The position numbers and the translations under genes are program-made. The notes under the pieces were generated by a model. The model was not told the origin of the DNA, did no database searches, and worked only from the letters and a program-made list of their open reading frames with translations. Below, piece by piece: positions 1 to 64,000 of a stretch of 64,000 nt of DNA (position 1 is its first letter; the number at the start of each line of letters is the position of its first letter). The stretch lies in contig NC_013158.1 in the NCBI RefSeq assembly GCF_000023945.1, forward strand, positions 248,001 through 312,000, given 5' to 3'. Source of the DNA: Halorhabdus utahensis DSM 12940 (GTDB lineage Archaea; Halobacteriota; Halobacteria; Halobacteriales; Haloarculaceae).

Positions 1-49
1 ATACTATGGGAACGCTTATGTGGATTCGGGTGATACACGGAATCGATAC

Positions 50-1243
50 ATGGCTGACGTCGACTTCCCGACACCAGCGGAAACAGCGGAGACAATCACT
101 CCGAAAGCCCTCAAATCCCGGATCGATGCCGGAGAGGCAGTCACGATCCTAGACGTTCGGATGGGAAGCGAGTACGAGAAGTGGCATATCGACGGGGACT
201 CAGTCGAGACAATCAACGTGCCGTACTACGAATTCCTCGACGACGATATCAGTGGAGACGTCTTTGATTCGATCCCCGACGATCGAACGGTTACGGTCGT
301 GTGTGCGAAGGGAGAAGCCAGCGAGTACATTGCCGGTGTGCTCAAAGCGCGTGGCTACGACGCCCAAAGCGTTGCCGAGGGGATGAACGGCTGGGCGGAG
401 ATCTACGAGGCCGTCGAAGTCGAGGGCCACGACGGCCCTGGCACGGTCTTGCAGTATCAGCGACCCTCTAGCGGCTGTCTGGGATACCTCGTCGTCGACG
501 GCGACGAGGCCGCAGTCATCGATCCGCTCCGTGCGTTCACTGATCGGTATCTCGACGACGCCGAGGACCACGATGCGGATCTCGTCTACGCACTGGATAC
601 TCACGTCCACGCAGACCACGTCTCCGGGATCCGTGCGCTCGCAGACGCGGGGGTCGAGGCAGTCCTGCCAGCGGCGGCGATCGACCGCGGCGTCGAAGAC
701 GCAGACGACCTGACTGCCGCCGAGGACGGCGACGTCTTCACCATCGGCGACGTCGAGATTGAAGCGATCCACACACCCGGGCACACGACCGGCATGACCT
801 CTTATCTCGTGGGCGACGCGCTGCTCGCGACCGGCGACGGCCTGTTCGTCGAAAGCGTCGCCCGACCGGACCTGGAAGCCGGCGACGATGGGGCCGAGGA
901 CGCCGCTCGGCAACTCTACGAGACCCTACAAGATCGGATCTTGACGCTAGCGGACGACGTGCTCATCGCCGGTGGGCACACCAGCGACGCGGCCGAGCCA
1001 GCTGCCGACGGCACCTACACCGCGCCGCTTGGGGATCTCCGTGCGGAGATGGAGGCCCTCTCGATGGACGAAGACGATTTCGTCGAGTTGATCCTGGCGG
1101 ACATGCCGCCCCGGCCGGCCAACTTCGAGGACATCATCGCGACCAACCTGGGTCAGAACTGGATCGACGACGAGGAAGCGTTCACGCTGGAGCTCGGTCC
1201 GAACAACTGCGCGGCCAGCCAGGATTCACTCGCCGGGGACTGA
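50..1243 (+). CDS. Rhodanese / metallo-beta-lactamase fusion protein (persulfide dioxygenase-like)
   Basis: The N-terminal ~125 residues form a rhodanese domain with the active-site loop VVCAKGEAS, which supplies the sulfane-sulfur-carrying cysteine. A metallo-beta-lactamase domain follows, with the metal motif THVHADHVSG, a downstream HTPGHT histidine motif and GGHTSD near the C-terminus. This pairing is known from ETHE1-like persulfide dioxygenases and related sulfur-handling hydrolases, so a cytoplasmic role in persulfide or thiosulfate metabolism is likely; the exact substrate is inference. I chose the ATG at 50 (MADVDFPTP) over the in-frame start at 20, because the ten extra residues are not domain-like. 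It heads an operon with the YeeE/YedE halves and a PiT permease, with 9 nt to the next gene. Confidence 0.88.
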   Translation: MADVDFPTPAETAETITPKALKSRIDAGEAVTILDVRMGSEYEKWHIDGDSVETINVPYYEFLDDDISGDVFDSIPDDRTVTVVCAKGEASEYIAGVLKARGYDAQSVAEGMNGWAEIYEAVEVEGHDGPGTVLQYQRPSSGCLGYLVVDGDEAAVIDPLRAFTDRYLDDAEDHDADLVYALDTHVHADHVSGIRALADAGVEAVLPAAAIDRGVEDADDLTAAEDGDVFTIGDVEIEAIHTPGHTTGMTSYLVGDALLATGDGLFVESVARPDLEAGDDGAEDAARQLYETLQDRILTLADDVLIAGGHTSDAAEPAADGTYTAPLGDLRAEMEALSMDEDDFVELILADMPPRPANFEDIIATNLGQNWIDDEEAFTLELGPNNCAASQDSLAGD

Positions 1244-1252
1244 TCGACGCAT

Positions 1253-1744
1253 ATGTTCCCGGACCCGATCGTCCTGTCGCTGTTCGAGCAGTTCTTTCCC
1301 GAGGGGATCGCCCGCTACGCCATCGGCGGGCTGTTCGTCGGTCTCGGGACAGCCGTCATCTACGCAGCCACGGCCATCGCCCCCGGCGCGAGCACGTTCC
1401 TCGAATCGACGCTGACGTTCGTCTCGGATCGATCGCGCTTCCAGCAGTACCGCGCCACGCGTGACTGGCGGATCGTCTTCACCGTGGGGATCGTCCTCGG
1501 GGCAGCCGTCTACGCCCTCATCTGGCAGGGCGAGGTCTGGACGACCGACGTCCAGCCCTGGCGGCTCCTGGCCGGGGGGATCCTCGTCGGGATCGGCACC
1601 CGAATCGGGAAAGGTTGCACCTCCGGCCACGGCGTCTGCGGGATCGGCTCGCGCTCGAAGACATCGCTGGTCGGCGTGATCACTTTCCTGGGCGTCGCCA
1701 TCGCGACGGCCCAGGTCGTCATGGCACTGGGGGTGAGTCCCTGA
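1253..1744 (+). CDS. YeeE/YedE-family transporter, first half
   Basis: A 163-residue membrane protein with about four hydrophobic segments and the family motif GKGCTSGHGVCG near residues 120-135. These conserved cysteines relay sulfur in YeeE/YedE (TsuA-type) thiosulfate-uptake proteins. Bacterial YeeE is usually one polypeptide of about 350 residues. Here it is split, and the other half is the next gene, which overlaps this one's stop codon. The upstream rhodanese/MBL protein fits import of a reduced sulfur compound followed by cytoplasmic sulfur transfer. The substrate is inferred from family and context. Confidence 0.85.
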   Translation: MFPDPIVLSLFEQFFPEGIARYAIGGLFVGLGTAVIYAATAIAPGASTFLESTLTFVSDRSRFQQYRATRDWRIVFTVGIVLGAAVYALIWQGEVWTTDVQPWRLLAGGILVGIGTRIGKGCTSGHGVCGIGSRSKTSLVGVITFLGVAIATAQVVMALGVSP

Positions 1745-2193
1745 TGGCGGGCGCGAACGGGCCCAACGACGGTCGGCATCCGCTGTTCATGCCCGTGATT
1801 CTGGTCGGTGGCCTCCTCTTCGGATTCGGCCTCGCTGCGAGTCAGATGGCCAAGCCGGAGGTCGTGCTGGACTTCCTACAACTCACCGACCTCGGCTTGC
1901 TGTTCGTGATGTTCGGCGCGGCTATCGTTTCCGGACTCGCCTTCGCGGTGATTCCACGCCTTCGCGACCGTGCGCCGCTGACCGGCGACACCTACAGTCG
2001 CCGGCTGAAGTCCTTCGACCGGAACGTCCTGGTCGGCGGGGCGATCTTCGGCGTCGGCTGGGGGATCTCCGGGGTCTGTCCGGGCTCGGCCTACGCGAGC
2101 GTCGGGATCGGCAACTGGCCGATCCTGATCGCCATCGCCGGGATGTTCATCGGCGCGTACCTCCAGGGCGTCTGGCGATCACGAACGAACTGA
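1744..2193 (+). CDS. YeeE/YedE-family transporter, second half (DUF6691-like)
   Basis: A 149-residue membrane protein starting MAGANGPNDG. Its ATG overlaps the previous gene's TGA (TGATG), a sign of translational coupling and of a two-subunit transporter. The motif GWGISGVCPGSAYASVG near residues 103-119 carries the conserved cysteine of the second YeeE repeat. The frame is open further upstream, but that extension lies on the preceding gene and is arginine-rich shadow sequence, so the start at 1744 is preferred. It probably pairs with the upstream half to form a sulfur-species channel. Confidence 0.85.
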   Translation: MAGANGPNDGRHPLFMPVILVGGLLFGFGLAASQMAKPEVVLDFLQLTDLGLLFVMFGAAIVSGLAFAVIPRLRDRAPLTGDTYSRRLKSFDRNVLVGGAIFGVGWGISGVCPGSAYASVGIGNWPILIAIAGMFIGAYLQGVWRSRTN

Positions 2194-2214
2194 CTGTTTC
2201 GCTTCGTCTTTTCC

Positions 2215-3387
2215 ATGGAACCTGCCACGATAGCGCTGTTCGGCGTCGCGACCGTCTCGAGTCTCGGTATGGCCTGGGTGATCGGGGCCGGCTCGAGCGG
2301 CGCGACGCCCTTTGCGCCCGCCGTGGGTGCCAACGCTATCTCGACACTCCGGGCGGCCCTCGTCGTTGGCGTCCTCGGATTTCTCGGGGCGGTGACCCAG
2401 GGCGGCAACGTCTCCGAGGCCGTCGGCAGTGGACTTATCAAGGGCGTCAGCCTCCCGCCGACGGGCGTCATCGCAGTCCTGTTGATCGGCGCAGGGCTGA
2501 TGGCGATCGGGATCAAGACCGGCTACCCGATCGCGACGGCCTTCACCGTGACCGGCGCGGTGATCGGCGTCGGCCTCGCGATGGGGGGCGATCCGGCCTG
2601 GGCGAAATATGGGGAAATTGGCGCGCTGTGGGTCCTGACGCCGATCGGCGGCGGGGCGGTCGCCTTCGGGATCGCACGGACGCTCCCACGTCCGGACGTG
2701 CCCGAAGACGTGAGCGTGCCCATCCTGGCCGCGCTCGTCGGCGCAGTGGTCGTCAATCTGGAGTTCGCCTTCCTCGGCAGTGTCGGCGGGACGATCGCGA
2801 CTGCGGGCGGGCGCGTGATGCCAGCCGGTCGCAGCCTCTCTGTCCCGCTCGTCACGGCGCTCGCCGCCGTCGCGAGTGCACTCGTCGTCCGATGGGATAT
2901 TGCCCGCGACCTGACCGGCGGACTCCGGCGATTCCTGCTCGCGCTCGGCTCGCTCGTGGCGTTCTCGGCCGGCGCAAGTCAGGTCGGCCTGGCCGTCGGG
3001 CCGCTGGTTCCCCTGTTCGAGGGACAGTCGATGGTCCCGACGTTCGCCATCCTGCTGGGCGGCGGGTTCGGCATGCTCGTCGGGTCCTGGACCGGCGCGC
3101 CCCGGATGATCACCGCCCTCTCCCAGGAGTACGCCTCGCTGGGTCCACGGCGCTCGATCGCGACGCTTGTCCCCTCCTTTTTGATCGCCCAAATCGCTGT
3201 CCTGCTCGGCGTTCCGGTCTCGTTCAACGAGATCATCGTCAGCGGCATCGTTGGCAGCGGCCTGGCCGTCGGCGGAGCCGACGTCAGCCGCCGAAAACTT
3301 GTGGTGACCGTCCTTGCGTGGATCGGCTCGCTCGCGGTGGCGCTTGGACTCGGATACGGTGTCGCGACACTGTTCGTGGCGAGATGA
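2215..3387 (+). CDS. PiT-family anion permease (phosphate/sulfate type)
   Basis: A 390-residue polytopic membrane protein of the PHO-4/PiT family. The two inverted family signatures are visible as APAVGANAIS with TQGGNVSEAVG in the N-half and GGGFGMLVGSWTGAPRM with IVGSGLAVGG in the C-half. PiT proteins are usually sodium- or proton-coupled phosphate carriers, but members such as Bacillus CysP carry sulfate. The gene is last in an operon with the rhodanese/MBL and YeeE genes, so sulfate or thiosulfate is a plausible substrate here. It sits 21 nt after the YeeE half and is followed convergently by the histidine kinase gene. Confidence 0.85.
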   Translation: MEPATIALFGVATVSSLGMAWVIGAGSSGATPFAPAVGANAISTLRAALVVGVLGFLGAVTQGGNVSEAVGSGLIKGVSLPPTGVIAVLLIGAGLMAIGIKTGYPIATAFTVTGAVIGVGLAMGGDPAWAKYGEIGALWVLTPIGGGAVAFGIARTLPRPDVPEDVSVPILAALVGAVVVNLEFAFLGSVGGTIATAGGRVMPAGRSLSVPLVTALAAVASALVVRWDIARDLTGGLRRFLLALGSLVAFSAGASQVGLAVGPLVPLFEGQSMVPTFAILLGGGFGMLVGSWTGAPRMITALSQEYASLGPRRSIATLVPSFLIAQIAVLLGVPVSFNEIIVSGIVGSGLAVGGADVSRRKLVVTVLAWIGSLAVALGLGYGVATLFVAR

Positions 3388-3400
3388 CCCAGGCGGCCGG

Positions 3401-5374
3401 TCACGCCCCGGTCATGATCTCGAAACGGGCACCGCCGGACTCGCTCTCGGTGACCGTGATCGTCCAGTCGTGGGCCTGGACGATCTCCCGGACGATCGCG
3501 AGGCCGAACCCGGTGCCGTCTTCGGCGGTCGTGAAACCGCTCTCGAAGACATCCGCGCGCTCCTCCTCTGGGATGCCCGGCCCGTCGTCCGCGACGAAAA
3601 ACCCGTTCTCGACATCCCCGACGGTGATAGTCACGTCCTCGCCGACGTGGTCGATCGAATTGCGGAAGAAATTCTCAAGGAGCTGTCGGAGCCGGCTCCG
3701 TTCAGCCTGCAGAGTTACGTTCCCCTCGGTTCGAAGCGTCGCCCCCTCCGTCTTGACGGTCTCCCAGGACTCCGCGGCGATCGTCGATAGCTCAACAGCT
3801 CCCGTCTCGGTGACGGTCTGGCCGCCCTGTGCAAGCGTCAGGACATCGTCGATCAGCGCGTCCATCCGATCGAGGGCGTCCGCGACATCGTCCAGCTGGT
3901 CGCTGTTACACTCCGTCCGGAGCAGGTCGAGACGTCCCACCGCCACGTTTAACGGGTTTCGCAGGTCGTGGGCCAGGACGCTGGCGAACTCGTCGACGCG
4001 CTCGTTCTGGCGTTCGAGTTCAGTGGTGACCAGGCCGTGTTCGAGTTCATAACCAACCCACTTGCTCATCAATCGAACGATGGTCTGCTCGGCGTCGGTG
4101 AACGGTTGCTCGCGCGGCTCACTCGAGGCAAAACAAAACGTGCCATACAGTTCACCGTTCGCAACGACTTTCCCACCAACGTAACTACCCAGTTCGAACA
4201 CCTCGTAGGCTGGATCGCTTTCCCACCCGGCTTCGACGGCGTCAGCGATCACGAGTAAATCGTCGGCCTGTATCGTTTTGCGACAGTATGCCTCGGAGAG
4301 CGGACACGTCTCTCCAGGTTGGAGGAGCGCGTGATCACCGTGTGCATAGACGATCCGCTGTGTTCCGGACTCCAAATCACCGTTCGATCCCGGTTTGATC
4401 TGGGAGAGAAAGCCATACGCGAGATCCAAATGTTCACACCCCAGTTCGAGCAATCGGGTTACCTTCTGTTCGAACGACCGGTCGGTGTCGGCCGTGATCT
4501 CGTAGAGTTCTTGGAGCAGATCGACCGTCGCCTCGCGCTGGCGCTCCTGTTCCTTCCGTTCGGAGATATCACGGACAATCCCGGTAAAGCGATGGTCGCC
4601 GTCGATCGTCGTCTCGCCGAAGGAGATGCCCAGCGGGATTTCCGTCCCGTCGCGATGGCGACCCGGCAGTTCGATCCAGTCCCAGTCGAGTTGGCGCTGG
4701 CCGGCTTCGAGATACCGAGAGATCGCCGCCGTATGCTCGTCGTGAAACCGTTCGGGCATAATGGTATGGAGTGACTCGCCGACCAGTTCCCCTGGCGTAT
4801 AGCCGGACAATTCTGTGATCGCATCGTTCGCATACTGAATAATGCTATCCTCGTCGATAGTCAGGACGCCAAGCGTCGTCTGCCCGGTCAGCGCCTCGAA
4901 GCGGGCCTCCGTGCGCTCGAGTTCTGCCAGACGCGCGCCGCCCGCAGCCGTGGAGAGCGAAGGTGGGGGATCGCCCGCTGGTCGTTGTCGACGCTGCTCG
5001 ACGGCGGTGACGATCCGCGTTGCAAGTTCGCTGTAGGCGTCCGGCCCATCGGGCCGCCGTACGTAGTCCGTCACGCCCGCGGAAATCGCCTCGCTGGCGG
5101 CGGCCGGGGAGTCCACATCAGTGATCAAAACGAACGGGAGATCTGGATGGTCCGCCCGGACGGCCTCGAAGAACTCGATTCCGGTCGTGTCAGGGATGTC
5201 GTCGCTGGCGACGACACAATGGTACCCGGAAGCGGCGAGAGCGTCCACTCCAGCATCGGCGTCCGGCACACTCTCGACGGCGAGTCGATCGGCAACACGT
5301 TCGAGAGCTGTCGCCGGCGCGGTTTCCGCGTCCACGCTGCCCGCAACGAGGAGGACGCGGATCGTCTCGACCAT
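3401..5374 (-). CDS. Receiver-PAS-GAF sensor histidine kinase
   Basis: A 657-residue soluble kinase. Order: receiver-like domain (~1-125), PAS (~155-275, ending in the PAC sequence RFTGIVRDISERK), GAF (~290-435), dimerisation/phosphoacceptor helix with SVLAHDLRNPLNVAVG (~450-465), and an HATPase domain with ADDGPGIPEE and GTGFGLAIV. There are no transmembrane segments, so it senses a cytoplasmic signal. In the receiver the phosphoacceptor position seems to be Ser57 (CVVASDDIP, where CVVSDYDMP-like sequence is usual), so the domain may not accept phosphate in the ordinary way. No cognate response regulator is adjacent. The upstream neighbour on the same strand is the UspA gene, 66 nt away. Confidence 0.88.
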   Translation of the reverse strand: MVETIRVLLVAGSVDAETAPATALERVADRLAVESVPDADAGVDALAASGYHCVVASDDIPDTTGIEFFEAVRADHPDLPFVLITDVDSPAAASEAISAGVTDYVRRPDGPDAYSELATRIVTAVEQRRQRPAGDPPPSLSTAAGGARLAELERTEARFEALTGQTTLGVLTIDEDSIIQYANDAITELSGYTPGELVGESLHTIMPERFHDEHTAAISRYLEAGQRQLDWDWIELPGRHRDGTEIPLGISFGETTIDGDHRFTGIVRDISERKEQERQREATVDLLQELYEITADTDRSFEQKVTRLLELGCEHLDLAYGFLSQIKPGSNGDLESGTQRIVYAHGDHALLQPGETCPLSEAYCRKTIQADDLLVIADAVEAGWESDPAYEVFELGSYVGGKVVANGELYGTFCFASSEPREQPFTDAEQTIVRLMSKWVGYELEHGLVTTELERQNERVDEFASVLAHDLRNPLNVAVGRLDLLRTECNSDQLDDVADALDRMDALIDDVLTLAQGGQTVTETGAVELSTIAAESWETVKTEGATLRTEGNVTLQAERSRLRQLLENFFRNSIDHVGEDVTITVGDVENGFFVADDGPGIPEEERADVFESGFTTAEDGTGFGLAIVREIVQAHDWTITVTESESGGARFEIMTGA

Positions 5375-5440
5375 ATCAGGTTCACCCGCCGCCCGAAGTT
5401 AAACAGTTCGACGACGCCGAGAGGGCTGCTAGCCGGCCCG

Positions 5441-6280
5441 TCAAGCCACGCGCTTTGGCGGCACGACCAATACGTTGCCGTCTGCCTTTGCCACGATATC
5501 CTCGGAGACGCTCCCGAGCAGGAGTCGCCGGAGCCGACTGTGGCCGCGCGAGCCGACCAGCGTCGTCGTCGGGTCGTATTCCCCTTCGGCGGCGAGGATC
5601 TCCTCGACTGGGTCGCCATCCCGAACCGCAATCCGCGTCTCGATGTCCCAGTCCTGGAGTTGGTCGGCCAGTTCTTCGAGCCGGTCGCGAGGGTCGTCGC
5701 CCGGCTCCGGATCGGCGGGTGTCTGGACGTGGACCAGCGTCGCTTCTTCGGCCGCATGCCGGAGATACGAGAACGCCTCGAAGGCCTCCCTGGCGTTCTC
5801 CGAGAAGTCAGTCGCGTACAGCATCCGCTGGAAGAGATGCTCCTGGAGAACGGCAGGGTCGTCCGTCGCCCGCTGGATCCGGTTGACGAGCAGCGGCGTC
5901 ACCGACGTCCGCGCGAGGTTTCTTGCCGTCGAGCCGATGAACCGGTTTTCCAGCGGGCTCGATCCCCGTGACCCGACGATCGTGAGACTTGCGCCGACCG
6001 ACCCCGCGATCCCGTTGATACGACGATGTGGCGTTCCGCGAACGACATGTGTTTCGACGCCGAAACCAGCATCCTCGAAGGTCTGTCGATACCGATCGAG
6101 GGCGCTCTGTCGGCGCTCCTCGAAGTTCATTCCGGGCATCCCAGAGTGGACGTTCGATGGGACGACCGTAACGAGGTGGAACTCCTCGACGCCGATCCGC
6201 CCTAAACATTTGAGGCACGTCTCGTTGGCGATCGTGGCTTCGCTCGCCTCCGAGAGATCTGTCGCGTAAACGGCTTTCAT
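5441..6280 (-). CDS. Tandem universal stress protein (UspA family)
   Basis: A 279-residue protein made of two Usp domains. Domain 1 starts MKAVYATDLSE and ends with the nucleotide-loop signature VGSRGSSPLENRFIGS. Domain 2 starts MLYATDFSENA and ends VGSRGHSRLRRLLLGSVS. Both retain the G-x2-G-x9-G-S/T pattern of ATP-binding Usp proteins. The product is probably a cytoplasmic stress protein. A good archaeal TATA element lies 23-30 nt upstream of the ATG, so the transcript is probably leaderless. The downstream histidine kinase may be co-transcribed. Confidence 0.9.
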   Translation of the reverse strand: MKAVYATDLSEASEATIANETCLKCLGRIGVEEFHLVTVVPSNVHSGMPGMNFEERRQSALDRYRQTFEDAGFGVETHVVRGTPHRRINGIAGSVGASLTIVGSRGSSPLENRFIGSTARNLARTSVTPLLVNRIQRATDDPAVLQEHLFQRMLYATDFSENAREAFEAFSYLRHAAEEATLVHVQTPADPEPGDDPRDRLEELADQLQDWDIETRIAVRDGDPVEEILAAEGEYDPTTTLVGSRGHSRLRRLLLGSVSEDIVAKADGNVLVVPPKRVA

Positions 6281-6302
6281 ATCGCCTGGTTGGTAACGGA
6301 GC

Positions 6303-6310
6303 TATAATAT
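6303..6310 (-). promoter_or_regulatory. TATA element of the uspA gene
   Basis: On the minus strand the sequence ATATTATA ends 23 nt before the ATG of the UspA gene. This is the distance expected for a leaderless haloarchaeal transcript. Confidence 0.55.
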
Positions 6311-6311
6311 T

Positions 6312-6665
6312 GCTTCGATTGTCCAATACTAGTTGTCCCCTCACGTTCGAACGCCACTCCTGGAACAATACTGAACTGCCAACTGGAGACACCGATTTAC
6401 AACAGATCGAACACCGGAAAGGCGGCGTAAATCGCCGGATTTTCAGGATTCTGCTCGTTTTCTGTGGAACGACAACCGCCGAATCGGTGACGGCGCCGTT
6501 ATATTTGAATAAGTTATGAGAATATTTTGATCGGTTATGTGGCAGATACGTGTTTGTAATATTGTGTCGACTGTTCAAAAGCGTTTTACCCACTGGTCGA
6601 ATAGAGAGTATTGAACGACGAATCATGATCCGTACACAACTGTCGGCGGTCACGAGGGGAGACGC
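6312..6665. other. Intergenic stretch upstream of the TauE operon
   Basis: About 350 bases without a convincing gene. A 69-codon plus-strand frame (6310-6519) has no recognisable motif and is probably chance. The stretch is more A+T-rich than its surroundings around 6495-6600, as expected for a regulatory region. A 14-codon frame (6625-6669) ends in an ATGA overlap with the next start and could be a leader peptide; the evidence is weak. Confidence 0.4.
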
Positions 6666-6815
6666 ATGATCGGACTCGGATCGCAGGCCCAGATTCTCGG
6701 AGCGGCCACACTCGTGGGCGCTGTGTTAATCGAGGCGGTCGTCCTCTATATTGGGTATGGGGCACTGTCGAGTGTCGTCGCGGAACCGCTCGTCGAACGC
6801 ATTCGTACACGCTAA
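6666..6815 (+). CDS. Small single-span membrane protein (DUF7512-like)
   Basis: A 49-residue protein, MIGLGSQAQILGAATLVGAV and onward, with one strong transmembrane helix (~8-34) and a short basic tail ending RIRTR. The stop lies 3 nt before the ATG of the TauE/SafE exporter, so the two are almost certainly co-translated. Tiny proteins of this type sit before TauE-like genes in other haloarchaea; from memory the family is DUF7512. It may be an accessory subunit of the exporter. Function is unknown. Confidence 0.72.
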   Translation: MIGLGSQAQILGAATLVGAVLIEAVVLYIGYGALSSVVAEPLVERIRTR

Positions 6816-6818
6816 CCC

Positions 6819-7856
6819 ATGGAACTGTTCGGACTCGCCGCGAGCATGCTCGTGCTGTTCGTCGGCTTTGGCTTCATGGTCGGCGTACTGTTCGGCTTCT
6901 TCGGAATGGGCGGCTCCTTCCTCGTGACGCCCGCGCTGATGATCATGGGCTTCGAGACGACCACGGCCGTCGGGAGCGGGATGGCCTTCGTCTTCGGGAC
7001 GGCCGTCATCGCGACGCTCAAGCACCGTGATCTCGGCCAGGTCGACTACAAACTCGGCGGGCTCATGATCGTCGGGACGACCGCGGGGATCGAAGTCGGA
7101 CGGATCGGGCTCTATTTCCTCCAGGACCGGGGGCTGGCCGGTCTGATCGTCGGCGTCACGTATGTCGTCCTGTTGGGTGGGGTCGGCCTGTTCGTCACCC
7201 GGAACGCGCTCCGTGACGACGGCGACGAGAGCGACGTCGACCACCACGACGCCGAGGCGGAGATCGACCCGGACGAGATTCCGGATATCGCGAAGAAGAT
7301 TCAGTCCTACACCATTCCGCCGATGATGACCATCGGTGGCGGGATCAAGGTCTCACTGTGGATGGTACTCGGCGTCGCCTTCGCGACCGGGCTCCTCTCC
7401 GGATTCCTCGGCGTCGGCGGTGGCTTCATCCGGATGCCCGCGATGTTCTACCTGATCGGCGTGCCCGTCCCGATCGCAGTGGGCACAGATCTCTTCGAGA
7501 TCGTATTCTCCGGTGGCCTCGGTTCGTTCCTGTACGGGCTGGAGGGTGCCGTCGACCTCTCGATCGTCGCGCCGCTGCTGGCCGGGAGCGCGCTCGGCGC
7601 GCGGATCGGCTCGACGGCCACCAGCCTGGTCGATGAGAGCGAAATCAAGATCTACTTCGGGCTGATGTTGCTCGGGGGAGCGGTGGCCGTTGCCCTCCGC
7701 CAACTGGGCAACGCCTACGGAATCGGCGAGCTCAAGCTGGTCAGTTTCGCCCTGATCATGCTCTCGGCCCTGGCAGTCGGCGGTGCCGTCATCTACAGTG
7801 CCGTCAGTGCGATCCGGGTGGACGCGGAGTCGACTGAGGTCGCCCCGGCGGATTGA
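6819..7856 (+). CDS. TauE/SafE-family sulfite/anion exporter
   Basis: A 345-residue polytopic membrane protein. Two homologous halves start with glycine-rich motifs typical of TauE/SafE: FGFFGMGGSFLVTPALMIMG near residue 24 and SGFLGVGGGFIRMPAMF near residue 192. A long acidic cytoplasmic loop (~130-165) separates them. Family members export sulfite, sulfoacetate or related organosulfur anions. It overlaps no gene and directly follows the 49-residue membrane protein. Together with the sulfur operon at the window start it suggests active sulfur-anion traffic. The substrate cannot be told from sequence. Confidence 0.87.
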   Translation: MELFGLAASMLVLFVGFGFMVGVLFGFFGMGGSFLVTPALMIMGFETTTAVGSGMAFVFGTAVIATLKHRDLGQVDYKLGGLMIVGTTAGIEVGRIGLYFLQDRGLAGLIVGVTYVVLLGGVGLFVTRNALRDDGDESDVDHHDAEAEIDPDEIPDIAKKIQSYTIPPMMTIGGGIKVSLWMVLGVAFATGLLSGFLGVGGGFIRMPAMFYLIGVPVPIAVGTDLFEIVFSGGLGSFLYGLEGAVDLSIVAPLLAGSALGARIGSTATSLVDESEIKIYFGLMLLGGAVAVALRQLGNAYGIGELKLVSFALIMLSALAVGGAVIYSAVSAIRVDAESTEVAPAD

Positions 7857-7875
7857 TCATCGGGTCGCCAACCGC

Positions 7876-9408
7876 TCACAGGTCTCCATCACGCGCCGCC
7901 TGTCGAATCGCCGCCGCTCGGTCGCTGATCGCATCGCGCTCCTCCTCGTCCTTGTCATCCCAGTGGCTATAGACCAGTCCCATCCGGTGATTCGACCGGA
8001 TCTGGTCCTCGTTGCGCCCCAGAAAGTCCCAGTAGAGTGCGTTCAGCGGACAGGCGTTCTCGCCGGTCGTCTTTGTCTTGTAATACCGACAGTCACCGCA
8101 GTAGTCGCTCATTCGATCGACGTAGTTGCTGGTGGCTGCATACGGTTTGGTCGAGAGGACATCGCTGGCAAACGTTCCCATCCCGACGACGTTCGGCGTC
8201 GTCACCCAGTGAAACGCATCGACGTAGGCGGCGTGGAACCAGCGATTGAGTGCCCGTGGCTCGATCCCGAACGTCGTGCCGAAGTTCGAGAGGACCATCA
8301 GGCGCTCAATGTGATGGGAATACCCGCGACGGCGGACACCCTCGATCACGTCAGCCAAACACGCCATGTCAGTCTCCCCGGTCCAGAAAAAGTCGGGGAG
8401 CGGTTCGGTCGCGTTCAACTGATTTGCCGCTCCTAACTCGTCGCGCTCTCGCCGATAGACGTGACGCATGAACTCCCGCCAGCCAAGCACCTGCCGGACG
8501 AATCCCTCGACGCTGTTGAGCGGTGCGTCGCCGCGCTCGAAGGTATCGATCGCCCGCTCGATTACCTCGCGAGGGTCCAACAGCCCCAGATTCAGGCTAC
8601 TCGACAGCAGCGAGTGACTCATCGCCCACGAGTCGCGCTGCATGGCATCCTGATACGAACCGAACGTTGCGAGACGATCCGTACAGAAGTCCTCGAGTGC
8701 TGAGAGGGCCTGCTGCCGCGTCACCGGCCACCGAAACGCCTCCGGATCGGCCCAGGACCCGCCGTAGGGCGCTTCATCGTAGCTGCCGTCGAAGCGGTCG
8801 GCCACCCACGAATCCACGTCGCGAGTTATCTCGTCGCGCTCGAACGTCGGGGGTCCCGGAGGCGTCCAGTCGTCGGGCGGCGTCTCACGGTTGTCCTCGT
8901 CGTAGTTCCACTCGCCACCCACGGGTTCGTCGTCGTCCATCAAATACCCGGTCTCCCGGCGTATGTGTCGGTAGAAGTCCTCATGGCGGTAGTTGTCGCC
9001 TGTACGATCGGCTGCCCAGTCGTCGAACAGTTTCCGCGAACAGCAAAACAGGGAGTTCTCGACGATTTCGAGGGATCCCCCGCGTTCCTCGACGAGAGAT
9101 CGGAGCCTGTCTGCGTCGCCGCCTGCCGGACACATCATCCTCAGGTCGTCGGCGGGGGTGTCGTCGAAGTGGGCGTCGAGGCCGTCGCCAAACGTCTCGA
9201 CCTGGTGGTAGTGGACATCTCGACCCGCGTCCCGGAGTTCGTCTCGGAAGTGTCGCATCGCGCTGAACACGAGCGTGAGCTTCTGGGGGTGGTACGGGAG
9301 GCGCTCGGCGAAGGCGTGGGCTTCGATCAGCAAGACTGGCTCGTCCGGCCGTTCGGCGACGGGGCCGTGTTCGCGAGTGAGTTGATCGCCAAGCACCCAG
9401 ACGGTCAC
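7876..9408 (-). CDS. Iron-sulfur cryptochrome/photolyase (FeS-BCP, PhrB-like)
   Basis: A 510-residue flavoprotein of the bacterial/archaeal (6-4) photolyase branch. It starts MTVWVLGDQLTREHGP, the Rossmann-like antenna domain of this branch. Four cysteines, C350, C437, C440 and C453, have nearly the spacing of the [4Fe-4S] ligands in Agrobacterium PhrB (350, 438, 441, 454 as I recall). The sequence TPNVVGMGTFA near 404 belongs to the FAD-binding helical domain. The expected role is light-driven repair of UV photoproducts, useful in a sun-exposed halophile. It is transcribed alone, towards the convergent TauE gene. Confidence 0.93.
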   Translation of the reverse strand: MTVWVLGDQLTREHGPVAERPDEPVLLIEAHAFAERLPYHPQKLTLVFSAMRHFRDELRDAGRDVHYHQVETFGDGLDAHFDDTPADDLRMMCPAGGDADRLRSLVEERGGSLEIVENSLFCCSRKLFDDWAADRTGDNYRHEDFYRHIRRETGYLMDDDEPVGGEWNYDEDNRETPPDDWTPPGPPTFERDEITRDVDSWVADRFDGSYDEAPYGGSWADPEAFRWPVTRQQALSALEDFCTDRLATFGSYQDAMQRDSWAMSHSLLSSSLNLGLLDPREVIERAIDTFERGDAPLNSVEGFVRQVLGWREFMRHVYRRERDELGAANQLNATEPLPDFFWTGETDMACLADVIEGVRRRGYSHHIERLMVLSNFGTTFGIEPRALNRWFHAAYVDAFHWVTTPNVVGMGTFASDVLSTKPYAATSNYVDRMSDYCGDCRYYKTKTTGENACPLNALYWDFLGRNEDQIRSNHRMGLVYSHWDDKDEEERDAISDRAAAIRQAARDGDL

Positions 9409-9518
9409 GGGATCGACCTCCCAAAGCGCATGGATGCACTGTTCGTATCGATGATGTGTAAACCCACGTTTCGGTCAGGCCGGCCCGGGCTCATTATCGC
9501 TCACCGGAGAACGGTCGC

Positions 9519-9561
9519 GGCGGGAGTGAGCAAACGCGAAGCGTTTGCGATCTACGCCGCG
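9519..9561 (+). repeat. 43-bp hairpin repeat, copy 1
   Basis: It matches copy 2 at 41 of 43 positions; the differences are at 9539 and 9551. Its core is a perfect 8-bp inverted repeat, GCAAACGC/GCGTTTGC (9530-9548), with loop GAA. It is followed by a 13-bp inverted repeat (9555-9567 with 9593-9605). Confidence 0.85.
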
Positions 9562-9814
9562 GCCGCTTCGTTCCTCCCTTCGGTCGTTACTCAGCGGCCG
9601 CGGCGGGAGTTCACCGAGTGAAACGAGGCGAACGTCGATAGACGAGCGAAGCGAGTCTATCGGAGATTCGAACCCGATGGCGAGACTCGCTGTGCTCGCG
9701 GTTTCACCGCTCGCCTTACGAGACGCTCTTTCCAGTCACGTCTCGCACCGCTCGTCTCGCGTGATTCGAATCCCTTGGTCCTCCGCTCCTCACTCCGTTC
9801 GTCGCTACGGACGG

Positions 9815-9857
9815 GGCGGGAGTGAGCAAACGCGGAGCGTTTGCGAACTACGCCGCG
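9815..9857 (+). repeat. 43-bp hairpin repeat, copy 2
   Basis: Second copy, with the same 8-bp stem (9826-9844) and loop GGA in place of GAA. As in copy 1, its 3' end runs into a 13-bp inverted repeat. Here the partner arm is the 3' end of tRNA-Arg. Confidence 0.85.
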
Positions 9858-9904
9858 TCCGTCGTGTGTGACGAGCGGATGCGAGGAACCGCGACGGACG
9901 CGGC
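9852..9904. repeat. 13-bp inverted repeat that includes the tRNA 3' end
   Basis: GCCGCGTCCGTCG at 9852-9864 is the exact reverse complement of 9892-9904, which covers the acceptor 3' strand of the minus-strand tRNA. A transcript running past the tRNA could pair these arms, which would compete with the mature acceptor stem or act as a processing or termination signal. Confidence 0.7.
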
Positions 9905-9967
9905 GGGATTCGAACCCGCGATCGAGAGGTTAGGAACCTCTCGCCCTGTCCACTAGGCCACGCGTCC
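9895..9967 (-). tRNA. tRNA-Arg (anticodon CCT)
   Basis: The minus strand folds as a cloverleaf. The acceptor GGACGCG pairs perfectly with CGCGTCC and is followed by discriminator G. The D-arm is GCCTAGTGGACAGGGC. The anticodon stem AGAGG/CCTCT closes the loop TTCCTAA, giving anticodon CCT. The T-arm is GCGGG-TTCGAAT-CCCGC. It reads AGG codons. No CCA is encoded and no intron is seen. The hairpin island lies directly 3' of it. Confidence 0.96.
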
Positions 9968-10041
9968 CGCCAGGGAATGGGAGGTGACTGAAGAAAAACG
10001 GTTGGGTTTACTGGCGTGGGATCTGGCTGACGCCGGATCGT

Positions 10042-10323
10042 TCAGTTGGTTTCCGTGCTCGTTTCGGTGTCCGAACTCGCTTCGGTGTCCGAAACGCCGA
10101 ATTCGTCGTCGGATTCCTCGTCCAAGGAACTGCCACTCTGGATCTCTTCGAGTTCTTGCTCGACCTGTTCACGCCCTTTCTGGAACTCGCCGATTGCCTG
10201 ACCACTCGACCGGGCAAGCTTCGGAATTTTGTTCGCCCCGAACAGGAGGACTGCGAGGAGCAGGAGGAGGAGTACCTCCGGCCCGCCGGGGATGCCCAGT
10301 TGCAAGATTGTTGTTTCGAACAT
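10042..10323 (-). CDS. tatA: Twin-arginine translocase subunit TatA/E
   Basis: A 93-residue protein with the TatA plan: short N-terminal segment, one transmembrane helix (~17-28, VLLLLLLAVLLFGANKIPKL), an FG hinge, an amphipathic helix with LARSSGQAIGEFQKG, then a long acidic Glu/Ser/Thr tail. TatA oligomers form the pore that exports folded, Arg-Arg-tagged proteins, the main export route in haloarchaea. Candidate clients in this window are the GH5 cellulase and the DsbA-like protein. It stands alone with its own TATA element. Confidence 0.93.
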   Translation of the reverse strand: MFETTILQLGIPGGPEVLLLLLLAVLLFGANKIPKLARSSGQAIGEFQKGREQVEQELEEIQSGSSLDEESDDEFGVSDTEASSDTETSTETN

Positions 10324-10348
10324 CGCTACTGAAACCTTACCTACTGTC

Positions 10349-10356
10349 TATTATAG
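10349..10356 (-). promoter_or_regulatory. TATA element of tatA
   Basis: On the minus strand CTATAATA ends 26 nt before the tatA ATG, fitting a leaderless transcript. Confidence 0.5.
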
Positions 10357-10455
10357 TCTTTTTGCTAAGCGGTGCACCGGCGCGTGAGTCGACCAGCGGT
10401 CAGAGTTGTCGAAAGCGGTACACCTTTGCGGGACTCACCCGTACTGGCGGATGCA

Positions 10456-10932
10456 ATGGTAACCGAAGGCGACTCCGCACCGGACTTCACCGCACCACTC
10501 GCAAACGGCGACGTCGACTCGTTCACCCTCTCGGAGCATCTCGATGAAGCACCGATCGTCCTTGCGTTCTTCCCTGGCGCGTTCACGAGCGTCTGCAGCC
10601 ACGAGATGACTGCGTTCCGCGATCGGATCGAGGAGGTCAGCGAAGCCGGCGCGACGCTGTACGGGATCAGCGTCGACTCGCCGTTCGCGCTCAACGAGTT
10701 CCGCGACAAACTCGAACTCCCCTTCGACCTGATCAGCGACGCCGAGAAGGAGATCGTCGAGGCCTACGACCTCGCGATGGACTTCGACGACCTCGGCGTC
10801 TACGACGTGGCCAAGCGTTCGGTGTTCGTCGTCAACGGTGACGGCGAAATCACCTATGCGTGGGTCAGCGACGACCCCGGCGTCGAACCGGACTACGACG
10901 AAGTGATCGAAGCCGCAACCGACGCAGCCTGA
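10456..10932 (+). CDS. Peroxiredoxin (1-Cys, AhpE/Bcp-like)
   Basis: A 158-residue thioredoxin-fold peroxidase that reduces hydrogen peroxide and organic hydroperoxides. The active-site motif PGAFTSVC is at residues 40-47, with peroxidatic Cys47 and Thr44 in the usual P-x3-T-x2-C arrangement. No second cysteine exists, so an external thiol must resolve it. I chose the ATG at 10456 (MVTEGDSAPDF); the frame extends 28 codons upstream but that part is not conserved-looking. The gene is monocistronic and precedes the HD protein by 47 nt. Confidence 0.92.
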   Translation: MVTEGDSAPDFTAPLANGDVDSFTLSEHLDEAPIVLAFFPGAFTSVCSHEMTAFRDRIEEVSEAGATLYGISVDSPFALNEFRDKLELPFDLISDAEKEIVEAYDLAMDFDDLGVYDVAKRSVFVVNGDGEITYAWVSDDPGVEPDYDEVIEAATDAA

Positions 10933-10979
10933 CGTCGCGAAGCCGACTGATTTTTCCGGACCGCGCCGCTGTAGCCGGT

Positions 10980-11813
10980 ATGACAGATGCGACAGATGCA
11001 GGCGGGAACGAAGGCAGCGCGGGCCGGATATACGATCCTGAGGGAGCACACGCGTTTCCCGACGAGCGACTCAATGCGGTCCTGGAGTACGTGCGTGAAG
11101 ATGCCGAAATCCAGGCGTATCTCTCGGCACAGAACGTCAATCCCGTCACGCGAAAGCAGTACAACGATCACGGCGAAAAGCACATCACCATCGTCCGCAA
11201 TCGAGCGCTGTGCCTGTACGACTTATTAAAAGAGGGAGGGGTGACATTCAACGGCGCACGCGAACAGGGCCTCGATGAATCCGACGAACCCGTCATCGTC
11301 GCGCTGGCGGCAACCCTCCACGACATCGGTCACGTGGTCCACCGGGACGATCACCCCTACTATTCGATTCCGCTTGCAGCGGACTTACTGGACCGGATCC
11401 TTGCAGATCTACCCTTCTACGACGTCGCCGCGGCAGTCCGCGTCAAAGCCGAAGTCCTCCACGCGATTCTCTGTCACGACACGGCAGAGAAGCCGCTGAC
11501 GGTCGAAGCCGGCGTCGTGCGGGTCGCTGACGCGCTGGATATGGAGAGTGGCCGCTCACGCATCCCATACGAACACGGTGGCCGGGGGATCAACACGGTC
11601 TCCAGTCAGGCGATCGAAGCAGTCCACCTCCGGACTGGCGATGGAGTCCCTGTCCTCGTCGAAATCGAGATGACCAATGCGGCCGGCGTCTATCAGGTCG
11701 ACAACCTCCTGAAGGCCAAGTTGCACAACTCGGGGCTCGAAGAGCGTCTCCGCATCGTCGCCATCAACACCCGCGAGGACACCGATCGGATCGTCGAGCG
11801 TATCGAATTATAG
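10980..11813 (+). CDS. HD-domain metal-dependent phosphohydrolase
   Basis: A 277-residue cytoplasmic protein. The metal-binding HD signature is seen as HGEKH (64-68), ATLHDIGHVVHRDDH (111-125) and VRVADALDMESGR further on, giving the H...HD...D ligand set. HD enzymes hydrolyse nucleotides or cyclic dinucleotides; this subtype is widespread in archaea without a known substrate. The ATG at 10980 is chosen because the upstream in-frame extension lies on the peroxiredoxin 3' end and is Arg-rich shadow sequence. Confidence 0.87.
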   Translation: MTDATDAGGNEGSAGRIYDPEGAHAFPDERLNAVLEYVREDAEIQAYLSAQNVNPVTRKQYNDHGEKHITIVRNRALCLYDLLKEGGVTFNGAREQGLDESDEPVIVALAATLHDIGHVVHRDDHPYYSIPLAADLLDRILADLPFYDVAAAVRVKAEVLHAILCHDTAEKPLTVEAGVVRVADALDMESGRSRIPYEHGGRGINTVSSQAIEAVHLRTGDGVPVLVEIEMTNAAGVYQVDNLLKAKLHNSGLEERLRIVAINTREDTDRIVERIEL

Positions 11814-11866
11814 TCAAGGGCGCTCCAGAAAATCGGACACACGCCTTGAAACGGTCTGATAACAAT

Positions 11867-11874
11867 ATTTAATA
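11867..11874 (+). promoter_or_regulatory. TATA element of the nikR-like gene
   Basis: ATTTAATA, centred about 27 nt upstream of the ATG at 11898 in an A+T-rich patch, fits a leaderless transcript. Confidence 0.5.
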
Positions 11875-11897
11875 TTTTCACCACCCTGAGTTAGTAT

Positions 11898-12326
11898 ATG
11901 AGTGTTGTCAGTGTCTCGATGCCCGAGGAGTTGCTCGAACGGATCGATCAGTTCGCGGAAGATCATGGCTATACCGGTCGGAGCGAAGTGTTCCGGGAAG
12001 CGAGTCGGAATCTCCTCAATGAGTTCGAAGATCAATCCCTCGAGGGACGAGCGTTGATGGGCGTCGTGACTGTGGTCTTCGAATACGAGACGACGAACGT
12101 CGAAGAGAAGATGATGCGACTCCGCCACGACCACGAAGAACTGGTCGCCTCGAATTTCCACAGCCACGTGGGTGGCCGTCACTGTATGGAGCTGTTCGTC
12201 CTCGAAGGCACGCTAGAAGCTATTTCGACGTTCGTCGGGAAGATCCGTGCCACGAAGGATACGCTCACGATCGATTACTCGGTCCACCCCGTCGACGATT
12301 TCGGGGCGCTGGCCGACATCTCATGA
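11898..12326 (+). CDS. nikR: NikR-type ribbon-helix-helix metalloregulator
   Basis: A 142-residue regulator. The N-terminal ribbon-helix-helix ([20 protein letters not shown]) binds DNA and the C-terminal ACT-like domain binds metal. The ligands H77, H88, H90 and C96 match the high-affinity nickel site of E. coli NikR (H76, H87, H89, C95) with a constant offset of one. It therefore very likely senses nickel and represses uptake genes. No nickel transporter lies in the window, so its targets are elsewhere. It has its own promoter and no operon partner. Confidence 0.93.
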
Positions 12327-12484
12327 GGGCGTTCAGTGTATGCTCTCGCAGGTGACCACTCACAATCAGATGGTGCATGTCAAATCGAAGGATACGATGG
12401 GTGAGATATGGCAATCACTGCATCAGTTGCCGAAAATCTAACACCGGACGGTTTTAGGGCTAGGAGCGCCTCCATTATGTTGTT

Positions 12485-12658
12485 ATGGGCTTTGGTAGCT
12501 ACGATGAATCCGAGCAGGAGAATCAGGCCAGTGGATCGGACATCGACGACAGCGAGAGCGTCGACGTCGATGCGACCGACCACGACGGGGACGTCAACTT
12601 CGAAACCAACGCCTCACAGGACGAACTCCTGGACAAGCTCCAGGACATGAAAGACTAA
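12485..12658 (+). CDS. Small acidic haloarchaeal protein (DUF5786-like)
   Basis: A 57-residue protein starting MGFGSYDESEQENQ and ending DELLDKLQDMKD. About a third of the residues are Asp or Glu, and a short amphipathic helix closes the protein. The MGFGSYDES start is a recurrent haloarchaeal signature that I associate with DUF5786. A weak TATA-like sequence (TTTTAGGG) lies about 30 nt upstream. Function is unknown. It ends 22 nt before the convergent surE gene. Confidence 0.8.
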   Translation: MGFGSYDESEQENQASGSDIDDSESVDVDATDHDGDVNFETNASQDELLDKLQDMKD

Positions 12659-12680
12659 GACGGCGATCTCTCTCTGTTCG

Positions 12681-13481
12681 CTACTCGGTCTTCTCGTATT
12701 CCGCAGCCAACGCGTCGAGTGTTTCGTGGTGTTCCGTCGTATGTGGGGCCGTCAGCGGCGAAACGCTGATCCGATCCTCGACGACGGCTCGTCGGTCGGT
12801 CCCGTCCGGGTCGGGAATGGTCCCCTCGGCCATCCACTCCCAGATCCGATCGTGGAGTTCGATCTCCTCCCCATTTTCGACGGCACCCATCTCGTAGACG
12901 CGTGATGGTGTCGTGATCTCCATCGGTGCCGTCGCGTTCCCCTCGACAGCAAGCGGCGCGTTGACGTTCAGATAGTCAGCCTGCTCGAAGACACCGGATT
13001 CGAGCCCTCGATCGACAAGATACCGCGCCGCTCGCGTCGCGTTCGCGTACGAGCCCGGCTCCTCCGTGAGTGGATCCCATTTGTCGTCGTCGCGAACCGG
13101 AACGTACATCGAGACGGCGATCGCCGGCACGTCGAAGAAGGTGGCTTCGACGGCGGCACTGACCGTCCCGGACCGGCCGAGGACGTACGCACCGAGGTTC
13201 GCGCCGTCGTTACACCCGGCGACGACAATGTCGACATCGTCGAGCAGGACTTCCATCCCGGCGACGACACAGTCCGCCGGTGTACCGTCGATGGCGTACC
13301 CGAGTTCGTGGTCGCTCACGCCGACGTTCGTCGAGATGGATCGCCCGACTGCACTCCGGTCGGCGGCGGGCGCGACGGCCGTCACGTCACCGACCGTCGA
13401 GAGGGCGTCGTACAACGCACCCAGTCCGACGCTGTCGATCCCGTCGTCGTTCGTCAGCAAGATCGTCGGCTCCTCGTTCAT
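12681..13481 (-). CDS. surE: 5'/3'-nucleotidase SurE
   Basis: A 266-residue metal-dependent phosphatase that removes phosphate from 5'- and 3'-nucleoside monophosphates. The metal-binding start ILLTNDDGIDSVGL (residues 7-20) is diagnostic, with later family motifs AAPAADRSAVGRSIS, GTPADCV and VAGCNDGANLG. Length fits the family. It is transcribed alone, with the Rsm22-like gene ending 69 nt upstream on the same strand. Confidence 0.96.
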   Translation of the reverse strand: MNEEPTILLTNDDGIDSVGLGALYDALSTVGDVTAVAPAADRSAVGRSISTNVGVSDHELGYAIDGTPADCVVAGMEVLLDDVDIVVAGCNDGANLGAYVLGRSGTVSAAVEATFFDVPAIAVSMYVPVRDDDKWDPLTEEPGSYANATRAARYLVDRGLESGVFEQADYLNVNAPLAVEGNATAPMEITTPSRVYEMGAVENGEEIELHDRIWEWMAEGTIPDPDGTDRRAVVEDRISVSPLTAPHTTEHHETLDALAAEYEKTE

Positions 13482-13550
13482 GGGCGGACTCGGGGCGGCG
13501 GGCGCAAAAACCTTCCTCGCGCGACGACGACCACAGAGCCGTCCGCCGCT

Positions 13551-14969
13551 TCAGGGAACCGGCACGCTGTCGACGACGGTCTCGGCGTCGACGACGAGAT
13601 TGTACGCACCCTCGTCGTCGTTCCACAGCGCGAGCGCGTTCTCGAAGGAAAGGAGGTCACCATACTGGCTCTCGACGAGGCCACGGTTCAGTGTGGACTC
13701 GCGGGTCAGTACGGCGAAGTGATCGATAGCTTCGCTGCCATCGCCCACCAGGAACAGCGGGTTCGCGTCGGGGCCGGAACTGAGGTCCGGACTGAGCTTG
13801 ATCCCGACGACGTCAACCCGATCAGTGACGTACGAGTCCGCGTCGGCCATTGTGGTGACGCGAGATTCATCCGGCCTGTACTCGATCGCGGTCGCATCGT
13901 CTCGCCGGAGGATCGAGTAGGCGTACTGGACGTCCGTGTTGCGGAACTCGCCGTCGTCGTGATCGGTATCGTCACAGGCATCGTCAAGCCGCTGTTGGAA
14001 CGGGGGGGCCGCCAGATCGGGCTTGCGATCGAACGACCAGCACTCCCCGGCGGGCGTCTCGCCGGGCCAGAGACGCACGGTTGGGGCGTAGATCGTGTAG
14101 GTGTCTTCGACGGCCCGCTCGATGGTCCGCAGGCCGGTTGCCGTCCGCTTGTCGGCCGGCGACAGCGCCAGTATCGACCCATCGGGTTCGAGGGCGTCGC
14201 CATAGTGTTCGAGGACGGTCGCCGGCGATTCGAGTTCGTCGAGGACGTTCGAGAAGACGATCAGGTCGAACGTCCCGTCCGGTTCGAAGTCCTCGGCACG
14301 CTCGCGATGGACGGTGGTGTGGGCGTTCCGGGCAGTTTCGTCCAGGAGTTCCGAGAGAACGTCGGCGGCGGCGCTCGGTTCGACCGCGTGGTAGTCAACG
14401 ATACCACCGGCGTCACAGACGAGATCGAGCAAGCCAAGCGCGGGACCGCCGACGCCGGCCCCGATGTCGAGCACCCGAAGCTGTGCCGGCAACCGATCGT
14501 CGGCCAATAGTGGTCCCAGGGCGTACTGACCGACGGCATAGTAATCCGGGAGGTGATAGATGGCGTACGCGAGGGCAGTCAGCCGATCGTAGGCGACATC
14601 CTCTCCCTGGAGGTAGGACTCCTTGACCGCCCTGATACGCGAGCGAAGTGTCGCACCTGACTCCCCCGTCGGCCAGCCAGCACCGAACTCTCCGACAAGT
14701 TGATCTTCGACGATCCGGGTGTAGCCGTCCGGAAACGTCTCGACCCGGTCGACGCTCGCGTCGAGCGGCCCCTCGGGGGCCGGAACGAAGGTCCCGTCCG
14801 CGCGTTCGGAGAGACCGAGTTCGACGGCGGATTCCCGGATCGTCTGCGTGACGACGCCCGGGTGGGGCTGGTCCGGAACGTACTCCCTGATCTCGTCGGG
14901 ATCGATCGGTCGGACGTTCCGAAGATACCTGACGCTGTCCAAAATGGCGTCACGCTGATCGGGATTCAT
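13551..14969 (-). CDS. Rsm22-like SAM-dependent methyltransferase
   Basis: A 472-residue protein with a central Rossmann methyltransferase core. Motif I is VLDIGAGVGGPALGLLDL (~165-182) and the acidic motif region is FDLIVFSNVLDELESP. The sequence before the core and the C-terminal segment with many acidic stretches resemble Rsm22-family proteins, which are linked to the small ribosomal subunit. The usual Rsm22 iron-sulfur cysteines are not obvious, so its catalytic status is unclear. The start overlaps the tyrA stop by 4 nt, so the two are co-transcribed. Confidence 0.75.
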   Translation of the reverse strand: MNPDQRDAILDSVRYLRNVRPIDPDEIREYVPDQPHPGVVTQTIRESAVELGLSERADGTFVPAPEGPLDASVDRVETFPDGYTRIVEDQLVGEFGAGWPTGESGATLRSRIRAVKESYLQGEDVAYDRLTALAYAIYHLPDYYAVGQYALGPLLADDRLPAQLRVLDIGAGVGGPALGLLDLVCDAGGIVDYHAVEPSAAADVLSELLDETARNAHTTVHRERAEDFEPDGTFDLIVFSNVLDELESPATVLEHYGDALEPDGSILALSPADKRTATGLRTIERAVEDTYTIYAPTVRLWPGETPAGECWSFDRKPDLAAPPFQQRLDDACDDTDHDDGEFRNTDVQYAYSILRRDDATAIEYRPDESRVTTMADADSYVTDRVDVVGIKLSPDLSSGPDANPLFLVGDGSEAIDHFAVLTRESTLNRGLVESQYGDLLSFENALALWNDDEGAYNLVVDAETVVDSVPVP

Positions 14970-15724
14970 CGGGTCCCCTGGGCCGGGCGAGCGGCCTGAT
15001 ACAATTCCTCGAACCCATCGTCGTCGGCATTCGCGAGTCGGTCAGCCGCGGCGGCGACGTCGTCGACACCTTCGAACGCCGCCTGGATGTCGGCATAGAC
15101 GCGGGGTTCGCCGTCAGTGACGGTCTCAAGTAAGTCAAACAACCCCGCGGAGATGGGGGTCTGGAATCGATCCGGCACGGGCTCGGCAGCCAGCCCGAAC
15201 GCCAGGATCGCGGCGTGGGTCCGGGCCTGAACGGTCTCCATCGCCGCATCGTGTTCCGCCGGCGTCGTCTCGAATAGCTCGTTGCCGGCGGCAGTGAGCG
15301 CGTTACGAACCCGATCCGTGACGGGGCCTGATTCAGCAGCAACAAGCGGCACGTTCCCGGGAGCGTTCGCCGGAGCGAACAGCGGGTGAAAACTCACCCG
15401 CTCGCAATCAGGGGCATGTTCGGCCATCGCCTCGACGGGTTCGGCCATGATCCCTGCAAGATCACAGATGGCCTCTTCAGCGTTCGTGGCGTAACTCTCG
15501 ATCGCTTCGGCGGTCACCGGCATCGGGACGGCGATGCAGACCAGCTCGAAGCGCTCTGTCGTCTCCGAAGCGACGGCCCGGCCGCCGACAGCGTCGGCCG
15601 CCCGTTGGGCCGCAGTCGAATCGAGATCGGTGACGGCAATATCCGGTGAATGAGTGGTGTCTGCCACCAGTGTCCGGGCAACCCACCGACCCATTTCCCC
15701 GGCCCCGACGACGAGTACGTTCAT
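14966..15724 (-). CDS. tyrA: Prephenate dehydrogenase
   Basis: A 252-residue NAD(P)-dependent enzyme that converts prephenate to 4-hydroxyphenylpyruvate in tyrosine synthesis. The Rossmann motif VVGAGEMGRWVA is at residues 4-15. The archaeal TyrA signatures CDLAGIMAEPVEAM and VSFHPLFAP follow; the His in SFHPLF fits the catalytic histidine region. It heads a two-gene operon with the Rsm22-like gene (4-nt ATGA overlap). The 122-nt upstream gap to the divergent FAH gene is A+T-rich and holds both promoters. Confidence 0.9.
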   Translation of the reverse strand: MNVLVVGAGEMGRWVARTLVADTTHSPDIAVTDLDSTAAQRAADAVGGRAVASETTERFELVCIAVPMPVTAEAIESYATNAEEAICDLAGIMAEPVEAMAEHAPDCERVSFHPLFAPANAPGNVPLVAAESGPVTDRVRNALTAAGNELFETTPAEHDAAMETVQARTHAAILAFGLAAEPVPDRFQTPISAGLFDLLETVTDGEPRVYADIQAAFEGVDDVAAAADRLANADDDGFEELYQAARPAQGTR

Positions 15725-15846
15725 GGGAATGCGGTACTCCGGGCCGACTCAAAAGCAATTCGCCTCACCTGCCTTTGACGTCAGCAAATAATAATGAGTT
15801 ATCCCCCTTCGAAAGCGCTAACACGCCCGAACGGGTAACCGGGCGC

Positions 15847-16623
15847 ATGAAACGCGTCCGCTTTCGTGACCCGGCAGGAACGATTCGGGGGGGACGGTGG
15901 GTCGTCGAGGACGGGGAGGCGTACGTCACTACTGCACTCGGAGCATCCGACCCCGTCGCGGCGGACGACCGAACGTATCGGGCCAGCGACGTCGACGTAC
16001 TCGCACCGGCTCAGCCGACGAAAATCGTCTGCATCGGGCGGAACTTCGTCGACCATGCTGACGAACAGGACGCCGACGTCCCGGACCGCCCGCTGCTGTT
16101 CTTGAAGCCACCGAACACCGTCGCCAGCCACGGCTCGACGGTCTCGCTTTTGGCCGGCAAGGAACGCATCGACCACGAGGCCGAACTCGCGGTCGTGATC
16201 GGTGAGACTTGTCACGACGTGGACGCAAGCGACGCTGAAGACGTGATCGCGGGCTACACCTGCTTCAACGACCTCTCGAACCGCGACGATCAGCGTGTCG
16301 AGACCAACTGGGTCCGCGGCAAAGCCTTCGACAACGCCGCGCCGATGGGGCCGGTGCTCGCGACGCCCGAGGAGGTGCCGGCGGACGCGAGCATCGAACT
16401 CCGGGTGAACGGTGAGACGCGACAGTCGGGGAGTCGCGAGGACATGGTGTTCTCGGTGCCCGAACTGATCGCCGAGATCACCGACTACATGACCCTCGAA
16501 CCCGGCGACGTGATCGCGACGGGCACGCCGGCCGGCGTCGGCCCGCTCGAAAACGGCGACACGGTCGAGATCGAGATCGAAGGGATCGGGACGCTCGAAC
16601 ACGGCGTCCACATCCCCGAGTGA
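15847..16623 (+). CDS. Fumarylacetoacetate hydrolase-family protein
   Basis: A 258-residue enzyme of the FAH superfamily. The fold signatures are KIVCIGRNFVDHADE, the metal-binding EAELAVVIGE, NDLSNRD, KAFDNAAPMGP and GDVIATGTPAGVG. Bacterial relatives act as 2-hydroxyhepta-2,4-diene-1,7-dioate isomerases or acylpyruvate hydrolases; the substrate cannot be assigned. The ATG at 15847 gives the family's usual N-terminus; the upstream in-frame extension runs through the tyrA promoter region. A small zinc-motif gene follows at 13 nt. Confidence 0.88.
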   Translation: MKRVRFRDPAGTIRGGRWVVEDGEAYVTTALGASDPVAADDRTYRASDVDVLAPAQPTKIVCIGRNFVDHADEQDADVPDRPLLFLKPPNTVASHGSTVSLLAGKERIDHEAELAVVIGETCHDVDASDAEDVIAGYTCFNDLSNRDDQRVETNWVRGKAFDNAAPMGPVLATPEEVPADASIELRVNGETRQSGSREDMVFSVPELIAEITDYMTLEPGDVIATGTPAGVGPLENGDTVEIEIEGIGTLEHGVHIPE

Positions 16624-16636
16624 CAGATCGACACAG

Positions 16637-16885
16637 ATGGAAGAACTCGACGTCGAGGACGGGTTCGACGTCCACGACTACCGCCACGGGCTCAAATTAC
16701 TCAAGGAGGACCGGGAGACGATGCGCCTCGAGAATCGCGAGGGGTTCGCATGCCCGGCCTGTAGCCGTCCATTCGAGCGGTTACTGGTTTCAGAAAAGCG
16801 GATGCACACGTTCAATTCGCCGCCCGGGCCGTTCTGTCTCGTCCGGACGGCCGAACAGTTGCTGGTGTTGACCCATTCGAAGTGA
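16637..16885 (+). CDS. Small CxxC protein (DUF7385-like)
   Basis: An 82-residue protein with a single CPAC zinc-knuckle half (CPACSRPFERLLVSEKR) and a lone Cys later (PFCLVRTAEQL). The N-terminal half is charged and helical. Orthologues recur in haloarchaea, sometimes labelled flagella cluster protein; I associate it with DUF7385. It lies 13 nt after the FAH gene and 69 nt before hmgA. Function is unknown. Confidence 0.75.
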   Translation: MEELDVEDGFDVHDYRHGLKLLKEDRETMRLENREGFACPACSRPFERLLVSEKRMHTFNSPPGPFCLVRTAEQLLVLTHSK

Positions 16886-16954
16886 CTCCAGCAGTCGGCT
16901 GTCTGTCTCCCCGGAAGGCAAACTGTTAGGGGCCAGGCTGTCGAGTGTAGGGTC

Positions 16955-18166
16955 ATGGCAGCGGTAACCGACCTGGTCGAGCGACTCCGCAGTGGGGAGC
17001 TCCGGCTGTACGAACTCGAGGACATCGCCGATCCGGACGACGCGACGGCTGCGCGCCGTGAGTACGTCGAGACAGAGGCCGACGCCGATCTAGAGACAGT
17101 CGGCTCGTACTCGATCGACGCCGCCGACGCCGAGCCCAACATCGAGAACATGATCGGGACGGTCCAGATCCCGATGGGTGTCACTGGTCCCCTGCCCGTC
17201 GACGGCGAGGCGGCCGACGGCGAGTACACCGTTCCGCTGGCGACGACCGAGGGGGCGCTGGTCGCGAGCGTCAACCGCGGCGTCACCGCGATCCGGGACG
17301 CCGGCGGGTCGACTGCCCGTATCATGAAATCGGGGATCACCCGCGCCCCTGTCTTCAGCGTCGCGGACGTCGGTGAGGCCAAGGCGGTCGCTGAGTGGGT
17401 CCGCGAGAATGAAGCCGAACTCGCGGCAGTCGCCGAGGACACCGACCCTCACATCGCCTTCGAGGACGTCACGCCGTACGTCGTCGGTGACTCCGTCTTC
17501 CTCCGGTTCCGGTACGATACCGGCGACGCCATGGGGATGAACATGGTCACGATCGCTTCTCGGGCGGCCAGCGAACTGGTCGAGGCGGAGACCCCGGCAG
17601 AGCTGGTGGCGCTCTCGGGGAACCTCTGTTCGGACAAGAAACCGGCGGCGATCAATTCCGTCGAAGGGCGGGGCTATACCGTCGCAGCCGATGTCTTCCT
17701 TCCCGACGACCTCGTCGAGGACACGTTCCACGCGACCAGCGAGGCGATTGCGACAGTCAACACCCGGAAGAACCTTGTGGGGAGTGCGAAAGCGGGCAGT
17801 CTCGGATTCAACGCCCACGTCGCCAACATTGTCGGTGCGGCCTTCCTCGCCCTGGGCCAGGACGAGGCCCAGGTCGTCGAGGGATCGAACGCGATCACGA
17901 GCCTCGAAGCCCGCGAGGACGGTCTCTACGCCAGCGTGACACTGGCCTCCCTGGAGGTCGGGACCGTCGGCGGTGGGACGGCCTTGCCGACCCAATCCGA
18001 AGCGCTGTCGGTGCTTGGCCTCGCTGGTGGTGGCGATCCCGTCGGATCGAACGCGGAAGCACTCGCGGAGATCATTGCGACGACGGCACTGGCTGGGGAA
18101 CTCTCCTTGCTGGGTGCGTTAGCTTCCCGGCACCTCTCAAGCGCACACGAAGAACTCGGTCGGTGA
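16955..18166 (+). CDS. hmgA: Hydroxymethylglutaryl-CoA reductase (class I)
   Basis: A 403-residue NADPH-dependent enzyme that makes mevalonate, the committed step towards archaeal isoprenoid lipids and the carotenoids and retinal used elsewhere in this window. Signatures: ENMIGTVQIPMGVTGPLPV, catalytic Glu99 in ATTEGALVAS, NADPH motif DAMGMNM, catalytic lysine region CSDKKPAAIN, and GTVGGGTALPTQ. The C-terminal HLSSAH supplies the catalytic histidine (His398). It is the target of statins in haloarchaea. It is transcribed alone. Confidence 0.97.
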   Translation: MAAVTDLVERLRSGELRLYELEDIADPDDATAARREYVETEADADLETVGSYSIDAADAEPNIENMIGTVQIPMGVTGPLPVDGEAADGEYTVPLATTEGALVASVNRGVTAIRDAGGSTARIMKSGITRAPVFSVADVGEAKAVAEWVRENEAELAAVAEDTDPHIAFEDVTPYVVGDSVFLRFRYDTGDAMGMNMVTIASRAASELVEAETPAELVALSGNLCSDKKPAAINSVEGRGYTVAADVFLPDDLVEDTFHATSEAIATVNTRKNLVGSAKAGSLGFNAHVANIVGAAFLALGQDEAQVVEGSNAITSLEAREDGLYASVTLASLEVGTVGGGTALPTQSEALSVLGLAGGGDPVGSNAEALAEIIATTALAGELSLLGALASRHLSSAHEELGR

Positions 18167-18215
18167 TTTTCAGGCGACGCTGGCGTCGGGTTCTGTGTTG
18201 ACACCAGGGCAGACA

Positions 18216-18626
18216 TCACTCGTCGCCATCAGCCGTGGTCGGCTGCGTATCGTCGACAACGACGGCGTACCCGAACCCCGTCGCGATCAGGAACAGACCG
18301 CTGAGAACCAGCGTCAGTCCGCCAACGACAGCAAACAGGAGGGCAGACCGTGCGAACGGGGCGAGAAAGACGAGCGTGAACCCGGCTGCGCCGGAGAGAG
18401 AACCGACGCCACTCCGATATCGGCCCTTCGTTGCCGCATACAGCCCGACCGTTCCCAGACCGATCGCGGCGACGCCTGCAACGATGCAGAGTAGCTCGTA
18501 TCCCCCGAGACGGACGCTCAGGTCCAGTGCGACGACGCCGGCGGAAGCAATGCCCGCAATGACGAGGGCGATCCCGCCGATCACCGGCTCTGCGGCCGTC
18601 CAATCGGTTGGCTCGCGTGTGGTCAC
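18216..18626 (-). CDS. Four-span membrane protein of unknown function
   Basis: A 136-residue protein with four hydrophobic helices (~15-35, ~42-63, ~77-98, ~100-123), a basic loop between helices 2 and 3 (KGRYRSG) and a short acidic C-terminus. The codon pattern and acidic tail look haloarchaeal and real. I do not recognise the family. It converges with hmgA, 49 nt apart. Confidence 0.7.
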   Translation of the reverse strand: MTTREPTDWTAAEPVIGGIALVIAGIASAGVVALDLSVRLGGYELLCIVAGVAAIGLGTVGLYAATKGRYRSGVGSLSGAAGFTLVFLAPFARSALLFAVVGGLTLVLSGLFLIATGFGYAVVVDDTQPTTADGDE

Positions 18627-18709
18627 ATCTACCGGTACACACCCGATCCTCTTGAAACTGTGCGATACGTCGGTGATTCACACACCAGTGCCCAGGAGTC
18701 TCCCCTCAC

Positions 18710-18755
18710 TTTCACCGCGGAGGACGGCTTTCAGTTTCACCGCGGATGGACGGCT
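18710..18755 (+). repeat. Short imperfect tandem repeat
   Basis: Two copies of TTTCACCGCGGA(T)GGACGGCT (18710-18729 and 18735-18755), differing by one inserted base and separated by 5 bases. They lie in the 209-base gap upstream of the 39-residue gene. They could be paired regulator sites. Confidence 0.6.
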
Positions 18756-18835
18756 GAGAGGTTTATGCGACCCAGGTCAACGGACACTCGGCGGCCGTCG
18801 GTGAGCACCGACGGGCGTCTCCAGGTGTGAGAACT

Positions 18836-18955
18836 ATGTCGACTGACGACCCATCCATCCCCGCACGCATTCAGCCCTGGCTCGACGTCATCAAGCGCTC
18901 GTTGACGATTCTGTTGCTTGCCTACGGCGTGCTCAGGGCACTCGGCATCGCATAG
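18836..18955 (+). CDS. 39-residue membrane peptide
   Basis: Starts MSTDDPSIPARIQPWLDVIK and ends with a hydrophobic helix (TILLLAYGVLRALGIA). The acidic N-terminus followed by an amphipathic and then hydrophobic stretch fits a small single-span protein. Acidic residues in the soluble part and third-position G/C bias favour a real gene. Nothing of its function can be said. Confidence 0.5.
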   Translation: MSTDDPSIPARIQPWLDVIKRSLTILLLAYGVLRALGIA

Positions 18956-18960
18956 CCCTA

Positions 18961-19494
18961 TCAGACGAGACGATACGTGCCGCGATTTTCGCTGACGTCA
19001 CCGGCCCTGACGAGGGACGAGAGGGCTCGTCGCGTATACTTCTCGGGCACCCCACGCTCGGCAGCGTATTCGACGATCGCCTCTTCGTCTGGATCATCGA
19101 GTTCGACGAGAGCGGCACGGACGATTTCCTCACGGCTGGTCGATCCGCCGGCCCCTTCCGTCGCGCGTCGACCCGCGTCGGCGGCCTCGTCACTATCGAC
19201 GCCCTTCGATTCGAGGTATTCGTCGTCGTCGATCACGGCCTCGGACACCGCCGCCTCCATCTCCGCGTAGGAATCCAGTCCGTCAAACGCCTCGCCCAGA
19301 TCCTGGCGTTCGGCGAGCATCGCGGCGCGGGCTTGCCGAGCGGCGTCGGCTGTTTCGGTCTGTGCGAACTTCCGCAGGAGGTCGAACTGCCGGCGCTTGC
19401 CACATCGTGGACACTGCGAGGTCTCGGGTCGCCCCTCGATCACCCACAGCGCGCTGCAATCCGTACAGCCGACCACCGAGTACATGGCCGTCAT
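18961..19494 (-). CDS. Zinc-ribbon protein with C-terminal helical domain (DUF5817)
   Basis: A 177-residue protein. The N-terminus MTAMYSVVGCTDCSALWVIE and a following CPRCGKRR form a C-x2-C...C-x2-C zinc ribbon. A charged helical middle follows. The C-terminal ~60 residues (EYAAERGVPEKYTRRALSSL, then VRAGDVSENRGTYRLV) resemble a winged helix, as in replication or transcription accessory proteins. This architecture is the haloarchaeal DUF5817 family. Its start overlaps the stop of the upstream acetyltransferase gene by 4 nt, so they form one operon. Confidence 0.82.
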   Translation of the reverse strand: MTAMYSVVGCTDCSALWVIEGRPETSQCPRCGKRRQFDLLRKFAQTETADAARQARAAMLAERQDLGEAFDGLDSYAEMEAAVSEAVIDDDEYLESKGVDSDEAADAGRRATEGAGGSTSREEIVRAALVELDDPDEEAIVEYAAERGVPEKYTRRALSSLVRAGDVSENRGTYRLV

Positions 19495-19958
19495 CTCCGA
19501 CCGGACAGGCTTGAATCCTCCGCTCGGTCTATCGACTTGGCCATCTTCACGTGCGTGATGCCGGCCTCCTCGAACTCGTCGCTGACCTGTTCGTAGCCCA
19601 GATGCTCGTAGAAATCGACGACGCGAAGCTGTCCATGGAGTATCAGCCGCGTTAGTCCCTGTCGTCGCGCCGCGGCCTCGACGGCGTCCATCAGTTCTCG
19701 GCCAAGCCCTTCCCCACGGTGGGACTCCAGGACCGCCAGGCGTTCGACCTTGCCGACGCCGGCCTCGGGTTCCCGGAGTCGCGCCGCGCCGACAGGGTCG
19801 CCGTCGGCGTAGGCGACGAAGTGGGTCGCCTCATCCTCGTGCTCGTCGATCTCGATGTCCGGATCGACGCCCTGCTCCTCGACGAAGACGGCAAAGCGGA
19901 CGTCGTAGGCGTCCTCTCGGTCGCCGTCGACCTCGATGCGGTAGTCGGTGGCGGTCAT
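19491..19958 (-). CDS. GNAT-family N-acetyltransferase
   Basis: A 155-residue protein of the ElaA-like GNAT group. The acetyl-CoA-binding P-loop appears as VLESHRGEGLGRELMDAVE (~82-100), preceded by VGAARLREPE and followed by LHGQLRVVDFYEHLGYEQV. The acceptor is unknown. It is first in a two-gene operon with the DUF5817 gene. Confidence 0.88.
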   Translation of the reverse strand: MTATDYRIEVDGDREDAYDVRFAVFVEEQGVDPDIEIDEHEDEATHFVAYADGDPVGAARLREPEAGVGKVERLAVLESHRGEGLGRELMDAVEAAARRQGLTRLILHGQLRVVDFYEHLGYEQVSDEFEEAGITHVKMAKSIDRAEDSSLSGRR

Positions 19959-20045
19959 GCTCGTGACTGAGCAGTGTAGGCGGTGACGGTCAAAGGGCGT
20001 TGCGTTCGTACAGCTACGAGAATGGCCGGCCGTCTGAAGGGGGCG

Positions 20046-21323
<1,278 letters not shown>

Positions 21324-21419
21324 GTTCCGACCCTCGCCCGTGGCTTACAAAGGCCTGCCGTTTTCCGCGAGAACCGCACTCCCGGCACGCCTTTCCGCGA
21401 TTCCACTTCCGGCGGTGAC

Positions 21420-22115
21420 TCACCGGAACGCGGCGGCGATCCCCGCGACCAGCGCCGGCCCCTGTTTGACGACCGCGCGTGGCAGTCGCTGTCGGGCTCC
21501 ATCGAGCGTGTCCGCAAGGGCACCGGTGGCGTTCTCGGCGATCCCATCCCCGTGGCCGACCAGAATCCGGTTCGGTTCGAGATCACCGAGAAGATCCCGT
21601 GGCGGAAAGAAGCGACAGGGAAGCGTCAACGTGAGGCGCTCGCTGCCGACGGTCCAGCGGGTCGACAGCAGATCGGGCGTGTACAGCTTTCCGTCGCCCT
21701 CACGGTACGCGACGCCCTCCCGCCAGCCCGGAAGCGGATCGATGCGATCGACGACGAACCCCGACTCGCCCAATTCGCGGCCGTAGCGTTCGATCGACGC
21801 GTCGACGCGTTCCGGGACGCGATCCATCCAATCCGGAATGAACACCGGCACGTCGTAGCGGTCGGCAAACGTATCGGCGTCACGGGCGTGGAAGTTCGAG
21901 AGAACGGCGACGCCGGCCACTTCGCCCAGTTCGGCGGCCAGCTCGTCAACGCCAGCCGCGTCCAGCGGATCGAACAGCCAGACGCCGTCACCGCCGCGGA
22001 CGGCGTAACTCGCTCGCTGTCCGCCCTCCTCCGGATGGGCAATCCAGCCAAATCCCGTCTCGAAGTGATCGAGGATTCTGGGGTCCGTCGCGTCGCGACG
22101 GTCGTATACGGGCAT
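21420..22115 (-). CDS. Metallo-beta-lactamase-fold protein with degenerate metal site
   Basis: A 231-residue protein starting MPVYDRRDATDPRILDHFET. The pattern of a beta-lactamase fold is visible (DGVWLFDPLDAAGVDEL, GVAVLSNFHARDADTFADRY, NRILVGHGDGI), but the canonical HxHxDH is reduced to FHARDAD, so metal binding is uncertain. Relatives are common in haloarchaea as unnamed MBL-like proteins. The ATG at 22115 is chosen; the longer frame reaches into the promoter of the divergent DsbA-like gene. Confidence 0.72.
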   Translation of the reverse strand: MPVYDRRDATDPRILDHFETGFGWIAHPEEGGQRASYAVRGGDGVWLFDPLDAAGVDELAAELGEVAGVAVLSNFHARDADTFADRYDVPVFIPDWMDRVPERVDASIERYGRELGESGFVVDRIDPLPGWREGVAYREGDGKLYTPDLLSTRWTVGSERLTLTLPCRFFPPRDLLGDLEPNRILVGHGDGIAENATGALADTLDGARQRLPRAVVKQGPALVAGIAAAFR

Positions 22116-22240
22116 GGCAGTCGCTGGGACTGTCACCGACAAACCGATTGCGAAAGACGAGCGTGGTAGCCGGCGGAAACCGCGTCTCGAATGCCCGCGA
22201 ACGACAGATGTTTTATCCGTGGCTGTCCGAACAGTGACAC

Positions 22241-22939
22241 ATGACTGACCACAGTACGGCTCGGTCGACGCGCCGGGCATTCATCGGGGGCCTCGCAGTC
22301 ACGGGGACCACTGGCCTGGCCGGCTGTAGCGGGTTGTTCGGTGGCGATTCAAACCCAGTCGCGAACGCACCAATCCCGGATAATCCCGGACAGTATACGT
22401 ACGAAACGATGGGGAGCAGCGACGCGCCGGTGTCCGGCGCATTCGTCACCAACTGGAAGTGTCCGCACTGCTCGACCTTTTCGACAGGGTTCCTCGGAAC
22501 GATCGTCGAAGAGTACGTAGAACCCGGGGATGTCATACTCGAACACCGTGCGCTGGCCTATTCAGGCCAGAATCCGTGGATGGGTGAGGATGCACCGCGT
22601 GCGGCCGAGGCCGGACTGGCAGTCTGGCGCACGGATCCTGCGTCGTACTGGGAATATCACGAGCACGTCATGGCGAACCAGGGTAATCCTCGTGACACGT
22701 GGGCGACGACGGATCGTCTCGTCGGATTCGCTGAGGATGTCGGCGTTAGCAATGTCGAGGCGGTCCGGACTGCCATCGAAGACAGAACGTACGAGCAAAC
22801 AGTCCGCTCCACGGCGAGTGCACTGGGCAGGGCAGGCATTACTTCTACGCCCGCTCTTGTGATAGAAGGCGAGGTCTTCAATGCACTCAACAAGTCGGCA
22901 GTTAAAACGGCGCTCGACGAGAAAACGTCGAATGCCTGA
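22241..22939 (+). CDS. Exported DsbA-family thiol oxidoreductase lipoprotein
   Basis: A 232-residue protein with a Tat signal (STRRAFIGGLAVTGTTGLAG) ending in a lipobox LAGC with Cys29, so probably a membrane-anchored Tat lipoprotein facing outside. The thioredoxin-fold active site is CPHC at 74-77, and the C-terminal half has the DsbA helical insertion and the cis-Pro region ITSTPALVIEG. It probably catalyses disulfide formation or isomerisation in secreted proteins. Its stop overlaps the alternative start of trm56. Confidence 0.9.
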   Translation: MTDHSTARSTRRAFIGGLAVTGTTGLAGCSGLFGGDSNPVANAPIPDNPGQYTYETMGSSDAPVSGAFVTNWKCPHCSTFSTGFLGTIVEEYVEPGDVILEHRALAYSGQNPWMGEDAPRAAEAGLAVWRTDPASYWEYHEHVMANQGNPRDTWATTDRLVGFAEDVGVSNVEAVRTAIEDRTYEQTVRSTASALGRAGITSTPALVIEGEVFNALNKSAVKTALDEKTSNA

Positions 22940-22943
22940 ACCA

Positions 22944-23480
22944 ATGCAGGACGAACCCGCAGTCGTCATCCTCCGGCTCGGCCATCGACCAGGCCGCGAC
23001 GAACGGATGACGACCCACGTCGGACTCACGGCACGGGCGCTCGGTGCCGACCGGATCATCCTCGAATCGGCAGCCGAGGGTCGGCGTGAGACGATCGAGG
23101 ACATCACCGACCGGTTCGGTGGCCCCTTCGACGTCGAGGTCACTGATTCCCCGCTGGGCCGGCTGCGATCCTGGGAGGGATCGATCGTCCACCTCACGAT
23201 GTACGGCCAGCCAGTCCAGCGCGTCGAGGACGAAATCAGGGCGAGCCACCGAAAAGAGCCGCTGCTGGTGGTCGTCGGGGCGGAGAAAGTCTCCTTCGAG
23301 GTGTACGATCGGGCCGACTGGAACGTCGGCGTGACCAACCAGCCCCACTCCGAAATTGCTGCGCTCTCGGTCTTTCTCGATCGCCTGTTCGACGGGCGCG
23401 AACTCGACCGGGAGTGGGAAGACGCCGACAAGCGCGTCGTTCCGAAGGAGACGGGGAAGCGAGTCGAAGAGGCCGAGTAG
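22944..23480 (+). CDS. trm56: tRNA (cytidine(56)-2'-O)-methyltransferase
   Basis: A 178-residue archaea-specific SPOUT methyltransferase that 2'-O-methylates C56 in the tRNA T-loop. Family motifs are VILRLGHRPGRDERMTTHV (8-26), ALGADRII, and the SPOUT knot region LLVVVGAEKVSFEVYD with GVTNQPHSEIAALS. The ATG at 22944 gives the usual MQDEP-like start; another ATG at 22932 overlaps the preceding stop. Confidence 0.92.
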   Translation: MQDEPAVVILRLGHRPGRDERMTTHVGLTARALGADRIILESAAEGRRETIEDITDRFGGPFDVEVTDSPLGRLRSWEGSIVHLTMYGQPVQRVEDEIRASHRKEPLLVVVGAEKVSFEVYDRADWNVGVTNQPHSEIAALSVFLDRLFDGRELDREWEDADKRVVPKETGKRVEEAE

Positions 23481-23580
23481 TGGAGTCCCCGGAGCATGAA
23501 TCGAGTGCGGCTGGCCAGCCGCAGGATCTCGCGCCCATCGTTCGGAGAATTTAAACGACTCACTGCCTCATGGGTATACA

Positions 23581-24105
23581 ATGGCTTTTGAGGAATATCT
23601 CGAGGATCCCGTCATACAGAAGTACCTCCACGAGCTCGTGGGACCGACGGGCATGCCGGTCGCGGCCGCACCGCCCGATGGCGAGGTCACCGACGAGGAA
23701 CTCGCCGAGGAACTCGGCCTGGAACTCAACGACGTCCGCCGGGCGCTGTTCATTCTCTACGAAAATGACCTGGCGAGTTACCGCCGGCTCCGGGACGAGG
23801 ATTCGGGCTGGCTGACGTATCTCTGGACCTTCGAGTACGACAACATCCCCGAGCAACTCGAATCCGAGATGCACGACCTCTTTGAAGGTCTCGAGGAACG
23901 TCGTGAGTACGAACTCGACCACGAGTTTTACCTGTGTGAGAACTGTGGCATCCGCTTTGAGTTCGCCGACGCGATGGACTACGGCTTCGAGTGTCCCGAC
24001 TGTGGCTCGTCGCTCGAAGCGATGGAGAATACCGCACTCATCACGGCGATGGACGAACGGATCGACGAACTCGAAAGCGAACTCAACCTGGATATCGACA
24101 CCTGA
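23581..24105 (+). CDS. tfe: Transcription initiation factor TFE (alpha subunit)
   Basis: A 174-residue basal transcription factor. The N-terminal extended winged helix (~1-90) holds VTDEELAEELGLELNDVRRA, and a C-terminal zinc ribbon has C119, C122, C138 and C141 (YLCENCGIRF, FECPDCGSS). It stabilises open complexes with TBP, TFB and RNA polymerase. Its stop overlaps the next ATG (TGATG), tying it to the DUF2110 and DUF5803 genes. Confidence 0.96.
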   Translation: MAFEEYLEDPVIQKYLHELVGPTGMPVAAAPPDGEVTDEELAEELGLELNDVRRALFILYENDLASYRRLRDEDSGWLTYLWTFEYDNIPEQLESEMHDLFEGLEERREYELDHEFYLCENCGIRFEFADAMDYGFECPDCGSSLEAMENTALITAMDERIDELESELNLDIDT

Positions 24106-24794
24106 TGGTCGTCCTCGCAACCAAATGCTACGTCGGCGGCGATGCGCGCGATCGAGCGCTTGATTCACTGGGTTCGCTCCTCGACAACGACCTCGGCGAA
24201 CTCGACGTCGAGTTCGACCTCGGACTCCGGAACGACGACTTCCCGTCGGTGACGGTCACGGGACCGGACGCGGAAGTCGCCCGTAACCTCCTCCGGGAGG
24301 AGTACGGCGAGATCACCCCACATCTCGTCCCTGAGGAGACGTACGTCGGGACGCTCGAATCCTGGGACGACGACGGGTTCGTCCTCGATGCCGGTCGTCC
24401 CGTCCGGATTCCGGCCGACGAGATCGGACTGGGGCCGGGAACGCCCGAACAGATTCGGACGCGCTTTGGGCTCGTCCAGCACCTCCCGCTCCGGTTCGTC
24501 TGTCTTTCCGATGGGGACGGCGAGACGCCGCCGACAGGGCGACTCGACGACGACGAACGCGACCGGCTCTACGAGTGGACCCGCGGGACGGGCCGGCTGA
24601 ACGTCAATAGCGCGACCCGAGCGGAGGTTCGTGCGACGGTCAACCGCGCGGGACACGCCGAGGACATCGTTACCGTCGAGCGCCTCGGATTGCTCGAACA
24701 GAGTGTCGTCTGCCGTGAGGGAACGGATCCGCCCGGGCTGCTTGCCAGCGTGGGTGAGTATCTCCCCGCTGAACTGCTTGCAGTCGTCCCATGA
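24105..24794 (+). CDS. DUF2110-family protein
   Basis: A 229-residue archaeal protein of unknown function, starting MVVLATKCYVGGDARDRALD. It alternates predicted strands and helices, has an OB-like central part (GTLESWDDDGFVLDAG, VRIPADEIGLGPG) and ends LPAELLAVVP. It is coupled to tfe by a 1-nt overlap and to the DUF5803 gene by a 4-nt overlap. In other haloarchaea the same gene follows tfe, so a role in transcription or RNA metabolism is plausible but unproven. Confidence 0.85.
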   Translation: MVVLATKCYVGGDARDRALDSLGSLLDNDLGELDVEFDLGLRNDDFPSVTVTGPDAEVARNLLREEYGEITPHLVPEETYVGTLESWDDDGFVLDAGRPVRIPADEIGLGPGTPEQIRTRFGLVQHLPLRFVCLSDGDGETPPTGRLDDDERDRLYEWTRGTGRLNVNSATRAEVRATVNRAGHAEDIVTVERLGLLEQSVVCREGTDPPGLLASVGEYLPAELLAVVP

Positions 24795-25555
24795 ACAGTC
24801 GAACGCGCTTCGTTTTCGGCGTCGTGGGGTTGCTGGGCCTGCTCGCGCTGGCAGGCTGTCTCTCGCCGGTCAGCGACGCCGACCTCGCCGAGAACGCCAC
24901 CTACGACTGGGACACGGAGGCCAACGCCACCTACCGACTGTATGCCGGCAACTACACGGCAGTCGTCGAGATTCAGGACCAGGCGTCCCTGGAGTTGTTC
25001 CTCGAGGATGGACTCGGATCGGAACAGCCCATTCCGATCTCGGGGCTCAAATTCCAGTACCCCAACGGGACGGTTGGGAATGATTCGGTCTACTCGGTGT
25101 CGACAGGCCGATCCAAGGTCGTCCTCGAACCCCCCGTGGAAAACGGGACGGTGGCGTTCACCGCGAGGCGGTCAGGATCGACCTTCCGCACCAGAACGCT
25201 GGTTGCCGGGTCTCACGAGGTTGCACTCTCACCGAACAAGCGTGTCGGGTTGCCGGTCGTCTCACGGGTCGTTCCCGGCGGGTACGAAACCGAGCGTTCG
25301 GGGGACCGGGTCCTCCTCCAGTGGGACACAATCGAGCGCAACACGATCTCAATCAAGACCTATCTCGAACGGGACCTCGTGCTGTTCGGTGGGCTCGTGG
25401 GGATCGTTTCAGTGGTCGCGGTGATCGGACTCGCGTACTACCGTCGGGAGATCGCCAAAGTCAGGAGGCAACGACAGGAACTCGGTCTCGATGTCGAAGG
25501 CGAGACCGATGACGACGACCCCCGGGACCGCGGTCCGCCGCCGGGAATGAAGTAG
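24791..25555 (+). CDS. DUF5803-family membrane lipoprotein
   Basis: A 254-residue protein with a lipoprotein signal (LLGLLALAGC, Cys23), an extracellular beta-rich domain with several N-glycosylation sequons (NAT, NYT, NGT, NDS), a second transmembrane helix (~199-217, VLFGGLVGIVSVVAVIGLAY) and a basic-acidic cytoplasmic tail ending DDDPRDRGPPPGMK. It overlaps the DUF2110 stop by 4 nt. Function is unknown; the envelope location is inferred from topology. Confidence 0.82.
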   Translation: MNSRTRFVFGVVGLLGLLALAGCLSPVSDADLAENATYDWDTEANATYRLYAGNYTAVVEIQDQASLELFLEDGLGSEQPIPISGLKFQYPNGTVGNDSVYSVSTGRSKVVLEPPVENGTVAFTARRSGSTFRTRTLVAGSHEVALSPNKRVGLPVVSRVVPGGYETERSGDRVLLQWDTIERNTISIKTYLERDLVLFGGLVGIVSVVAVIGLAYYRREIAKVRRQRQELGLDVEGETDDDDPRDRGPPPGMK

Positions 25556-25655
25556 CGCTGCCTCCGCAACGCCGCCACGGCGCCGCGGTCATCGTCAGTC
25601 TGACGATATGACCGAGGGGCGTCACCTCTTTGTCCGCCCAGTGCCGACATCCGGT

Positions 25656-26357
25656 ATGCGCGTGGGGTTGATCACTGTCGGTGACGAGCTTCTCGCCGGG
25701 GATACGGTCAATACCAATGCCGCCTGGCTGGCCGAGCAGTTGACCGATCGTGGCGTTACTGTCGGCCGTATCACTGTCGTTCCGGACCGAACAGCGGACA
25801 TCGCCGAGACCGTCGACGCGTATCGTACGCAGTACGACGCCGTACTCCTCACGGGCGGGATCGGACCCACACACGACGACGTGACCATGGAAGCCGTCGC
25901 CGAGGCGTTCGACGTCGCGCTCGTCGAGGACCAGGCCGCGCTCGACTGGCTCGCCGAGAATCGGGATTACGCTCGCGAGGATCTCGCCGACGGGACAGCA
26001 TTGATTCCAGCCGGTGCCCGGATGATCCCGAACCGCGAGGGCGTCGCGCCAGGGTGCGTCCTCGCGAACGTCTATGTCTTGCCGGGCGTACCGGCAGAGA
26101 TGCAGGCGATGTTCGACGTGGTCGCGACCGATTTCACGGGTGAACAGCAGCATATCGAGGTTGTCCACGTCGACGAACCCGAGAGCGCGTTGCTCGACCG
26201 TATCGAAACACTGGGGGACCGGTTTGACGTCACTGTGGGAAGCTATCCTGGCGAAATCGTCCGCCTCAAGATCTCAAGTACGGACCGAGACGCTGTCGAA
26301 CGCGCGACTGCATGGCTCCGTGAACGGGTCGAGTTGGCGGCGGCCGAGGAGAGCTAG
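25656..26357 (+). CDS. CinA/MoaB-like molybdopterin-binding domain protein
   Basis: A 233-residue protein with the MoCF-binding fold: MRVGLITVGDELLAGDTVNT, LLTGGIGPTHDDVTMEAVAEAF and LPGVPAEMQAMF. These are hallmarks of the CinA N-terminal domain. Archaeal stand-alone versions lack the C-terminal amidase and have no settled role; nicotinamide-nucleotide repair or molybdopterin handling are both possible. The start at 25656 matches the family; an in-frame ATG at 25608 would add 16 residues. Its stop overlaps a small convergent gene by 4 nt. Confidence 0.85.
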   Translation: MRVGLITVGDELLAGDTVNTNAAWLAEQLTDRGVTVGRITVVPDRTADIAETVDAYRTQYDAVLLTGGIGPTHDDVTMEAVAEAFDVALVEDQAALDWLAENRDYAREDLADGTALIPAGARMIPNREGVAPGCVLANVYVLPGVPAEMQAMFDVVATDFTGEQQHIEVVHVDEPESALLDRIETLGDRFDVTVGSYPGEIVRLKISSTDRDAVERATAWLRERVELAAAEES

Positions 26358-26470
26358 CGGGCCAGGTAGCGCCACCACGCCAGCGCGAGGATAATACTGA
26401 CCAGGCCGACGATCGCCCCGGCGACGTTGATCACCGTCGTATCGACCGTCGAAGTGAGCGGAGTGAGCAT
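26354..26470 (-). CDS. 38-residue single-span membrane peptide
   Basis: Begins MLTPLTSTVDTTVINVAGAI and continues as one hydrophobic helix ending in ALAWWRYLAR. This is a typical small membrane protein with a positively charged cytoplasmic end. It converges on the CinA-like gene with a 4-nt overlap. A run of A/T (CTTAAACCA region on the plus strand, ~26494-26502) could hold its promoter. Function is unknown. Confidence 0.55.
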   Translation of the reverse strand: MLTPLTSTVDTTVINVAGAIVGLVSIILALAWWRYLAR

Positions 26471-26618
26471 ACCTCCGGCTACCACCCCGCGGAACTTAAA
26501 CCATCCCGCCGTTACAGAACACGCCGGAACCGTAGCGGGGTGACAGAACCACGTCCCCCTGCTTTCGTCATCAACCCGGTCTTTTGAAGTGTCTCAATCG
26601 TCTACCGTGGACTAACGA

Positions 26619-27782
26619 ATGAGCGAGGACTTCTATGACGTTCTGGGTGTCTCCCGCGATGCGAGCGAGGAGGAGATCCAGGAAGCCTACCGCGAGAAAG
26701 CACGCGAGTATCATCCGGACGTGAGCGACGACCCCGACGCCGAGGAGAAGTTCAAAAAGGCAAAGAAGGCAAAGGAAGTCCTCACCGACGAGGAGAAACG
26801 CCAGGCCTACGACCGCATGGGCCACGATCGATTCGAGCAGGCCGAAAAGCGCGGGGGCTTTGACGACCGTAGTGGTCGGGGTGGCGCAGGCGGTCGACGG
26901 GCTGGTGGCGATCCCTTCGGCGGTGGGGGCTTTGGCAGCGTCGAGGACATCTTCGATCAGTTCTTCGGCGGCGGGGGTGGCGGCCGCGGTCGTGACCGCC
27001 CGCGACAGGGCCAGGATCTCAAGACACGCCTCTCGATCGGCCTCGACGAAGCCTACGAGGGCGTCGAAAAACAGTTCACCGTCACGCGGCCCGAAACCTG
27101 TTCGGACTGTGGCGGCGAGGGCCATCCCCCTGATGCCGACTCCCGGACCTGCCCCGAGTGTGAGGGACGTGGACAGGTCACCCGCGTTCAGCGGACGCCG
27201 ATGGGTCGCGTCCAGCAGACGACGACATGTTCACGGTGTGATGGCGATGGGACACTCTACGAGGAGACGTGTTCGACGTGTCGCGGCGACGGTGTCGTGC
27301 GAAACGAGGCGACCCTCAGCGTCGACGTGCCCGCCGGTATCCGCGACGGCCAGTCGCTACGGATGGAACGCGAAGGCGCACCCGGCGAACACGGCGGCCC
27401 CAACGGCGACCTCCTGATCGAAGTCGAAATCGAGGAGCACGATGACTTCGAGCGCGACGGCGACAACCTCCACTACACCGCACCGATCACGTTTCCGCAG
27501 GCCGCGCTGGGCGATACGGTGGAGGTGCCGACCTTCGACGGCCCCGTCGAGGTCGACATTCCGGCCGGGACACAGAGCGGGGAGACGTTCCGCCTCGAAG
27601 GCAAGGGCATGCCACGGCTCCGTCGGCGTGGGCAGGGGGACCTGCTGGTCACGGTGCAGGTATACACGCCCGAGTCGCTCAACGACGAGCAACGCGAGGC
27701 ACTCGAAGCGTTTGCGGAGGCAAGCGGCGAGGAGATCGACGTCGAAAAGGGCTTTTTCGACCGGCTGAAGAACTCGCTGTAG
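26619..27782 (+). CDS. dnaJ: Chaperone protein DnaJ (Hsp40)
   Basis: A 387-residue type I co-chaperone of DnaK. It has an N-terminal J domain with the HPD motif (YHPDVSDD, ~34), a Gly/Phe-rich linker (GGDPFGGGGFG), a zinc-binding region with four CxxCxGxG repeats (CSDCGGEG, CPECEGRG, CSRCDGDG, CSTCRGDG), and two beta-rich substrate domains with a C-terminal dimer segment. It lies 18 kb from grpE-dnaK, so the chaperone genes are split here. It is monocistronic. Confidence 0.97.
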   Translation: MSEDFYDVLGVSRDASEEEIQEAYREKAREYHPDVSDDPDAEEKFKKAKKAKEVLTDEEKRQAYDRMGHDRFEQAEKRGGFDDRSGRGGAGGRRAGGDPFGGGGFGSVEDIFDQFFGGGGGGRGRDRPRQGQDLKTRLSIGLDEAYEGVEKQFTVTRPETCSDCGGEGHPPDADSRTCPECEGRGQVTRVQRTPMGRVQQTTTCSRCDGDGTLYEETCSTCRGDGVVRNEATLSVDVPAGIRDGQSLRMEREGAPGEHGGPNGDLLIEVEIEEHDDFERDGDNLHYTAPITFPQAALGDTVEVPTFDGPVEVDIPAGTQSGETFRLEGKGMPRLRRRGQGDLLVTVQVYTPESLNDEQREALEAFAEASGEEIDVEKGFFDRLKNSL

Positions 27783-27806
27783 CCGACTCGGGGGTACCGT
27801 CTCGGC

Positions 27807-28394
27807 TCAGTCGACGACGCGCCAGAGATACATCGAGGCGATCGAGCGGTACGGCTGCCAGCGCTCGGCGCGGGCGACCATCGCCTGCCGCTCCATGTCG
27901 TCCTCGAAAATCGTCTGCATCCCCTTCCGGATACCGAGATCCTCAACCGGAAAGACGTCCTCGCGACCCAATGCGAACATGAGAAACATCTTCGCGGTCC
28001 ACGGGCCGATCCCGGAGATATCGGTGAGTTCGTCGATGACGGCCTCGTCCGACCGGCCATCGAACGCTGCCTGCGTGTAGTCATGCGCTTGCCACGCGCT
28101 CGCGACGTTTCGGATCGTCTGGCCCTTCCGCCCCGAAACGCCGACGTCCCGAAGCTGCTCGACCGGGACGTCACGTAGCGCGGTCGGCGTCACGTCGAAG
28201 TGCTCGAACAGGCGCTCTTCTATCGCGTCCGCCGACGCCATCGACAGTTGCTGGCGGACGATCGAGGTGACCAAACGCTCGAAGGGGTCTTCGGCCGGTT
28301 CGACCGAGAGTTCGCCGTGTTCGGCCACGAGCGGGGCCATCGCCGGATCGTCCCGCAGGACGTTGTGTGGTTCTCCCATGATCGATGGGGCCAA
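27807..28394 (-). CDS. HhH-GPD DNA glycosylase (AlkA-like 3-methyladenine glycosylase)
   Basis: A 195-residue base-excision repair enzyme. The helix-hairpin-helix is LTDISGIGPWTAKMFLMFAL (123-142), followed by the GPD-type catalytic aspartate Asp152 in VFPVEDLGIRKG. There are no C-terminal iron-sulfur cysteines, which separates it from EndoIII/MutY and favours an alkylbase glycosylase. It is shorter than E. coli AlkA because it lacks the N-terminal TBP-like domain. An alternative ATG (MGEPHNV) is at 28379. It converges with dnaJ and lies 23 nt downstream of cysE. Confidence 0.9.
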   Translation of the reverse strand: MAPSIMGEPHNVLRDDPAMAPLVAEHGELSVEPAEDPFERLVTSIVRQQLSMASADAIEERLFEHFDVTPTALRDVPVEQLRDVGVSGRKGQTIRNVASAWQAHDYTQAAFDGRSDEAVIDELTDISGIGPWTAKMFLMFALGREDVFPVEDLGIRKGMQTIFEDDMERQAMVARAERWQPYRSIASMYLWRVVD

Positions 28395-28417
28395 GCCACC
28401 GGAGAAAAATATGTCGA

Positions 28418-28972
28418 TCAGTCGTCGTCACGACAGGGGACGCGCGTCTCGACGGTCGCTGCGCCGTCGATCGGCTCAGCCGGCACGCCCGCAACGGTCG
28501 TCTCCGCCGGGACATCCGAAAGGACCGTCGCACCGGCTCCGACTGTTGCGTTCTCACCGATGGTGATGTCACCGATGAGGGAGGCCCGGACGCCGATTTT
28601 TGCCCCGTCTTCGACAGTCGGGTGTCGTTTTTCGCGACGCATCGAGTTCCCACCCAGGGTGACGCCGTGGTACATGAGGACGTCGTCGCCGATCTCGGCA
28701 GTCTCACCGATCACGACCCCCATACCGTGGTCGATGAAGAGTCGCTCGCCGATCTCGGCCGCCGGATGGATTTCGACACCGGTCAGAAACCGCGCGATGT
28801 GGGAAATGATTCGCGCCGCCAGACGGTAATTTCGCTCCCAGAGTGCGTGAGCGATCCGGTAGAACCAGACTGCGTGAAGGCCGGAATAGGTCAACAGTAC
28901 TTCCGCTGTGCCGTCCGCTGCTGGATCCTTCGCCTTCGCCGTCCGTACGTCGTCGAGTATTTGCCGTAACAT
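28418..28972 (-). CDS. cysE: Serine O-acetyltransferase
   Basis: A 184-residue left-handed beta-helix acetyltransferase making O-acetylserine for cysteine synthesis. Hexapeptide repeats are seen from [19 protein letters not shown] onward, with the catalytic signature [19 protein letters not shown] and MYHGVTLGG. The N-terminal helices are short, as in archaeal SATs. I prefer [13 protein letters not shown] at 28972; an ATG at 29002 would add ten basic residues. The AlkA-like gene follows on the same strand. Confidence 0.92.
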
Positions 28973-29002
28973 GCGTTTGAAGGAGACTGGTCGTTTCGGC
29001 AT

Positions 29003-29271
29003 CGGTCCAGCGGGCGAGAACCCGCGTCAATCGCGCGCGCCCACGCGGCCGAATCCGCGCCAGTCAAGCCGTGGTATGCGAACTAGTGGATCAACAGGCT
29101 TAAATCTATCAGATCGGCCGGAGATACGCCGGTTTCGACGGCCAGTATGCCGGCAAGATCCTCAAAACCCGCGACGGTGGCGAGCGGCCGTCGGATCGGA
29201 CCGTAAACAGCGGTACACAGAATTAGCACGCTACGAGACAAAAGATCGGTTGATAGACGGGCGAAAATAGC
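29003..29271. other. Non-coding gap upstream of the hbd remnant
   Basis: 269 bases without a convincing gene. A plus-strand frame around 29116-29230 reads YAGFDGQYAGKILKTRDGGE and then stops. It may be further decayed coding sequence but I cannot name it. The promoter of cysE and any surviving promoter of the hydratase operon should be here. Confidence 0.35.
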
Positions 29272-29487
29272 GGAATCCTCGCCGTACAGGGTGCAGGAAC
29301 GACACGCCACGGGTCCGCAGCGGTCGCCGCGCTATCGGGATACGACGTCCGGTTGCGGGATATCACTGCGGAAGTGGTCCAACACGGCCACGAATAGATC
29401 GATTGGCGCTTCGAGAAGATGGCTTATCAGGAACGACATTCGCAAGTATCTTCGCCGGGCGGCCACGAAGGACGGTTCGATGTATGA
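29272..29487 (+). pseudogene. Remnant of a 3-hydroxyacyl-CoA dehydrogenase gene (N-terminal part)
   Basis: The frame reads ILAVQGAGTTRHGSAAVAAL, then SGYDVRLRDITAEVVQHGHE, a TAG at 29395-29397, and in the same frame IDWRFEKMAYQERHSQ. This follows the NAD-binding start of haloarchaeal 3-hydroxyacyl-CoA dehydrogenases (VLGAGTMGHGIAQVAALAGY, then DVRLRDIE...VQ.GYE.IEWSLEKLAE...). The stop is an in-frame nonsense codon, and the glycine-rich loop has lost its Met-Gly. After about 60 codons the similarity ends and the frame stops at 29487. That TGA overlaps the ATG of the enoyl-CoA hydratase gene by 4 bases, as an intact operon would. I read it as an internally deleted, decayed hbd gene. Confidence 0.75.
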
Positions 29488-30269
29488 GTGACGATTACGA
29501 GACGCTCCTGGTCGATGTTGCAGGCAGTATTGGGACGATCACGATCGACCGGCCAGAGCGGATGAACGCCATCAGCCCAACCCTGCTCGACGAACTCGCC
29601 GACGCGATCGAGGCGCTGGAATCAAACGACGACGTTCGTGTTGTCGTCCTCGCCGGCGCGGGCGACCGGGCGTTCTCGGCGGGCGCGGACCTCTCGGTGA
29701 TCACCGAGGGCAACGCCGTCGACGTCGCGCAGATTTCCCGCACGGGACAGGAAACCTTCGCCGCGGTCAAGGCGTGTTCGATGCCGGTCGTGGCCGCGAT
29801 CGACGGCTTCTGTCTCGGTGGCGGGATGGAACTGGCGACTCACGCTGACCTCCGAATCGCGACCGAAGACGCCGTCTTCGGCCAGACCGAGCACACTCTC
29901 GGGCTGCTGCCGGGCTGGGGCGGAACCCAGCGACTCCAGCGGATTGTCGGCGAGGGACGGGCGAAAGAAATCATCCTCACCGCCGATCACTACGACGCGG
30001 ACACCATGGCCGACTACGGGTTTCTCAACGAGGTTCTCTCCGAAAACGAGTTCGAGGATCGCGTCGACGAACTCGCGGCCGATCTCGCCGCCGGCCCGCC
30101 GATCGCCCAGGCGTTGACCAAGCGGGCGATGCACAAGGGGCAGGACGACGTCGATGCCGGCCTGGAGATCGAATCGAGCGCGTTCGGTCTCCTCCGGGAC
30201 ACTGAGGACCTCGTGGAGGGGATCGACGCCTTCCACGAGGACCGCGACCCCGAATTCGCCGGCGAATAA
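29484..30269 (+). CDS. Enoyl-CoA hydratase/isomerase-family protein
   Basis: A 261-residue crotonase-fold enzyme. The CoA and oxyanion-hole motifs are RAFSAGADLSVITEG (~62) and AIDGFCLGGGMELATHADLR (~105). The second catalytic-region Glu is in FGQTEHTLGLLPGWGGTQRL, with two acidic positions of the hydratase type. It would hydrate trans-2-enoyl-CoA in beta-oxidation or a related pathway. The ATG at 29484 overlaps the stop of the hbd remnant, so the pair was once an operon encoding consecutive beta-oxidation steps. Confidence 0.92.
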   Translation: MSDDYETLLVDVAGSIGTITIDRPERMNAISPTLLDELADAIEALESNDDVRVVVLAGAGDRAFSAGADLSVITEGNAVDVAQISRTGQETFAAVKACSMPVVAAIDGFCLGGGMELATHADLRIATEDAVFGQTEHTLGLLPGWGGTQRLQRIVGEGRAKEIILTADHYDADTMADYGFLNEVLSENEFEDRVDELAADLAAGPPIAQALTKRAMHKGQDDVDAGLEIESSAFGLLRDTEDLVEGIDAFHEDRDPEFAGE

Positions 30270-30293
30270 CGTCGTCACACATCAGTCATATGA

Positions 30294-30974
30294 TCAGTAT
30301 TCCCAGAGCCGGTCGATACGGTCGCTGATCTCGGGATGGGCGTCACGGAGCGCGTCGGGGTCGGTTTCGCCGTTGACGTTGCTGACGTGAACCTCCCCGC
30401 GGCGGCCGTCGTATCGGTCCTGGAAGTCGTAGACGACGCCCACAACGTCGACGGCTGCCGGGACGTGATCGCTGTCACGGAGGAACTCGACCTGCCGGTC
30501 GACGTTGTACTCGACGAGATGGTCGATCGCGGCCGCGCGGTCCAGGTCCTCGGGGAGAGTCTCGACGCCTGCCCGGAGGTGTGGTTCGAGTATCCCGATC
30601 GAGTGCTCGATACCCGGTGGTTCGGAGATCCCATCAGTCAACGCGTCGTAGGTGGCCGTGACTGCGCCACAGCCGGTGTGACCGACGACGACCGCCGTCT
30701 CGGTCCCCGTGTGTGCGATCGGATAAAGGACGTCCCCCGAGACGACAGATTCGCCGTCGGCGTCCTGGAGGACGCGGTTGCCGATGTTGCTGACAGTAAA
30801 GAGATGGCCCGGGTCGTCATTGCCGAAGAGGTGATCCTGCATGACGCGGGAGTCCGAACAGCAGACTGTCACTGCGTCGGGTCGCTGGCCGTCCTGGAGG
30901 GTGTCGAACCGGTCGTCAAACGCGCTCGCGTGGGCTGTATTGCCGGCAAGCAGCGAACCGAGAACGTCGTGCAT
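30294..30974 (-). CDS. Beta-class carbonic anhydrase
   Basis: A 226-residue zinc enzyme interconverting CO2 and bicarbonate. Ligands are Cys39 with the Asp41/Arg43 dyad (CSDSR, 39-43), His99 and Cys102 (GHTGCG). The active-site loop SNIGNRV is also present. The long open frame extends 181 codons upstream, but that part overlaps the divergent regulator gene antisense; the ATG at 30974 gives the canonical start MHDVLGSLLAGN. It is divergent from the Lrp-type regulator and about 0.9 kb from the dabB-dabA operon, suggesting a shared inorganic-carbon role. Confidence 0.93.
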   Translation of the reverse strand: MHDVLGSLLAGNTAHASAFDDRFDTLQDGQRPDAVTVCCSDSRVMQDHLFGNDDPGHLFTVSNIGNRVLQDADGESVVSGDVLYPIAHTGTETAVVVGHTGCGAVTATYDALTDGISEPPGIEHSIGILEPHLRAGVETLPEDLDRAAAIDHLVEYNVDRQVEFLRDSDHVPAAVDVVGVVYDFQDRYDGRRGEVHVSNVNGETDPDALRDAHPEISDRIDRLWEY

Positions 30975-31038
30975 ACGCGGGCAGAATCGTGCCGGCGGTT
31001 TAGTGGTTGAGATTTGCTTCCGCCGTCCCGCGTCCGAC

Positions 31039-31048
31039 TGTTCGAACA
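31039..31048. promoter_or_regulatory. Perfect palindrome between carbonic anhydrase and regulator
   Basis: TGTTCGAACA, a perfect 10-bp palindrome, just upstream of the TATA-like GGATAAAG (31057-31064) of the Lrp-type gene and about 65 nt upstream of the carbonic anhydrase start. The position suits an operator for autoregulation and joint control. Confidence 0.45.
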
Positions 31049-31088
31049 ACGTACAAGGATAAAGTGTCTCCCTCGCGGAGGCGGGTGT

Positions 31089-31574
31089 ATGGGTGAGACT
31101 GAGATAGACAACGTCGACAAAGCGATCCTCTATGCGCTCCAGGAGGACGCCCGGAACATGTCCTCGGCTGACATCGCCGAACGAACCGGGACCTCCGACA
31201 GCACCGTCCGCAAGCGCATCCAGCGACTCGAAGCCGACGACGTGATCAAGGATTATAGCGCCCGCGTCGACTACCAGCAATCGGGTTATCCGCTCCGGAT
31301 GTTGCTGTACTGTACCGCGTCGATCCCCGAACGCGGGGACCTGATTCCCGACATTCTGGCTATCGACGGCGTCGTCTCCGTCCAGGAACTGGTCACCGGT
31401 GAACAGAACCTGCTCGTCACCGTCGTCGGCGAGTCCGACAGCGACATTACGCCCGTTGCCCAGGAACTGCTCGACATGGGACTGACTGTCGCCGACGAGG
31501 TCCTCGTTCGAGCCCACGAGACGACGCCGTTCGGCAAGTTCGACTCCGGAGCCACGACTGCAGACGATTCCTGA
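31089..31574 (+). CDS. Lrp/AsnC-family transcriptional regulator
   Basis: A 161-residue regulator. The N-terminal winged HTH contains DKAILYALQEDARNMSSADI and GTSDSTVRKRIQRLEADDVI (~8-52). An RAM/AsnC-like ligand domain follows with a typical RMLLYCTAS and VQELVTGEQNLLVTVVG pattern (~75-140). The ATG at 31089 has a TATA-like element about 27 nt upstream. It is divergent from the beta-carbonic anhydrase and 311 nt upstream of dabB, so it is the likely regulator of inorganic-carbon genes. That link is inference. Confidence 0.9.
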   Translation: MGETEIDNVDKAILYALQEDARNMSSADIAERTGTSDSTVRKRIQRLEADDVIKDYSARVDYQQSGYPLRMLLYCTASIPERGDLIPDILAIDGVVSVQELVTGEQNLLVTVVGESDSDITPVAQELLDMGLTVADEVLVRAHETTPFGKFDSGATTADDS

Positions 31575-31885
31575 GGCGTCTCCGGCGTGACGCCGTAGCC
31601 GCTACCGCGGCGAGTCGCGCCAGCACGGCGCCGTCCGTTTCTCGCCGGCGCGTCGTCGATCGCCGCCCGAGTGGCCAAATCCCGTCCCGCGAAACGATCC
31701 CCAGGACGACCTGTGGCGTCTCCCCCGGGAGACCGCACAAACATAACGTTTTATAATAGGATATATTCGATCGGATTGTGACGATAGCAAGATTTAATAA
31801 TCAATCTGTTCTCAAAGATAGTGATTACGACCAGAACGGGATTATACGGCTGAACCGATTCCCGGAACGGTCGTGAGGGACAACG
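31575..31885. other. Long upstream region of the dab operon
   Basis: 311 bases without a gene. The first 170 are G+C-rich with no motif. The rest is A+T-rich, with TATA-like elements TTTTATAATA (31749-31758), GATTTAATAATC (31791-31802, a GATT/AATC inverted repeat) and ATTATACG (31841-31848, about 40 nt before dabB). The multiple elements suggest a regulated promoter, possibly with an untranslated leader. Confidence 0.5.
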
Positions 31886-33370
31886 ATGTCTGGACGCACA
31901 GCGAACGCGACGGTCGGATCGCTCCCGGACACGGCGGCTACGAAGTCGCTTGTGCCCGCAGCACTGACGTGGCTCGTGTGGGCCCTGTTCGCCGCGAGCG
32001 TGGCGACGCTCGTGGCCCAAGTCCGAGCGAATGACGTATGGCGCGTGGCCAACGTGGTCGCGATCGACGGCCTGACTGTCCTGCTGTGGGTCGTCGTGAC
32101 GTTCGTCAGCGGAATCGTCCACAGCTACTCGCGCCGGTACCTGTCGGGGAGCGCTCACGAACGGCGGTTTTTCGTCGCCGTCTTCGGTTTCACAGCGGTC
32201 GTGATGGGGCTGGTCGGGGCCGATCACGTCGTGGTCTTTGGCTTCCTGTGGCTGGTGATGGGTCTGGTGATGGCGGAACTCGTGGGACTCGTTACGGGCT
32301 GGAAGCAAGCCCGGGCGGCCGCGCGCGTCGCCCGCCGGTACTTCCTCGCGAGCGGCGCGCTGCTCGGTCTGGCGCTCGGAGCGTTGTGGTGGGCGACCGG
32401 CGAGCCGACGATCACGGGGATCACCACGGCCACAGACGGCCTCGGCGGGCCGGTGTGGCTGGTAGCCGTCGGCGCGCTGGTCCTCGCGGCGATGATCCAG
32501 TCGGCGCTGATCCCCTTCCACACTTGGTTGCTCGCCTCGATGACCGCGCCCACGCCGGCCTCGGCGCTGATGCACGCCGGGTTCGTCAACGCGGGCGGGA
32601 TCTTGCTGACTCGCTTTGCCCCAGTGGTTGCCATCGACCAGACGGTCATGTTCGCGATCGTCCTCGCGGGCGCTGCCAGCGCACTCCTCGGAAAACTCCT
32701 CAAATCCGTCCGGACTGACGTCAAGGGCACCCTGGCCTGCTCGACGGTCGGCCAGATGGGCTTCATGATCATGCAGGCCGGCCTGGGTTTCTTTGGGGCC
32801 GCGATCACCCATTTGATCCTTCACGGGTTCTACAAAGCCCACCACTTCCTGAGCGCCGGCGAGGCAATCGAGCGCACCACGCCCGGCGAGGAATCCACGG
32901 ACGGACTGGGGCTCGTCGGCATCGCCGTCACGCTCCTCACGGGGCTGGCCGGTGGCGCGCTGTTCGCGGTCCTGACGGGGAAAGGTCTCCACGTCGACGG
33001 CGGCCTCGTGCTCGTGCTGATCGTGGTCGTGACGACGCTACAGGCGACCCGGGAGGTCGTCGCGCGCACGTCGCTGCCGGCTCTGTTCCGGTACGGGGCG
33101 ATCCCGACTGTGTTCCTGCCGGCCATCGCCGTATACGCACTCGTGTATTCGGCCGTTTCGGAGCTGATGGACGGCCTTCCGGTCGTGACGGCACCGACGG
33201 AACTCACCGTCGTCCACGTCGTCGTCGCCGCCGGGTTCGTCGGCGCGTACCTCGCCGTGGAGACCGGCGTCTACGAGCGAAGCCGGCGACTCTACGTGGC
33301 GTTGCTGAACGCGAGTCATCCGTCCGCGCGTACCGTGCTGACTGCCAGGGAGGACTACAATGAGTACTGA
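31886..33370 (+). CDS. dabB: DabB-type membrane subunit of the DAB inorganic-carbon transporter
   Basis: A 494-residue polytopic protein of the NuoL/MrpA proton-translocating family. The antiporter core is seen in LIPFHTWLLASMTAPTPASA, LMHAGFVNAGGILLTRF, the lysine segment LLGKLLKSVRTDVKG and HGFYKAHHFLSAG. It is shorter than NuoL and lies directly before a DUF2309 gene, which defines DabB. In the characterised Halothiobacillus system, DabB couples ion flow to DabA-driven hydration of CO2 to bicarbonate inside the cell. dabA begins within its last codons (11-nt overlap). Confidence 0.9.
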   Translation: MSGRTANATVGSLPDTAATKSLVPAALTWLVWALFAASVATLVAQVRANDVWRVANVVAIDGLTVLLWVVVTFVSGIVHSYSRRYLSGSAHERRFFVAVFGFTAVVMGLVGADHVVVFGFLWLVMGLVMAELVGLVTGWKQARAAARVARRYFLASGALLGLALGALWWATGEPTITGITTATDGLGGPVWLVAVGALVLAAMIQSALIPFHTWLLASMTAPTPASALMHAGFVNAGGILLTRFAPVVAIDQTVMFAIVLAGAASALLGKLLKSVRTDVKGTLACSTVGQMGFMIMQAGLGFFGAAITHLILHGFYKAHHFLSAGEAIERTTPGEESTDGLGLVGIAVTLLTGLAGGALFAVLTGKGLHVDGGLVLVLIVVVTTLQATREVVARTSLPALFRYGAIPTVFLPAIAVYALVYSAVSELMDGLPVVTAPTELTVVHVVVAAGFVGAYLAVETGVYERSRRLYVALLNASHPSARTVLTAREDYNEY

Positions 33371-35777
33371 AGACACCATCGAAAACAGCATCGAGAAGGC
33401 GGCGGCTACCGTCGGGTCCGCCTGGCCGATCCACTCGTTCGTCACAGCCAACCCGCTATCGGGCTTCGAGGACACGCCCTTCGAGAAGGCAGTCCGACAA
33501 GCGGCCGACCTGCTCGGCGGCCGTGGCTACCCCGATCCGGAGACGTTCCGGGCCGCCCTCGACGACGGCCGGATCGACCGCGAGATACTCGAAGCCGAGC
33601 TCGCCGAGCGCGGATACGCGGCGGACCCGGAGTCGTTACTCGACCGCATGGACGTGACCGGGACGTCCGACCGGAGGAAAACGAGGACGTCCGACGGTGC
33701 GGCCGAGCGTGTCGATCACGTCCTGACCAAGTGGCTCTCGGCGTTCCTCGACGAGGGACACGCCGAGTGGTCGATGCCCGACCGCGAAGCGGGGTTCTAC
33801 GCCGCGTTCCGTGCGGTAGCGTCACACGACACACAGATCCCCGAGACCGGACTCGTCGCCGACCTACCCGAGAACGCTCACGACGCCATCGCGGCCATAC
33901 TGGAGTCGTATTCGAAGAGTCAGTGGGTCCCCATCTTCGAGGAGCAACTGGCCGCGTTGCCCGGCTGGACCGGATTCATCAAACGTCGCGCCGAGGACGG
34001 TGACGTCTGGCAGTCGACTGCCCCCAGCACGCTGGCGGACTATCTGGCCGTCCGACTCACACTCTGTGACGCTTTCAGCGTCGACATCGAGCCGTCGATC
34101 GATCCCGGGAGCGAGGCCGACGCGAACGACGATGTCGCCACGGCGTTCCTGCGGGCCTGGGAGCGGAGTTACCGGAGCGAACTCCTCGAAGGCGTCGCGA
34201 CCGAGAGTCGGTCGGTCGCCGGGACCGATCCGTCGGGACGCCCGGCCGCCCAACTGGTCTTCTGTATCGACACGCGTTCGGAGGTCATCCGCCGGCACGT
34301 CGAGGCCACGGGCGACTATGAGACCCACGGCTATGCGGGCTTTTTCGGCGTCCCGATGGAGTACCAGGGCTTCGACGCCGAGCGCTCGGTCGACGCCTGT
34401 CCTCCGATCGTCGATCCACAGCACCGCGTCACGGAGCTGCCGACAGAGACGGAGGCGAGGGCCCGTCACGATCGCTGGGCGCGGCTCCGCGCGGCCGCCG
34501 GCGACCTCGTCGAGACGCTGACGACGAACCCGGCCACCGCCTTCGGCTTCGTCGAGAAGGCGGGGAGCGGATACGGGCTGTCGCTGGCGGCCCGCACGCT
34601 CGTTCCCGCTCGCGTCTCCGACCTCTTCGCGGCCGCCGACGACGTGACTCCGGACGAACACGAGTTCTGTGATCCGCTCGTCGATCACCAGCACACCTAC
34701 GCCGGCGACCTGCCGGTCGGCCTGACCCATGACGAGCAGGTCGAGTACGCCGCCAGCGCCTTCGAGTTGATGGGCATCGAGGAGTTCGGCCGCCTGTTCG
34801 TCTTCGTCGGCCACGCCGCCGAGACGACCAACAACCCTTTCGATTCGAGCCTGGACTGTGGGGCCTGCGCCGGCAACCCCGGCGGCCCCAACGCCCGGGT
34901 CCTCGCGACGATCTGCAACGACGACGATGTCCGGACCGCGCTGTGCGAGCGTGGGGTCGAACTCCCCGAAGACACCGTCTTCCTCGCCGGCGAGCACAAC
35001 ACGACCACCGACGAGATCACCCTCTTCGACGACGCTGTCCCCGAGAGTCACGCCGAGGACCTCGCTCAGTTGCGCGAGGATCTGGCTACCGCTCGCGAAG
35101 GTGCCGCCGCCGAGCGCGCCGCGTCGATGAGTGCGGCGGGGATCGCAGGTGTCGCCGAGACCGAGCGCCGCGCGTCCGACTGGGCGGAGACGCGTCCCGA
35201 GTGGGGATTGGCCGGCAACGCCGGCTTCGTGATCGGCCCCCGCGAGTTGACGAACGATCTCGACCTCGAGGGCCGTACGTTCCTTCACTCGTACGATCAC
35301 ACGACGGACCCCGACGGCGACGCTCTCGCGGCGATCCTTACCGGTCCGATGGTCGTCACGCAGTGGATCAACGCCCAGTACTACTTCTCGACGGTCGACC
35401 CTGCCGTCTACGGCAGCGGCTCGAAGATAACCCACAACCCTGTCGGCAACGTCGGCGTCTACCAGGGCAACGGCGGCGATCTGATGACCGGCCTCCCGCT
35501 GCAGTCGCTGTTTGGGGCCGCCGAGGAGCCCTACCACCAGCCGCTTCGCCTCTCGACGGTCGTCCACGCGCCGGTCGACCGCGTCACTGCGGTCCTGGCC
35601 GATCACGGGGAACTGCAGGAACTACTGGACAACGACTGGCTGTCGATGTCTGTCGTCGATCCGGCCCGGGACCACCGTGTCTTCCACTACGACGGACAAT
35701 GCACCTGGACGCCGGCGACCGAACCGATCGCGGACGAACCGATGGTCCCGGACGCGCCCGCTGTCGGGGACGATTGA
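33360..35777 (+). CDS. dabA: DabA (DUF2309), zinc-dependent CO2-hydrating subunit
   Basis: An 805-residue DUF2309 protein starting with the family sequence PIHSFVTANPLSGFED (23-38). The beta-CA-like zinc site is intact: Cys302 and Asp304 in FCIDTRSEVIRRH, His485 in VGHAAETTNNP and Cys500 in LDCGACAGNPGGPNARV. The spacing (C+2=D, H+15=C) equals that of the Halothiobacillus neapolitanus enzyme (C351, D353, H524, C539 as I recall). It should hydrate CO2 unidirectionally when bound to DabB at the membrane. A 580-codon antisense frame is rejected as shadow. Translational coupling to dabB is evident. Confidence 0.94.
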   Translation: MSTEDTIENSIEKAAATVGSAWPIHSFVTANPLSGFEDTPFEKAVRQAADLLGGRGYPDPETFRAALDDGRIDREILEAELAERGYAADPESLLDRMDVTGTSDRRKTRTSDGAAERVDHVLTKWLSAFLDEGHAEWSMPDREAGFYAAFRAVASHDTQIPETGLVADLPENAHDAIAAILESYSKSQWVPIFEEQLAALPGWTGFIKRRAEDGDVWQSTAPSTLADYLAVRLTLCDAFSVDIEPSIDPGSEADANDDVATAFLRAWERSYRSELLEGVATESRSVAGTDPSGRPAAQLVFCIDTRSEVIRRHVEATGDYETHGYAGFFGVPMEYQGFDAERSVDACPPIVDPQHRVTELPTETEARARHDRWARLRAAAGDLVETLTTNPATAFGFVEKAGSGYGLSLAARTLVPARVSDLFAAADDVTPDEHEFCDPLVDHQHTYAGDLPVGLTHDEQVEYAASAFELMGIEEFGRLFVFVGHAAETTNNPFDSSLDCGACAGNPGGPNARVLATICNDDDVRTALCERGVELPEDTVFLAGEHNTTTDEITLFDDAVPESHAEDLAQLREDLATAREGAAAERAASMSAAGIAGVAETERRASDWAETRPEWGLAGNAGFVIGPRELTNDLDLEGRTFLHSYDHTTDPDGDALAAILTGPMVVTQWINAQYYFSTVDPAVYGSGSKITHNPVGNVGVYQGNGGDLMTGLPLQSLFGAAEEPYHQPLRLSTVVHAPVDRVTAVLADHGELQELLDNDWLSMSVVDPARDHRVFHYDGQCTWTPATEPIADEPMVPDAPAVGDD

Positions 35778-35851
35778 CCATCTAGCTCCCAGCCCCGGGC
35801 GTCTCGACCGGGCCCACGCCATTCAATACCGTCGCGGACCAAGCGGCCGTT

Positions 35852-36409
35852 GTGAGCGACGACATCACCTCGCGCCACGAGCGCCTTGATCGCCACGACG
35901 TGCCCGGCCCTCGGAACGCCCTCCGGCACTGGATCAAGACGCGCAATCCGCTCTGGATGCTCGTCGTGCCGGCGATCATCTGGGTGCTTCGGCTGGTCCC
36001 GAGCGTCCGCATCAAGAACGTCGTCCTCCGTCTCCTCGGGGCCGAGGTCGGCGAGGGTGTCGCCCTTGCAATGGGTGCGACGCCCGATATGCTCTGGCCG
36101 GACTTGCTTGAAATCGAGGACGACGCCATCGTCGGGTACGACGCAACCTTGCTGTGTCACGAGTATCTCCAGGACGAATATCGCACTGGGACGGTCGTCG
36201 TCGGCGAGCGGGCGATGATCGGCGCGAGTGCGGTCGTCCTCCCCGGCGTCCGCATTGGGGCAGACGCTCAGGTGGCAGCCAACTCCCTCGTTTCGGAGGA
36301 CGTGCCACCGGGTGTGACTGTGGCGGGTGTGCCTGCCGAGGTTGTGAGTCGTCCGGAGGAAACGTCCGGGACGACCGATGAGTCGTCACCTGAAGCGGGT
36401 GACGCCTGA
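35852..36409 (+). CDS. Hexapeptide-repeat acyltransferase-like protein
   Basis: A 185-residue protein with a hydrophobic segment (~34-50, PLWMLVVPAIIWVLRLVP) then a left-handed beta-helix of hexapeptide repeats (GAEVGEGVALAMGA, VVVGERAMIGASAVVLPGVR, IGADAQVAANSLV). It resembles maltose/galactoside acetyltransferase-like enzymes, and gamma-carbonic-anhydrase proteins share the fold. The three-His gamma-CA set is not evident, so an acyltransferase is more likely. It starts with GTG, 74 nt after dabA, and its 3' end overlaps the convergent mscS gene by 24 nt. Confidence 0.75.
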   Translation: MSDDITSRHERLDRHDVPGPRNALRHWIKTRNPLWMLVVPAIIWVLRLVPSVRIKNVVLRLLGAEVGEGVALAMGATPDMLWPDLLEIEDDAIVGYDATLLCHEYLQDEYRTGTVVVGERAMIGASAVVLPGVRIGADAQVAANSLVSEDVPPGVTVAGVPAEVVSRPEETSGTTDESSPEAGDA

Positions 36410-37168
36410 TTGGAAGACGCGCTGGTTCGGGACGATGAACTCGGCGTCGTCGTTTTCGACGTGCGTCACGAACATGTCGATCTCCTGGACGACGCCGCGT
36501 CGATCGCCGATCTCCACCTCGTCGCCGATCGAATAGGGTTCCGACAGCAGCAGGTAGATCCCGGCCGCGCCGGCGGCCAGCAGATGTTTGAACGCCAACC
36601 CGCCCAGAAACAGTATCCCGAAGACGTAGACGCTCAACAGGACGAGCAGGGCCGTCGTTGCGACGCCGAGTTGCCCAAGGGCGACCAGTGCGGCCACGTA
36701 GAAGATACTGTATTTCACGAGCGGGGCCAGGACGTAGATCTGCGGGAGTTTGATGCTACGGAGTCGTTCGCTGACTGCCAGAGAGGCTTTGTCACCCAGG
36801 ATCAGGCCGGCGATCACTGCGAGAGCGGCGATGAACAACTGCGAGAGGTAGGCACTGAATCCGGCCCAGAACTGGGTCGGGTAATTGAGCTGGGCCGTCT
36901 GGATGGCGATGAATATCGCCAGCGCGTACACGAAAATCGCCGCGAGCTGGGCGACCAACCCGACCGTCGAGAACCCGACGTTCTGGAGTGTCCGCTCGAA
37001 GACCGTTCCCTCGACGGCCTCGGGGATCCCAGCCTGTTCCAGAACCGAATGGGTCATGCGCCAGACGAGATAACTGAGAACAGTACCGATAAACAGGACA
37101 AAGATCGCCACGACGACCGCCGTCTCCTCGGAGAAAAGCGTGCGTATGAGATCGGGGATGTCAACCAT
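36386..37168 (-). CDS. MscS-family mechanosensitive channel-like protein
   Basis: A 260-residue membrane protein with about five hydrophobic segments, ending in a short MscS beta domain (EPYSIGDEVEIGDRRGVVQE, VENDDAEFIVPNQRVFQSGV). It probably relieves turgor during hypo-osmotic shock. The C-terminal alpha/beta vestibule of E. coli MscS is missing, which is common among archaeal members. Its ATG overlaps the dacZ stop by 1 nt (TGATG), so channel and c-di-AMP synthase are made together. Confidence 0.88.
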   Translation of the reverse strand: MVDIPDLIRTLFSEETAVVVAIFVLFIGTVLSYLVWRMTHSVLEQAGIPEAVEGTVFERTLQNVGFSTVGLVAQLAAIFVYALAIFIAIQTAQLNYPTQFWAGFSAYLSQLFIAALAVIAGLILGDKASLAVSERLRSIKLPQIYVLAPLVKYSIFYVAALVALGQLGVATTALLVLLSVYVFGILFLGGLAFKHLLAAGAAGIYLLLSEPYSIGDEVEIGDRRGVVQEIDMFVTHVENDDAEFIVPNQRVFQSGVTRFR

Positions 37169-37974
37169 CAGTACTCCTCCGGATCGAGTTCGAGAATCAG
37201 CTCACCGCCTTTGAATGCTCGTACCAGCCCGTCGCTTTCGCTGAGAACGATCGCCGTCGCATTCGTATCCCGCGTCACCGCTCCCGCAGCCATGTGGCGG
37301 GCACCCAGCCCCTTCGGAATGTCGACGCCTTCCGCCGACGGTTCGAGATAGCGGTACGCAGAGACGATCTTCCCCGAGTCGGAGATGACGAACGCGCCAT
37401 CGAGCCGCGAGAACTCCTTGAGCATCACGTTGACGATGGGATCCCCGACGTGGACGTGGGACTTCTCGAATGGATTGTAGCTCAGCGGACGCGACTTGTT
37501 CATCACTTTGCCGGCGTCGCCGACGACGAACAGTGCGCCGACGGGCTTGCCTTTCTGGCCTTTCTTGCCGAGTTCGACGGCGACTTCGAGGACGTTCCGG
37601 ATAACGCCCGGTTCGGCCCGCGAGTTGACGAACAGATCGTAGACGCCGGATTCGACGAACTCACCTGCGCGGACGCGAACGATCGTGTCGAGTTCGTCAG
37701 CGTAGGTCCGCCCCAGGCACAGAATATCGTCCGTTTCCATTACGTACTCCTTTTCGAGCGCACCTTCGACGCCAAATCGGACGCGATCGTCGATGGCCGT
37801 GAAATCCAGCGGCAACTCGACGAAGCGCTCCGCATCAGGGCCGTTCTCCGCGCCAACGACGATGACCGTGTACGCTTCCGCGAGTTCATCATAGAGGCTA
37901 TTGCTCGGCGCAAACAGGAATATAGCGTCGAGATCAGCACTCAACCGTCCCAGCACATCGTCAATCTGACTCAT
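37168..37974 (-). CDS. dacZ: Diadenylate cyclase (c-di-AMP synthase)
   Basis: A 268-residue protein with a C-terminal DAC (DisA_N) domain. The catalytic motifs are LDGAFVISDSGKI (DGA at 192-194) and GLGARHMAAGA (RH at 226-227). The N-terminal ~130 residues are an alpha/beta domain specific to the archaeal DacZ group. It condenses two ATP to c-di-AMP, which is essential and tightly controlled in Haloferax. The ATG at 37974 (MSQIDDVLGRLS) is preferred over a longer frame. It is the first gene of the dacZ-mscS operon, which points to c-di-AMP-linked osmotic control. Confidence 0.94.
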   Translation of the reverse strand: MSQIDDVLGRLSADLDAIFLFAPSNSLYDELAEAYTVIVVGAENGPDAERFVELPLDFTAIDDRVRFGVEGALEKEYVMETDDILCLGRTYADELDTIVRVRAGEFVESGVYDLFVNSRAEPGVIRNVLEVAVELGKKGQKGKPVGALFVVGDAGKVMNKSRPLSYNPFEKSHVHVGDPIVNVMLKEFSRLDGAFVISDSGKIVSAYRYLEPSAEGVDIPKGLGARHMAAGAVTRDTNATAIVLSESDGLVRAFKGGELILELDPEEY

Positions 37975-38180
37975 TGTCCTATTTTCGATCGGACACGAAA
38001 AAAGGGTTGCGGGCGTCAGACGCTCCGCTTCGAGGCACGTCTCGAAGTGGCGACATCGCTGAGAGTCTTCGCCAGCTTCAGCCACTGACTTGCCCGGGAA
38101 CGCGATCCCAATCAAGGGAATGCCGAGAAACGACGCCGCGGACCGCACTTGCTGACCGCCACCATCAAGATATGGACAAC

Positions 38181-38187
38181 TATTAAG
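38181..38187 (+). promoter_or_regulatory. TATA element of the cellulase gene
   Basis: TATTAAG about 35-41 nt upstream of the GH5 start codon, in a short A+T-rich stretch between divergent genes. Confidence 0.45.
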
Positions 38188-38221
38188 TACGAATGACTGA
38201 AACGATCATTCCGAACAAGCA

Positions 38222-39667
38222 ATGATCGACGAAGAAAAAACACGTAACGCAGAACACGACGACACGCGATCGATCGACCGACCAACGGGCGACAAGCACA
38301 CCCTGTCGACACCATCACGGCGACGGTTCCTCCAGGCAACAGCGGGAACCGGAATCGCCGTCGCGAGTGGTGGCTTGGTGGGGCATGCAGCGGCCGATTC
38401 ACACACGAGTGCGCTCCCACCGCTCAGACGGAACGGTAATCAGATCGAGACACCCGATGGGGAGACGATCGAACTCCACGGCGTCAATATCGCCGATCCA
38501 AAGCGAGTCGACGTGACCGCGTCGGTACGCGGGAAAGATGCCGCCCAGGCGATCGATCTTGCGACAGACCCCAGTCAGGGCTGGCATGCCGACGTCGTCC
38601 GGCTGCCGGTCCAGCCGGTCGACATCGGCGAACACCAGGCTGGAGCGGGACCGGAGCCGCCGGCGTTCGACGAATCTCAGCTGCAGGACTATATCGAGAA
38701 CCATCTCGATCCGGCCGTCCAACAGTGCGCGGCAAACGGGGCGTACGCGATCATCGACTACCACCGGCATCGCGACATTCCGTGGACGGATGACGGGCTC
38801 AGCCAGGAAGTGACGATGTTCTGGGACATCGTCGCCCAGCGGTACGGTGAGATGGATCACGTCATCTTCGAAGTATACAACGAACCCCAGGGCAACCCGA
38901 ACTACGGCGTCTCTGGCCAGGAGTTAGTGGACTTCTGGGGTGAGTGGAAAGCCACAGCCCAGCCGTGGGTCGACACCGTTCGGGAGTACACAGAGAATCT
39001 CGTGCTCGTCGGGTCACCGCGGTGGTCACAGATGACCTTCGGTGCGGTGATCGAGGAGTTCGATGGGGCAAATATCGGCTATACACTCCACCTCTATCCG
39101 GGACACGGACCGACGACACCTGGAGACTACGATGACTTCGTCACGCCGGTCAACAACGGCGGCGGAGATGTTCCCTACGACGACGAGACGCCCGCCTGGG
39201 AGGTCGCGCCGGTCTTCATGACCGAGTGGGGATTCGATTACGACGCCGACCCGGCCGCGGGCGGCGGCGTCAACGAGGATACGGCAGCTGGCGCGGACTG
39301 GGCGGAGCACGATTCGGATTTCGGCCACCACGTGACCGAGTGGCTCTCGACGCGCCCGGTGCATTCGACCGCGTGGGTGTTCGACGTGCTCTGGGACCCC
39401 AACATGTTCACGCGTGGGTTCGATGTCCCCGACGACGAAGGCTGGGCACCCTATACGGGTGGGGAGATCCCGGAATACGTCACTGATCGGCCTGCCGAAT
39501 GGGTTCTTCAGACCGGCGACGGCGAAGCTGATATCGACGACGTCCGGTGGCTCCTGAATAACCGCGACAGCGAGGCAGTCAAGACGAACCCGGACGCCTA
39601 CGACTTCGACGGTGACGGGACCGTCGGCGTCGGCGACATCCTGGCACTATTCAGATCGATCTACTGA
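38222..39667 (+). CDS. Tat-exported GH5 endoglucanase with C-terminal dockerin-like module
   Basis: A 481-residue secreted cellulase. A Tat signal (SRRRFLQATAGTGIAVASG, 32-50) is followed by a GH5 barrel. The acid/base is Glu221 in VIFEVYNEPQG and the nucleophile is Glu335 in VFMTEWGFDYD, with YTLHLYPGHG as the conserved His/Tyr strand. The last ~50 residues form an EF-hand-like dockerin module (ADIDDVRWLLNNRD, DFDGDGTVGVGDILALFRSI). It should hydrolyse beta-1,4-glucan outside the cell. No cohesin or scaffoldin is in the window. Confidence 0.94.
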   Translation: MIDEEKTRNAEHDDTRSIDRPTGDKHTLSTPSRRRFLQATAGTGIAVASGGLVGHAAADSHTSALPPLRRNGNQIETPDGETIELHGVNIADPKRVDVTASVRGKDAAQAIDLATDPSQGWHADVVRLPVQPVDIGEHQAGAGPEPPAFDESQLQDYIENHLDPAVQQCAANGAYAIIDYHRHRDIPWTDDGLSQEVTMFWDIVAQRYGEMDHVIFEVYNEPQGNPNYGVSGQELVDFWGEWKATAQPWVDTVREYTENLVLVGSPRWSQMTFGAVIEEFDGANIGYTLHLYPGHGPTTPGDYDDFVTPVNNGGGDVPYDDETPAWEVAPVFMTEWGFDYDADPAAGGGVNEDTAAGADWAEHDSDFGHHVTEWLSTRPVHSTAWVFDVLWDPNMFTRGFDVPDDEGWAPYTGGEIPEYVTDRPAEWVLQTGDGEADIDDVRWLLNNRDSEAVKTNPDAYDFDGDGTVGVGDILALFRSIY

Positions 39668-39729
39668 GAGAGCCATTCTCGGCATTTCCGCGTCCAACCC
39701 CAAAAGCAACGCTCACGCCGGAGAGTCGC

Positions 39730-40044
39730 TCACGCCCAGTCGTGGTTGTCGATGCCCTCGTAGTGCTTCAGACGACTCTCGATCTCCCAGGGTTCCCAGC
39801 CACACTCATTGTAGAGGACGTTCGCAAGTTTGTCGAAGTTGCTCTTATCGAGTTTGATCCCACGGCGTCCGCGGTGGATAATATACGGTTCGCCCCTGAG
39901 ATCAGCATACACGTTGCGACCTGTCGGGTAGTCGCCGTCGATGGCCGAGAGGTTGAGGAGGGCATCCTCCGTGATCGGTGTTCCCCACTTGTGCTTTGCG
40001 ATCATCGTCGCCAGGAGGGCGCATTTAACGGATGGCTTCCGCAT
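39730..40044 (-). CDS. 104-residue basic hypothetical protein
   Basis: Starts MRKPSVKCALLATMIAKHKW and ends SRLKHYEGIDNHDWA. It is less acidic than the neighbours (many Lys/Arg), with predicted alpha-helices and a strand pair (GEPYIIHRGRRGIKLDKSNF). I do not recognise it. A clean TATA element (TTTATAT at 40068-40074, minus strand) lies 24-30 nt upstream of the ATG, and an inverted repeat sits between TATA and start, so it is a real, probably regulated gene. It is divergent from the wHTH gene. Confidence 0.75.
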   Translation of the reverse strand: MRKPSVKCALLATMIAKHKWGTPITEDALLNLSAIDGDYPTGRNVYADLRGEPYIIHRGRRGIKLDKSNFDKLANVLYNECGWEPWEIESRLKHYEGIDNHDWA

Positions 40045-40047
40045 GAT

Positions 40048-40064
40048 CGTGAAGAAAAATCACG
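40048..40064. promoter_or_regulatory. Inverted repeat, candidate operator
   Basis: CGTGA-N7-TCACG between the TATA element and the ATG of the 104-residue gene, so a bound protein would block transcription. The divergent wHTH protein is the obvious candidate. A CGTGA half-site recurs at 40094-40098 upstream of the wHTH promoter. Confidence 0.5.
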
Positions 40065-40067
40065 CTC

Positions 40068-40074
40068 ATATAAA
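40068..40074 (-). promoter_or_regulatory. TATA element of the 104-residue gene
   Basis: TTTATAT on the minus strand, 24-30 nt upstream of the ATG at 40044, giving a leaderless transcript. Confidence 0.6.
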
Positions 40075-40103
40075 TCCTGTTAATAGCAAGTTACGTGAGG
40101 GGA

Positions 40104-40113
40104 AATACTTATA
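40104..40113 (+). promoter_or_regulatory. TATA element of the wHTH gene
   Basis: AATACTTATA ends 24 nt before the ATG at 40138, as for a leaderless transcript. Confidence 0.55.
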
Positions 40114-40137
40114 CACGCATAGAACAGATTCACCTGT

Positions 40138-40479
40138 ATGAGCAGCATGAAGCACGAGGACAGCGATCGCGGGCAAACGAAGGAACTCCGGAAGGAGCAT
40201 CCCAGTGGATGGTTTCATCTCACCCAGCACGACGCCGTTCCCATACTTGTCGACGCGCTTCTGGACCTTCCACCGAACCGTGAGTTCAACAAGACTGAAC
40301 TCGCGGAACACGCCGGCGTCACGCGCCAGACTGTCGGGAACTACACTGCCCTCCTGCTTGAAGTCGAACTCCTCGAAGAAGTCCCGAACACGTCACCTCG
40401 TCGGTACCGGGTCGCAGACAGCGATGTCGTCCGAGAACTCTTCGAGCTGAACAGCGCACTCAACAACGTCAGCGGATAG
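40138..40479 (+). CDS. Winged-helix transcriptional regulator
   Basis: A 113-residue protein with a central winged HTH (FNKTELAEHAGVTRQTVGNY, ~44-63; wing EEVPNTSPRRYRVADSD) and a charged N-terminal arm. Small single-domain wHTH proteins like this often autoregulate and control a divergent neighbour. The 93-nt shared region with the 104-residue gene has back-to-back TATA elements and an inverted repeat, supporting a two-gene regulatory unit. Confidence 0.85.
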   Translation: MSSMKHEDSDRGQTKELRKEHPSGWFHLTQHDAVPILVDALLDLPPNREFNKTELAEHAGVTRQTVGNYTALLLEVELLEEVPNTSPRRYRVADSDVVRELFELNSALNNVSG

Positions 40480-40568
40480 AAACCAGAAGACGCACTTGAA
40501 CGCCCCAGGCGAGTCCGTTCGAAAAACGACGTGAGTGAATGTGGAGACTGGGACGCGATTTTTCGGGA

Positions 40569-41420
40569 TCAGGCTGCCGCACCGACGTACAGCACCGCCA
40601 CGAGGAACACCCAGACGGCGTCGACGAAGTGCCAGTACATCGAGACAGTACTGACGGACGTGTGCCGGTGCTCGGAGTACTGACCGGCCATGCCGCGTGC
40701 GAAGACGATCCCGATCAGAACCGCCCCGAGGGTGACGTGTGCGCCGTGAAGGCCGGTCAGCCCGTAGAAGGCACTTCCGAAGGTCCCCGTCGACAGCGAG
40801 AACCCATCAACGACGATGAACTGGTAGTACTCGTAGGCCTGTCCGCCGATGAAGACGATGCCCAGCGCGAGCGTGACGCCCAGCCACTGGAGGAATCGCC
40901 GTCGATTACCTCGTCGGAGCGCGAGGTGGGCGACGTGGAGTGTTACGCTTGAAGCGATCAGGATGGCCGTATTGACGACGACGAGACTCCCCAGCAGGTG
41001 GGGAAGGTGATCGGGCGGCCACGCGCCGGCGCGGATGAAGAAGTAGTAGACGAAGCCGGCACCGAACGTGGCGATCTCCGAGCCGAGGAACAGTAACATA
41101 CCCAGCCGGAGGCCGCTACTCGCGCTCGGGTCGGCGCCGCGATGCCAGAAGTCCACGACGAAGGCGTGATACAGCCAGCCGTACATCCCAACCAGGAACA
41201 GGAAGACGCTGACGATGATCGCACCCGGTCCGACGGATGAACCCACCAGGGGGTCGTCCCCGCCGGCAAGCAGCCAGAGCGCAGCGCCCAGATAGATCCC
41301 GGCGGCACCGATCGCGGTGATAAAGGGCCACCAACTGGCCTCACCGAACCCCTGTGGCCAGTCCTCCTCGGCGGGGAGGTGATGCCCGTCGCCCGCATCC
41401 GTGTCTTCGACAATGCTCAT
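40569..41420 (-). CDS. coxC: Cytochrome c oxidase subunit III
   Basis: A 283-residue polytopic protein of heme-copper oxidase subunit III with about seven helices. Motifs are GMLLFLGSEIATFGAGFVYY, the helix with FYGLTGLHGAHVTLGAVLIG, and the C-terminal SMYWHFVDAVWVFLVAVLYV, all hallmarks of CoxC. The ATG at 41420 (MSIVEDTDAGDG) is chosen; an in-frame ATG nine codons upstream is also possible. No other oxidase subunit genes are adjacent, so they lie elsewhere. Confidence 0.95.
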   Translation of the reverse strand: MSIVEDTDAGDGHHLPAEEDWPQGFGEASWWPFITAIGAAGIYLGAALWLLAGGDDPLVGSSVGPGAIIVSVFLFLVGMYGWLYHAFVVDFWHRGADPSASSGLRLGMLLFLGSEIATFGAGFVYYFFIRAGAWPPDHLPHLLGSLVVVNTAILIASSVTLHVAHLALRRGNRRRFLQWLGVTLALGIVFIGGQAYEYYQFIVVDGFSLSTGTFGSAFYGLTGLHGAHVTLGAVLIGIVFARGMAGQYSEHRHTSVSTVSMYWHFVDAVWVFLVAVLYVGAAA

Positions 41421-41577
41421 AGGAATGAGTTCCCCGGCGGCGGGCAAAAAGGCACCTTCGGGGGAGTCTTTTGCCGCCGTCGCCCGATCACCCGGCTGGC
41501 CGGCGGGAAGCTGACAGTGTCCTGGCCGCGTTGCCCAAGCCGGAACCTACACGGGCCGGACCCACGAAGGGGCCCCA

Positions 41578-43008
41578 ATGGCGTCGCCTAGAAGCCGAGA
41601 ACTCGGGCATCGACTGCTCGCGGTCGCGGCACTCGGAGTCGCCGGGCTTCTCGTCCCGTCGGCCGCCGCCCACGGCGGGAGTCTCGGGGCGAGCGCCCGG
41701 GAAAGCGTCACCGTCCCGACCTGGCTGTTTTTGACAACCGGCGGGGCCATCGTGGGCGCTTCCTTCCTGCTCGCGAGCTTCGTCACCGATCGCCGACTCA
41801 TCGACGAACTCCACGGCTGGCGGGCGACCATCCCGTTCCACGGTCGCACGGCAGTTGGATCGATCGTGCGCGCCGGTGGCGTCCTCGGGATGATTGCCAT
41901 CGTCGTGATCGGCTATGTGGGTCCCCAAAGTGGACTCAGCAATCTCGCGATCCTGCTCGTCTGGGTCGGGTGGTGGGCCGGGTACACGATGAGCGCATAC
42001 CTGCTCGGCGAGACATGGTCGACGGTGAACCCCTGGCGGACGATCACAACCTGGCTCCCATCGCTGGATCGAACGCTCCCGGCCGTAGGTGCCTGGCCCG
42101 CTGTCGTCGGGTTGCTCACCCTCATCTGGATCGAAGTCGTCAGCCCACTTGCCGACGACCCGACGTTGTTGTCGACGGTGGTGGTTGGCTACTCAGTCGT
42201 AACCCTCGCGGGCGCGGTGGTCTTCGGATCGGACCAGTGGTTCGATCGTGTGGACCCGATCTCGACCGTCTTCACATACTATGGCCACGTCGCCCCGATC
42301 GCGACCGTCTCGACGCGCGTCGGAGAGGGCACAGACCAGCAACGGGACAGCCCGGATAGACTGACCGTTCGACCGCCGGGCGTCGGACTGACGCGAACGG
42401 ACCTCGTGACGGATTCGAGCGACGTCGCGTTCGTGGTGGCGTTGCTGTGGTCGACGACCTACGACGGGCTCGTGGCGACGCCCGCCTGGAAGGCCCTGAT
42501 CGCACCGCTGGTGGAGGTCGGCGTGCCGGCCCATCTGCTGTATCCGACCGCGCTTGCCGCCGGTTTCGGCCTCTTTCTCGGGGCCTACCGACTCGCCGCC
42601 CGGGCCGCGCGCTCAAGCAGCGAGACGTACCTGGCAGCCGACAGACTCGCCCGGCGGTTCGCACCACCGCTGATCGCCATCGCCGCCGGTTATCACCTGG
42701 CGCACTATCTCGGATACTTCCTCTCGCTCGCGCCCGTGCTCGCGACGGTTCTCACGTCGCCACTGTCGCCGCCCGCGGTGGTCCCAGTGTTCTCGCTGCC
42801 GGGTTGGTACGGCGCGATCCCCGTCGCGAGCGTCCTCGCCGGCCACCTGCTGGCGATCTGGATCGCCCACGCGGCCGCTTTCGATCTGTTTCCCGGCCGT
42901 CTCCAGGCGATCCGGAGTCAGTATCCGTTCACGCTCGCGATGGTCGCCTACACGATGACGAGCCTCTGGATCGTGACTCAACCGACGATTCAACCGCCGT
43001 TCCTCTGA
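41578..43008 (+). CDS. Polytopic membrane protein, unknown function
   Basis: A 476-residue protein with an N-terminal hydrophobic segment (AVAALGVAGLLVPSAAAHGG, signal-like) and about nine further helices, rich in Trp/Gly/Pro (WVGWWAGYTMSAYLLGETW, HLAHYLGYFLSLAPVLATVL). Conserved-looking histidine pairs within helices (HLAHY, WIAHAAAFDLF) could bind heme or metal. It is divergent from coxC. The next gene starts 2 nt after its stop, so the two are co-transcribed. I do not recognise a family; a link to respiration is only contextual. Confidence 0.72.
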   Translation: MASPRSRELGHRLLAVAALGVAGLLVPSAAAHGGSLGASARESVTVPTWLFLTTGGAIVGASFLLASFVTDRRLIDELHGWRATIPFHGRTAVGSIVRAGGVLGMIAIVVIGYVGPQSGLSNLAILLVWVGWWAGYTMSAYLLGETWSTVNPWRTITTWLPSLDRTLPAVGAWPAVVGLLTLIWIEVVSPLADDPTLLSTVVVGYSVVTLAGAVVFGSDQWFDRVDPISTVFTYYGHVAPIATVSTRVGEGTDQQRDSPDRLTVRPPGVGLTRTDLVTDSSDVAFVVALLWSTTYDGLVATPAWKALIAPLVEVGVPAHLLYPTALAAGFGLFLGAYRLAARAARSSSETYLAADRLARRFAPPLIAIAAGYHLAHYLGYFLSLAPVLATVLTSPLSPPAVVPVFSLPGWYGAIPVASVLAGHLLAIWIAHAAAFDLFPGRLQAIRSQYPFTLAMVAYTMTSLWIVTQPTIQPPFL

Positions 43009-43010
43009 CC

Positions 43011-43289
43011 ATGACAATTACATCTCCCCCAGATCCCGACGCCTACGACGTACCGGCCGGGGCTGACCCGGCACGCTGTCCCGAGTGCGGCCGACCGTTC
43101 GTTCGGGCGGAACTCCGGACCCTCCATCGCGGCCAGGAGCACGGGGAAACCCTCGACCAGGACGAACGAGACGCATTCGAAGACATTTACGAGGCCGAAT
43201 CCGAACGATTGCGGCTGTTCCGGCTCAAAGCACTGATCGCCCTGATCGTCCTCTATTTCGTGCTGTTGATGACGTACGCGCTGGTGTGA
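43011..43289 (+). CDS. Small zinc-motif tail-anchored protein
   Basis: A 92-residue protein with a CPECGRPF zinc-knuckle (~24-31), a charged helical middle and a C-terminal transmembrane helix (~72-92, LIALIVLYFVLLMTYALV), so probably tail-anchored with the metal site in the cytoplasm. It starts 2 nt after the polytopic protein gene. Similar haloarchaeal proteins carry DUF numbers (I recall DUF7410). Function is unknown. Confidence 0.75.
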   Translation: MTITSPPDPDAYDVPAGADPARCPECGRPFVRAELRTLHRGQEHGETLDQDERDAFEDIYEAESERLRLFRLKALIALIVLYFVLLMTYALV

Positions 43290-43317
43290 GGATCGGCTGT
43301 CGGGGCACTGCGCCGGT

Positions 43318-44667
43318 TCAGCGCCGACGGCGTGCGACCCGTTCCTCGGCCGTGTCGGCACAGACGACCTCGTAGAGCAGGGCGCGCCCGCCGTCCTCGG
43401 TCGGCCGAAGAATCCGGCCAAGCCGCTGGGTAAACTCCCGCTGACTCCCGCTGCCAGCAAGCAGAACCGCCACGTTCGCGTCGGGAACGTCGATCCCCTC
43501 GTCGAGGACGTTCGCCGTGATCACCGTCGAGTAGGCCCCGGTCCGGAACCCCCGAAGGATCTCTTTGCGCTCCGCAGTCGATGTCTCGTGGGTGATCGCC
43601 GGTCGGAGGAACCGCTCGGAGAGGCGATAGACGAAGTCGGTCGAGGCGGTGAAGACGAGCACCCGGTCGTCGGGGTGCCGATCGAGCAATTCAGCGAGGG
43701 TGTCGACCTTGCGTTCGGCCGTCCGGACGATCGAGCGGGCCCGCTCCTTGGCGAGCAAGGCCTCCCGGGCCGCCGGGTCGGTCCCCGACCGGATGACGAG
43801 TTGCTGGTAGTCCTCGCCGCTATGCATGTCGATGTTCGATCGAGCGAGGTAGTCGGTGAAGGTCTCCTGGTTGCGCTCGTAGCTGGCCCGCTCGTCGTCG
43901 GTGAGTGTGACTTCCAGGCGTTTGACGTCGTACGGCGCGAGGTGTCCGCCCGCCAGTTCATCGGGATCGAGGCGATAGACGACCTCGCCGATCAACTCGG
44001 TAACGACCTCGTGAGCGCCATCCGGTCGCTCGAATGTTGCGGTCAGCCCCAGCCGGGCGGGCGCGGCGAGCAGTCTTGCGATGTCACGGTAGCCTTCGCC
44101 GCCAAGGTGATGGACTTCGTCGAAGATCACCAGCCCGAAGCGGTCGCCGATCTCGTCGGCCCGCAGATACGCCGAATCGTACGTGGCGACCGTCAGGGAT
44201 TCGAGTCGCTGTTCGCCACCGCCGAGTTGCCCGATCGAAACGTCGAACTCCGTCTCCAGTTCCTCGCGCCACTGCTCCAGCAGATCGATCGTCGGCACGA
44301 CCACGAGTGTCGGCGTGTCGAGCGCTTCGATCGCCGCGATCCCGATGATGGTCTTGCCACTCCCGGTCGGGAGTTCGAGGACACCACGATCGTCACCAGT
44401 ACGCCAGGCATCGAAAGCCTCCTCCTGGTACGACCGGAGTTCGTAGGTCGAATCGAGAGCGAGTGTGGGAAGGTCGAAAACGCGGTCCGCTACTGTCGTG
44501 CCCGTCGCCTCGATGGCGTCCCGGACCGCCGCGTATCGAAAGCCGGGCGCTCGCCAGGATTTCGAACGTTCGTCGCGCTCGACATCTGCGAGGGACTCGC
44601 CTGTTTCTGCGTCCAGCCCGTCGATGCGGACCGTCCCGTCCTCGTAGGTCAACGTGACGCGAGCCAC
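43318..44667 (-). CDS. XPB/Ssl2-like superfamily 2 DNA helicase
   Basis: A 449-residue SF2 helicase. A short N-terminal damage-recognition-like domain (~1-75) precedes motif I LELPTGSGKT (97-106), motif II DEVHH, motif III GLTATFERPDG, motif V TANVLDEGIDVP and motif VI QRLGRILRP. The arrangement matches archaeal XPB, which unwinds DNA in repair or transcription. It lacks the C-terminal extension of eukaryotic XPB. It is monocistronic, divergent from grpE. Confidence 0.92.
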   Translation of the reverse strand: MARVTLTYEDGTVRIDGLDAETGESLADVERDERSKSWRAPGFRYAAVRDAIEATGTTVADRVFDLPTLALDSTYELRSYQEEAFDAWRTGDDRGVLELPTGSGKTIIGIAAIEALDTPTLVVVPTIDLLEQWREELETEFDVSIGQLGGGEQRLESLTVATYDSAYLRADEIGDRFGLVIFDEVHHLGGEGYRDIARLLAAPARLGLTATFERPDGAHEVVTELIGEVVYRLDPDELAGGHLAPYDVKRLEVTLTDDERASYERNQETFTDYLARSNIDMHSGEDYQQLVIRSGTDPAAREALLAKERARSIVRTAERKVDTLAELLDRHPDDRVLVFTASTDFVYRLSERFLRPAITHETSTAERKEILRGFRTGAYSTVITANVLDEGIDVPDANVAVLLAGSGSQREFTQRLGRILRPTEDGGRALLYEVVCADTAEERVARRRR

Positions 44668-44777
44668 GGCTGGTTGTCAACCCGCGGTAGCCTAAAGGTT
44701 ACTTCCCAACGAAGAAGTGCCGGCCTCGTCTCCCGGCTTTCTCAACCCTTTTATCCACGAACGAGCATCTATCGCAT

Positions 44778-45482
44778 ATGACTGAGACCGAGCAGGACGA
44801 CGACTCAGCCGGCAGAGCCCAACCTGACGAGGAGGGTGAGCCGACCGACGAGCAGATCGCGGCCCTCCGCGAGGAGCAACTCGAAACCGTCCGGGAGGCC
44901 GACGCCGAAGCGCTCGCGGACGAACTTGCGGCCCACCGGCTCAAGATCGAGCGCCTGGAGTCCGAACTCGCCGATCTCGAAGAGACGGTTGAGGGGAAAG
45001 ACGAAGAGATCGAGGACCTGACGAGCCGACTCAAACGCAAGCAGGCCGACTTCCAGAACTACAAAAAGCGGATGAAACAGAAGCGAGAAGACGAGAAACA
45101 GCGCGCGACCGAGGATCTCGTCGAGCGGCTACTGGACGTTCGGGACAACCTCCGGCGCGCGCTCGACCAGGACGACGTCGCGGACCTTCGAGATGGCGTC
45201 AAGTCGACACTCAGCCAGTTCGAGACTGAACTCGACCGGGAGAACGTCACGTCGATCGAACCCGAACCCGGCGACGAGGTCGATCCCGAGCGCCACGAGG
45301 TACTGGTCCGGATGGACAGCCCTCAGCCAGATGGGACGATCGCCGAGGTTCACCGACCCGGCTACGAGATGGCCGGGAAGGTCATCCGGACGGCACAGGT
45401 CGCCGTCAGCGACGGGCAGAGCGGCGATGAGACGGTCAGTGAGACCACCGAATCGGACGAGTCCGAGTCAAGCGGGAAGTGA
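44778..45482 (+). CDS. grpE: Nucleotide exchange factor GrpE
   Basis: A 234-residue co-chaperone. An acidic N-terminus leads to a long coiled coil (~25-105, with LAAHRLKIERLESELADLEE), then the GrpE core (DFQNYKKRMKQKRE, LLDVRDNLRRAL, the head PDGTIAEVHRPGYEMAGKVI). It releases ADP from DnaK. It lies 159 nt upstream of dnaK; the gap holds a TATA-like patch (TTCATAATAAAG, 45511-45522), so dnaK may also have its own promoter. Confidence 0.96.
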   Translation: MTETEQDDDSAGRAQPDEEGEPTDEQIAALREEQLETVREADAEALADELAAHRLKIERLESELADLEETVEGKDEEIEDLTSRLKRKQADFQNYKKRMKQKREDEKQRATEDLVERLLDVRDNLRRALDQDDVADLRDGVKSTLSQFETELDRENVTSIEPEPGDEVDPERHEVLVRMDSPQPDGTIAEVHRPGYEMAGKVIRTAQVAVSDGQSGDETVSETTESDESESSGK

Positions 45483-45641
45483 ACGCCGTCAGAGACGTGT
45501 GGATCGCTACTTCATAATAAAGCCCCCGACTGCGTCCGGCTCCCGATAGCAAAACCGCAGGACGTGAGCCGCCCCCTCTCAGCCCTTTGTTCGCGCTATC
45601 TAGTAATGTTTAACCGGCAGAAGCCGGTACGTACGGACAAC

Positions 45642-47576
45642 ATGGCGAGCAACAAGATTCTCGGAATCGACCTGGGAACGACCAACTCAGCGTTCGCAGT
45701 GATGGAGGGTGGCGACCCGGAGATCATCGTCAACAGCGAAGGCGATCGGACGACGCCCTCGGTCGTGGCGTTCGACGACGGCGAGCAACTCGTCGGCAAG
45801 CCGGCGAAGAACCAGGCCGTCAAGAACCCTGATGAGACGATTCAGTCGATCAAGCGTCACATGGGCGAGGAAGACTACACCGTTTCCCTGGACGGTGAGG
45901 AGTACACGCCCGAGCAGGTCTCGGCGATGATCCTCCAGAAGATCAAACGCGACGCCGAGGAGTACCTCGGTGACGAGATCGAGAAGGCCGTCATCACCGT
46001 CCCGGCGTACTTCAACGACCGCCAGCGCCAGGCCACGAAGGACGCCGGCGAGATCGCCGGCTTCGAAGTCGACCGCATCGTCAACGAGCCGACAGCGGCC
46101 TCGATGGCCTACGGGCTCGACGACGAGTCCGACCAGACGGTGCTCGTCTACGACCTGGGTGGCGGGACGTTCGACGTCTCGATTCTCGACCTCGGTGGCG
46201 GCGTCTACGAAGTCGTCGCGACCAACGGTGACAACGACCTCGGTGGCGACGACTGGGACCGGGCGATCATCGACTGGCTGGCCGAGGACTTCGCCGAGGA
46301 GCACGGCATCGACCTCCGGGAGGACCGCCAGGCCCTCCAGCGGTTGAAGGACGCCGCCGAGGAAGCCAAGGTCGAACTCTCCTCCCGGAAAGAGACCGAG
46401 ATTAACCTGCCATTTATCACCTCTACTGACGACGGTCCGGTCCACCTGGAGACGGACATCACCCGCGCGAAGTTCGAGAGCCTGACGAGTGACCTGATCG
46501 AACGCACCGTCGAGCCGACCGAGCAGGCTCTTGAGGACGCCGACTACTCGAAGTCGGATATCGACGAGGTGCTGCTTGTGGGCGGATCGACCCGCATGCC
46601 CCAGGTTCAGGAGAAGGTCGAGGAACTCACCGGCCAGGAACCGAAGAAGAACGTCAACCCCGATGAGGCCGTCGCGCTGGGCGCGGCGATCCAGGGCGGG
46701 GTCCTCTCGGGCGACGTCGACGACATCGTCCTGCTCGACGTGACGCCCCTCAGCCTCGGTGTCGAGGTCAAGGGCGGCCTCTTCGAGCGTCTGATCGAGA
46801 AGAACACGACGATCCCGACCGAGGAGTCGAAGATCTTCACCACCGCCGCGGCCAACCAGACCTCGGTCCAGATCCGCGTCTTCCAGGGCGAACGCGAGAT
46901 CGCCGAGGAGAACGAACTGCTTGGAGCCTTCATGCTGCAGGGCATCCCGCCGGCTCCGGCCGGGACGCCCCAGATCGAGGTCACCTTCTCGATCGACGAG
47001 AACGGCATCGTCAACGTCTCAGCCGAGGACCAGGGCTCGGGCAACTCCGAGGAGATCACCATCGAGGGTGGCGTCGGCCTGAGCGACGAGGAGATCGAGG
47101 AGATGCAGGAGGAAGCCGAGGAACACGCCGAAGAGGACCAGCAGCGCCGCGAGCGCATCGAGGCCCGCAACGAGGCCGAGAGCGCCATCCAGCGCGCCGA
47201 GACGCTGCTGGAGGAGAACGAGGATGCTGTCGACGATGACCTCCGTGAGGACATCGAATCCGAGATCGAAGCGGTCCAGGAAACCCTCGACGACGACGAT
47301 GCGACCAAGGAGGATTACGAGCAAGCGGTCGAGGCGCTCACCGAATCCCTCCAGGAGATCGGCAAACAGATGTACGACCAGGCTGGCGCGGAAGGTGCTG
47401 CAGGCGCTGGTGCGGCCGGTGCAGGTGCCGGTGGCATGGGCGGCATGGGCGGCGCTGGTCCCGCAGGCGCGGGTGGCCCCGCCGGTGGGCCGGGCGGCGC
47501 TGGCGACGAAGCTGGCGAGGAGTATGTCGACGCCGACTTCGAAGAGGTCCAAGACGAAGACGACGAAGACGAGTAA
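45642..47576 (+). CDS. dnaK: Molecular chaperone DnaK (Hsp70)
   Basis: A 644-residue Hsp70. The ATPase domain has GIDLGTTNS (8-16), [15 protein letters not shown] and LVGGSTRMP. The substrate domain has [16 protein letters not shown] and IRVFQGER. A helical lid follows, then a Gly/Ala-rich linker and an acidic tail ending QDEDDEDE. The start at 45642 ([12 protein letters not shown]) is chosen over an upstream frame. Its partners are GrpE just upstream and DnaJ 18 kb away. The 3' end is part of a perfect inverted repeat and is duplicated downstream. Confidence 0.98.
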
Positions 47577-47600
47577 CACGAGTCGAGTCGTCTTCGTCTT
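47551..47600. repeat. 14-bp inverted repeat spanning the dnaK stop
   Basis: AAGACGAAGACGAC (47551-47564) and its exact reverse complement (47587-47600) flank the stop codon with a 22-base loop. The RNA hairpin could protect the mRNA or act in termination, although no T-run follows. Confidence 0.7.
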
Positions 47601-47679
47601 GGGCTCGCGAATCTCCGATTCGCGGTGTCTCGAAGTTCGAGCAGAGCGAGGACTTCGATCGACGACGAAGACGAGTAAC
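47561..47679. repeat. Direct repeat of the dnaK 3' end flanking a hairpin insert
   Basis: CGACGAAGACGAGTAAC, the last codons and stop of dnaK, occurs at 47561-47577 and again at 47663-47679. The 85 bases between hold a perfect hairpin (CGCGAATC/GATTCGCG at 47606-47624, loop TCC) and a 7-bp inverted repeat (TCGAAGT/ACTTCGA). The layout looks like a small insertion with a 17-base target duplication. Confidence 0.7.
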
Positions 47680-47789
47680 GACCGAAAAGTCGGTTAGCCG
47701 AGACGACAGTTCGGCAACGCTACGAATTGTGACGTGATTTCTCACCGCAAATAGTAACCTCCATACGTTCCGGTCTCGAAAGATTATCC

Positions 47790-48593
47790 ATGACGGATCT
47801 CCCGGAAATCGGACTCGGAACCTGGCAGAACGAGGACCCCGACCAGTGTGCCGACAGCGTTGCGACGGCCCTCGAAATGGGGTATCGACATATCGACACG
47901 GCGGAGATCTACGGTAACGAGGACGCAGTCGGCGACGGGTTGGCGAAGGCAGACGTTCCTCGGGACGAAATCTTCCTGGCGACGAAAGTCCACGGCGAGT
48001 CCACCAGTCTCTCCCATGAAGGCGTGATCGAGACAGTCCACAACAGCCTCGATCGGCTCGGCGTCGAGTCCGTCGATTTACTGTACGTCCACTGGCCGAC
48101 CGGCGATTATGACCCCGAGGAGACCCTCTCGGCGTTCGAGGAACTCCGCGAGGCGGGCGTCACCGAGCGGATCGGCGTCTCGAACTTCGAGCCATCCACG
48201 GTCGAGCGTGCGCTTGCCGTCCTCGATGCGCCGCTGTTCGCCAATCAGGTCGAGATGCATCCGCTACTCCAGCAGGAAGCACTCCTGGCACACGCCGACG
48301 AACACGACTATCATCTCGTCGCATACTCGCCACTCTCCCGGGGTGATGTCTTCGATGTTCCGGAGCTTACCGAGATCGCCGAGAAACACGGCGTCAGCGA
48401 GGCCCAGGTCAGCCTGGCCTGGGTGCGGGAGAAGGGAGCCTATCCGATCCCGAAAGCGACCAGCGAGGCCCACATCCGGGACAACTTCGAGAGCCTCGAA
48501 CTGGAACTCGACGACGAAGACATCGCAACGATCGACGATATCGACCGCGAAACGCGCCACATCGACTACCAGGCCGCTCCCTGGCACCAGTAG
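47790..48593 (+). CDS. Aldo/keto reductase
   Basis: A 267-residue NADPH-dependent oxidoreductase with an AKR barrel. Signatures are GYRHIDTAEIYGNEDAVG with catalytic Asp and Tyr (~31-48), LATKVHGES with the catalytic Lys, LLYVHWPTGDYD with the His, VSNFEP, and the cofactor-binding IPKATSEAHIRDNFES. It reduces aldehydes or ketones; the natural substrate is unknown. It is monocistronic, 110 nt after the duplicated dnaK end. Confidence 0.93.
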   Translation: MTDLPEIGLGTWQNEDPDQCADSVATALEMGYRHIDTAEIYGNEDAVGDGLAKADVPRDEIFLATKVHGESTSLSHEGVIETVHNSLDRLGVESVDLLYVHWPTGDYDPEETLSAFEELREAGVTERIGVSNFEPSTVERALAVLDAPLFANQVEMHPLLQQEALLAHADEHDYHLVAYSPLSRGDVFDVPELTEIAEKHGVSEAQVSLAWVREKGAYPIPKATSEAHIRDNFESLELELDDEDIATIDDIDRETRHIDYQAAPWHQ

Positions 48594-48713
48594 CGGTCCT
48601 GATCGTCTGTGACGCGCGCCGAACAATCCCGAGATTTGGACCGGTTTGGGGGTGGCTCGTATCGTCGTTAGCATATTCATAAACTTAAGGTGACGACCGA
48701 TCCTAGGACACAT

Positions 48714-49748
48714 ATGGATACGAGAAAGGTCCAGCAACTCGGACCCTCGACGCTCGCGATGACGCTGCCGGCGGAGTGGACGACGGAGACAGATGTCGAA
48801 AAGGGTGACGAGATCTCCATCCGGATCGGGGACAAGGGGACGTTGACTGTACTGCCCGAGTCCGTCCAGTCAGGCGATACAGAGGCGACGATCTACGTCG
48901 CCGATCTCGACGCTGATGCCGTCGAGCGGGCGATCGTCGCCCAGTACGTCCTCGGGCGGCAGGTCATCCACGTCGAAGCCGACGAGGGGGCGACACTCGA
49001 CAGCGCCCATATCAACGCTGTGTATAACGCCGAAACCCAGTTGATGGGGCTGGGCGTGATCGAAGAGACGCCCGAACGAATCACCGTCCGGTGTTCGGTC
49101 GATCCCGGCGACTTCTCGTTGCACAACCTCCTCGAACGGTTAGAGAGCACGGGCAGCACGATGCGAAACGAGGCGATCCGGGCACTCGCCCACGGCAACC
49201 CGGATCTGGCTCAACGGGCCCTGAACCGGGAACGACAGGCCAACAAGATCTTCGTGTTGCTCCTCCGGCTCATCTTCACTGCCCACCAGAACCCGAACGT
49301 CGCCCGCGGGATCGGTCTCGACGATGCCTTCCCGCTGATCGGCTATCGGTCGGTCGCGAAGAATCTCGAACTCGCCGCCGATAACGCCGAAGACATCGCC
49401 GACATCGCACTCGAAGCTGACGGGCACAGCCTCGACGTCGACGCGGGAACGATGGATCGGATTCGCGACATGGTCGAACAGGTCGACAAAATCTCCGAAC
49501 AAGCGGTCAAGGCCGCCGTTGATCGAGACTATCCCGCTGCCATCGAGGTCCGATCGAAGTTTCGCGAGATCGACGAGATGGGGGCGGATCTCCTCGACGG
49601 ACTCGAAGAGATGCCCAACGAAAAGCTGCTTGCCGTCCGGGAAGTCCTGGTCGGCCTTCAGGACACGGCGCAGTATTCGGTTCGCAACGCCGAGATCGCG
49701 ACGAACCTCGCACTCAACGAGGAATCCGAGCACATCACCCTCGAGTGA
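48714..49748 (+). CDS. PhoU-family phosphate regulator with AbrB-like N-terminus
   Basis: A 344-residue protein. The N-terminal ~45 residues (TRKVQQLGPSTLAMTLPAEW, then EKGDEISIRIGDKGTLTVLP) form a SpoVT/AbrB-like swapped-hairpin DNA-binding fold. The rest is a double PhoU helical bundle, with acidic helix motifs such as RDMVEQVDKISEQAVKAAVD and KFREIDEMGADLLDGLEEM. This fusion is the archaeal type of phosphate-uptake regulator. The ATG at 48714 is preferred over a GTG at 48690. No Pst genes are adjacent. Confidence 0.9.
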   Translation: MDTRKVQQLGPSTLAMTLPAEWTTETDVEKGDEISIRIGDKGTLTVLPESVQSGDTEATIYVADLDADAVERAIVAQYVLGRQVIHVEADEGATLDSAHINAVYNAETQLMGLGVIEETPERITVRCSVDPGDFSLHNLLERLESTGSTMRNEAIRALAHGNPDLAQRALNRERQANKIFVLLLRLIFTAHQNPNVARGIGLDDAFPLIGYRSVAKNLELAADNAEDIADIALEADGHSLDVDAGTMDRIRDMVEQVDKISEQAVKAAVDRDYPAAIEVRSKFREIDEMGADLLDGLEEMPNEKLLAVREVLVGLQDTAQYSVRNAEIATNLALNEESEHITLE

Positions 49749-49880
49749 TGGAGCTGAACAGGCGATGAGGACCCGGCCATCGATCACCCTCACGGAAGCA
49801 GATTCGGATTCCGCTGGCACTGGTGGTGCATCAGAGTCAAAGGTGGCCTTTGACGTCGGGGACCCCCTCAGGAACATGAC

Positions 49881-51623
49881 TCACTGCGAATGAGGCTCGC
49901 TGGCGATTCGATCGGCCCGAGTGCTGGAAACACTTGCAAACACAAACCGGACCCCACCGGTGTCGCCTGGTTCCGCGTGAACCGACCAGCCATGGGATTC
50001 GGCCATCGTTCGGACGATAGAGAGCCCAAGACCGGTCCCCTCGTCGCTTGTCGTATACCCGTATTCGAAGATCTTGTCGGTCGCTGATTGATCGATCCCT
50101 GGACCGTCATCAGCAACGAAGAACCCGCCGTCGATCGATCCGATCGTGACCGTCACATCGTCGGGCCCGTGTTCGACACTGTTCCGAAAGAGGTTCTCGA
50201 GGATGGAGCGAAGTTTGCTCCGGTCTGCCTGTACCGTGGTGTCTTCGGCGACCGTCAACGATGCGGATCTCGTATCGACGGTTTGCCAGGCGTCGCTGGC
50301 GACGGCTGCAAGCGAGAGTGACTCGGCGTCCTCGATAGTTTTGCCCTCGCGGGCGATGGTCAGCAGGTCAGAGAGGATATCCTCCATCCGCTCAAGTGAG
50401 GCTTGCGTGGTATCGACCGCGTCAAGCACCGTGTGACGGTCCCCGGATTCGATCTCGCTGGGTCCGAGACACGTCCGGATCCGTTCAGTATTGCCGAGAG
50501 CCACCTGAATCGGGTTTCGAAGATCGTGAGAGATCGTGCTTGCAACCTGATCGAGGCGTTCGTTCTGGGCCTGGAGTTGACTTCGGGAGCGTTCCAGTTC
50601 AGTCACGTCCCGAAGCACCACCGAGTACCAGTTCGCGTGTGCCTGGCTCTGTCCGCCGACCTGTGAGACGTTCACCGAATAATGACGCGTCCTGTCGTTT
50701 GTCGTCATCGAAATTTCGGTCGTCGTTTCCGCCTCGTGTTCAGGAAAAACTAATGACTCACCGAGTGCCGGAAAGACGGCGTCGAATGGCTGGCCAACGC
50801 CGCTCTCGACGGCCGGAACCAGACGTTTCGCTGCCTGATTATAATCAACCAGGCACCGATCGGCCTCGAGGACAAACACGGGATCCTGCAGCTCCTCGAC
50901 GACTGCGTTCCGAGCGACTGGCTGGATGTCGAACAGCCGAAATCGGAACAGTGCAAACGTCATGAAGAGACTGAACGGTAACAATCCGTACGTCGAGTGG
51001 TTGAGCTGTGTCGCTGGGAAGAGACCGAGTTTCCCGCTGATCGTGAACAGCGGTATCGAGAGCGCACCGAGAACGAGCAACACGAGTGGATACCCGCTGT
51101 CTCTGGGTGTAGAGAGGAGATACCGCACCAGTGCAGTCATCCCCGCCCCGCCAAGGACAACTATAACCAGGAGAGCCGAGAGATACACGAGTCCTGGTTC
51201 GACGGTCACGTACTGAAACGGCTCAGCGATGACAACCCGCTGTTCGTAGAACAACTCCGAGAAGGGACTGACGAACGATGGGGTCAGGGCGTTGATGATG
51301 AGATAGCCCAACCCGGCCCTGGCTAACCAGTGGCGATGAAAGTCGCTGCCCGAATACAGTGACGCGAACACGATCCACGCCATGAACGAACCCATTGCGG
51401 TTTTCTCGGCGAACGTCCGGACGATCCACTGTATCTCCGGATCGGCGACGACGAACATCACAAATTGAAATATTGCCCAGACGAATCCGAGAAACAGTGA
51501 GAAGGCAAACCACCGCGAACCGCGAACGTCGTCGTGATGCGCGAAAACCCAATATGCCAGCGAGACCTGGACTGGGACCGTGACAACGAGAACGAGGACG
51601 TACGTTGCCCAGACCAGCGCCAT
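49881..51623 (-). CDS. Membrane sensor histidine kinase with PAS domain
   Basis: A 580-residue kinase. The N-terminus has about seven or eight transmembrane helices (~1-235, starting ALVWATYVLVLVVTVPVQVS), like the histidine-kinase N-terminal 7TM module. A PAS domain (~240-350, LRDVTELERS) follows, then the H-box STISHDLRNPIQVALGN and the ATPase motifs ADDGPGIDQSA and GTGLGLSIV. Its kinase core resembles the soluble kinase near the window start. The ATG at 51623 begins a good first helix; the longer frame enters the uvrA flank. No regulator is adjacent. Confidence 0.88.
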   Translation of the reverse strand: MALVWATYVLVLVVTVPVQVSLAYWVFAHHDDVRGSRWFAFSLFLGFVWAIFQFVMFVVADPEIQWIVRTFAEKTAMGSFMAWIVFASLYSGSDFHRHWLARAGLGYLIINALTPSFVSPFSELFYEQRVVIAEPFQYVTVEPGLVYLSALLVIVVLGGAGMTALVRYLLSTPRDSGYPLVLLVLGALSIPLFTISGKLGLFPATQLNHSTYGLLPFSLFMTFALFRFRLFDIQPVARNAVVEELQDPVFVLEADRCLVDYNQAAKRLVPAVESGVGQPFDAVFPALGESLVFPEHEAETTTEISMTTNDRTRHYSVNVSQVGGQSQAHANWYSVVLRDVTELERSRSQLQAQNERLDQVASTISHDLRNPIQVALGNTERIRTCLGPSEIESGDRHTVLDAVDTTQASLERMEDILSDLLTIAREGKTIEDAESLSLAAVASDAWQTVDTRSASLTVAEDTTVQADRSKLRSILENLFRNSVEHGPDDVTVTIGSIDGGFFVADDGPGIDQSATDKIFEYGYTTSDEGTGLGLSIVRTMAESHGWSVHAEPGDTGGVRFVFASVSSTRADRIASEPHSQ

Positions 51624-51726
51624 ATCGTCTAGTTGCCAAAGTCCGGTATTAATCGCTGCCCATCTGTTCTCAGAAATGAGAACCAGGTGCGATTGGACGT
51701 AGCGGAAACGGCTTGCTACTGGCGGG

Positions 51727-54693
51727 TCAGTCGTCGGCAGCCGGGGGCGACGCGAGCTCCCGATCGGCCCGTGGCCCCTCAAGGTCGATTCCGGGCAACA
51801 GATCACGCAGGTACCGACCGGTGTAGGAGCCCTCCGTCCGTGCCACTGTTTCCGGCGTCCCGGTCGCGACGACCGCCCCGCCGTTCTCGCCACCCTCGGG
51901 ACCGAGGTCGATGATCCGGTCCGCGTTCTTCACGAGGTCGAGTTCGTGTTCGATCACGACGACCGTGTTCCCGTCGTCCGTGAGTCGGTGGAGTACGTCG
52001 ATCAACTTGCGCTCGTCCGCTGGGTGGAGTCCGGTCGTCGGTTCGTCGAGGAGATACAGCGTCTCGCCGGAATCCTTCTTGCCGAGTTCCTCGGCGAGTT
52101 TCACGCGCTGTGCCTCCCCACCCGACAGCGTCGTCGATGGCTGACCGAGTTTCATGTAGCCCAGCCCGACGTCTCTGAGTAATTCGAGTCGACGACGAAT
52201 CCCCGGGTGACTCTCGAAGAACTCGTGGGCCTCCGCGACGGTCATCTCCAGGACATCCGCGATCGTCTTGCCCTTGTAGGTGACGTCCAGCGTCTCGGCG
52301 TTGTAGCGGTCGCCGCCACACTCCTCGCAGGGCACTTCGACGTTGCTGAGGAAGTTCATGTCGATGGTGACGGTTCCCTGTCCGCCACAGGCCTCACACC
52401 GGCCGCCTTTGACGTTGAAGGAAAACCGGCCCTTTTTGTAGCCGCGCTGAGTGGCGAGTTTGGTCTCGGCGAACAGTTCCCGAATGTGATCAAAGACGTC
52501 CGTATACGTGGCCGGATTCGATCGCGGGGTGCGTCCGATCGGCGACTGGTCGATCAGCCGGACGGTCTCGATCCCCTCGATGCCCTCGATCGCGTCGTGT
52601 TCGCCGGGATTCACGCTCGTGTTGTCGTTCATCTCGCGGGCGAGTCCCTTATAAAGGACATCGTGCATGAGTGTCGACTTCCCCGATCCCGAGACGCCGG
52701 TGATCGCCGTGAACGTCCCAAGTGGGATGTCAACGTCGAGGTCCGCCAGGTTGTGCTGGCGCGCACCCTGGATCGTCAGTGTGCCATCGGGGTCACGACG
52801 CTCGTCGGGCACCGGGATCGACCGCTCACCGGCCAGATAGTCGCCAGTGATCGACTCCTCGCTGTCCAGCACGTCCTCGACGGGACCGTTGACGACGATT
52901 TCGCCGCCGCGATTGCCCGGTCCGGGACCCATGTCGACGATGTTGTCCGCCCGTCGCATCGTTTCGGTGTCGTGCTCGACGACCAGCAGCGTGTTGCCCA
53001 GATCGCGCAGTTCTTCCAGCGTGTTCAGCAGGCGGTCGTTGTCCCGCTGGTGAAGCCCGATCGAGGGTTCGTCGAGGACGTACAGCACGCCGACAAGTCC
53101 AGACCCGATCTGGGTCGCGAGCCGGATACGTTGGCTCTCGCCGCCGGAAAGCGTCGAGGCTTCCCGATCGAGAGTGAGGTACTCCAGGCCGACCTCCTGC
53201 ATGAATCCGAGCCGGGCCCGGATCTCCTTTAAGATCTCCGTGGCGATCATGGCGTCTCGCTCGCTCATCCCGTCTTCCATACCCTCGAAGTGTTCGAGGG
53301 CGTCGCCGATCGACAGTTCGTTGACGTCGGTGATCGACGTGCCGTCGACGAGCACCGCTCTGGATTCGGCCTTCAGTCGCGTGCCCTCGCAGTTCGGGCA
53401 CGTCGTCGTGGCCATGAACTCCTCGATGTGCTCGCGGGCACGATCGGAATCAGTCTCGACGTGGCGGCGTTCGAGGTTCGGGATCACGCCCTCGAAGCGC
53501 TCGGTCTTCTCGCGGGTGCCGTTCTTGGTCTGCCACTGGAAGTGGACGACGTCGTCGGTCCCATAGAGAAACTGCCGCTGGATCGATTCCGGCAGCTCCT
53601 CGAACGGTGTCTCCAGACTGACGCCGAAGTGCTCGGCGACGTTGTCGAGCTGTCGTGAGTAGTACGTCCGGTTGTAGCTCCAGGGTTCGAAAACGTGCTT
53701 GAGCGGTTTCGATGGGTCGGTGATAACGAGGTCCTCGCTGACCTCCTTGGTCTCACCCAGCCCTTCACACGCCGGACAAGCACCGTGTGGCGAATTGAAC
53801 GAGAACGAGCGGGTCTCGGTCTCGCTGATGTCGATCCCACAGTGAGTGCACGCCAGGTCTTCGGAGAACTCGACGACGAGTCGGTCGGCAGCGGTGTCGT
53901 GGCTCTCGTCCTCGGCCAGATCGCCCGTGGAACGAGCGGTCGCACCGCCCAGTTCCGCGTCTTCGGGCGGGTCGGGCACGATCACTTTGAGAATCCCGTC
54001 GGCCGCCGTCAGCGCCGTCTCGACGGAGTCGGTGATCCGCGAGCGAGCGTCAGGGGCGACCGTCACGCGGTCGACGATCACGTCGATCGTGTGATCGTAG
54101 TTCTCGTCGAGATCGGGCCGATCCAGCGTCAGATCGTGTTCCTCGCCGTCGACCTCGACACGGCTGTACCCCTCACCGACGAGGTCGTCGAAGCGATCCT
54201 CGAAGGCCCCCTTCTGATCGCGAACGATCGGCGCGGCGATCTTGAGTTTCGTGCCCTCCGGAAGCTCCAGGATCCGTGAAACCATGTTCTCGGCGCTTTG
54301 CTCGCCGACCTCGCGCCCACACTCGGGACAGTGTGGTGTGCCGACGCGGGCGTACAGCAGGCGGAGGTAGTCATGGAGTTCCGTGACCGTCCCGACCGTC
54401 GAACGGGGGTTGTTGGCGGCGTTCTTCTGGTCGATCGAGATCGCGGGCGAGAGCCCTTCGACCGATTCGACCTGTGGCTTGTCCATCTGCCCGAGGAAGT
54501 TCCGCGCGTAGGCCGACAGCGATTCGATGTATCGGCGCTGGCCTTCAGCATAGATCGTCTCGAAAGCGAGAGATGATTTGCCCGATCCCGAGAGACCGGT
54601 GACGACCGTCAGTTCCTCGCGTGGAATCGTACAGTCGACGTCCTTGAGGTTGTGCTGTTCGGCCCCGCGGACCTCGATGACGTCCTTGCTCAT
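51727..54693 (-). CDS. uvrA: Excinuclease ABC subunit A
   Basis: A 988-residue nucleotide-excision-repair ATPase that finds bulky DNA damage with UvrB. It has two ABC modules: Walker [15 protein letters not shown] (~34) and [14 protein letters not shown] (~640), with signatures [12 protein letters not shown] and [12 protein letters not shown]. Zinc modules are CTHCGIDI with CPACEGLG, and CEACGGQG with [10 protein letters not shown]. Length is normal. It is divergent from bop, and the shared 130-nt gap contains the bop promoter elements. Confidence 0.98.
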
Positions 54694-54767
54694 TCGGTAT
54701 AGTCCACGGGTTGGACCAGTGAAACCCTGTCGGTACGTGCGACCTTCGCTGAATTGCCACTGGTTGT

Positions 54768-54782
54768 ACCAAATGAATTGGG
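54768..54782 (+). promoter_or_regulatory. Bat-type upstream activating sequence of bop
   Basis: ACCAAATGAATTGGG, containing the palindrome CCAA-N5-TTGG. It agrees with the ACC...TTnGG ends of the bop UAS consensus I recall from Halobacterium, and lies 8 nt upstream of the TATA element, which is the expected spacing. Confidence 0.65.
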
Positions 54783-54790
54783 TACGACCA

Positions 54791-54798
54791 TTATATCA
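54791..54798 (+). promoter_or_regulatory. TATA element of bop
   Basis: TTATATCA, 26-33 nt upstream of the bop ATG, immediately downstream of the UAS. Confidence 0.65.
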
Positions 54799-54823
54799 AT
54801 CCCAGGACAATTCCTTATGTGGC

Positions 54824-55579
54824 ATGACAGACCTAACCACCATTTCGCTGTGGGCAGGCACGGCAGGAATGTTCCTGGGAATGCTGTACTTCATCGCGAC
54901 AGGATGGAACGTACGGGATTCCCGGCGAAAGAAATTCTACGTCGTGACGACGTTCATCGCGGCGATCGCCTTCGTCAACTACCTGGCGATGGCAACAGGC
55001 TTCGGTAAGCTGCCGATCGAAGTCATCGAAAACATCCTCGGCACGGAGTTCGGCAGCGGTGTCCCCGAGGAGATCTACTGGCCGCGATACACCGACTGGA
55101 TCCTGACGACGCCGCTGTTGTTGTACGACATCGCGTTGCTCGCCGGTGCTGACCGCAACACGATCAGTACACTTGTTGGACTCGACGTGTTGATGATCCT
55201 CACCGGCGTCGTCGCGACGCTGACGTTCACCGGCGGGGCCGGGCTGGAAGTCGAGGGCGCTCGCATCCTCTGGTGGGGCGTCTCCACCGGCTTCCTCCTG
55301 GTGTTGCTGTACTTCCTGTTCTCGACGCTGACGGCAAAAGCCAACGAGCTGTCGGCTGACACACAGCGTACGTTCAAACTTCTGCGCAACATGATCGCAG
55401 TCCTCTGGCTGGTCTACCCGGTCTGGTGGATCATCGGCACCGAAGGACTCGGCGCTATCGGGATCGGCCCGGAGACCGCCGGTTTCGCCGTGCTTGACGT
55501 CACCGCGAAGGTGATCTTCGGGATCATCCTGCTGCGAAGCCACGACGTCCTCGACGAGGGCGCTCCGTCGGCAAGCTGA
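54824..55579 (+). CDS. bop: Bacteriorhodopsin-type proton-pumping opsin
   Basis: A 251-residue seven-helix retinal protein. All pump residues of Halobacterium bacteriorhodopsin have counterparts with the same spacing: Arg88 (R82), Asp91 acceptor (D85), Thr95 (T89), Asp102 donor (D96), Glu207 and Glu217 release pair (E194/E204), Asp225 (D212) and Lys229 for the retinal Schiff base (K216). The key segment is [18 protein letters not shown]. It should be an outward light-driven proton pump, not a sensory or halide type. It is controlled by the adjacent UAS/TATA and flanked by retinal synthesis genes. Confidence 0.97.
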
Positions 55580-55672
55580 GCTGTACAGTGCCGGAAGTCC
55601 AAGTCGAATTTCGAACTTTTTTCAAGGTTGCAGTCGCCGAGAAGTCACGCAACTTCGTCCGCGAGCGATCAC

Positions 55673-56431
55673 TCACTCCGCACGCTCGACGGTCGTGTCG
55701 AGTACGTCCGTCACGGTCGAGATCGCGTCGCGTTCCACGACCCAGCCGAGCAGGACCAGCCCCTGAACGAGAAAGGCGTTTGTGACGAGGAAAAACAGCG
55801 CCTCCTCGATTGGAAGCCCCAGAATCGCGAACCCCGTTGTTTGGGTCGCCGAGAACGTCCACAAACCGATTTCGATCGCCAGCCGATCGACGACCCAGAG
55901 GTAGACGGTCGGAACTGCGAGCGCGATGGCAACGGTTCGACGTCGTCGGAGCAGGACTGGCCAGCCGAACCCCCACTGGAGGGCGAGAACCGGTGCTGCC
56001 CACACCAGGATCGCGCCCAGATACGTCCCGGCCGGGATCGAGAGCAGGGCAAGTCCGGCGACACCGATCGCTCCACCGGCAAGAACGCCGACGACCCGCG
56101 GTCTCCAGGAGACAGATCCGCTCCCGTCGGGCGTATCGATGAGCGTGGTCCACAAGCCAGTCAGTACCGTCTGGGCGACGATGAACAGCAACTCCTCGTA
56201 GGGGACGACACCGAGGCGGCCGACCAGCGTCGAGCCGTAGTCCCAGATGCCAAGTCGGATCAACTGACCGTCCCACGGGAACGTATAGACCAGCGCGACA
56301 CCCGCGAGCAGGACGGTCCCGGAAACCTGGAACGGCTGAAAGCGCCGGCGTACCCCGAGCAGTATCGTCAGGATCGCGACCGGGACGACCACGAAGACGA
56401 TCACGAACGGAAGGTAGGCGATCGGTGTCAT
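55673..56431 (-). CDS. crtY: Lycopene beta-cyclase (fused CrtYc-CrtYd type)
   Basis: A 252-residue membrane protein with about seven helices and two tandem lycopene-cyclase domains. Each carries the Glu-Glu motif: VVPYEELLFIVAQT (~75-88) and GLPIEEALFFLVTN (~205-218), plus the PWD turn (FPWDGQLIRL). It converts lycopene to beta-carotene, the substrate of Brp. It converges with bop and lies downstream of bat on the same strand, with a 192-nt gap that contains an imperfect UAS-like site. Confidence 0.92.
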   Translation of the reverse strand: MTPIAYLPFVIVFVVVPVAILTILLGVRRRFQPFQVSGTVLLAGVALVYTFPWDGQLIRLGIWDYGSTLVGRLGVVPYEELLFIVAQTVLTGLWTTLIDTPDGSGSVSWRPRVVGVLAGGAIGVAGLALLSIPAGTYLGAILVWAAPVLALQWGFGWPVLLRRRRTVAIALAVPTVYLWVVDRLAIEIGLWTFSATQTTGFAILGLPIEEALFFLVTNAFLVQGLVLLGWVVERDAISTVTDVLDTTVERAE

Positions 56432-56566
56432 CGCGAGTGCCCCATCCGATGACCGACGACACCGGTACTTGTCTTCCTGGGGGCAGTAGCCGGTCCTGGA
56501 AGGTTCGGGGGCTCGATTCTCATGAGCAGTCTCTCATTGTACGTATGCCAGCCGGCTGAAGTCGAT

Positions 56567-56581
56567 ACCTATTCTGTTGGG
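56567..56581. promoter_or_regulatory. Imperfect UAS-like site upstream of crtY
   Basis: ACCTATTCTGTTGGG matches the CCAA-N5-TTGG palindrome at 7 of 8 positions (CCTA for CCAA) and keeps the ACC...TTnGG ends. It lies in the bat-crtY gap, about 136 nt before the crtY ATG. No clear TATA element is placed as at bop. Confidence 0.3.
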
Positions 56582-56623
56582 GTACCGACCGGATCGAACG
56601 GCTACCGTGCCATCGATTACCGG

Positions 56624-58672
56624 TCAGGAGTCGAAAAAAGCCCGGACGAGTTTCTTTTCGGCCGCCCGGAGATGCTGGTAATACGTTGAGGGAACGACTC
56701 CCATCGAGTCGGCGAGTTCCTCACCCTCGCTCTCACGTGGCCACTCGAAGAACCCGCTCACGTAGGCTTTTTCGAGGGCAGTCAACTGCCGGTCGGTCAG
56801 TTCGGACTCGACAGCACTCCGAAACGCCTGGGGTGTCTCGCCCGGGTCGTCGGATTCAGTGTAGGAGACCAGCGTCGCTGTCTCGTAGGTCGACCGGTGT
56901 TCCTCGACGATCGCCCGACCGTTCTGTTCGGTCGCGACTTGAAAGGCGAGTTCGATCCCGTCGTCGTCAACGGAAATGTCCTGGATGTCGCCGCCGTATC
57001 CGGACAGGATCCTGACGAAGGGCGTCCCGTCGGTCGTGATTTCGATCACACAATCGTCGTCCGTCCGTGAGAGGACGGTCACGGCAGAAACCCGTTCGTC
57101 CCGCTCGGCCGCCTCGCGGAGGCTGGCCTCGTCGTCCGCGTCGATATGGAACAGAAACCGCACCCGCCCGTCGTCGGTCGCCTGCGCACCACGGTACGCG
57201 AGGGCACCATCGAGTCGCCCGGCGAGGGTAGCCAAAAGGAGATCCGGCCCGTGCAACGAGACCGTGATTTCGACGGTGGCATCGGTCGTCACGGTCCGCT
57301 TGCTCAGGACGGCGTTGACAGCTGACCCGATCGCCCGACCGAGAGCGGCGAGTATCGTCCGTTCGGTTTCGTCGAAGGCGTCCGGATCGCGGTCGTAGAC
57401 GACGAGGACCCCGTAGGTCGTCTCTCGATAAACCAGCGGGATCACCACTCCAGAACCAGTCAGTCCGTCCCCGTCCGAAACCGTCGATCCGTCCACTCCA
57501 CCGACGGGGGATTCCAGGTCAGCGTCCTCGAACCGTTGGACCTCCCCCCGGTCCACGGCCGTCGCGACCACGTCGATGGCAGATCCGGCCGCCGCGTCAG
57601 TGAGATCGAGCGTGACGGACTCGGTGTCCGTGTGGCTGTCTTCGGTGATCGTGATCGTCTCGGATGGCGGGTCGTACTCCCCGATCCACGCACGATCGAA
57701 TTCGTCGCCGGCCCCGACCCGTTCGACAGTCATTCTGTCGATATCCGCTCGCGAATCGGCCCTGACCAGAATCTCAGTCACGTCGCCGACGAGCCCCTCG
57801 ACGCGCTCCAGCAGCCGCCGTAAGGTCTCCCGCTCACGTTTGATCGCCGCCTCCGCCTCCTTGCGCTCGGTGATATCCTGCTGGAACCCCACGAAGTTAG
57901 TCACCGTTCCGTCGTCGTCCCGGATCGGCGAAATCTCGAGGTTGTTCCAGAAGGTCGAGCCATCGGCACGGTAGTTCCGCAACTCGACTGCAGCCGCTTG
58001 CTCGTCCATCACGGCTTCCCGGAGTTCCAGGGTCGTCTCGGCGTCGGTCCCTTCGCCCTGGAGGAACCGACAGTTGACCCCGATCGCGTCCTCCTTCTCG
58101 TAGCCCGTCATCTCCACGAAGGAGTCGTTGACGTAGATCAGCGGCTTGTCGGGTGCCGTCGCGTCCGCGATCGTGATCCCGACTGGGGCTTCATCGAGGG
58201 CACGCTCTTTCAGGCGCTGTTGTTCGGTCGCCGTGCGGTCGCTGATCGGCATCCGTACCTGTCGGTCCCTACGATCAGGTTCGGGGACGGCGTCGTCGAT
58301 GGCTTCGACCACGAGACCGAGGGCGTCATCACTCGTCTGGGGGACATAGGCGGTCGCATCGGCGGCCACTGCCCGACGAGCGATGGCCCCCGTCGAAACG
58401 CTCGGGATGACGACGACCGGCAATCCCGGTCGATCCTGACGGATCGCCTCTAAGAGCGCCAGTCCGTCGAATCCCGACTCGGTGTGGTCCACGACAACGC
58501 AGTCTGCCTCGTCGGCTTCGACCCGTTCGACTGCCGTACGGAAGTCGGTCGACGATTCGACGACGACGTTGTCCGCCATCTCCCGGAGCCCGTCCGTCGA
58601 GACCGGCGACGCCCCTGGATCGTCCCCAACCCGGAGTATTCGCCGACCGTCCCCTGAACTGCTCATGGCCAC
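56624..58672 (-). CDS. bat: Bat-type bacterio-opsin activator with LOV and GAF domains
   Basis: A 682-residue regulator. Order: receiver-like domain (~10-130, Asp62 at the acceptor position), PAS domain of LOV type (~155-275), GAF (~295-440), the bacterioopsin-activator domain (~460-610), and a C-terminal HTH_10 (LTDRQLTALEKAYVSGFFEW, then ELADSMGVVPSTYYQHLRAA). The LOV signature GVNCRFLQGEGTD contains photoactive Cys201, and NYRADGSTFWNNLEISPIRD with FVGFQQDIT matches the flavin-binding strands. It should activate bop and retinal genes in response to blue light and redox state. A second ATG is at 58666. Confidence 0.92.
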   Translation of the reverse strand: MAMSSSGDGRRILRVGDDPGASPVSTDGLREMADNVVVESSTDFRTAVERVEADEADCVVVDHTESGFDGLALLEAIRQDRPGLPVVVIPSVSTGAIARRAVAADATAYVPQTSDDALGLVVEAIDDAVPEPDRRDRQVRMPISDRTATEQQRLKERALDEAPVGITIADATAPDKPLIYVNDSFVEMTGYEKEDAIGVNCRFLQGEGTDAETTLELREAVMDEQAAAVELRNYRADGSTFWNNLEISPIRDDDGTVTNFVGFQQDITERKEAEAAIKRERETLRRLLERVEGLVGDVTEILVRADSRADIDRMTVERVGAGDEFDRAWIGEYDPPSETITITEDSHTDTESVTLDLTDAAAGSAIDVVATAVDRGEVQRFEDADLESPVGGVDGSTVSDGDGLTGSGVVIPLVYRETTYGVLVVYDRDPDAFDETERTILAALGRAIGSAVNAVLSKRTVTTDATVEITVSLHGPDLLLATLAGRLDGALAYRGAQATDDGRVRFLFHIDADDEASLREAAERDERVSAVTVLSRTDDDCVIEITTDGTPFVRILSGYGGDIQDISVDDDGIELAFQVATEQNGRAIVEEHRSTYETATLVSYTESDDPGETPQAFRSAVESELTDRQLTALEKAYVSGFFEWPRESEGEELADSMGVVPSTYYQHLRAAEKKLVRAFFDS

Positions 58673-58739
58673 TGTGTTGGCAGACGATTACCGTAAAGCT
58701 GGGGCTCGAATCGACTGATACCCGGCTGGTCGGCGGAGC

Positions 58740-60320
58740 TCAACCGAGGAACCGCGCTTTGATCCCACGCTCGCGCTCGTCCTCGATGACGGCTTCGGCG
58801 GCGTGTTCGCCACTGATGATCGTCATCGGCACGCCGATCCCCGGCGAGGTGAACCCACCGACGTAATACAGTCCGTCGACCTGCTTTGCCCGATGTGAGG
58901 GACGCATCGGCCCGGTCTGGAACAATGTGTGTGCCAGCCCCAGGGCAGTTCCCTCGGGGTAGTGCAGACGCTCGGTGAAATCGTCGACGCACATCGATGC
59001 CGCCGTGACGATCCGGTCCCGAAGGTCGACGCCGATGTTCGTGGCGAGGTCATCGAGGACCCAGTCCCGGTATTCCTGGCGTCGCTCGTCGCTGTCTTCC
59101 AGCCCCGCCGCGATCGGAATGAGGACGACCACTGCATGGTGGTCTTCGGGAGCGACACCGTCGTCAGTGATCGAAGGGACCGAAAGGTAATATGCCGGAT
59201 CGTCCGGCCAGCCGGGTTCCTCGAAGATCGACGCGAAGTGTGGATCCCAGTCGTCGGGAAACACCAGCGAGTGGTGTTCGAGCGGGCCCACGTCGCCTTC
59301 GACGCCGAAGTACCAAAGCAGCGCCGAGGGTGCGTAGGTCTGGTCGTCCCAGTGGTCGAGATCGTGATCGCGCTTTCCGGGGGAGAGCAACTCGCGCTCG
59401 ACGTGAGCCGGCGGTGCGTTGGCGACGACCCGGTCGGCACGGCGGCGACCCGCAGTCGTCTGCAGGGCGAGTCCGGTGATGGTTTCCTGGATGTCCGTCA
59501 CCTCGACGTCGGTTCGATACGTGACGCCCAGTTCCTCGCCGAGTTCGGCCAGCCCCTCGACGAGGCTGTACATCCCACCCTCGGGGTAGTAGACCCCCAT
59601 GTTGTAATCGACGTGAGACATCAGGTTGTACAGCGCCGGCGTGTTGTGTGGGGAGCCGCCGAGAAAGACCAGCGTGTACTGCAGCAGTTGCTGGAGTTTC
59701 GGGTTGTCGAAGTAGTTTTCGACGTGGCCCTGCATCGATCCGAGCATCGTCAGCCCCGGACCGGCGGCGACGACGTCCCGATCGAGCAGGTCGCGAAAGC
59801 GGGATCGATCCTCGTAGACGAAGTGTTCCATCCCCACGTCGTAGGTGTGTTCGGCCTCCGCAAGGTACTCCTCGAAGGCCTCACCGCCGCCCGCCTCGTA
59901 GGCGGCGAAGATACGCTTGATCTGGTTGCGATCCGGGGTGACGGTCACCCAGTCACAGGGTGCATCGACATCCTCGTCGTAGGGCGTGCCCGCACCCGGG
60001 ACCGGTTCACTGTCGCGGAAGAACACACGGTACTGCGGGTCGAGTTTCTGCAGTGTGTAATACTCCTCGGGCACGCGGTCGAACTGATCGAAAAAGCGTT
60101 CGAAGACGTCGGGCATCAGATACCACGAGGGACCAGTGTCGAAGCGGAAGCCATCGGTTTCGAGCAGGTTCGCGGCCCCCCCAAGGCGGGGCTGCTTTTC
60201 GAGGACGGTCACGTCCGCGCCGGCGTCAGCGAGAAAGGCGGCGGCGGAGAGTCCACCGATCCCGCCACCGATGACGTCGACCGACCGGCCGGCGAGTGAC
60301 CCGGCTGCATTTCCTGTCAT
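58740..60320 (-). CDS. Carotenoid desaturase (phytoene desaturase, CrtI/CrtD family)
   Basis: A 526-residue FAD enzyme. The N-terminal dinucleotide fold is VIGGGIGGLSAAAFLADAGA (~15-34) with the CrtI signature RFDTGPSWYLMPDVFERFF. The C-terminal FAD motif is DGLYYVGGFTSPGIGVPMTI. It introduces double bonds into phytoene or a related carotenoid; whether it is the lycopene-forming CrtI or the bacterioruberin-type CrtD cannot be settled from sequence. Its start overlaps the brp stop by 4 nt (ATGA), so both are one operon, and position in the retinal cluster favours supply of lycopene. Confidence 0.88.
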   Translation of the reverse strand: MTGNAAGSLAGRSVDVIGGGIGGLSAAAFLADAGADVTVLEKQPRLGGAANLLETDGFRFDTGPSWYLMPDVFERFFDQFDRVPEEYYTLQKLDPQYRVFFRDSEPVPGAGTPYDEDVDAPCDWVTVTPDRNQIKRIFAAYEAGGGEAFEEYLAEAEHTYDVGMEHFVYEDRSRFRDLLDRDVVAAGPGLTMLGSMQGHVENYFDNPKLQQLLQYTLVFLGGSPHNTPALYNLMSHVDYNMGVYYPEGGMYSLVEGLAELGEELGVTYRTDVEVTDIQETITGLALQTTAGRRRADRVVANAPPAHVERELLSPGKRDHDLDHWDDQTYAPSALLWYFGVEGDVGPLEHHSLVFPDDWDPHFASIFEEPGWPDDPAYYLSVPSITDDGVAPEDHHAVVVLIPIAAGLEDSDERRQEYRDWVLDDLATNIGVDLRDRIVTAASMCVDDFTERLHYPEGTALGLAHTLFQTGPMRPSHRAKQVDGLYYVGGFTSPGIGVPMTIISGEHAAEAVIEDERERGIKARFLG

Positions 60321-61393
60321 GGCACGTACCAGATGCCGCGCTCGCGGTCCATAAATGAACCGACGACCACGTGCGGGAGTGCGATGATACTGATCGAGAT
60401 GCTCCAGAAGGCGACCAAACCCGGTAACAGCGGCGCGCCACCGAGCGGCTCGCTCGCGACGAACAGGATCGTCCCGACGACGGCGGCCGTCGCGATCGAC
60501 CCGGCGATCAACACGCCCCAAGCAGTCAGCGCGATCACGCGTGGGTCGTCACTCTCGAGAAACGGCGTGAGGACGCCGCCCTGTTCCGGGACGTCGTCCT
60601 CGATGGAGACGTGTCGCCCGACCTGTCGCATGGAGTACCAAAGCGGGAAGTACAGCCCGACGGCGACGACTACGGGCACGACCGCGAAGAAGGCGATCAA
60701 TACCGCTGTTTCCCCCGCGTCGACGAACCAGGATCGTGTCCCGTCCCGGCGAACGTATCCGAGCCCGACGTGGGCGACGGCGAATGTCGCGAACGTGATC
60801 CCGATCAGTGGGCGTGTGACGCTGAAGTACTGCGTAAACGGTTCGAGCCCGCCGGGCTGGAAGATGTTCACCATGTATGCGCTGAACGTCTCGAAGGTCC
60901 CCGGCCAGGCAACGATCGGAACGGCCATGACGACACCGCCACGGACCAGTGCGGCGAGATGACGCTGGATGGGCGTCCGGAGGTAACCGCTCCCGGTCTC
61001 GGCGTCCATGACGTGGAGGCCGCCGTAACCGCCTTTGAGGACCGCGACGAGGATCGCAAGCGCGAGGCCGGCCACCGGCGCGAGGGCGAACAGGGTGATG
61101 AATCCTGCGACGAGCGCGAGATATTCGACGACGTAGCGCCACTGGAAGGTGAGGCCACGCTGGCGGATATTATTGAAGTGTTCGTACCCACCGTGGGGCA
61201 GGTTCAGCGCGACCATCCCGAACAGATAGATGGCCGCTTGGGTTGTCAATCCGAGCCGGACCCCCGCTGCCTGGCCCACGACGAATCCGATGGCGATCGT
61301 CGCCAGCGCCACGCGAGACGCCACGATCGGTCGGTTCCCCGGCCACGAGACGGAGCCACGGAGGACCGACGATTGACGTGTCGATTGTGCCAT
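60317..61393 (-). CDS. brp: Brp/Blh-family beta-carotene 15,15'-dioxygenase
   Basis: A 358-residue membrane protein with about eight helices and the conserved histidine motifs of the family: LNLPHGGYEHFNNI (~58-71), GGYGGLHVMDAETG, QRHLAALVRGG, and a C-terminal SIIALPHVVVGSFMDRERG. Brp/Blh proteins cleave beta-carotene to two retinals. The ATG at 61393 (MAQSTRQSS) is chosen; a longer frame exists. It leads an operon with the desaturase and perhaps bat. A CCAA-N5-TTGG site lies 38-52 nt upstream, as at bop. Confidence 0.9.
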   Translation of the reverse strand: MAQSTRQSSVLRGSVSWPGNRPIVASRVALATIAIGFVVGQAAGVRLGLTTQAAIYLFGMVALNLPHGGYEHFNNIRQRGLTFQWRYVVEYLALVAGFITLFALAPVAGLALAILVAVLKGGYGGLHVMDAETGSGYLRTPIQRHLAALVRGGVVMAVPIVAWPGTFETFSAYMVNIFQPGGLEPFTQYFSVTRPLIGITFATFAVAHVGLGYVRRDGTRSWFVDAGETAVLIAFFAVVPVVVAVGLYFPLWYSMRQVGRHVSIEDDVPEQGGVLTPFLESDDPRVIALTAWGVLIAGSIATAAVVGTILFVASEPLGGAPLLPGLVAFWSISISIIALPHVVVGSFMDRERGIWYVP

Positions 61394-61430
61394 GGGCCGG
61401 GGTTCGCCCGGCAGAGTCCTCAAGTACCCG

Positions 61431-61445
61431 CCCAACTCGTTTGGG
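61431..61445 (-). promoter_or_regulatory. Bat-type UAS upstream of brp
   Basis: CCCAACTCGTTTGGG, a CCCAA-N5-TTGGG palindrome. It matches the remembered UAS consensus at 13 of 15 positions when read on the plus strand as GCCCAACTCGTTTGG. It lies at -52 to -38 from the brp ATG (-56 to -42 for the bop site). A TATA-like TACTTGAG follows on the minus strand near -30. Confidence 0.6.
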
Positions 61446-61523
61446 TCCCCTTCCGGGACCAGCCACGATCGATGGCCGGCGATGACAGACCATTTATTTC
61501 GCCGGGGGACTACCTGGGGGATA

Positions 61524-61706
61524 ATGGGGATCGAACAGTTGTCGTGTCCGGCGTGTGGGGCGACATTCGAAATGGGGTTGCCCCGGGATGTGACCGTCCA
61601 GTCCGTCACGACGGAGGATCGCGAGGAGCCCGATGACGACCGCGTGAAAGTTCGGCCCAACGCGTGCTCGAACGGCCACGAGTGTTACGTCATGTTCCGC
61701 TTTTGA
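61524..61706 (+). CDS. 60-residue zinc-motif protein
   Basis: Starts MGIEQLSCPACGATFEMGLP and ends with NACSNGHECYVMFRF, giving two cysteine pairs (C8-x2-C11 and Cys48 with Cys54), a probable compact zinc ribbon. The middle is acidic. It resembles unnamed haloarchaeal zinc-finger proteins. It is divergent from brp with a 130-nt shared region and converges with the SDR gene. Function is unknown. Confidence 0.75.
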   Translation: MGIEQLSCPACGATFEMGLPRDVTVQSVTTEDREEPDDDRVKVRPNACSNGHECYVMFRF

Positions 61707-61729
61707 GGGGGCGTCCCTCACCGACTCGC

Positions 61730-62467
61730 TCACACACGCTCGGGCAGCCATCCACCCGAGACCTCGACGTTCGCACCCGAGATGTAGTCACTGTCAGGAT
61801 CGAGAAAGAACAGCACGGCCTGGAGCAGATCCTCGAAGTGAGCGGGACGACCACGCGGGAGTTCCTCAGGGAACTCCGCCGAGTTCTCGACGACGTACGG
61901 CGAGACCGCGTTGACGGTGATCCCATCCTCGCTGGTATCGGCCGCGAGCATCCGCGTGAACATCAACACGCCCGCCTTCGCCACGAAATACGGGAAATTC
62001 TTCGGGCTGACCAGCCCCTTCTCACTCGAAGCGTAGCCGACGTTGACGATCCGGCCGTCGCCCGCCTTTCGCATTCCCGGCAGCGCGCGTTTCGAACACA
62101 GATACGTCGCGTCGAGATTGGTCTCCATCACGGTCTGCCAGGTGGCATAGTCTAGTTCGTCCCATCGATCCGGTGCGAACGCACCGACGTTGTTGACCAG
62201 GACGTCGACGCTTCCCAGTCTCTCTTCGACCGCGTCGAACAGCCCGTCGACGCTGTCCGGGTCAGTCACGTCCGCCTGGACGGTCAGTGCTTCGACGCCC
62301 GCCTCGCGAGCGGCCTCGGCGACTACCTCGGCTTCCTCGGGGCTGGTTCGATACTGGACGGCCACGTCCGCCCCGCAGTCGGCGAGCGCGAGCAGCACCT
62401 CGCGCCCGACGCCGCGGGCGCTGCCGGTCACGAGCGCGGTCTGACCGTCGAGGGTCGGCGAGAGCAT
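61730..62467 (-). CDS. Short-chain dehydrogenase/reductase
   Basis: A 245-residue NAD(P)-dependent oxidoreductase of the FabG-like type. The cofactor loop is VTGSARGVGREVLLALADCG (~13-32), with DVTDPDSV and the NNVG motif (VDVLVNNVGAFAP). The catalytic set comprises the asparagine after the first motif, Ser in VNVGYASSEKG and the Tyr/Lys pair in PYFVAKAG. Substrate is unknown. The start at 62467 (MLSPTLDGQTALVTG) gives the normal SDR N-terminus. Confidence 0.92.
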   Translation of the reverse strand: MLSPTLDGQTALVTGSARGVGREVLLALADCGADVAVQYRTSPEEAEVVAEAAREAGVEALTVQADVTDPDSVDGLFDAVEERLGSVDVLVNNVGAFAPDRWDELDYATWQTVMETNLDATYLCSKRALPGMRKAGDGRIVNVGYASSEKGLVSPKNFPYFVAKAGVLMFTRMLAADTSEDGITVNAVSPYVVENSAEFPEELPRGRPAHFEDLLQAVLFFLDPDSDYISGANVEVSGGWLPERV

Positions 62468-62546
62468 ATTCCGGTTACGGGGGCCGACCACAAAATGGTC
62501 AGGACAGCGGGGTAGATTTATTGACGGGCCGGGAGACGCCCCCTTC

Positions 62547-63254
62547 ATGGAGTACGACATCGAACACAGACCCTCCTACGCGTTGCTCTCGGTCGACCTC
62601 AACCAGAGCGAAGAGTTACAGGCGGAAGCCGGCGCGATGGTCAGCCACACCGACGGGATCACGATCGACACGAAAGCCCAGGGCGGCATCGTCGACTCGC
62701 TGAAACGCACGGCCTTCGGCGGCGAGTCATTCTTCATGAACACCTTCAGCGCCGACCGGCCGGGCCACGTCACGCTCGCCCCACCCCTGCCGGGCGACGT
62801 GATCGGCAAGGAACTCGCGGACGAACGCCTGCTCGTCCAGTCGGGGTCGTTCCTGGCCGCCGAGTCGGGGATCGACATCGACACGAAGTTCGGCGGCGGG
62901 CGAACCTTCTTCGGCGGCGAGGGCCTGTTCCTGCTCGAACTCTCCGGCACGGGTCGCACGTTTCTCTCGAGTTACGGCGCGATCGAACGGGTCGACCTCG
63001 ACCCCGGCGAGACCTACACGGTCGACACCGGCCACATCGTGGCCTTCGAAGGCACGACTAACTTTGACGTCAAGAAAGTCGGCGGGCTCAAGTCGACGCT
63101 GTTCAGCGGCGAGGGCCTCGTCTGTGAGTTCAGCGGCGAGGGGTCGGTCTGGCTCCAGACCAGAAGTACCGACGCGTTCCTGTCGTGGCTGATCCCGAAC
63201 CTGCCCGCTGGCGACGGCGGGGATCACGACGAGGGGTTCAGTATCAACTTCTGA
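62547..63254 (+). CDS. AIM24/TIGR00266-family protein
   Basis: A 235-residue beta-rich protein. It begins MEYDIEHRPSYALLSVDLNQ and carries the family motifs AEAGAMVSHTDGI, FFMNTFSADRPGHVTLAPPL, GDVIGKELADERLLVQSGSF, TGHIVAFEGTTNFDVKKVG and FSGEGLVCEFSGEGSVWLQT. The eukaryotic relative AIM24 is a mitochondrial protein needed for cristae contacts; bacterial and archaeal ones have no firm role. It is divergent from the SDR gene and converges with the FG-GAP gene. Confidence 0.9.
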   Translation: MEYDIEHRPSYALLSVDLNQSEELQAEAGAMVSHTDGITIDTKAQGGIVDSLKRTAFGGESFFMNTFSADRPGHVTLAPPLPGDVIGKELADERLLVQSGSFLAAESGIDIDTKFGGGRTFFGGEGLFLLELSGTGRTFLSSYGAIERVDLDPGETYTVDTGHIVAFEGTTNFDVKKVGGLKSTLFSGEGLVCEFSGEGSVWLQTRSTDAFLSWLIPNLPAGDGGDHDEGFSINF

Positions 63255-63261
63255 TCGGCGC

Positions 63262-64000
63262 TCACTCGAAGACGGCGATCGATCCGCGGTGATTCTTCCC
63301 GTGCCGGTTGAGGACGGCCGTTTCGCCGTCTCCCGCCAGTGCCACGGTGTGATCCAGAGGCTGCCCGCTCTTGGCTGCCGGCGAAAGTGTTGTCTGCCGT
63401 GCCCAGACACCCTCGGAATGGGCAAACACGGACGCCGAATCCGGGGACGTGTCGGTCGAACCTTCCGGCGTCGTGATACCCACGATGGCACTCGACCCGG
63501 CCGCCGAGACCGCGATCGATCGTCCGAAGTCCCGATACGGCACGGAATTCCCAGCCACGAGCTTCGGCCGTGGCGTCCACGAACCCCCGCTGCGCTCGAA
63601 GACGTAGACGGACCCCCAGAATAGTGTCTCCGATCCGCCCCGGTGGATCATCACGCGCTCGCCGGGTGCTCCAACGAGCGCGAGCGAGCCGTCGTCGGTC
63701 AGCGCGACGGCGGCCCCCAGATTGTTCGACCGCCCGGGCTGTGGAACGAATCGTGCCGTCCGGGACCACGTTTCATCGGAGCGTTCGAAGACATACGCTG
63801 CACCCGGATGCCGGTCGCACCCCACGTCACAGAACGGTTCGAAGATCTCCGGGCGACCGGACTTGCCAGCGACTGTCGCCGATCCGGTGATCCCCTCGGA
63901 AGTGGTAGTGGTATATGGCGCACCGACGATGATCGTCGCTCCGTCGCTCGATACGGCCGTGGCGTGCCCGAAGCGGTGGCTGTCTTCGGCCGTCAGCTCC
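63262..64000 (-). CDS. FG-GAP/beta-propeller repeat protein (partial, cut by window edge)
   Basis: The frame is open to the right edge; 246 residues are visible and the true N-terminus lies outside. Repeats of about 60-70 residues recur, each with a Phe-Gly...Ala-Val-Ser...Gly-Ala-Thr-Ile...Val-Gly-Ala core (RFGHATAVSSDGATIIVGAP; NNLGAAVALTDDGSLALVGA; DFGRSIAVSAAGSSAIVGIT) and a GAAYVFERSDETW or GSVYVFERSGGSW strand. This is the integrin-type FG-GAP propeller, usually on secreted or surface proteins. Calcium-binding loops are not clear in the visible part. The GTG at 63825 is not the start. Confidence 0.82.
   Translation of the reverse strand, partial: ELTAEDSHRFGHATAVSSDGATIIVGAPYTTTTSEGITGSATVAGKSGRPEIFEPFCDVGCDRHPGAAYVFERSDETWSRTARFVPQPGRSNNLGAAVALTDDGSLALVGAPGERVMIHRGGSETLFWGSVYVFERSGGSWTPRPKLVAGNSVPYRDFGRSIAVSAAGSSAIVGITTPEGSTDTSPDSASVFAHSEGVWARQTTLSPAAKSGQPLDHTVALAGDGETAVLNRHGKNHRGSIAVFE

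Follow-up and report, generated by a model that had tools for sequence, protein, structure and literature searches.

A class-wide Lrp-type regulator and a conserved operator-like element at the dabB-dabA inorganic-carbon locus of Halobacteria

In a 64,000-nucleotide stretch of the Halorhabdus utahensis DSM 12940 genome (hereafter the window), genes for the two subunits of a DabB-DabA inorganic-carbon complex stand beside those for an Lrp/AsnC-type regulator and a β-class carbonic anhydrase (CA), and across the class Halobacteria both the regulator gene and a 43-bp inverted repeat at the dabB promoter accompany dab. We consider it probable that DabAB is a potential-driven CO2-hydration pump that supplies bicarbonate for anaplerosis and is gated by the locally encoded Lrp at this repeat. 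DabAB in haloarchaea or in heterotrophs is not new: HVO_2410/HVO_2411 of Haloferax volcanii were called dabAB in 2021, a prediction from work on H. neapolitanus (PMC8305020), and DACs have been stated to occur in heterotrophic Halobacteria (PMC10880623). What looks new is the dedicated regulator with its putative operator. The passages of PMC8305020 on these genes make the same dabAB prediction and do not mention regulator, operator or CA linkage, and we found neither the Lrp regulator nor its pairing with dab in open-access full text, a scope outside which most subscription journals lie. An earlier note on this DNA was right in its observation and half right in its interpretation, which published work had partly pre-empted; the dedicated regulator and the operator had escaped it.

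The genome, from the Halorhabdus group, is complete as a single contig of 3,116,795 bp (~3.12 Mb), and all four genes of the module described in the earlier note are in place. The CA gene (30294..30974, minus strand) encodes 226 amino acids with a Pro_CA match (PF00484, 96 bits) and intact CxDxR (C39-D41-R43) and HxxC (H99-C102) motifs, as expected of a β-CA; a signal peptide was not evident on inspection by eye. The regulator, which we name DabR (31089..31574, plus strand; 161 amino acids), has a winged helix-turn-helix (HTH) domain (HTH_AsnC-type, 51 bits) followed by a RAM-like C-terminal domain. Beyond a 311-bp gap lies dabB (31886..33370, plus strand; 494 amino acids), encoding a NuoL/MrpA-like membrane subunit (Proton_antipo_M, PF00361, 126 bits), and dabA (33360..35777, plus strand; 805 amino acids), encoding the cytoplasmic β-CA-like catalytic subunit, which matches PF10070 over its full length (887 bits, model positions 1-747 of 747). 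As the note had it, dabA starts inside dabB, with an overlap of 11 bp. Lrp, dabB and dabA are co-directional; the CA gene is divergent from Lrp, and the four genes therefore do not form one operon.

DabA can be aligned (E 1e-106) to DabA2 from Halothiobacillus neapolitanus, a subunit of the DAB2 complex, whose structure is solved (PDB 9rd0). In this alignment Cys302, Asp304, Arg306, His485 and Cys500 correspond to Cys351, Asp353, Arg355, His524 and Cys539 of DabA2, whose alanine mutants impair DAB2 (PMC13144422), and all five are invariant in 61 of 61 haloarchaeal DabAs. The same 61 sequences conserve Glu399, the counterpart of the finger glutamate Glu444. The zinc ligands are intact in both CA (C39, H99, C102) and DabA (C302, D304, H485, C500), as first read. 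The spacing of the characterised enzyme, also ascribed to DabA, is kept locally (C-x-D, H-x14-C) and is not kept between the two halves of the active site, which stand 183 rather than 173 residues apart. The AlphaFold model of DabA is poor (pLDDT 63, pTM 0.42). In DabB, S226, H230, K280, S286, H309, H313 and K317 match the DabB2 proton-path residues S256, H260, K310, S316, H339, H343 and K347, which matter for DAB2 by mutation (PMC13144422), and the seven are invariant in 63 of 63 haloarchaeal sequences. A full-length PF10070 protein with its zinc site, an adjoining NuoL/MrpA-like DabB, the finger glutamate and the residues of the proton path together place the pair, by sequence, among the DAB/DAC complexes.

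One feature of the DAB2 subtype is missing. The TM7 lysine of DabB2, Lys235, is replaced by glutamine in 62 of 63 haloarchaeal DabBs (Q205 in the window), and the column of its ion-pair partner, Asp185, holds S, G or T in 11 aligned haloarchaeal DabBs. Because this pair is absent, ion coupling may differ from that of DAB2. The K235A variant of DabB2 still complements, with a lower yield (PMC13144422). The TM7 lysine is also variable in six aligned bacterial DabBs, so its loss reads as a lineage trait that does not exclude the haloarchaeal proteins from DAB. The haloarchaeal complex thus resembles DAB2 in its two-subunit build, zinc ligands, dyad, finger glutamate and seven proton-path residues, and differs from it, besides the lost ion pair and the 10 additional residues between the active-site halves, in a haloarchaeal host without RuBisCO and in the Lrp-type regulator and often adjoining β-CA.

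Among 391 Halobacteria genomes, DabA is present in 239, β-CA in 351 and RuBisCO in 137. Beyond the class, all DabA matches in a phylum sample of 197 genomes fell within the window’s own order, and none was found in the ~164 sampled genomes outside Halobacteria; the bacterial relatives of DabA that lie on plasmids are mostly 30–38% identical. DabA and RuBisCO are distributed independently (both in 88 genomes, RuBisCO only in 49, DabA only in 151, neither in 103; p 0.39), and a genome-wide search of H. utahensis found no RuBisCO large subunit, which agrees with the earlier impression of no autotrophy. We reject a link of dab to autotrophy through RuBisCO. The accompanying view of DABs as pumps of autotrophs is too narrow, given that MpsAB of heterotrophs is well studied (PMC6689103, PMC8552792) and DACs of heterotrophic Halobacteria are published (PMC10880623). 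The genome contains a PEP carboxylase gene, and the genome search found no biotin carboxylase. With PEP carboxylase present and RuBisCO absent, the supply of bicarbonate for anaplerotic carboxylation, one of the uses first suggested, is the most economical reading; the other, a buffering of CO2 in hot brine, is conjectural. DabA also occurs in 36 of the 40 genomes that lack β-CA, a negative association (p 3e-5) that concerns the β class only and is uncorrected for kinship, and only four of the 391 genomes lack both. Within a single genus, g18, CA is missing from five of the seven genomes with DabA and from none of the six without it. CA and DabA nevertheless occur together in 203 of 391 genomes, about half, more than a strict either/or model would lead one to expect.

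The regulator follows dab closely. In 62 of 63 dab loci examined, from 43 genera, an Lrp gene lies 5' of dabB on the same strand, and the single locus without it begins inside dabB at a contig end. Identity to the window’s Lrp is 66–92% (38 aligned sequences). When close relatives of this Lrp were counted at E below 1e-50, 234 genomes had both Lrp and DabA, one had Lrp only, five had DabA only and 151 had neither, so that the two are concordant in 385 of 391. Contig edges or fragmentary loci mostly account for the six discordant genomes: four of those with DabA only have broken or fragmentary loci, and in the fifth the contig stops before the expected position of the regulator, with an operator-like element present. 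One genome, G128, has a genuine Lrp without DabA, and β-CA is absent from it as well. In the region L188:8623-12061 its Lrp adjoins genes for a CooC-like ATPase and for a CO-dehydrogenase-like protein (prismane/CODH family, 495 bits); an operator-like element was not found near this Lrp. This co-occurrence marks the Lrp as an apparently dedicated, class-wide partner of dab. Separately, a single in-frame stop codon interrupts the Lrp match in five genomes; the match may run past the gene end there, or the gene may really be decaying.

The AsnC-type HTH recognized by Pfam and the β-α-β-β-α-β, RAM-like topology of the C-terminal domain in a medium-confidence model (mean pLDDT 72) assign the regulator to the Lrp/AsnC family. 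The Pfam search gave no RAM-type match for the C-terminal domain, whose conservation over the class comes close to that of the HTH. In a profile search the best solved matches are Lrp proteins of archaea and mycobacteria. The HTH and C-terminal fold are common to PH0140, PH1519, Rv3291c and the halophilic Lrp 8q90, whereas identity to these is ~22–24% (fold search), and the haloarchaeal Lrp forms a subfamily of its own that is found throughout the class and goes with dab. Bacterial dab loci also have neighbouring regulator genes, as those on Methylocystis, Nitrobacter, Pseudoalteromonas, Paracoccus and Phaeobacter plasmids illustrate. There, however, the regulator belongs to the LysR family and is adjacent or divergent, in contrast to the co-directional Lrp/AsnC gene of haloarchaea; a LysR gene lies beside dab in five of six bacterial loci examined, and the Nocardia locus has other HTH genes.

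Upon alignment of the dabB promoters, a 43-bp inverted repeat emerged in 62 of 62 examined. In the window it reads GATCGGATTG-N23-CAATCTGTTC (31769..31811), with the consensus GAACRNNTTG-N23-CANNCTGTTC. Its 10-bp arms lie 33 bp apart and enclose a TATA-like box, GATTTAATA (31791..31799, plus strand), which is probably the dabB TATA box. The aligned promoters follow the pattern GAACRNWTTG ... GATTTAATA ... CANTCTGTTC with a spacing that is fixed in nearly all genomes, and the repeat is perfect in two genomes of the window’s genus. A motif search over the 62 dabB upstream regions gave a 28-mer scoring 1071, compared with 91 for shuffled sequence. Further upstream, the aligned promoters share a third TGTTC-like box, a further half-site of this type that in the window is AACATAACGTTTTATAAT (31740..31757; consensus aacCATAAtGTTCTaTAAt). 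With up to two mismatches allowed, TTTAATANNCANNCTGTTC has one match in the genome, at the dabB promoter. Conservation of a non-coding, single-target element over 43 genera is the pattern expected of a local operator, and its position and co-occurrence with the Lrp make this regulator its candidate binder. Upstream of lrp, the loci share another promoter-like block, which in many of them reads ACGTACAAAGGTAAAGTG, and the GAACA/TGTTC palindrome between CA and Lrp in the window, CTGTTCGAACAA (31038..31049), is weak and not conserved at other loci; we therefore do not claim that Lrp regulates its own gene through the dabB operator. Nor do CA promoters appear to carry this operator, as the short TGTTC/GAACA palindrome pattern matched none of 27 CA upstream regions.

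Of the 63 loci, 27 have a catalytic β-CA near dab, within the stretch examined for each locus; chance would account for ~0.35, as estimated from the size of the genome and the number of CA copies. It is placed divergently 5' of Lrp, convergently 3' of dabA, or co-directionally upstream or downstream. The divergent placement upstream of Lrp is found in all dab genomes of the window’s genus and in two others; the order CA-Lrp-dabB-dabA recurs in six of six dab-bearing genomes of that genus, and Lrp-dabB-dabA is kept class-wide, so the neighbourhood is not unique to this strain. The convergent-downstream form is confined to one clade of the DabA tree. On that tree, seven or more changes between the linked and unlinked states are needed on supported branches, which suggests that the CA-dab linkage arose repeatedly, in several arrangements. 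At six loci, and at L216:203-904, a diverged CA-like protein of ~230 amino acids is encoded between Lrp and dabB; it retains HxxC and has lost the CxDxR dyad (CSMSS or CPMAQ replaces CSDSR), and one of the six loci also carries a catalytic CA. Possibly this is a CA associated with dab that is altered or no longer catalytic. An amidohydrolase gene on the opposite strand occupies the interval between Lrp and dabB at nine loci.

Complexes of the DAB2/MpsAB family hydrate CO2 in one direction, powered by the membrane potential, and trap the bicarbonate (PMC13144422; PMC6689103). By analogy, haloarchaeal DabB would pass ions, most likely protons, down the membrane potential, and this flow would activate the DabA zinc site to hydrate CO2 to bicarbonate in one direction only. 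The bicarbonate would feed heterotrophic carboxylases (PEP carboxylase in H. utahensis) instead of RuBisCO. Lrp would bind the repeat flanking the dabB TATA box and block or gate the binding of TBP according to inorganic-carbon status, shutting down the pump under ample CO2, a direction that presumes repression rather than activation. The β-CA would offer an alternative, passive route to bicarbonate. Cytosolic CA has been argued to undo such a pump (PMC8552792); pump and CA running together would amount to a futile cycle, and this would account for the retention of a switch. Tentatively, the Lrp might itself be the inorganic-carbon sensor, responding to CO2 or bicarbonate either directly or by way of a closely related metabolite, and with one operator choose between the pump and passive CA.

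Amino acids are the usual signals of Lrp-family regulators, so inorganic carbon need not be what this one senses. Lrp could instead respond to amino acids or nitrogen in a feast/famine manner, tying bicarbonate to the demand for aspartate, arginine and pyrimidines rather than to CO2. The predicted HTH and RAM-like fold accord with this, as do nearest solved relatives within Lrp/AsnC, several of them solved with amino acids, and we regard it as possible without being probable: a C-terminal domain too diverged for a Pfam RAM-type match yet conserved nearly at the level of the HTH looks fitted to a specific ligand, and the sole genome with Lrp but no dab keeps the regulator beside CO dehydrogenase genes. 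A further question is what the complex moves. Haloarchaea live on Na+ gradients, and DabAB could use theirs to import bicarbonate with Na+, as in a model proposed for MpsAB, instead of hydrating CO2 with protons. DabB does find its top-scoring match among ‘NADH dehydrogenase subunit 5’ models (PRK08601, 204 bits), which we take to cover the Bacillus/Staphylococcus type of DabB, and it lacks the K235/D185 pair of DabB2; MpsAB itself is argued to be Na+ dependent in work cited by PMC13144422. We nonetheless think Na+-driven import unlikely, since a plain bicarbonate symporter would have no need of the fully conserved zinc site and Asp-Arg dyad, and the conserved proton-path residues and finger glutamate also speak against it.

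The dab genes might, finally, be a redundant accessory whose adjacency to CA reflects shared ancestry of one gene block and not function. CA neighbourhoods do cluster on the DabA tree, the convergent-downstream form being an example. The repeated changes between linked and unlinked states on supported branches, the four orientations or positions of CA and the excess of linked loci over the chance estimate leave this account quite improbable.

Among characterised systems with a heterotrophic host, MpsAB of Staphylococcus aureus is similar in providing bicarbonate for carboxylations and in being interchangeable with CA by complementation (PMC6689103, PMC8552792). Unlike Firmicutes, which rarely combine both systems, haloarchaea often have them side by side, and they add a dedicated Lrp with a predicted operator. 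If the proposed switch is correct, it would be, to our knowledge, the first archaeal transcription switch responsive to inorganic carbon and, besides LysR, a second way of controlling DAB. The results also bear on the puzzle raised in PMC8552792 that some organisms keep an opposing bicarbonate pump and cytosolic CA. What lifts this locus above an ordinary annotation is the regulator with its putative operator and the repeated CA linkage. With a single regulator, a single 43-bp site and a single target operon named, in a class with good genetics (Haloferax, Haloarcula), archaeal inorganic-carbon sensing and management become directly testable.

Directly 3' of dabA, on the same strand, the window encodes a hexapeptide-repeat acyltransferase (35852-36409), for which the best model is heptaprenylglyceryl phosphate O-acetyltransferase, with a score below that model’s cut-off. 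Beyond it, a gene for an MscS-type channel (36386-37168) adjoins that of the diadenylate cyclase DacZ (37168-37977; 484 bits, above the cut-off).
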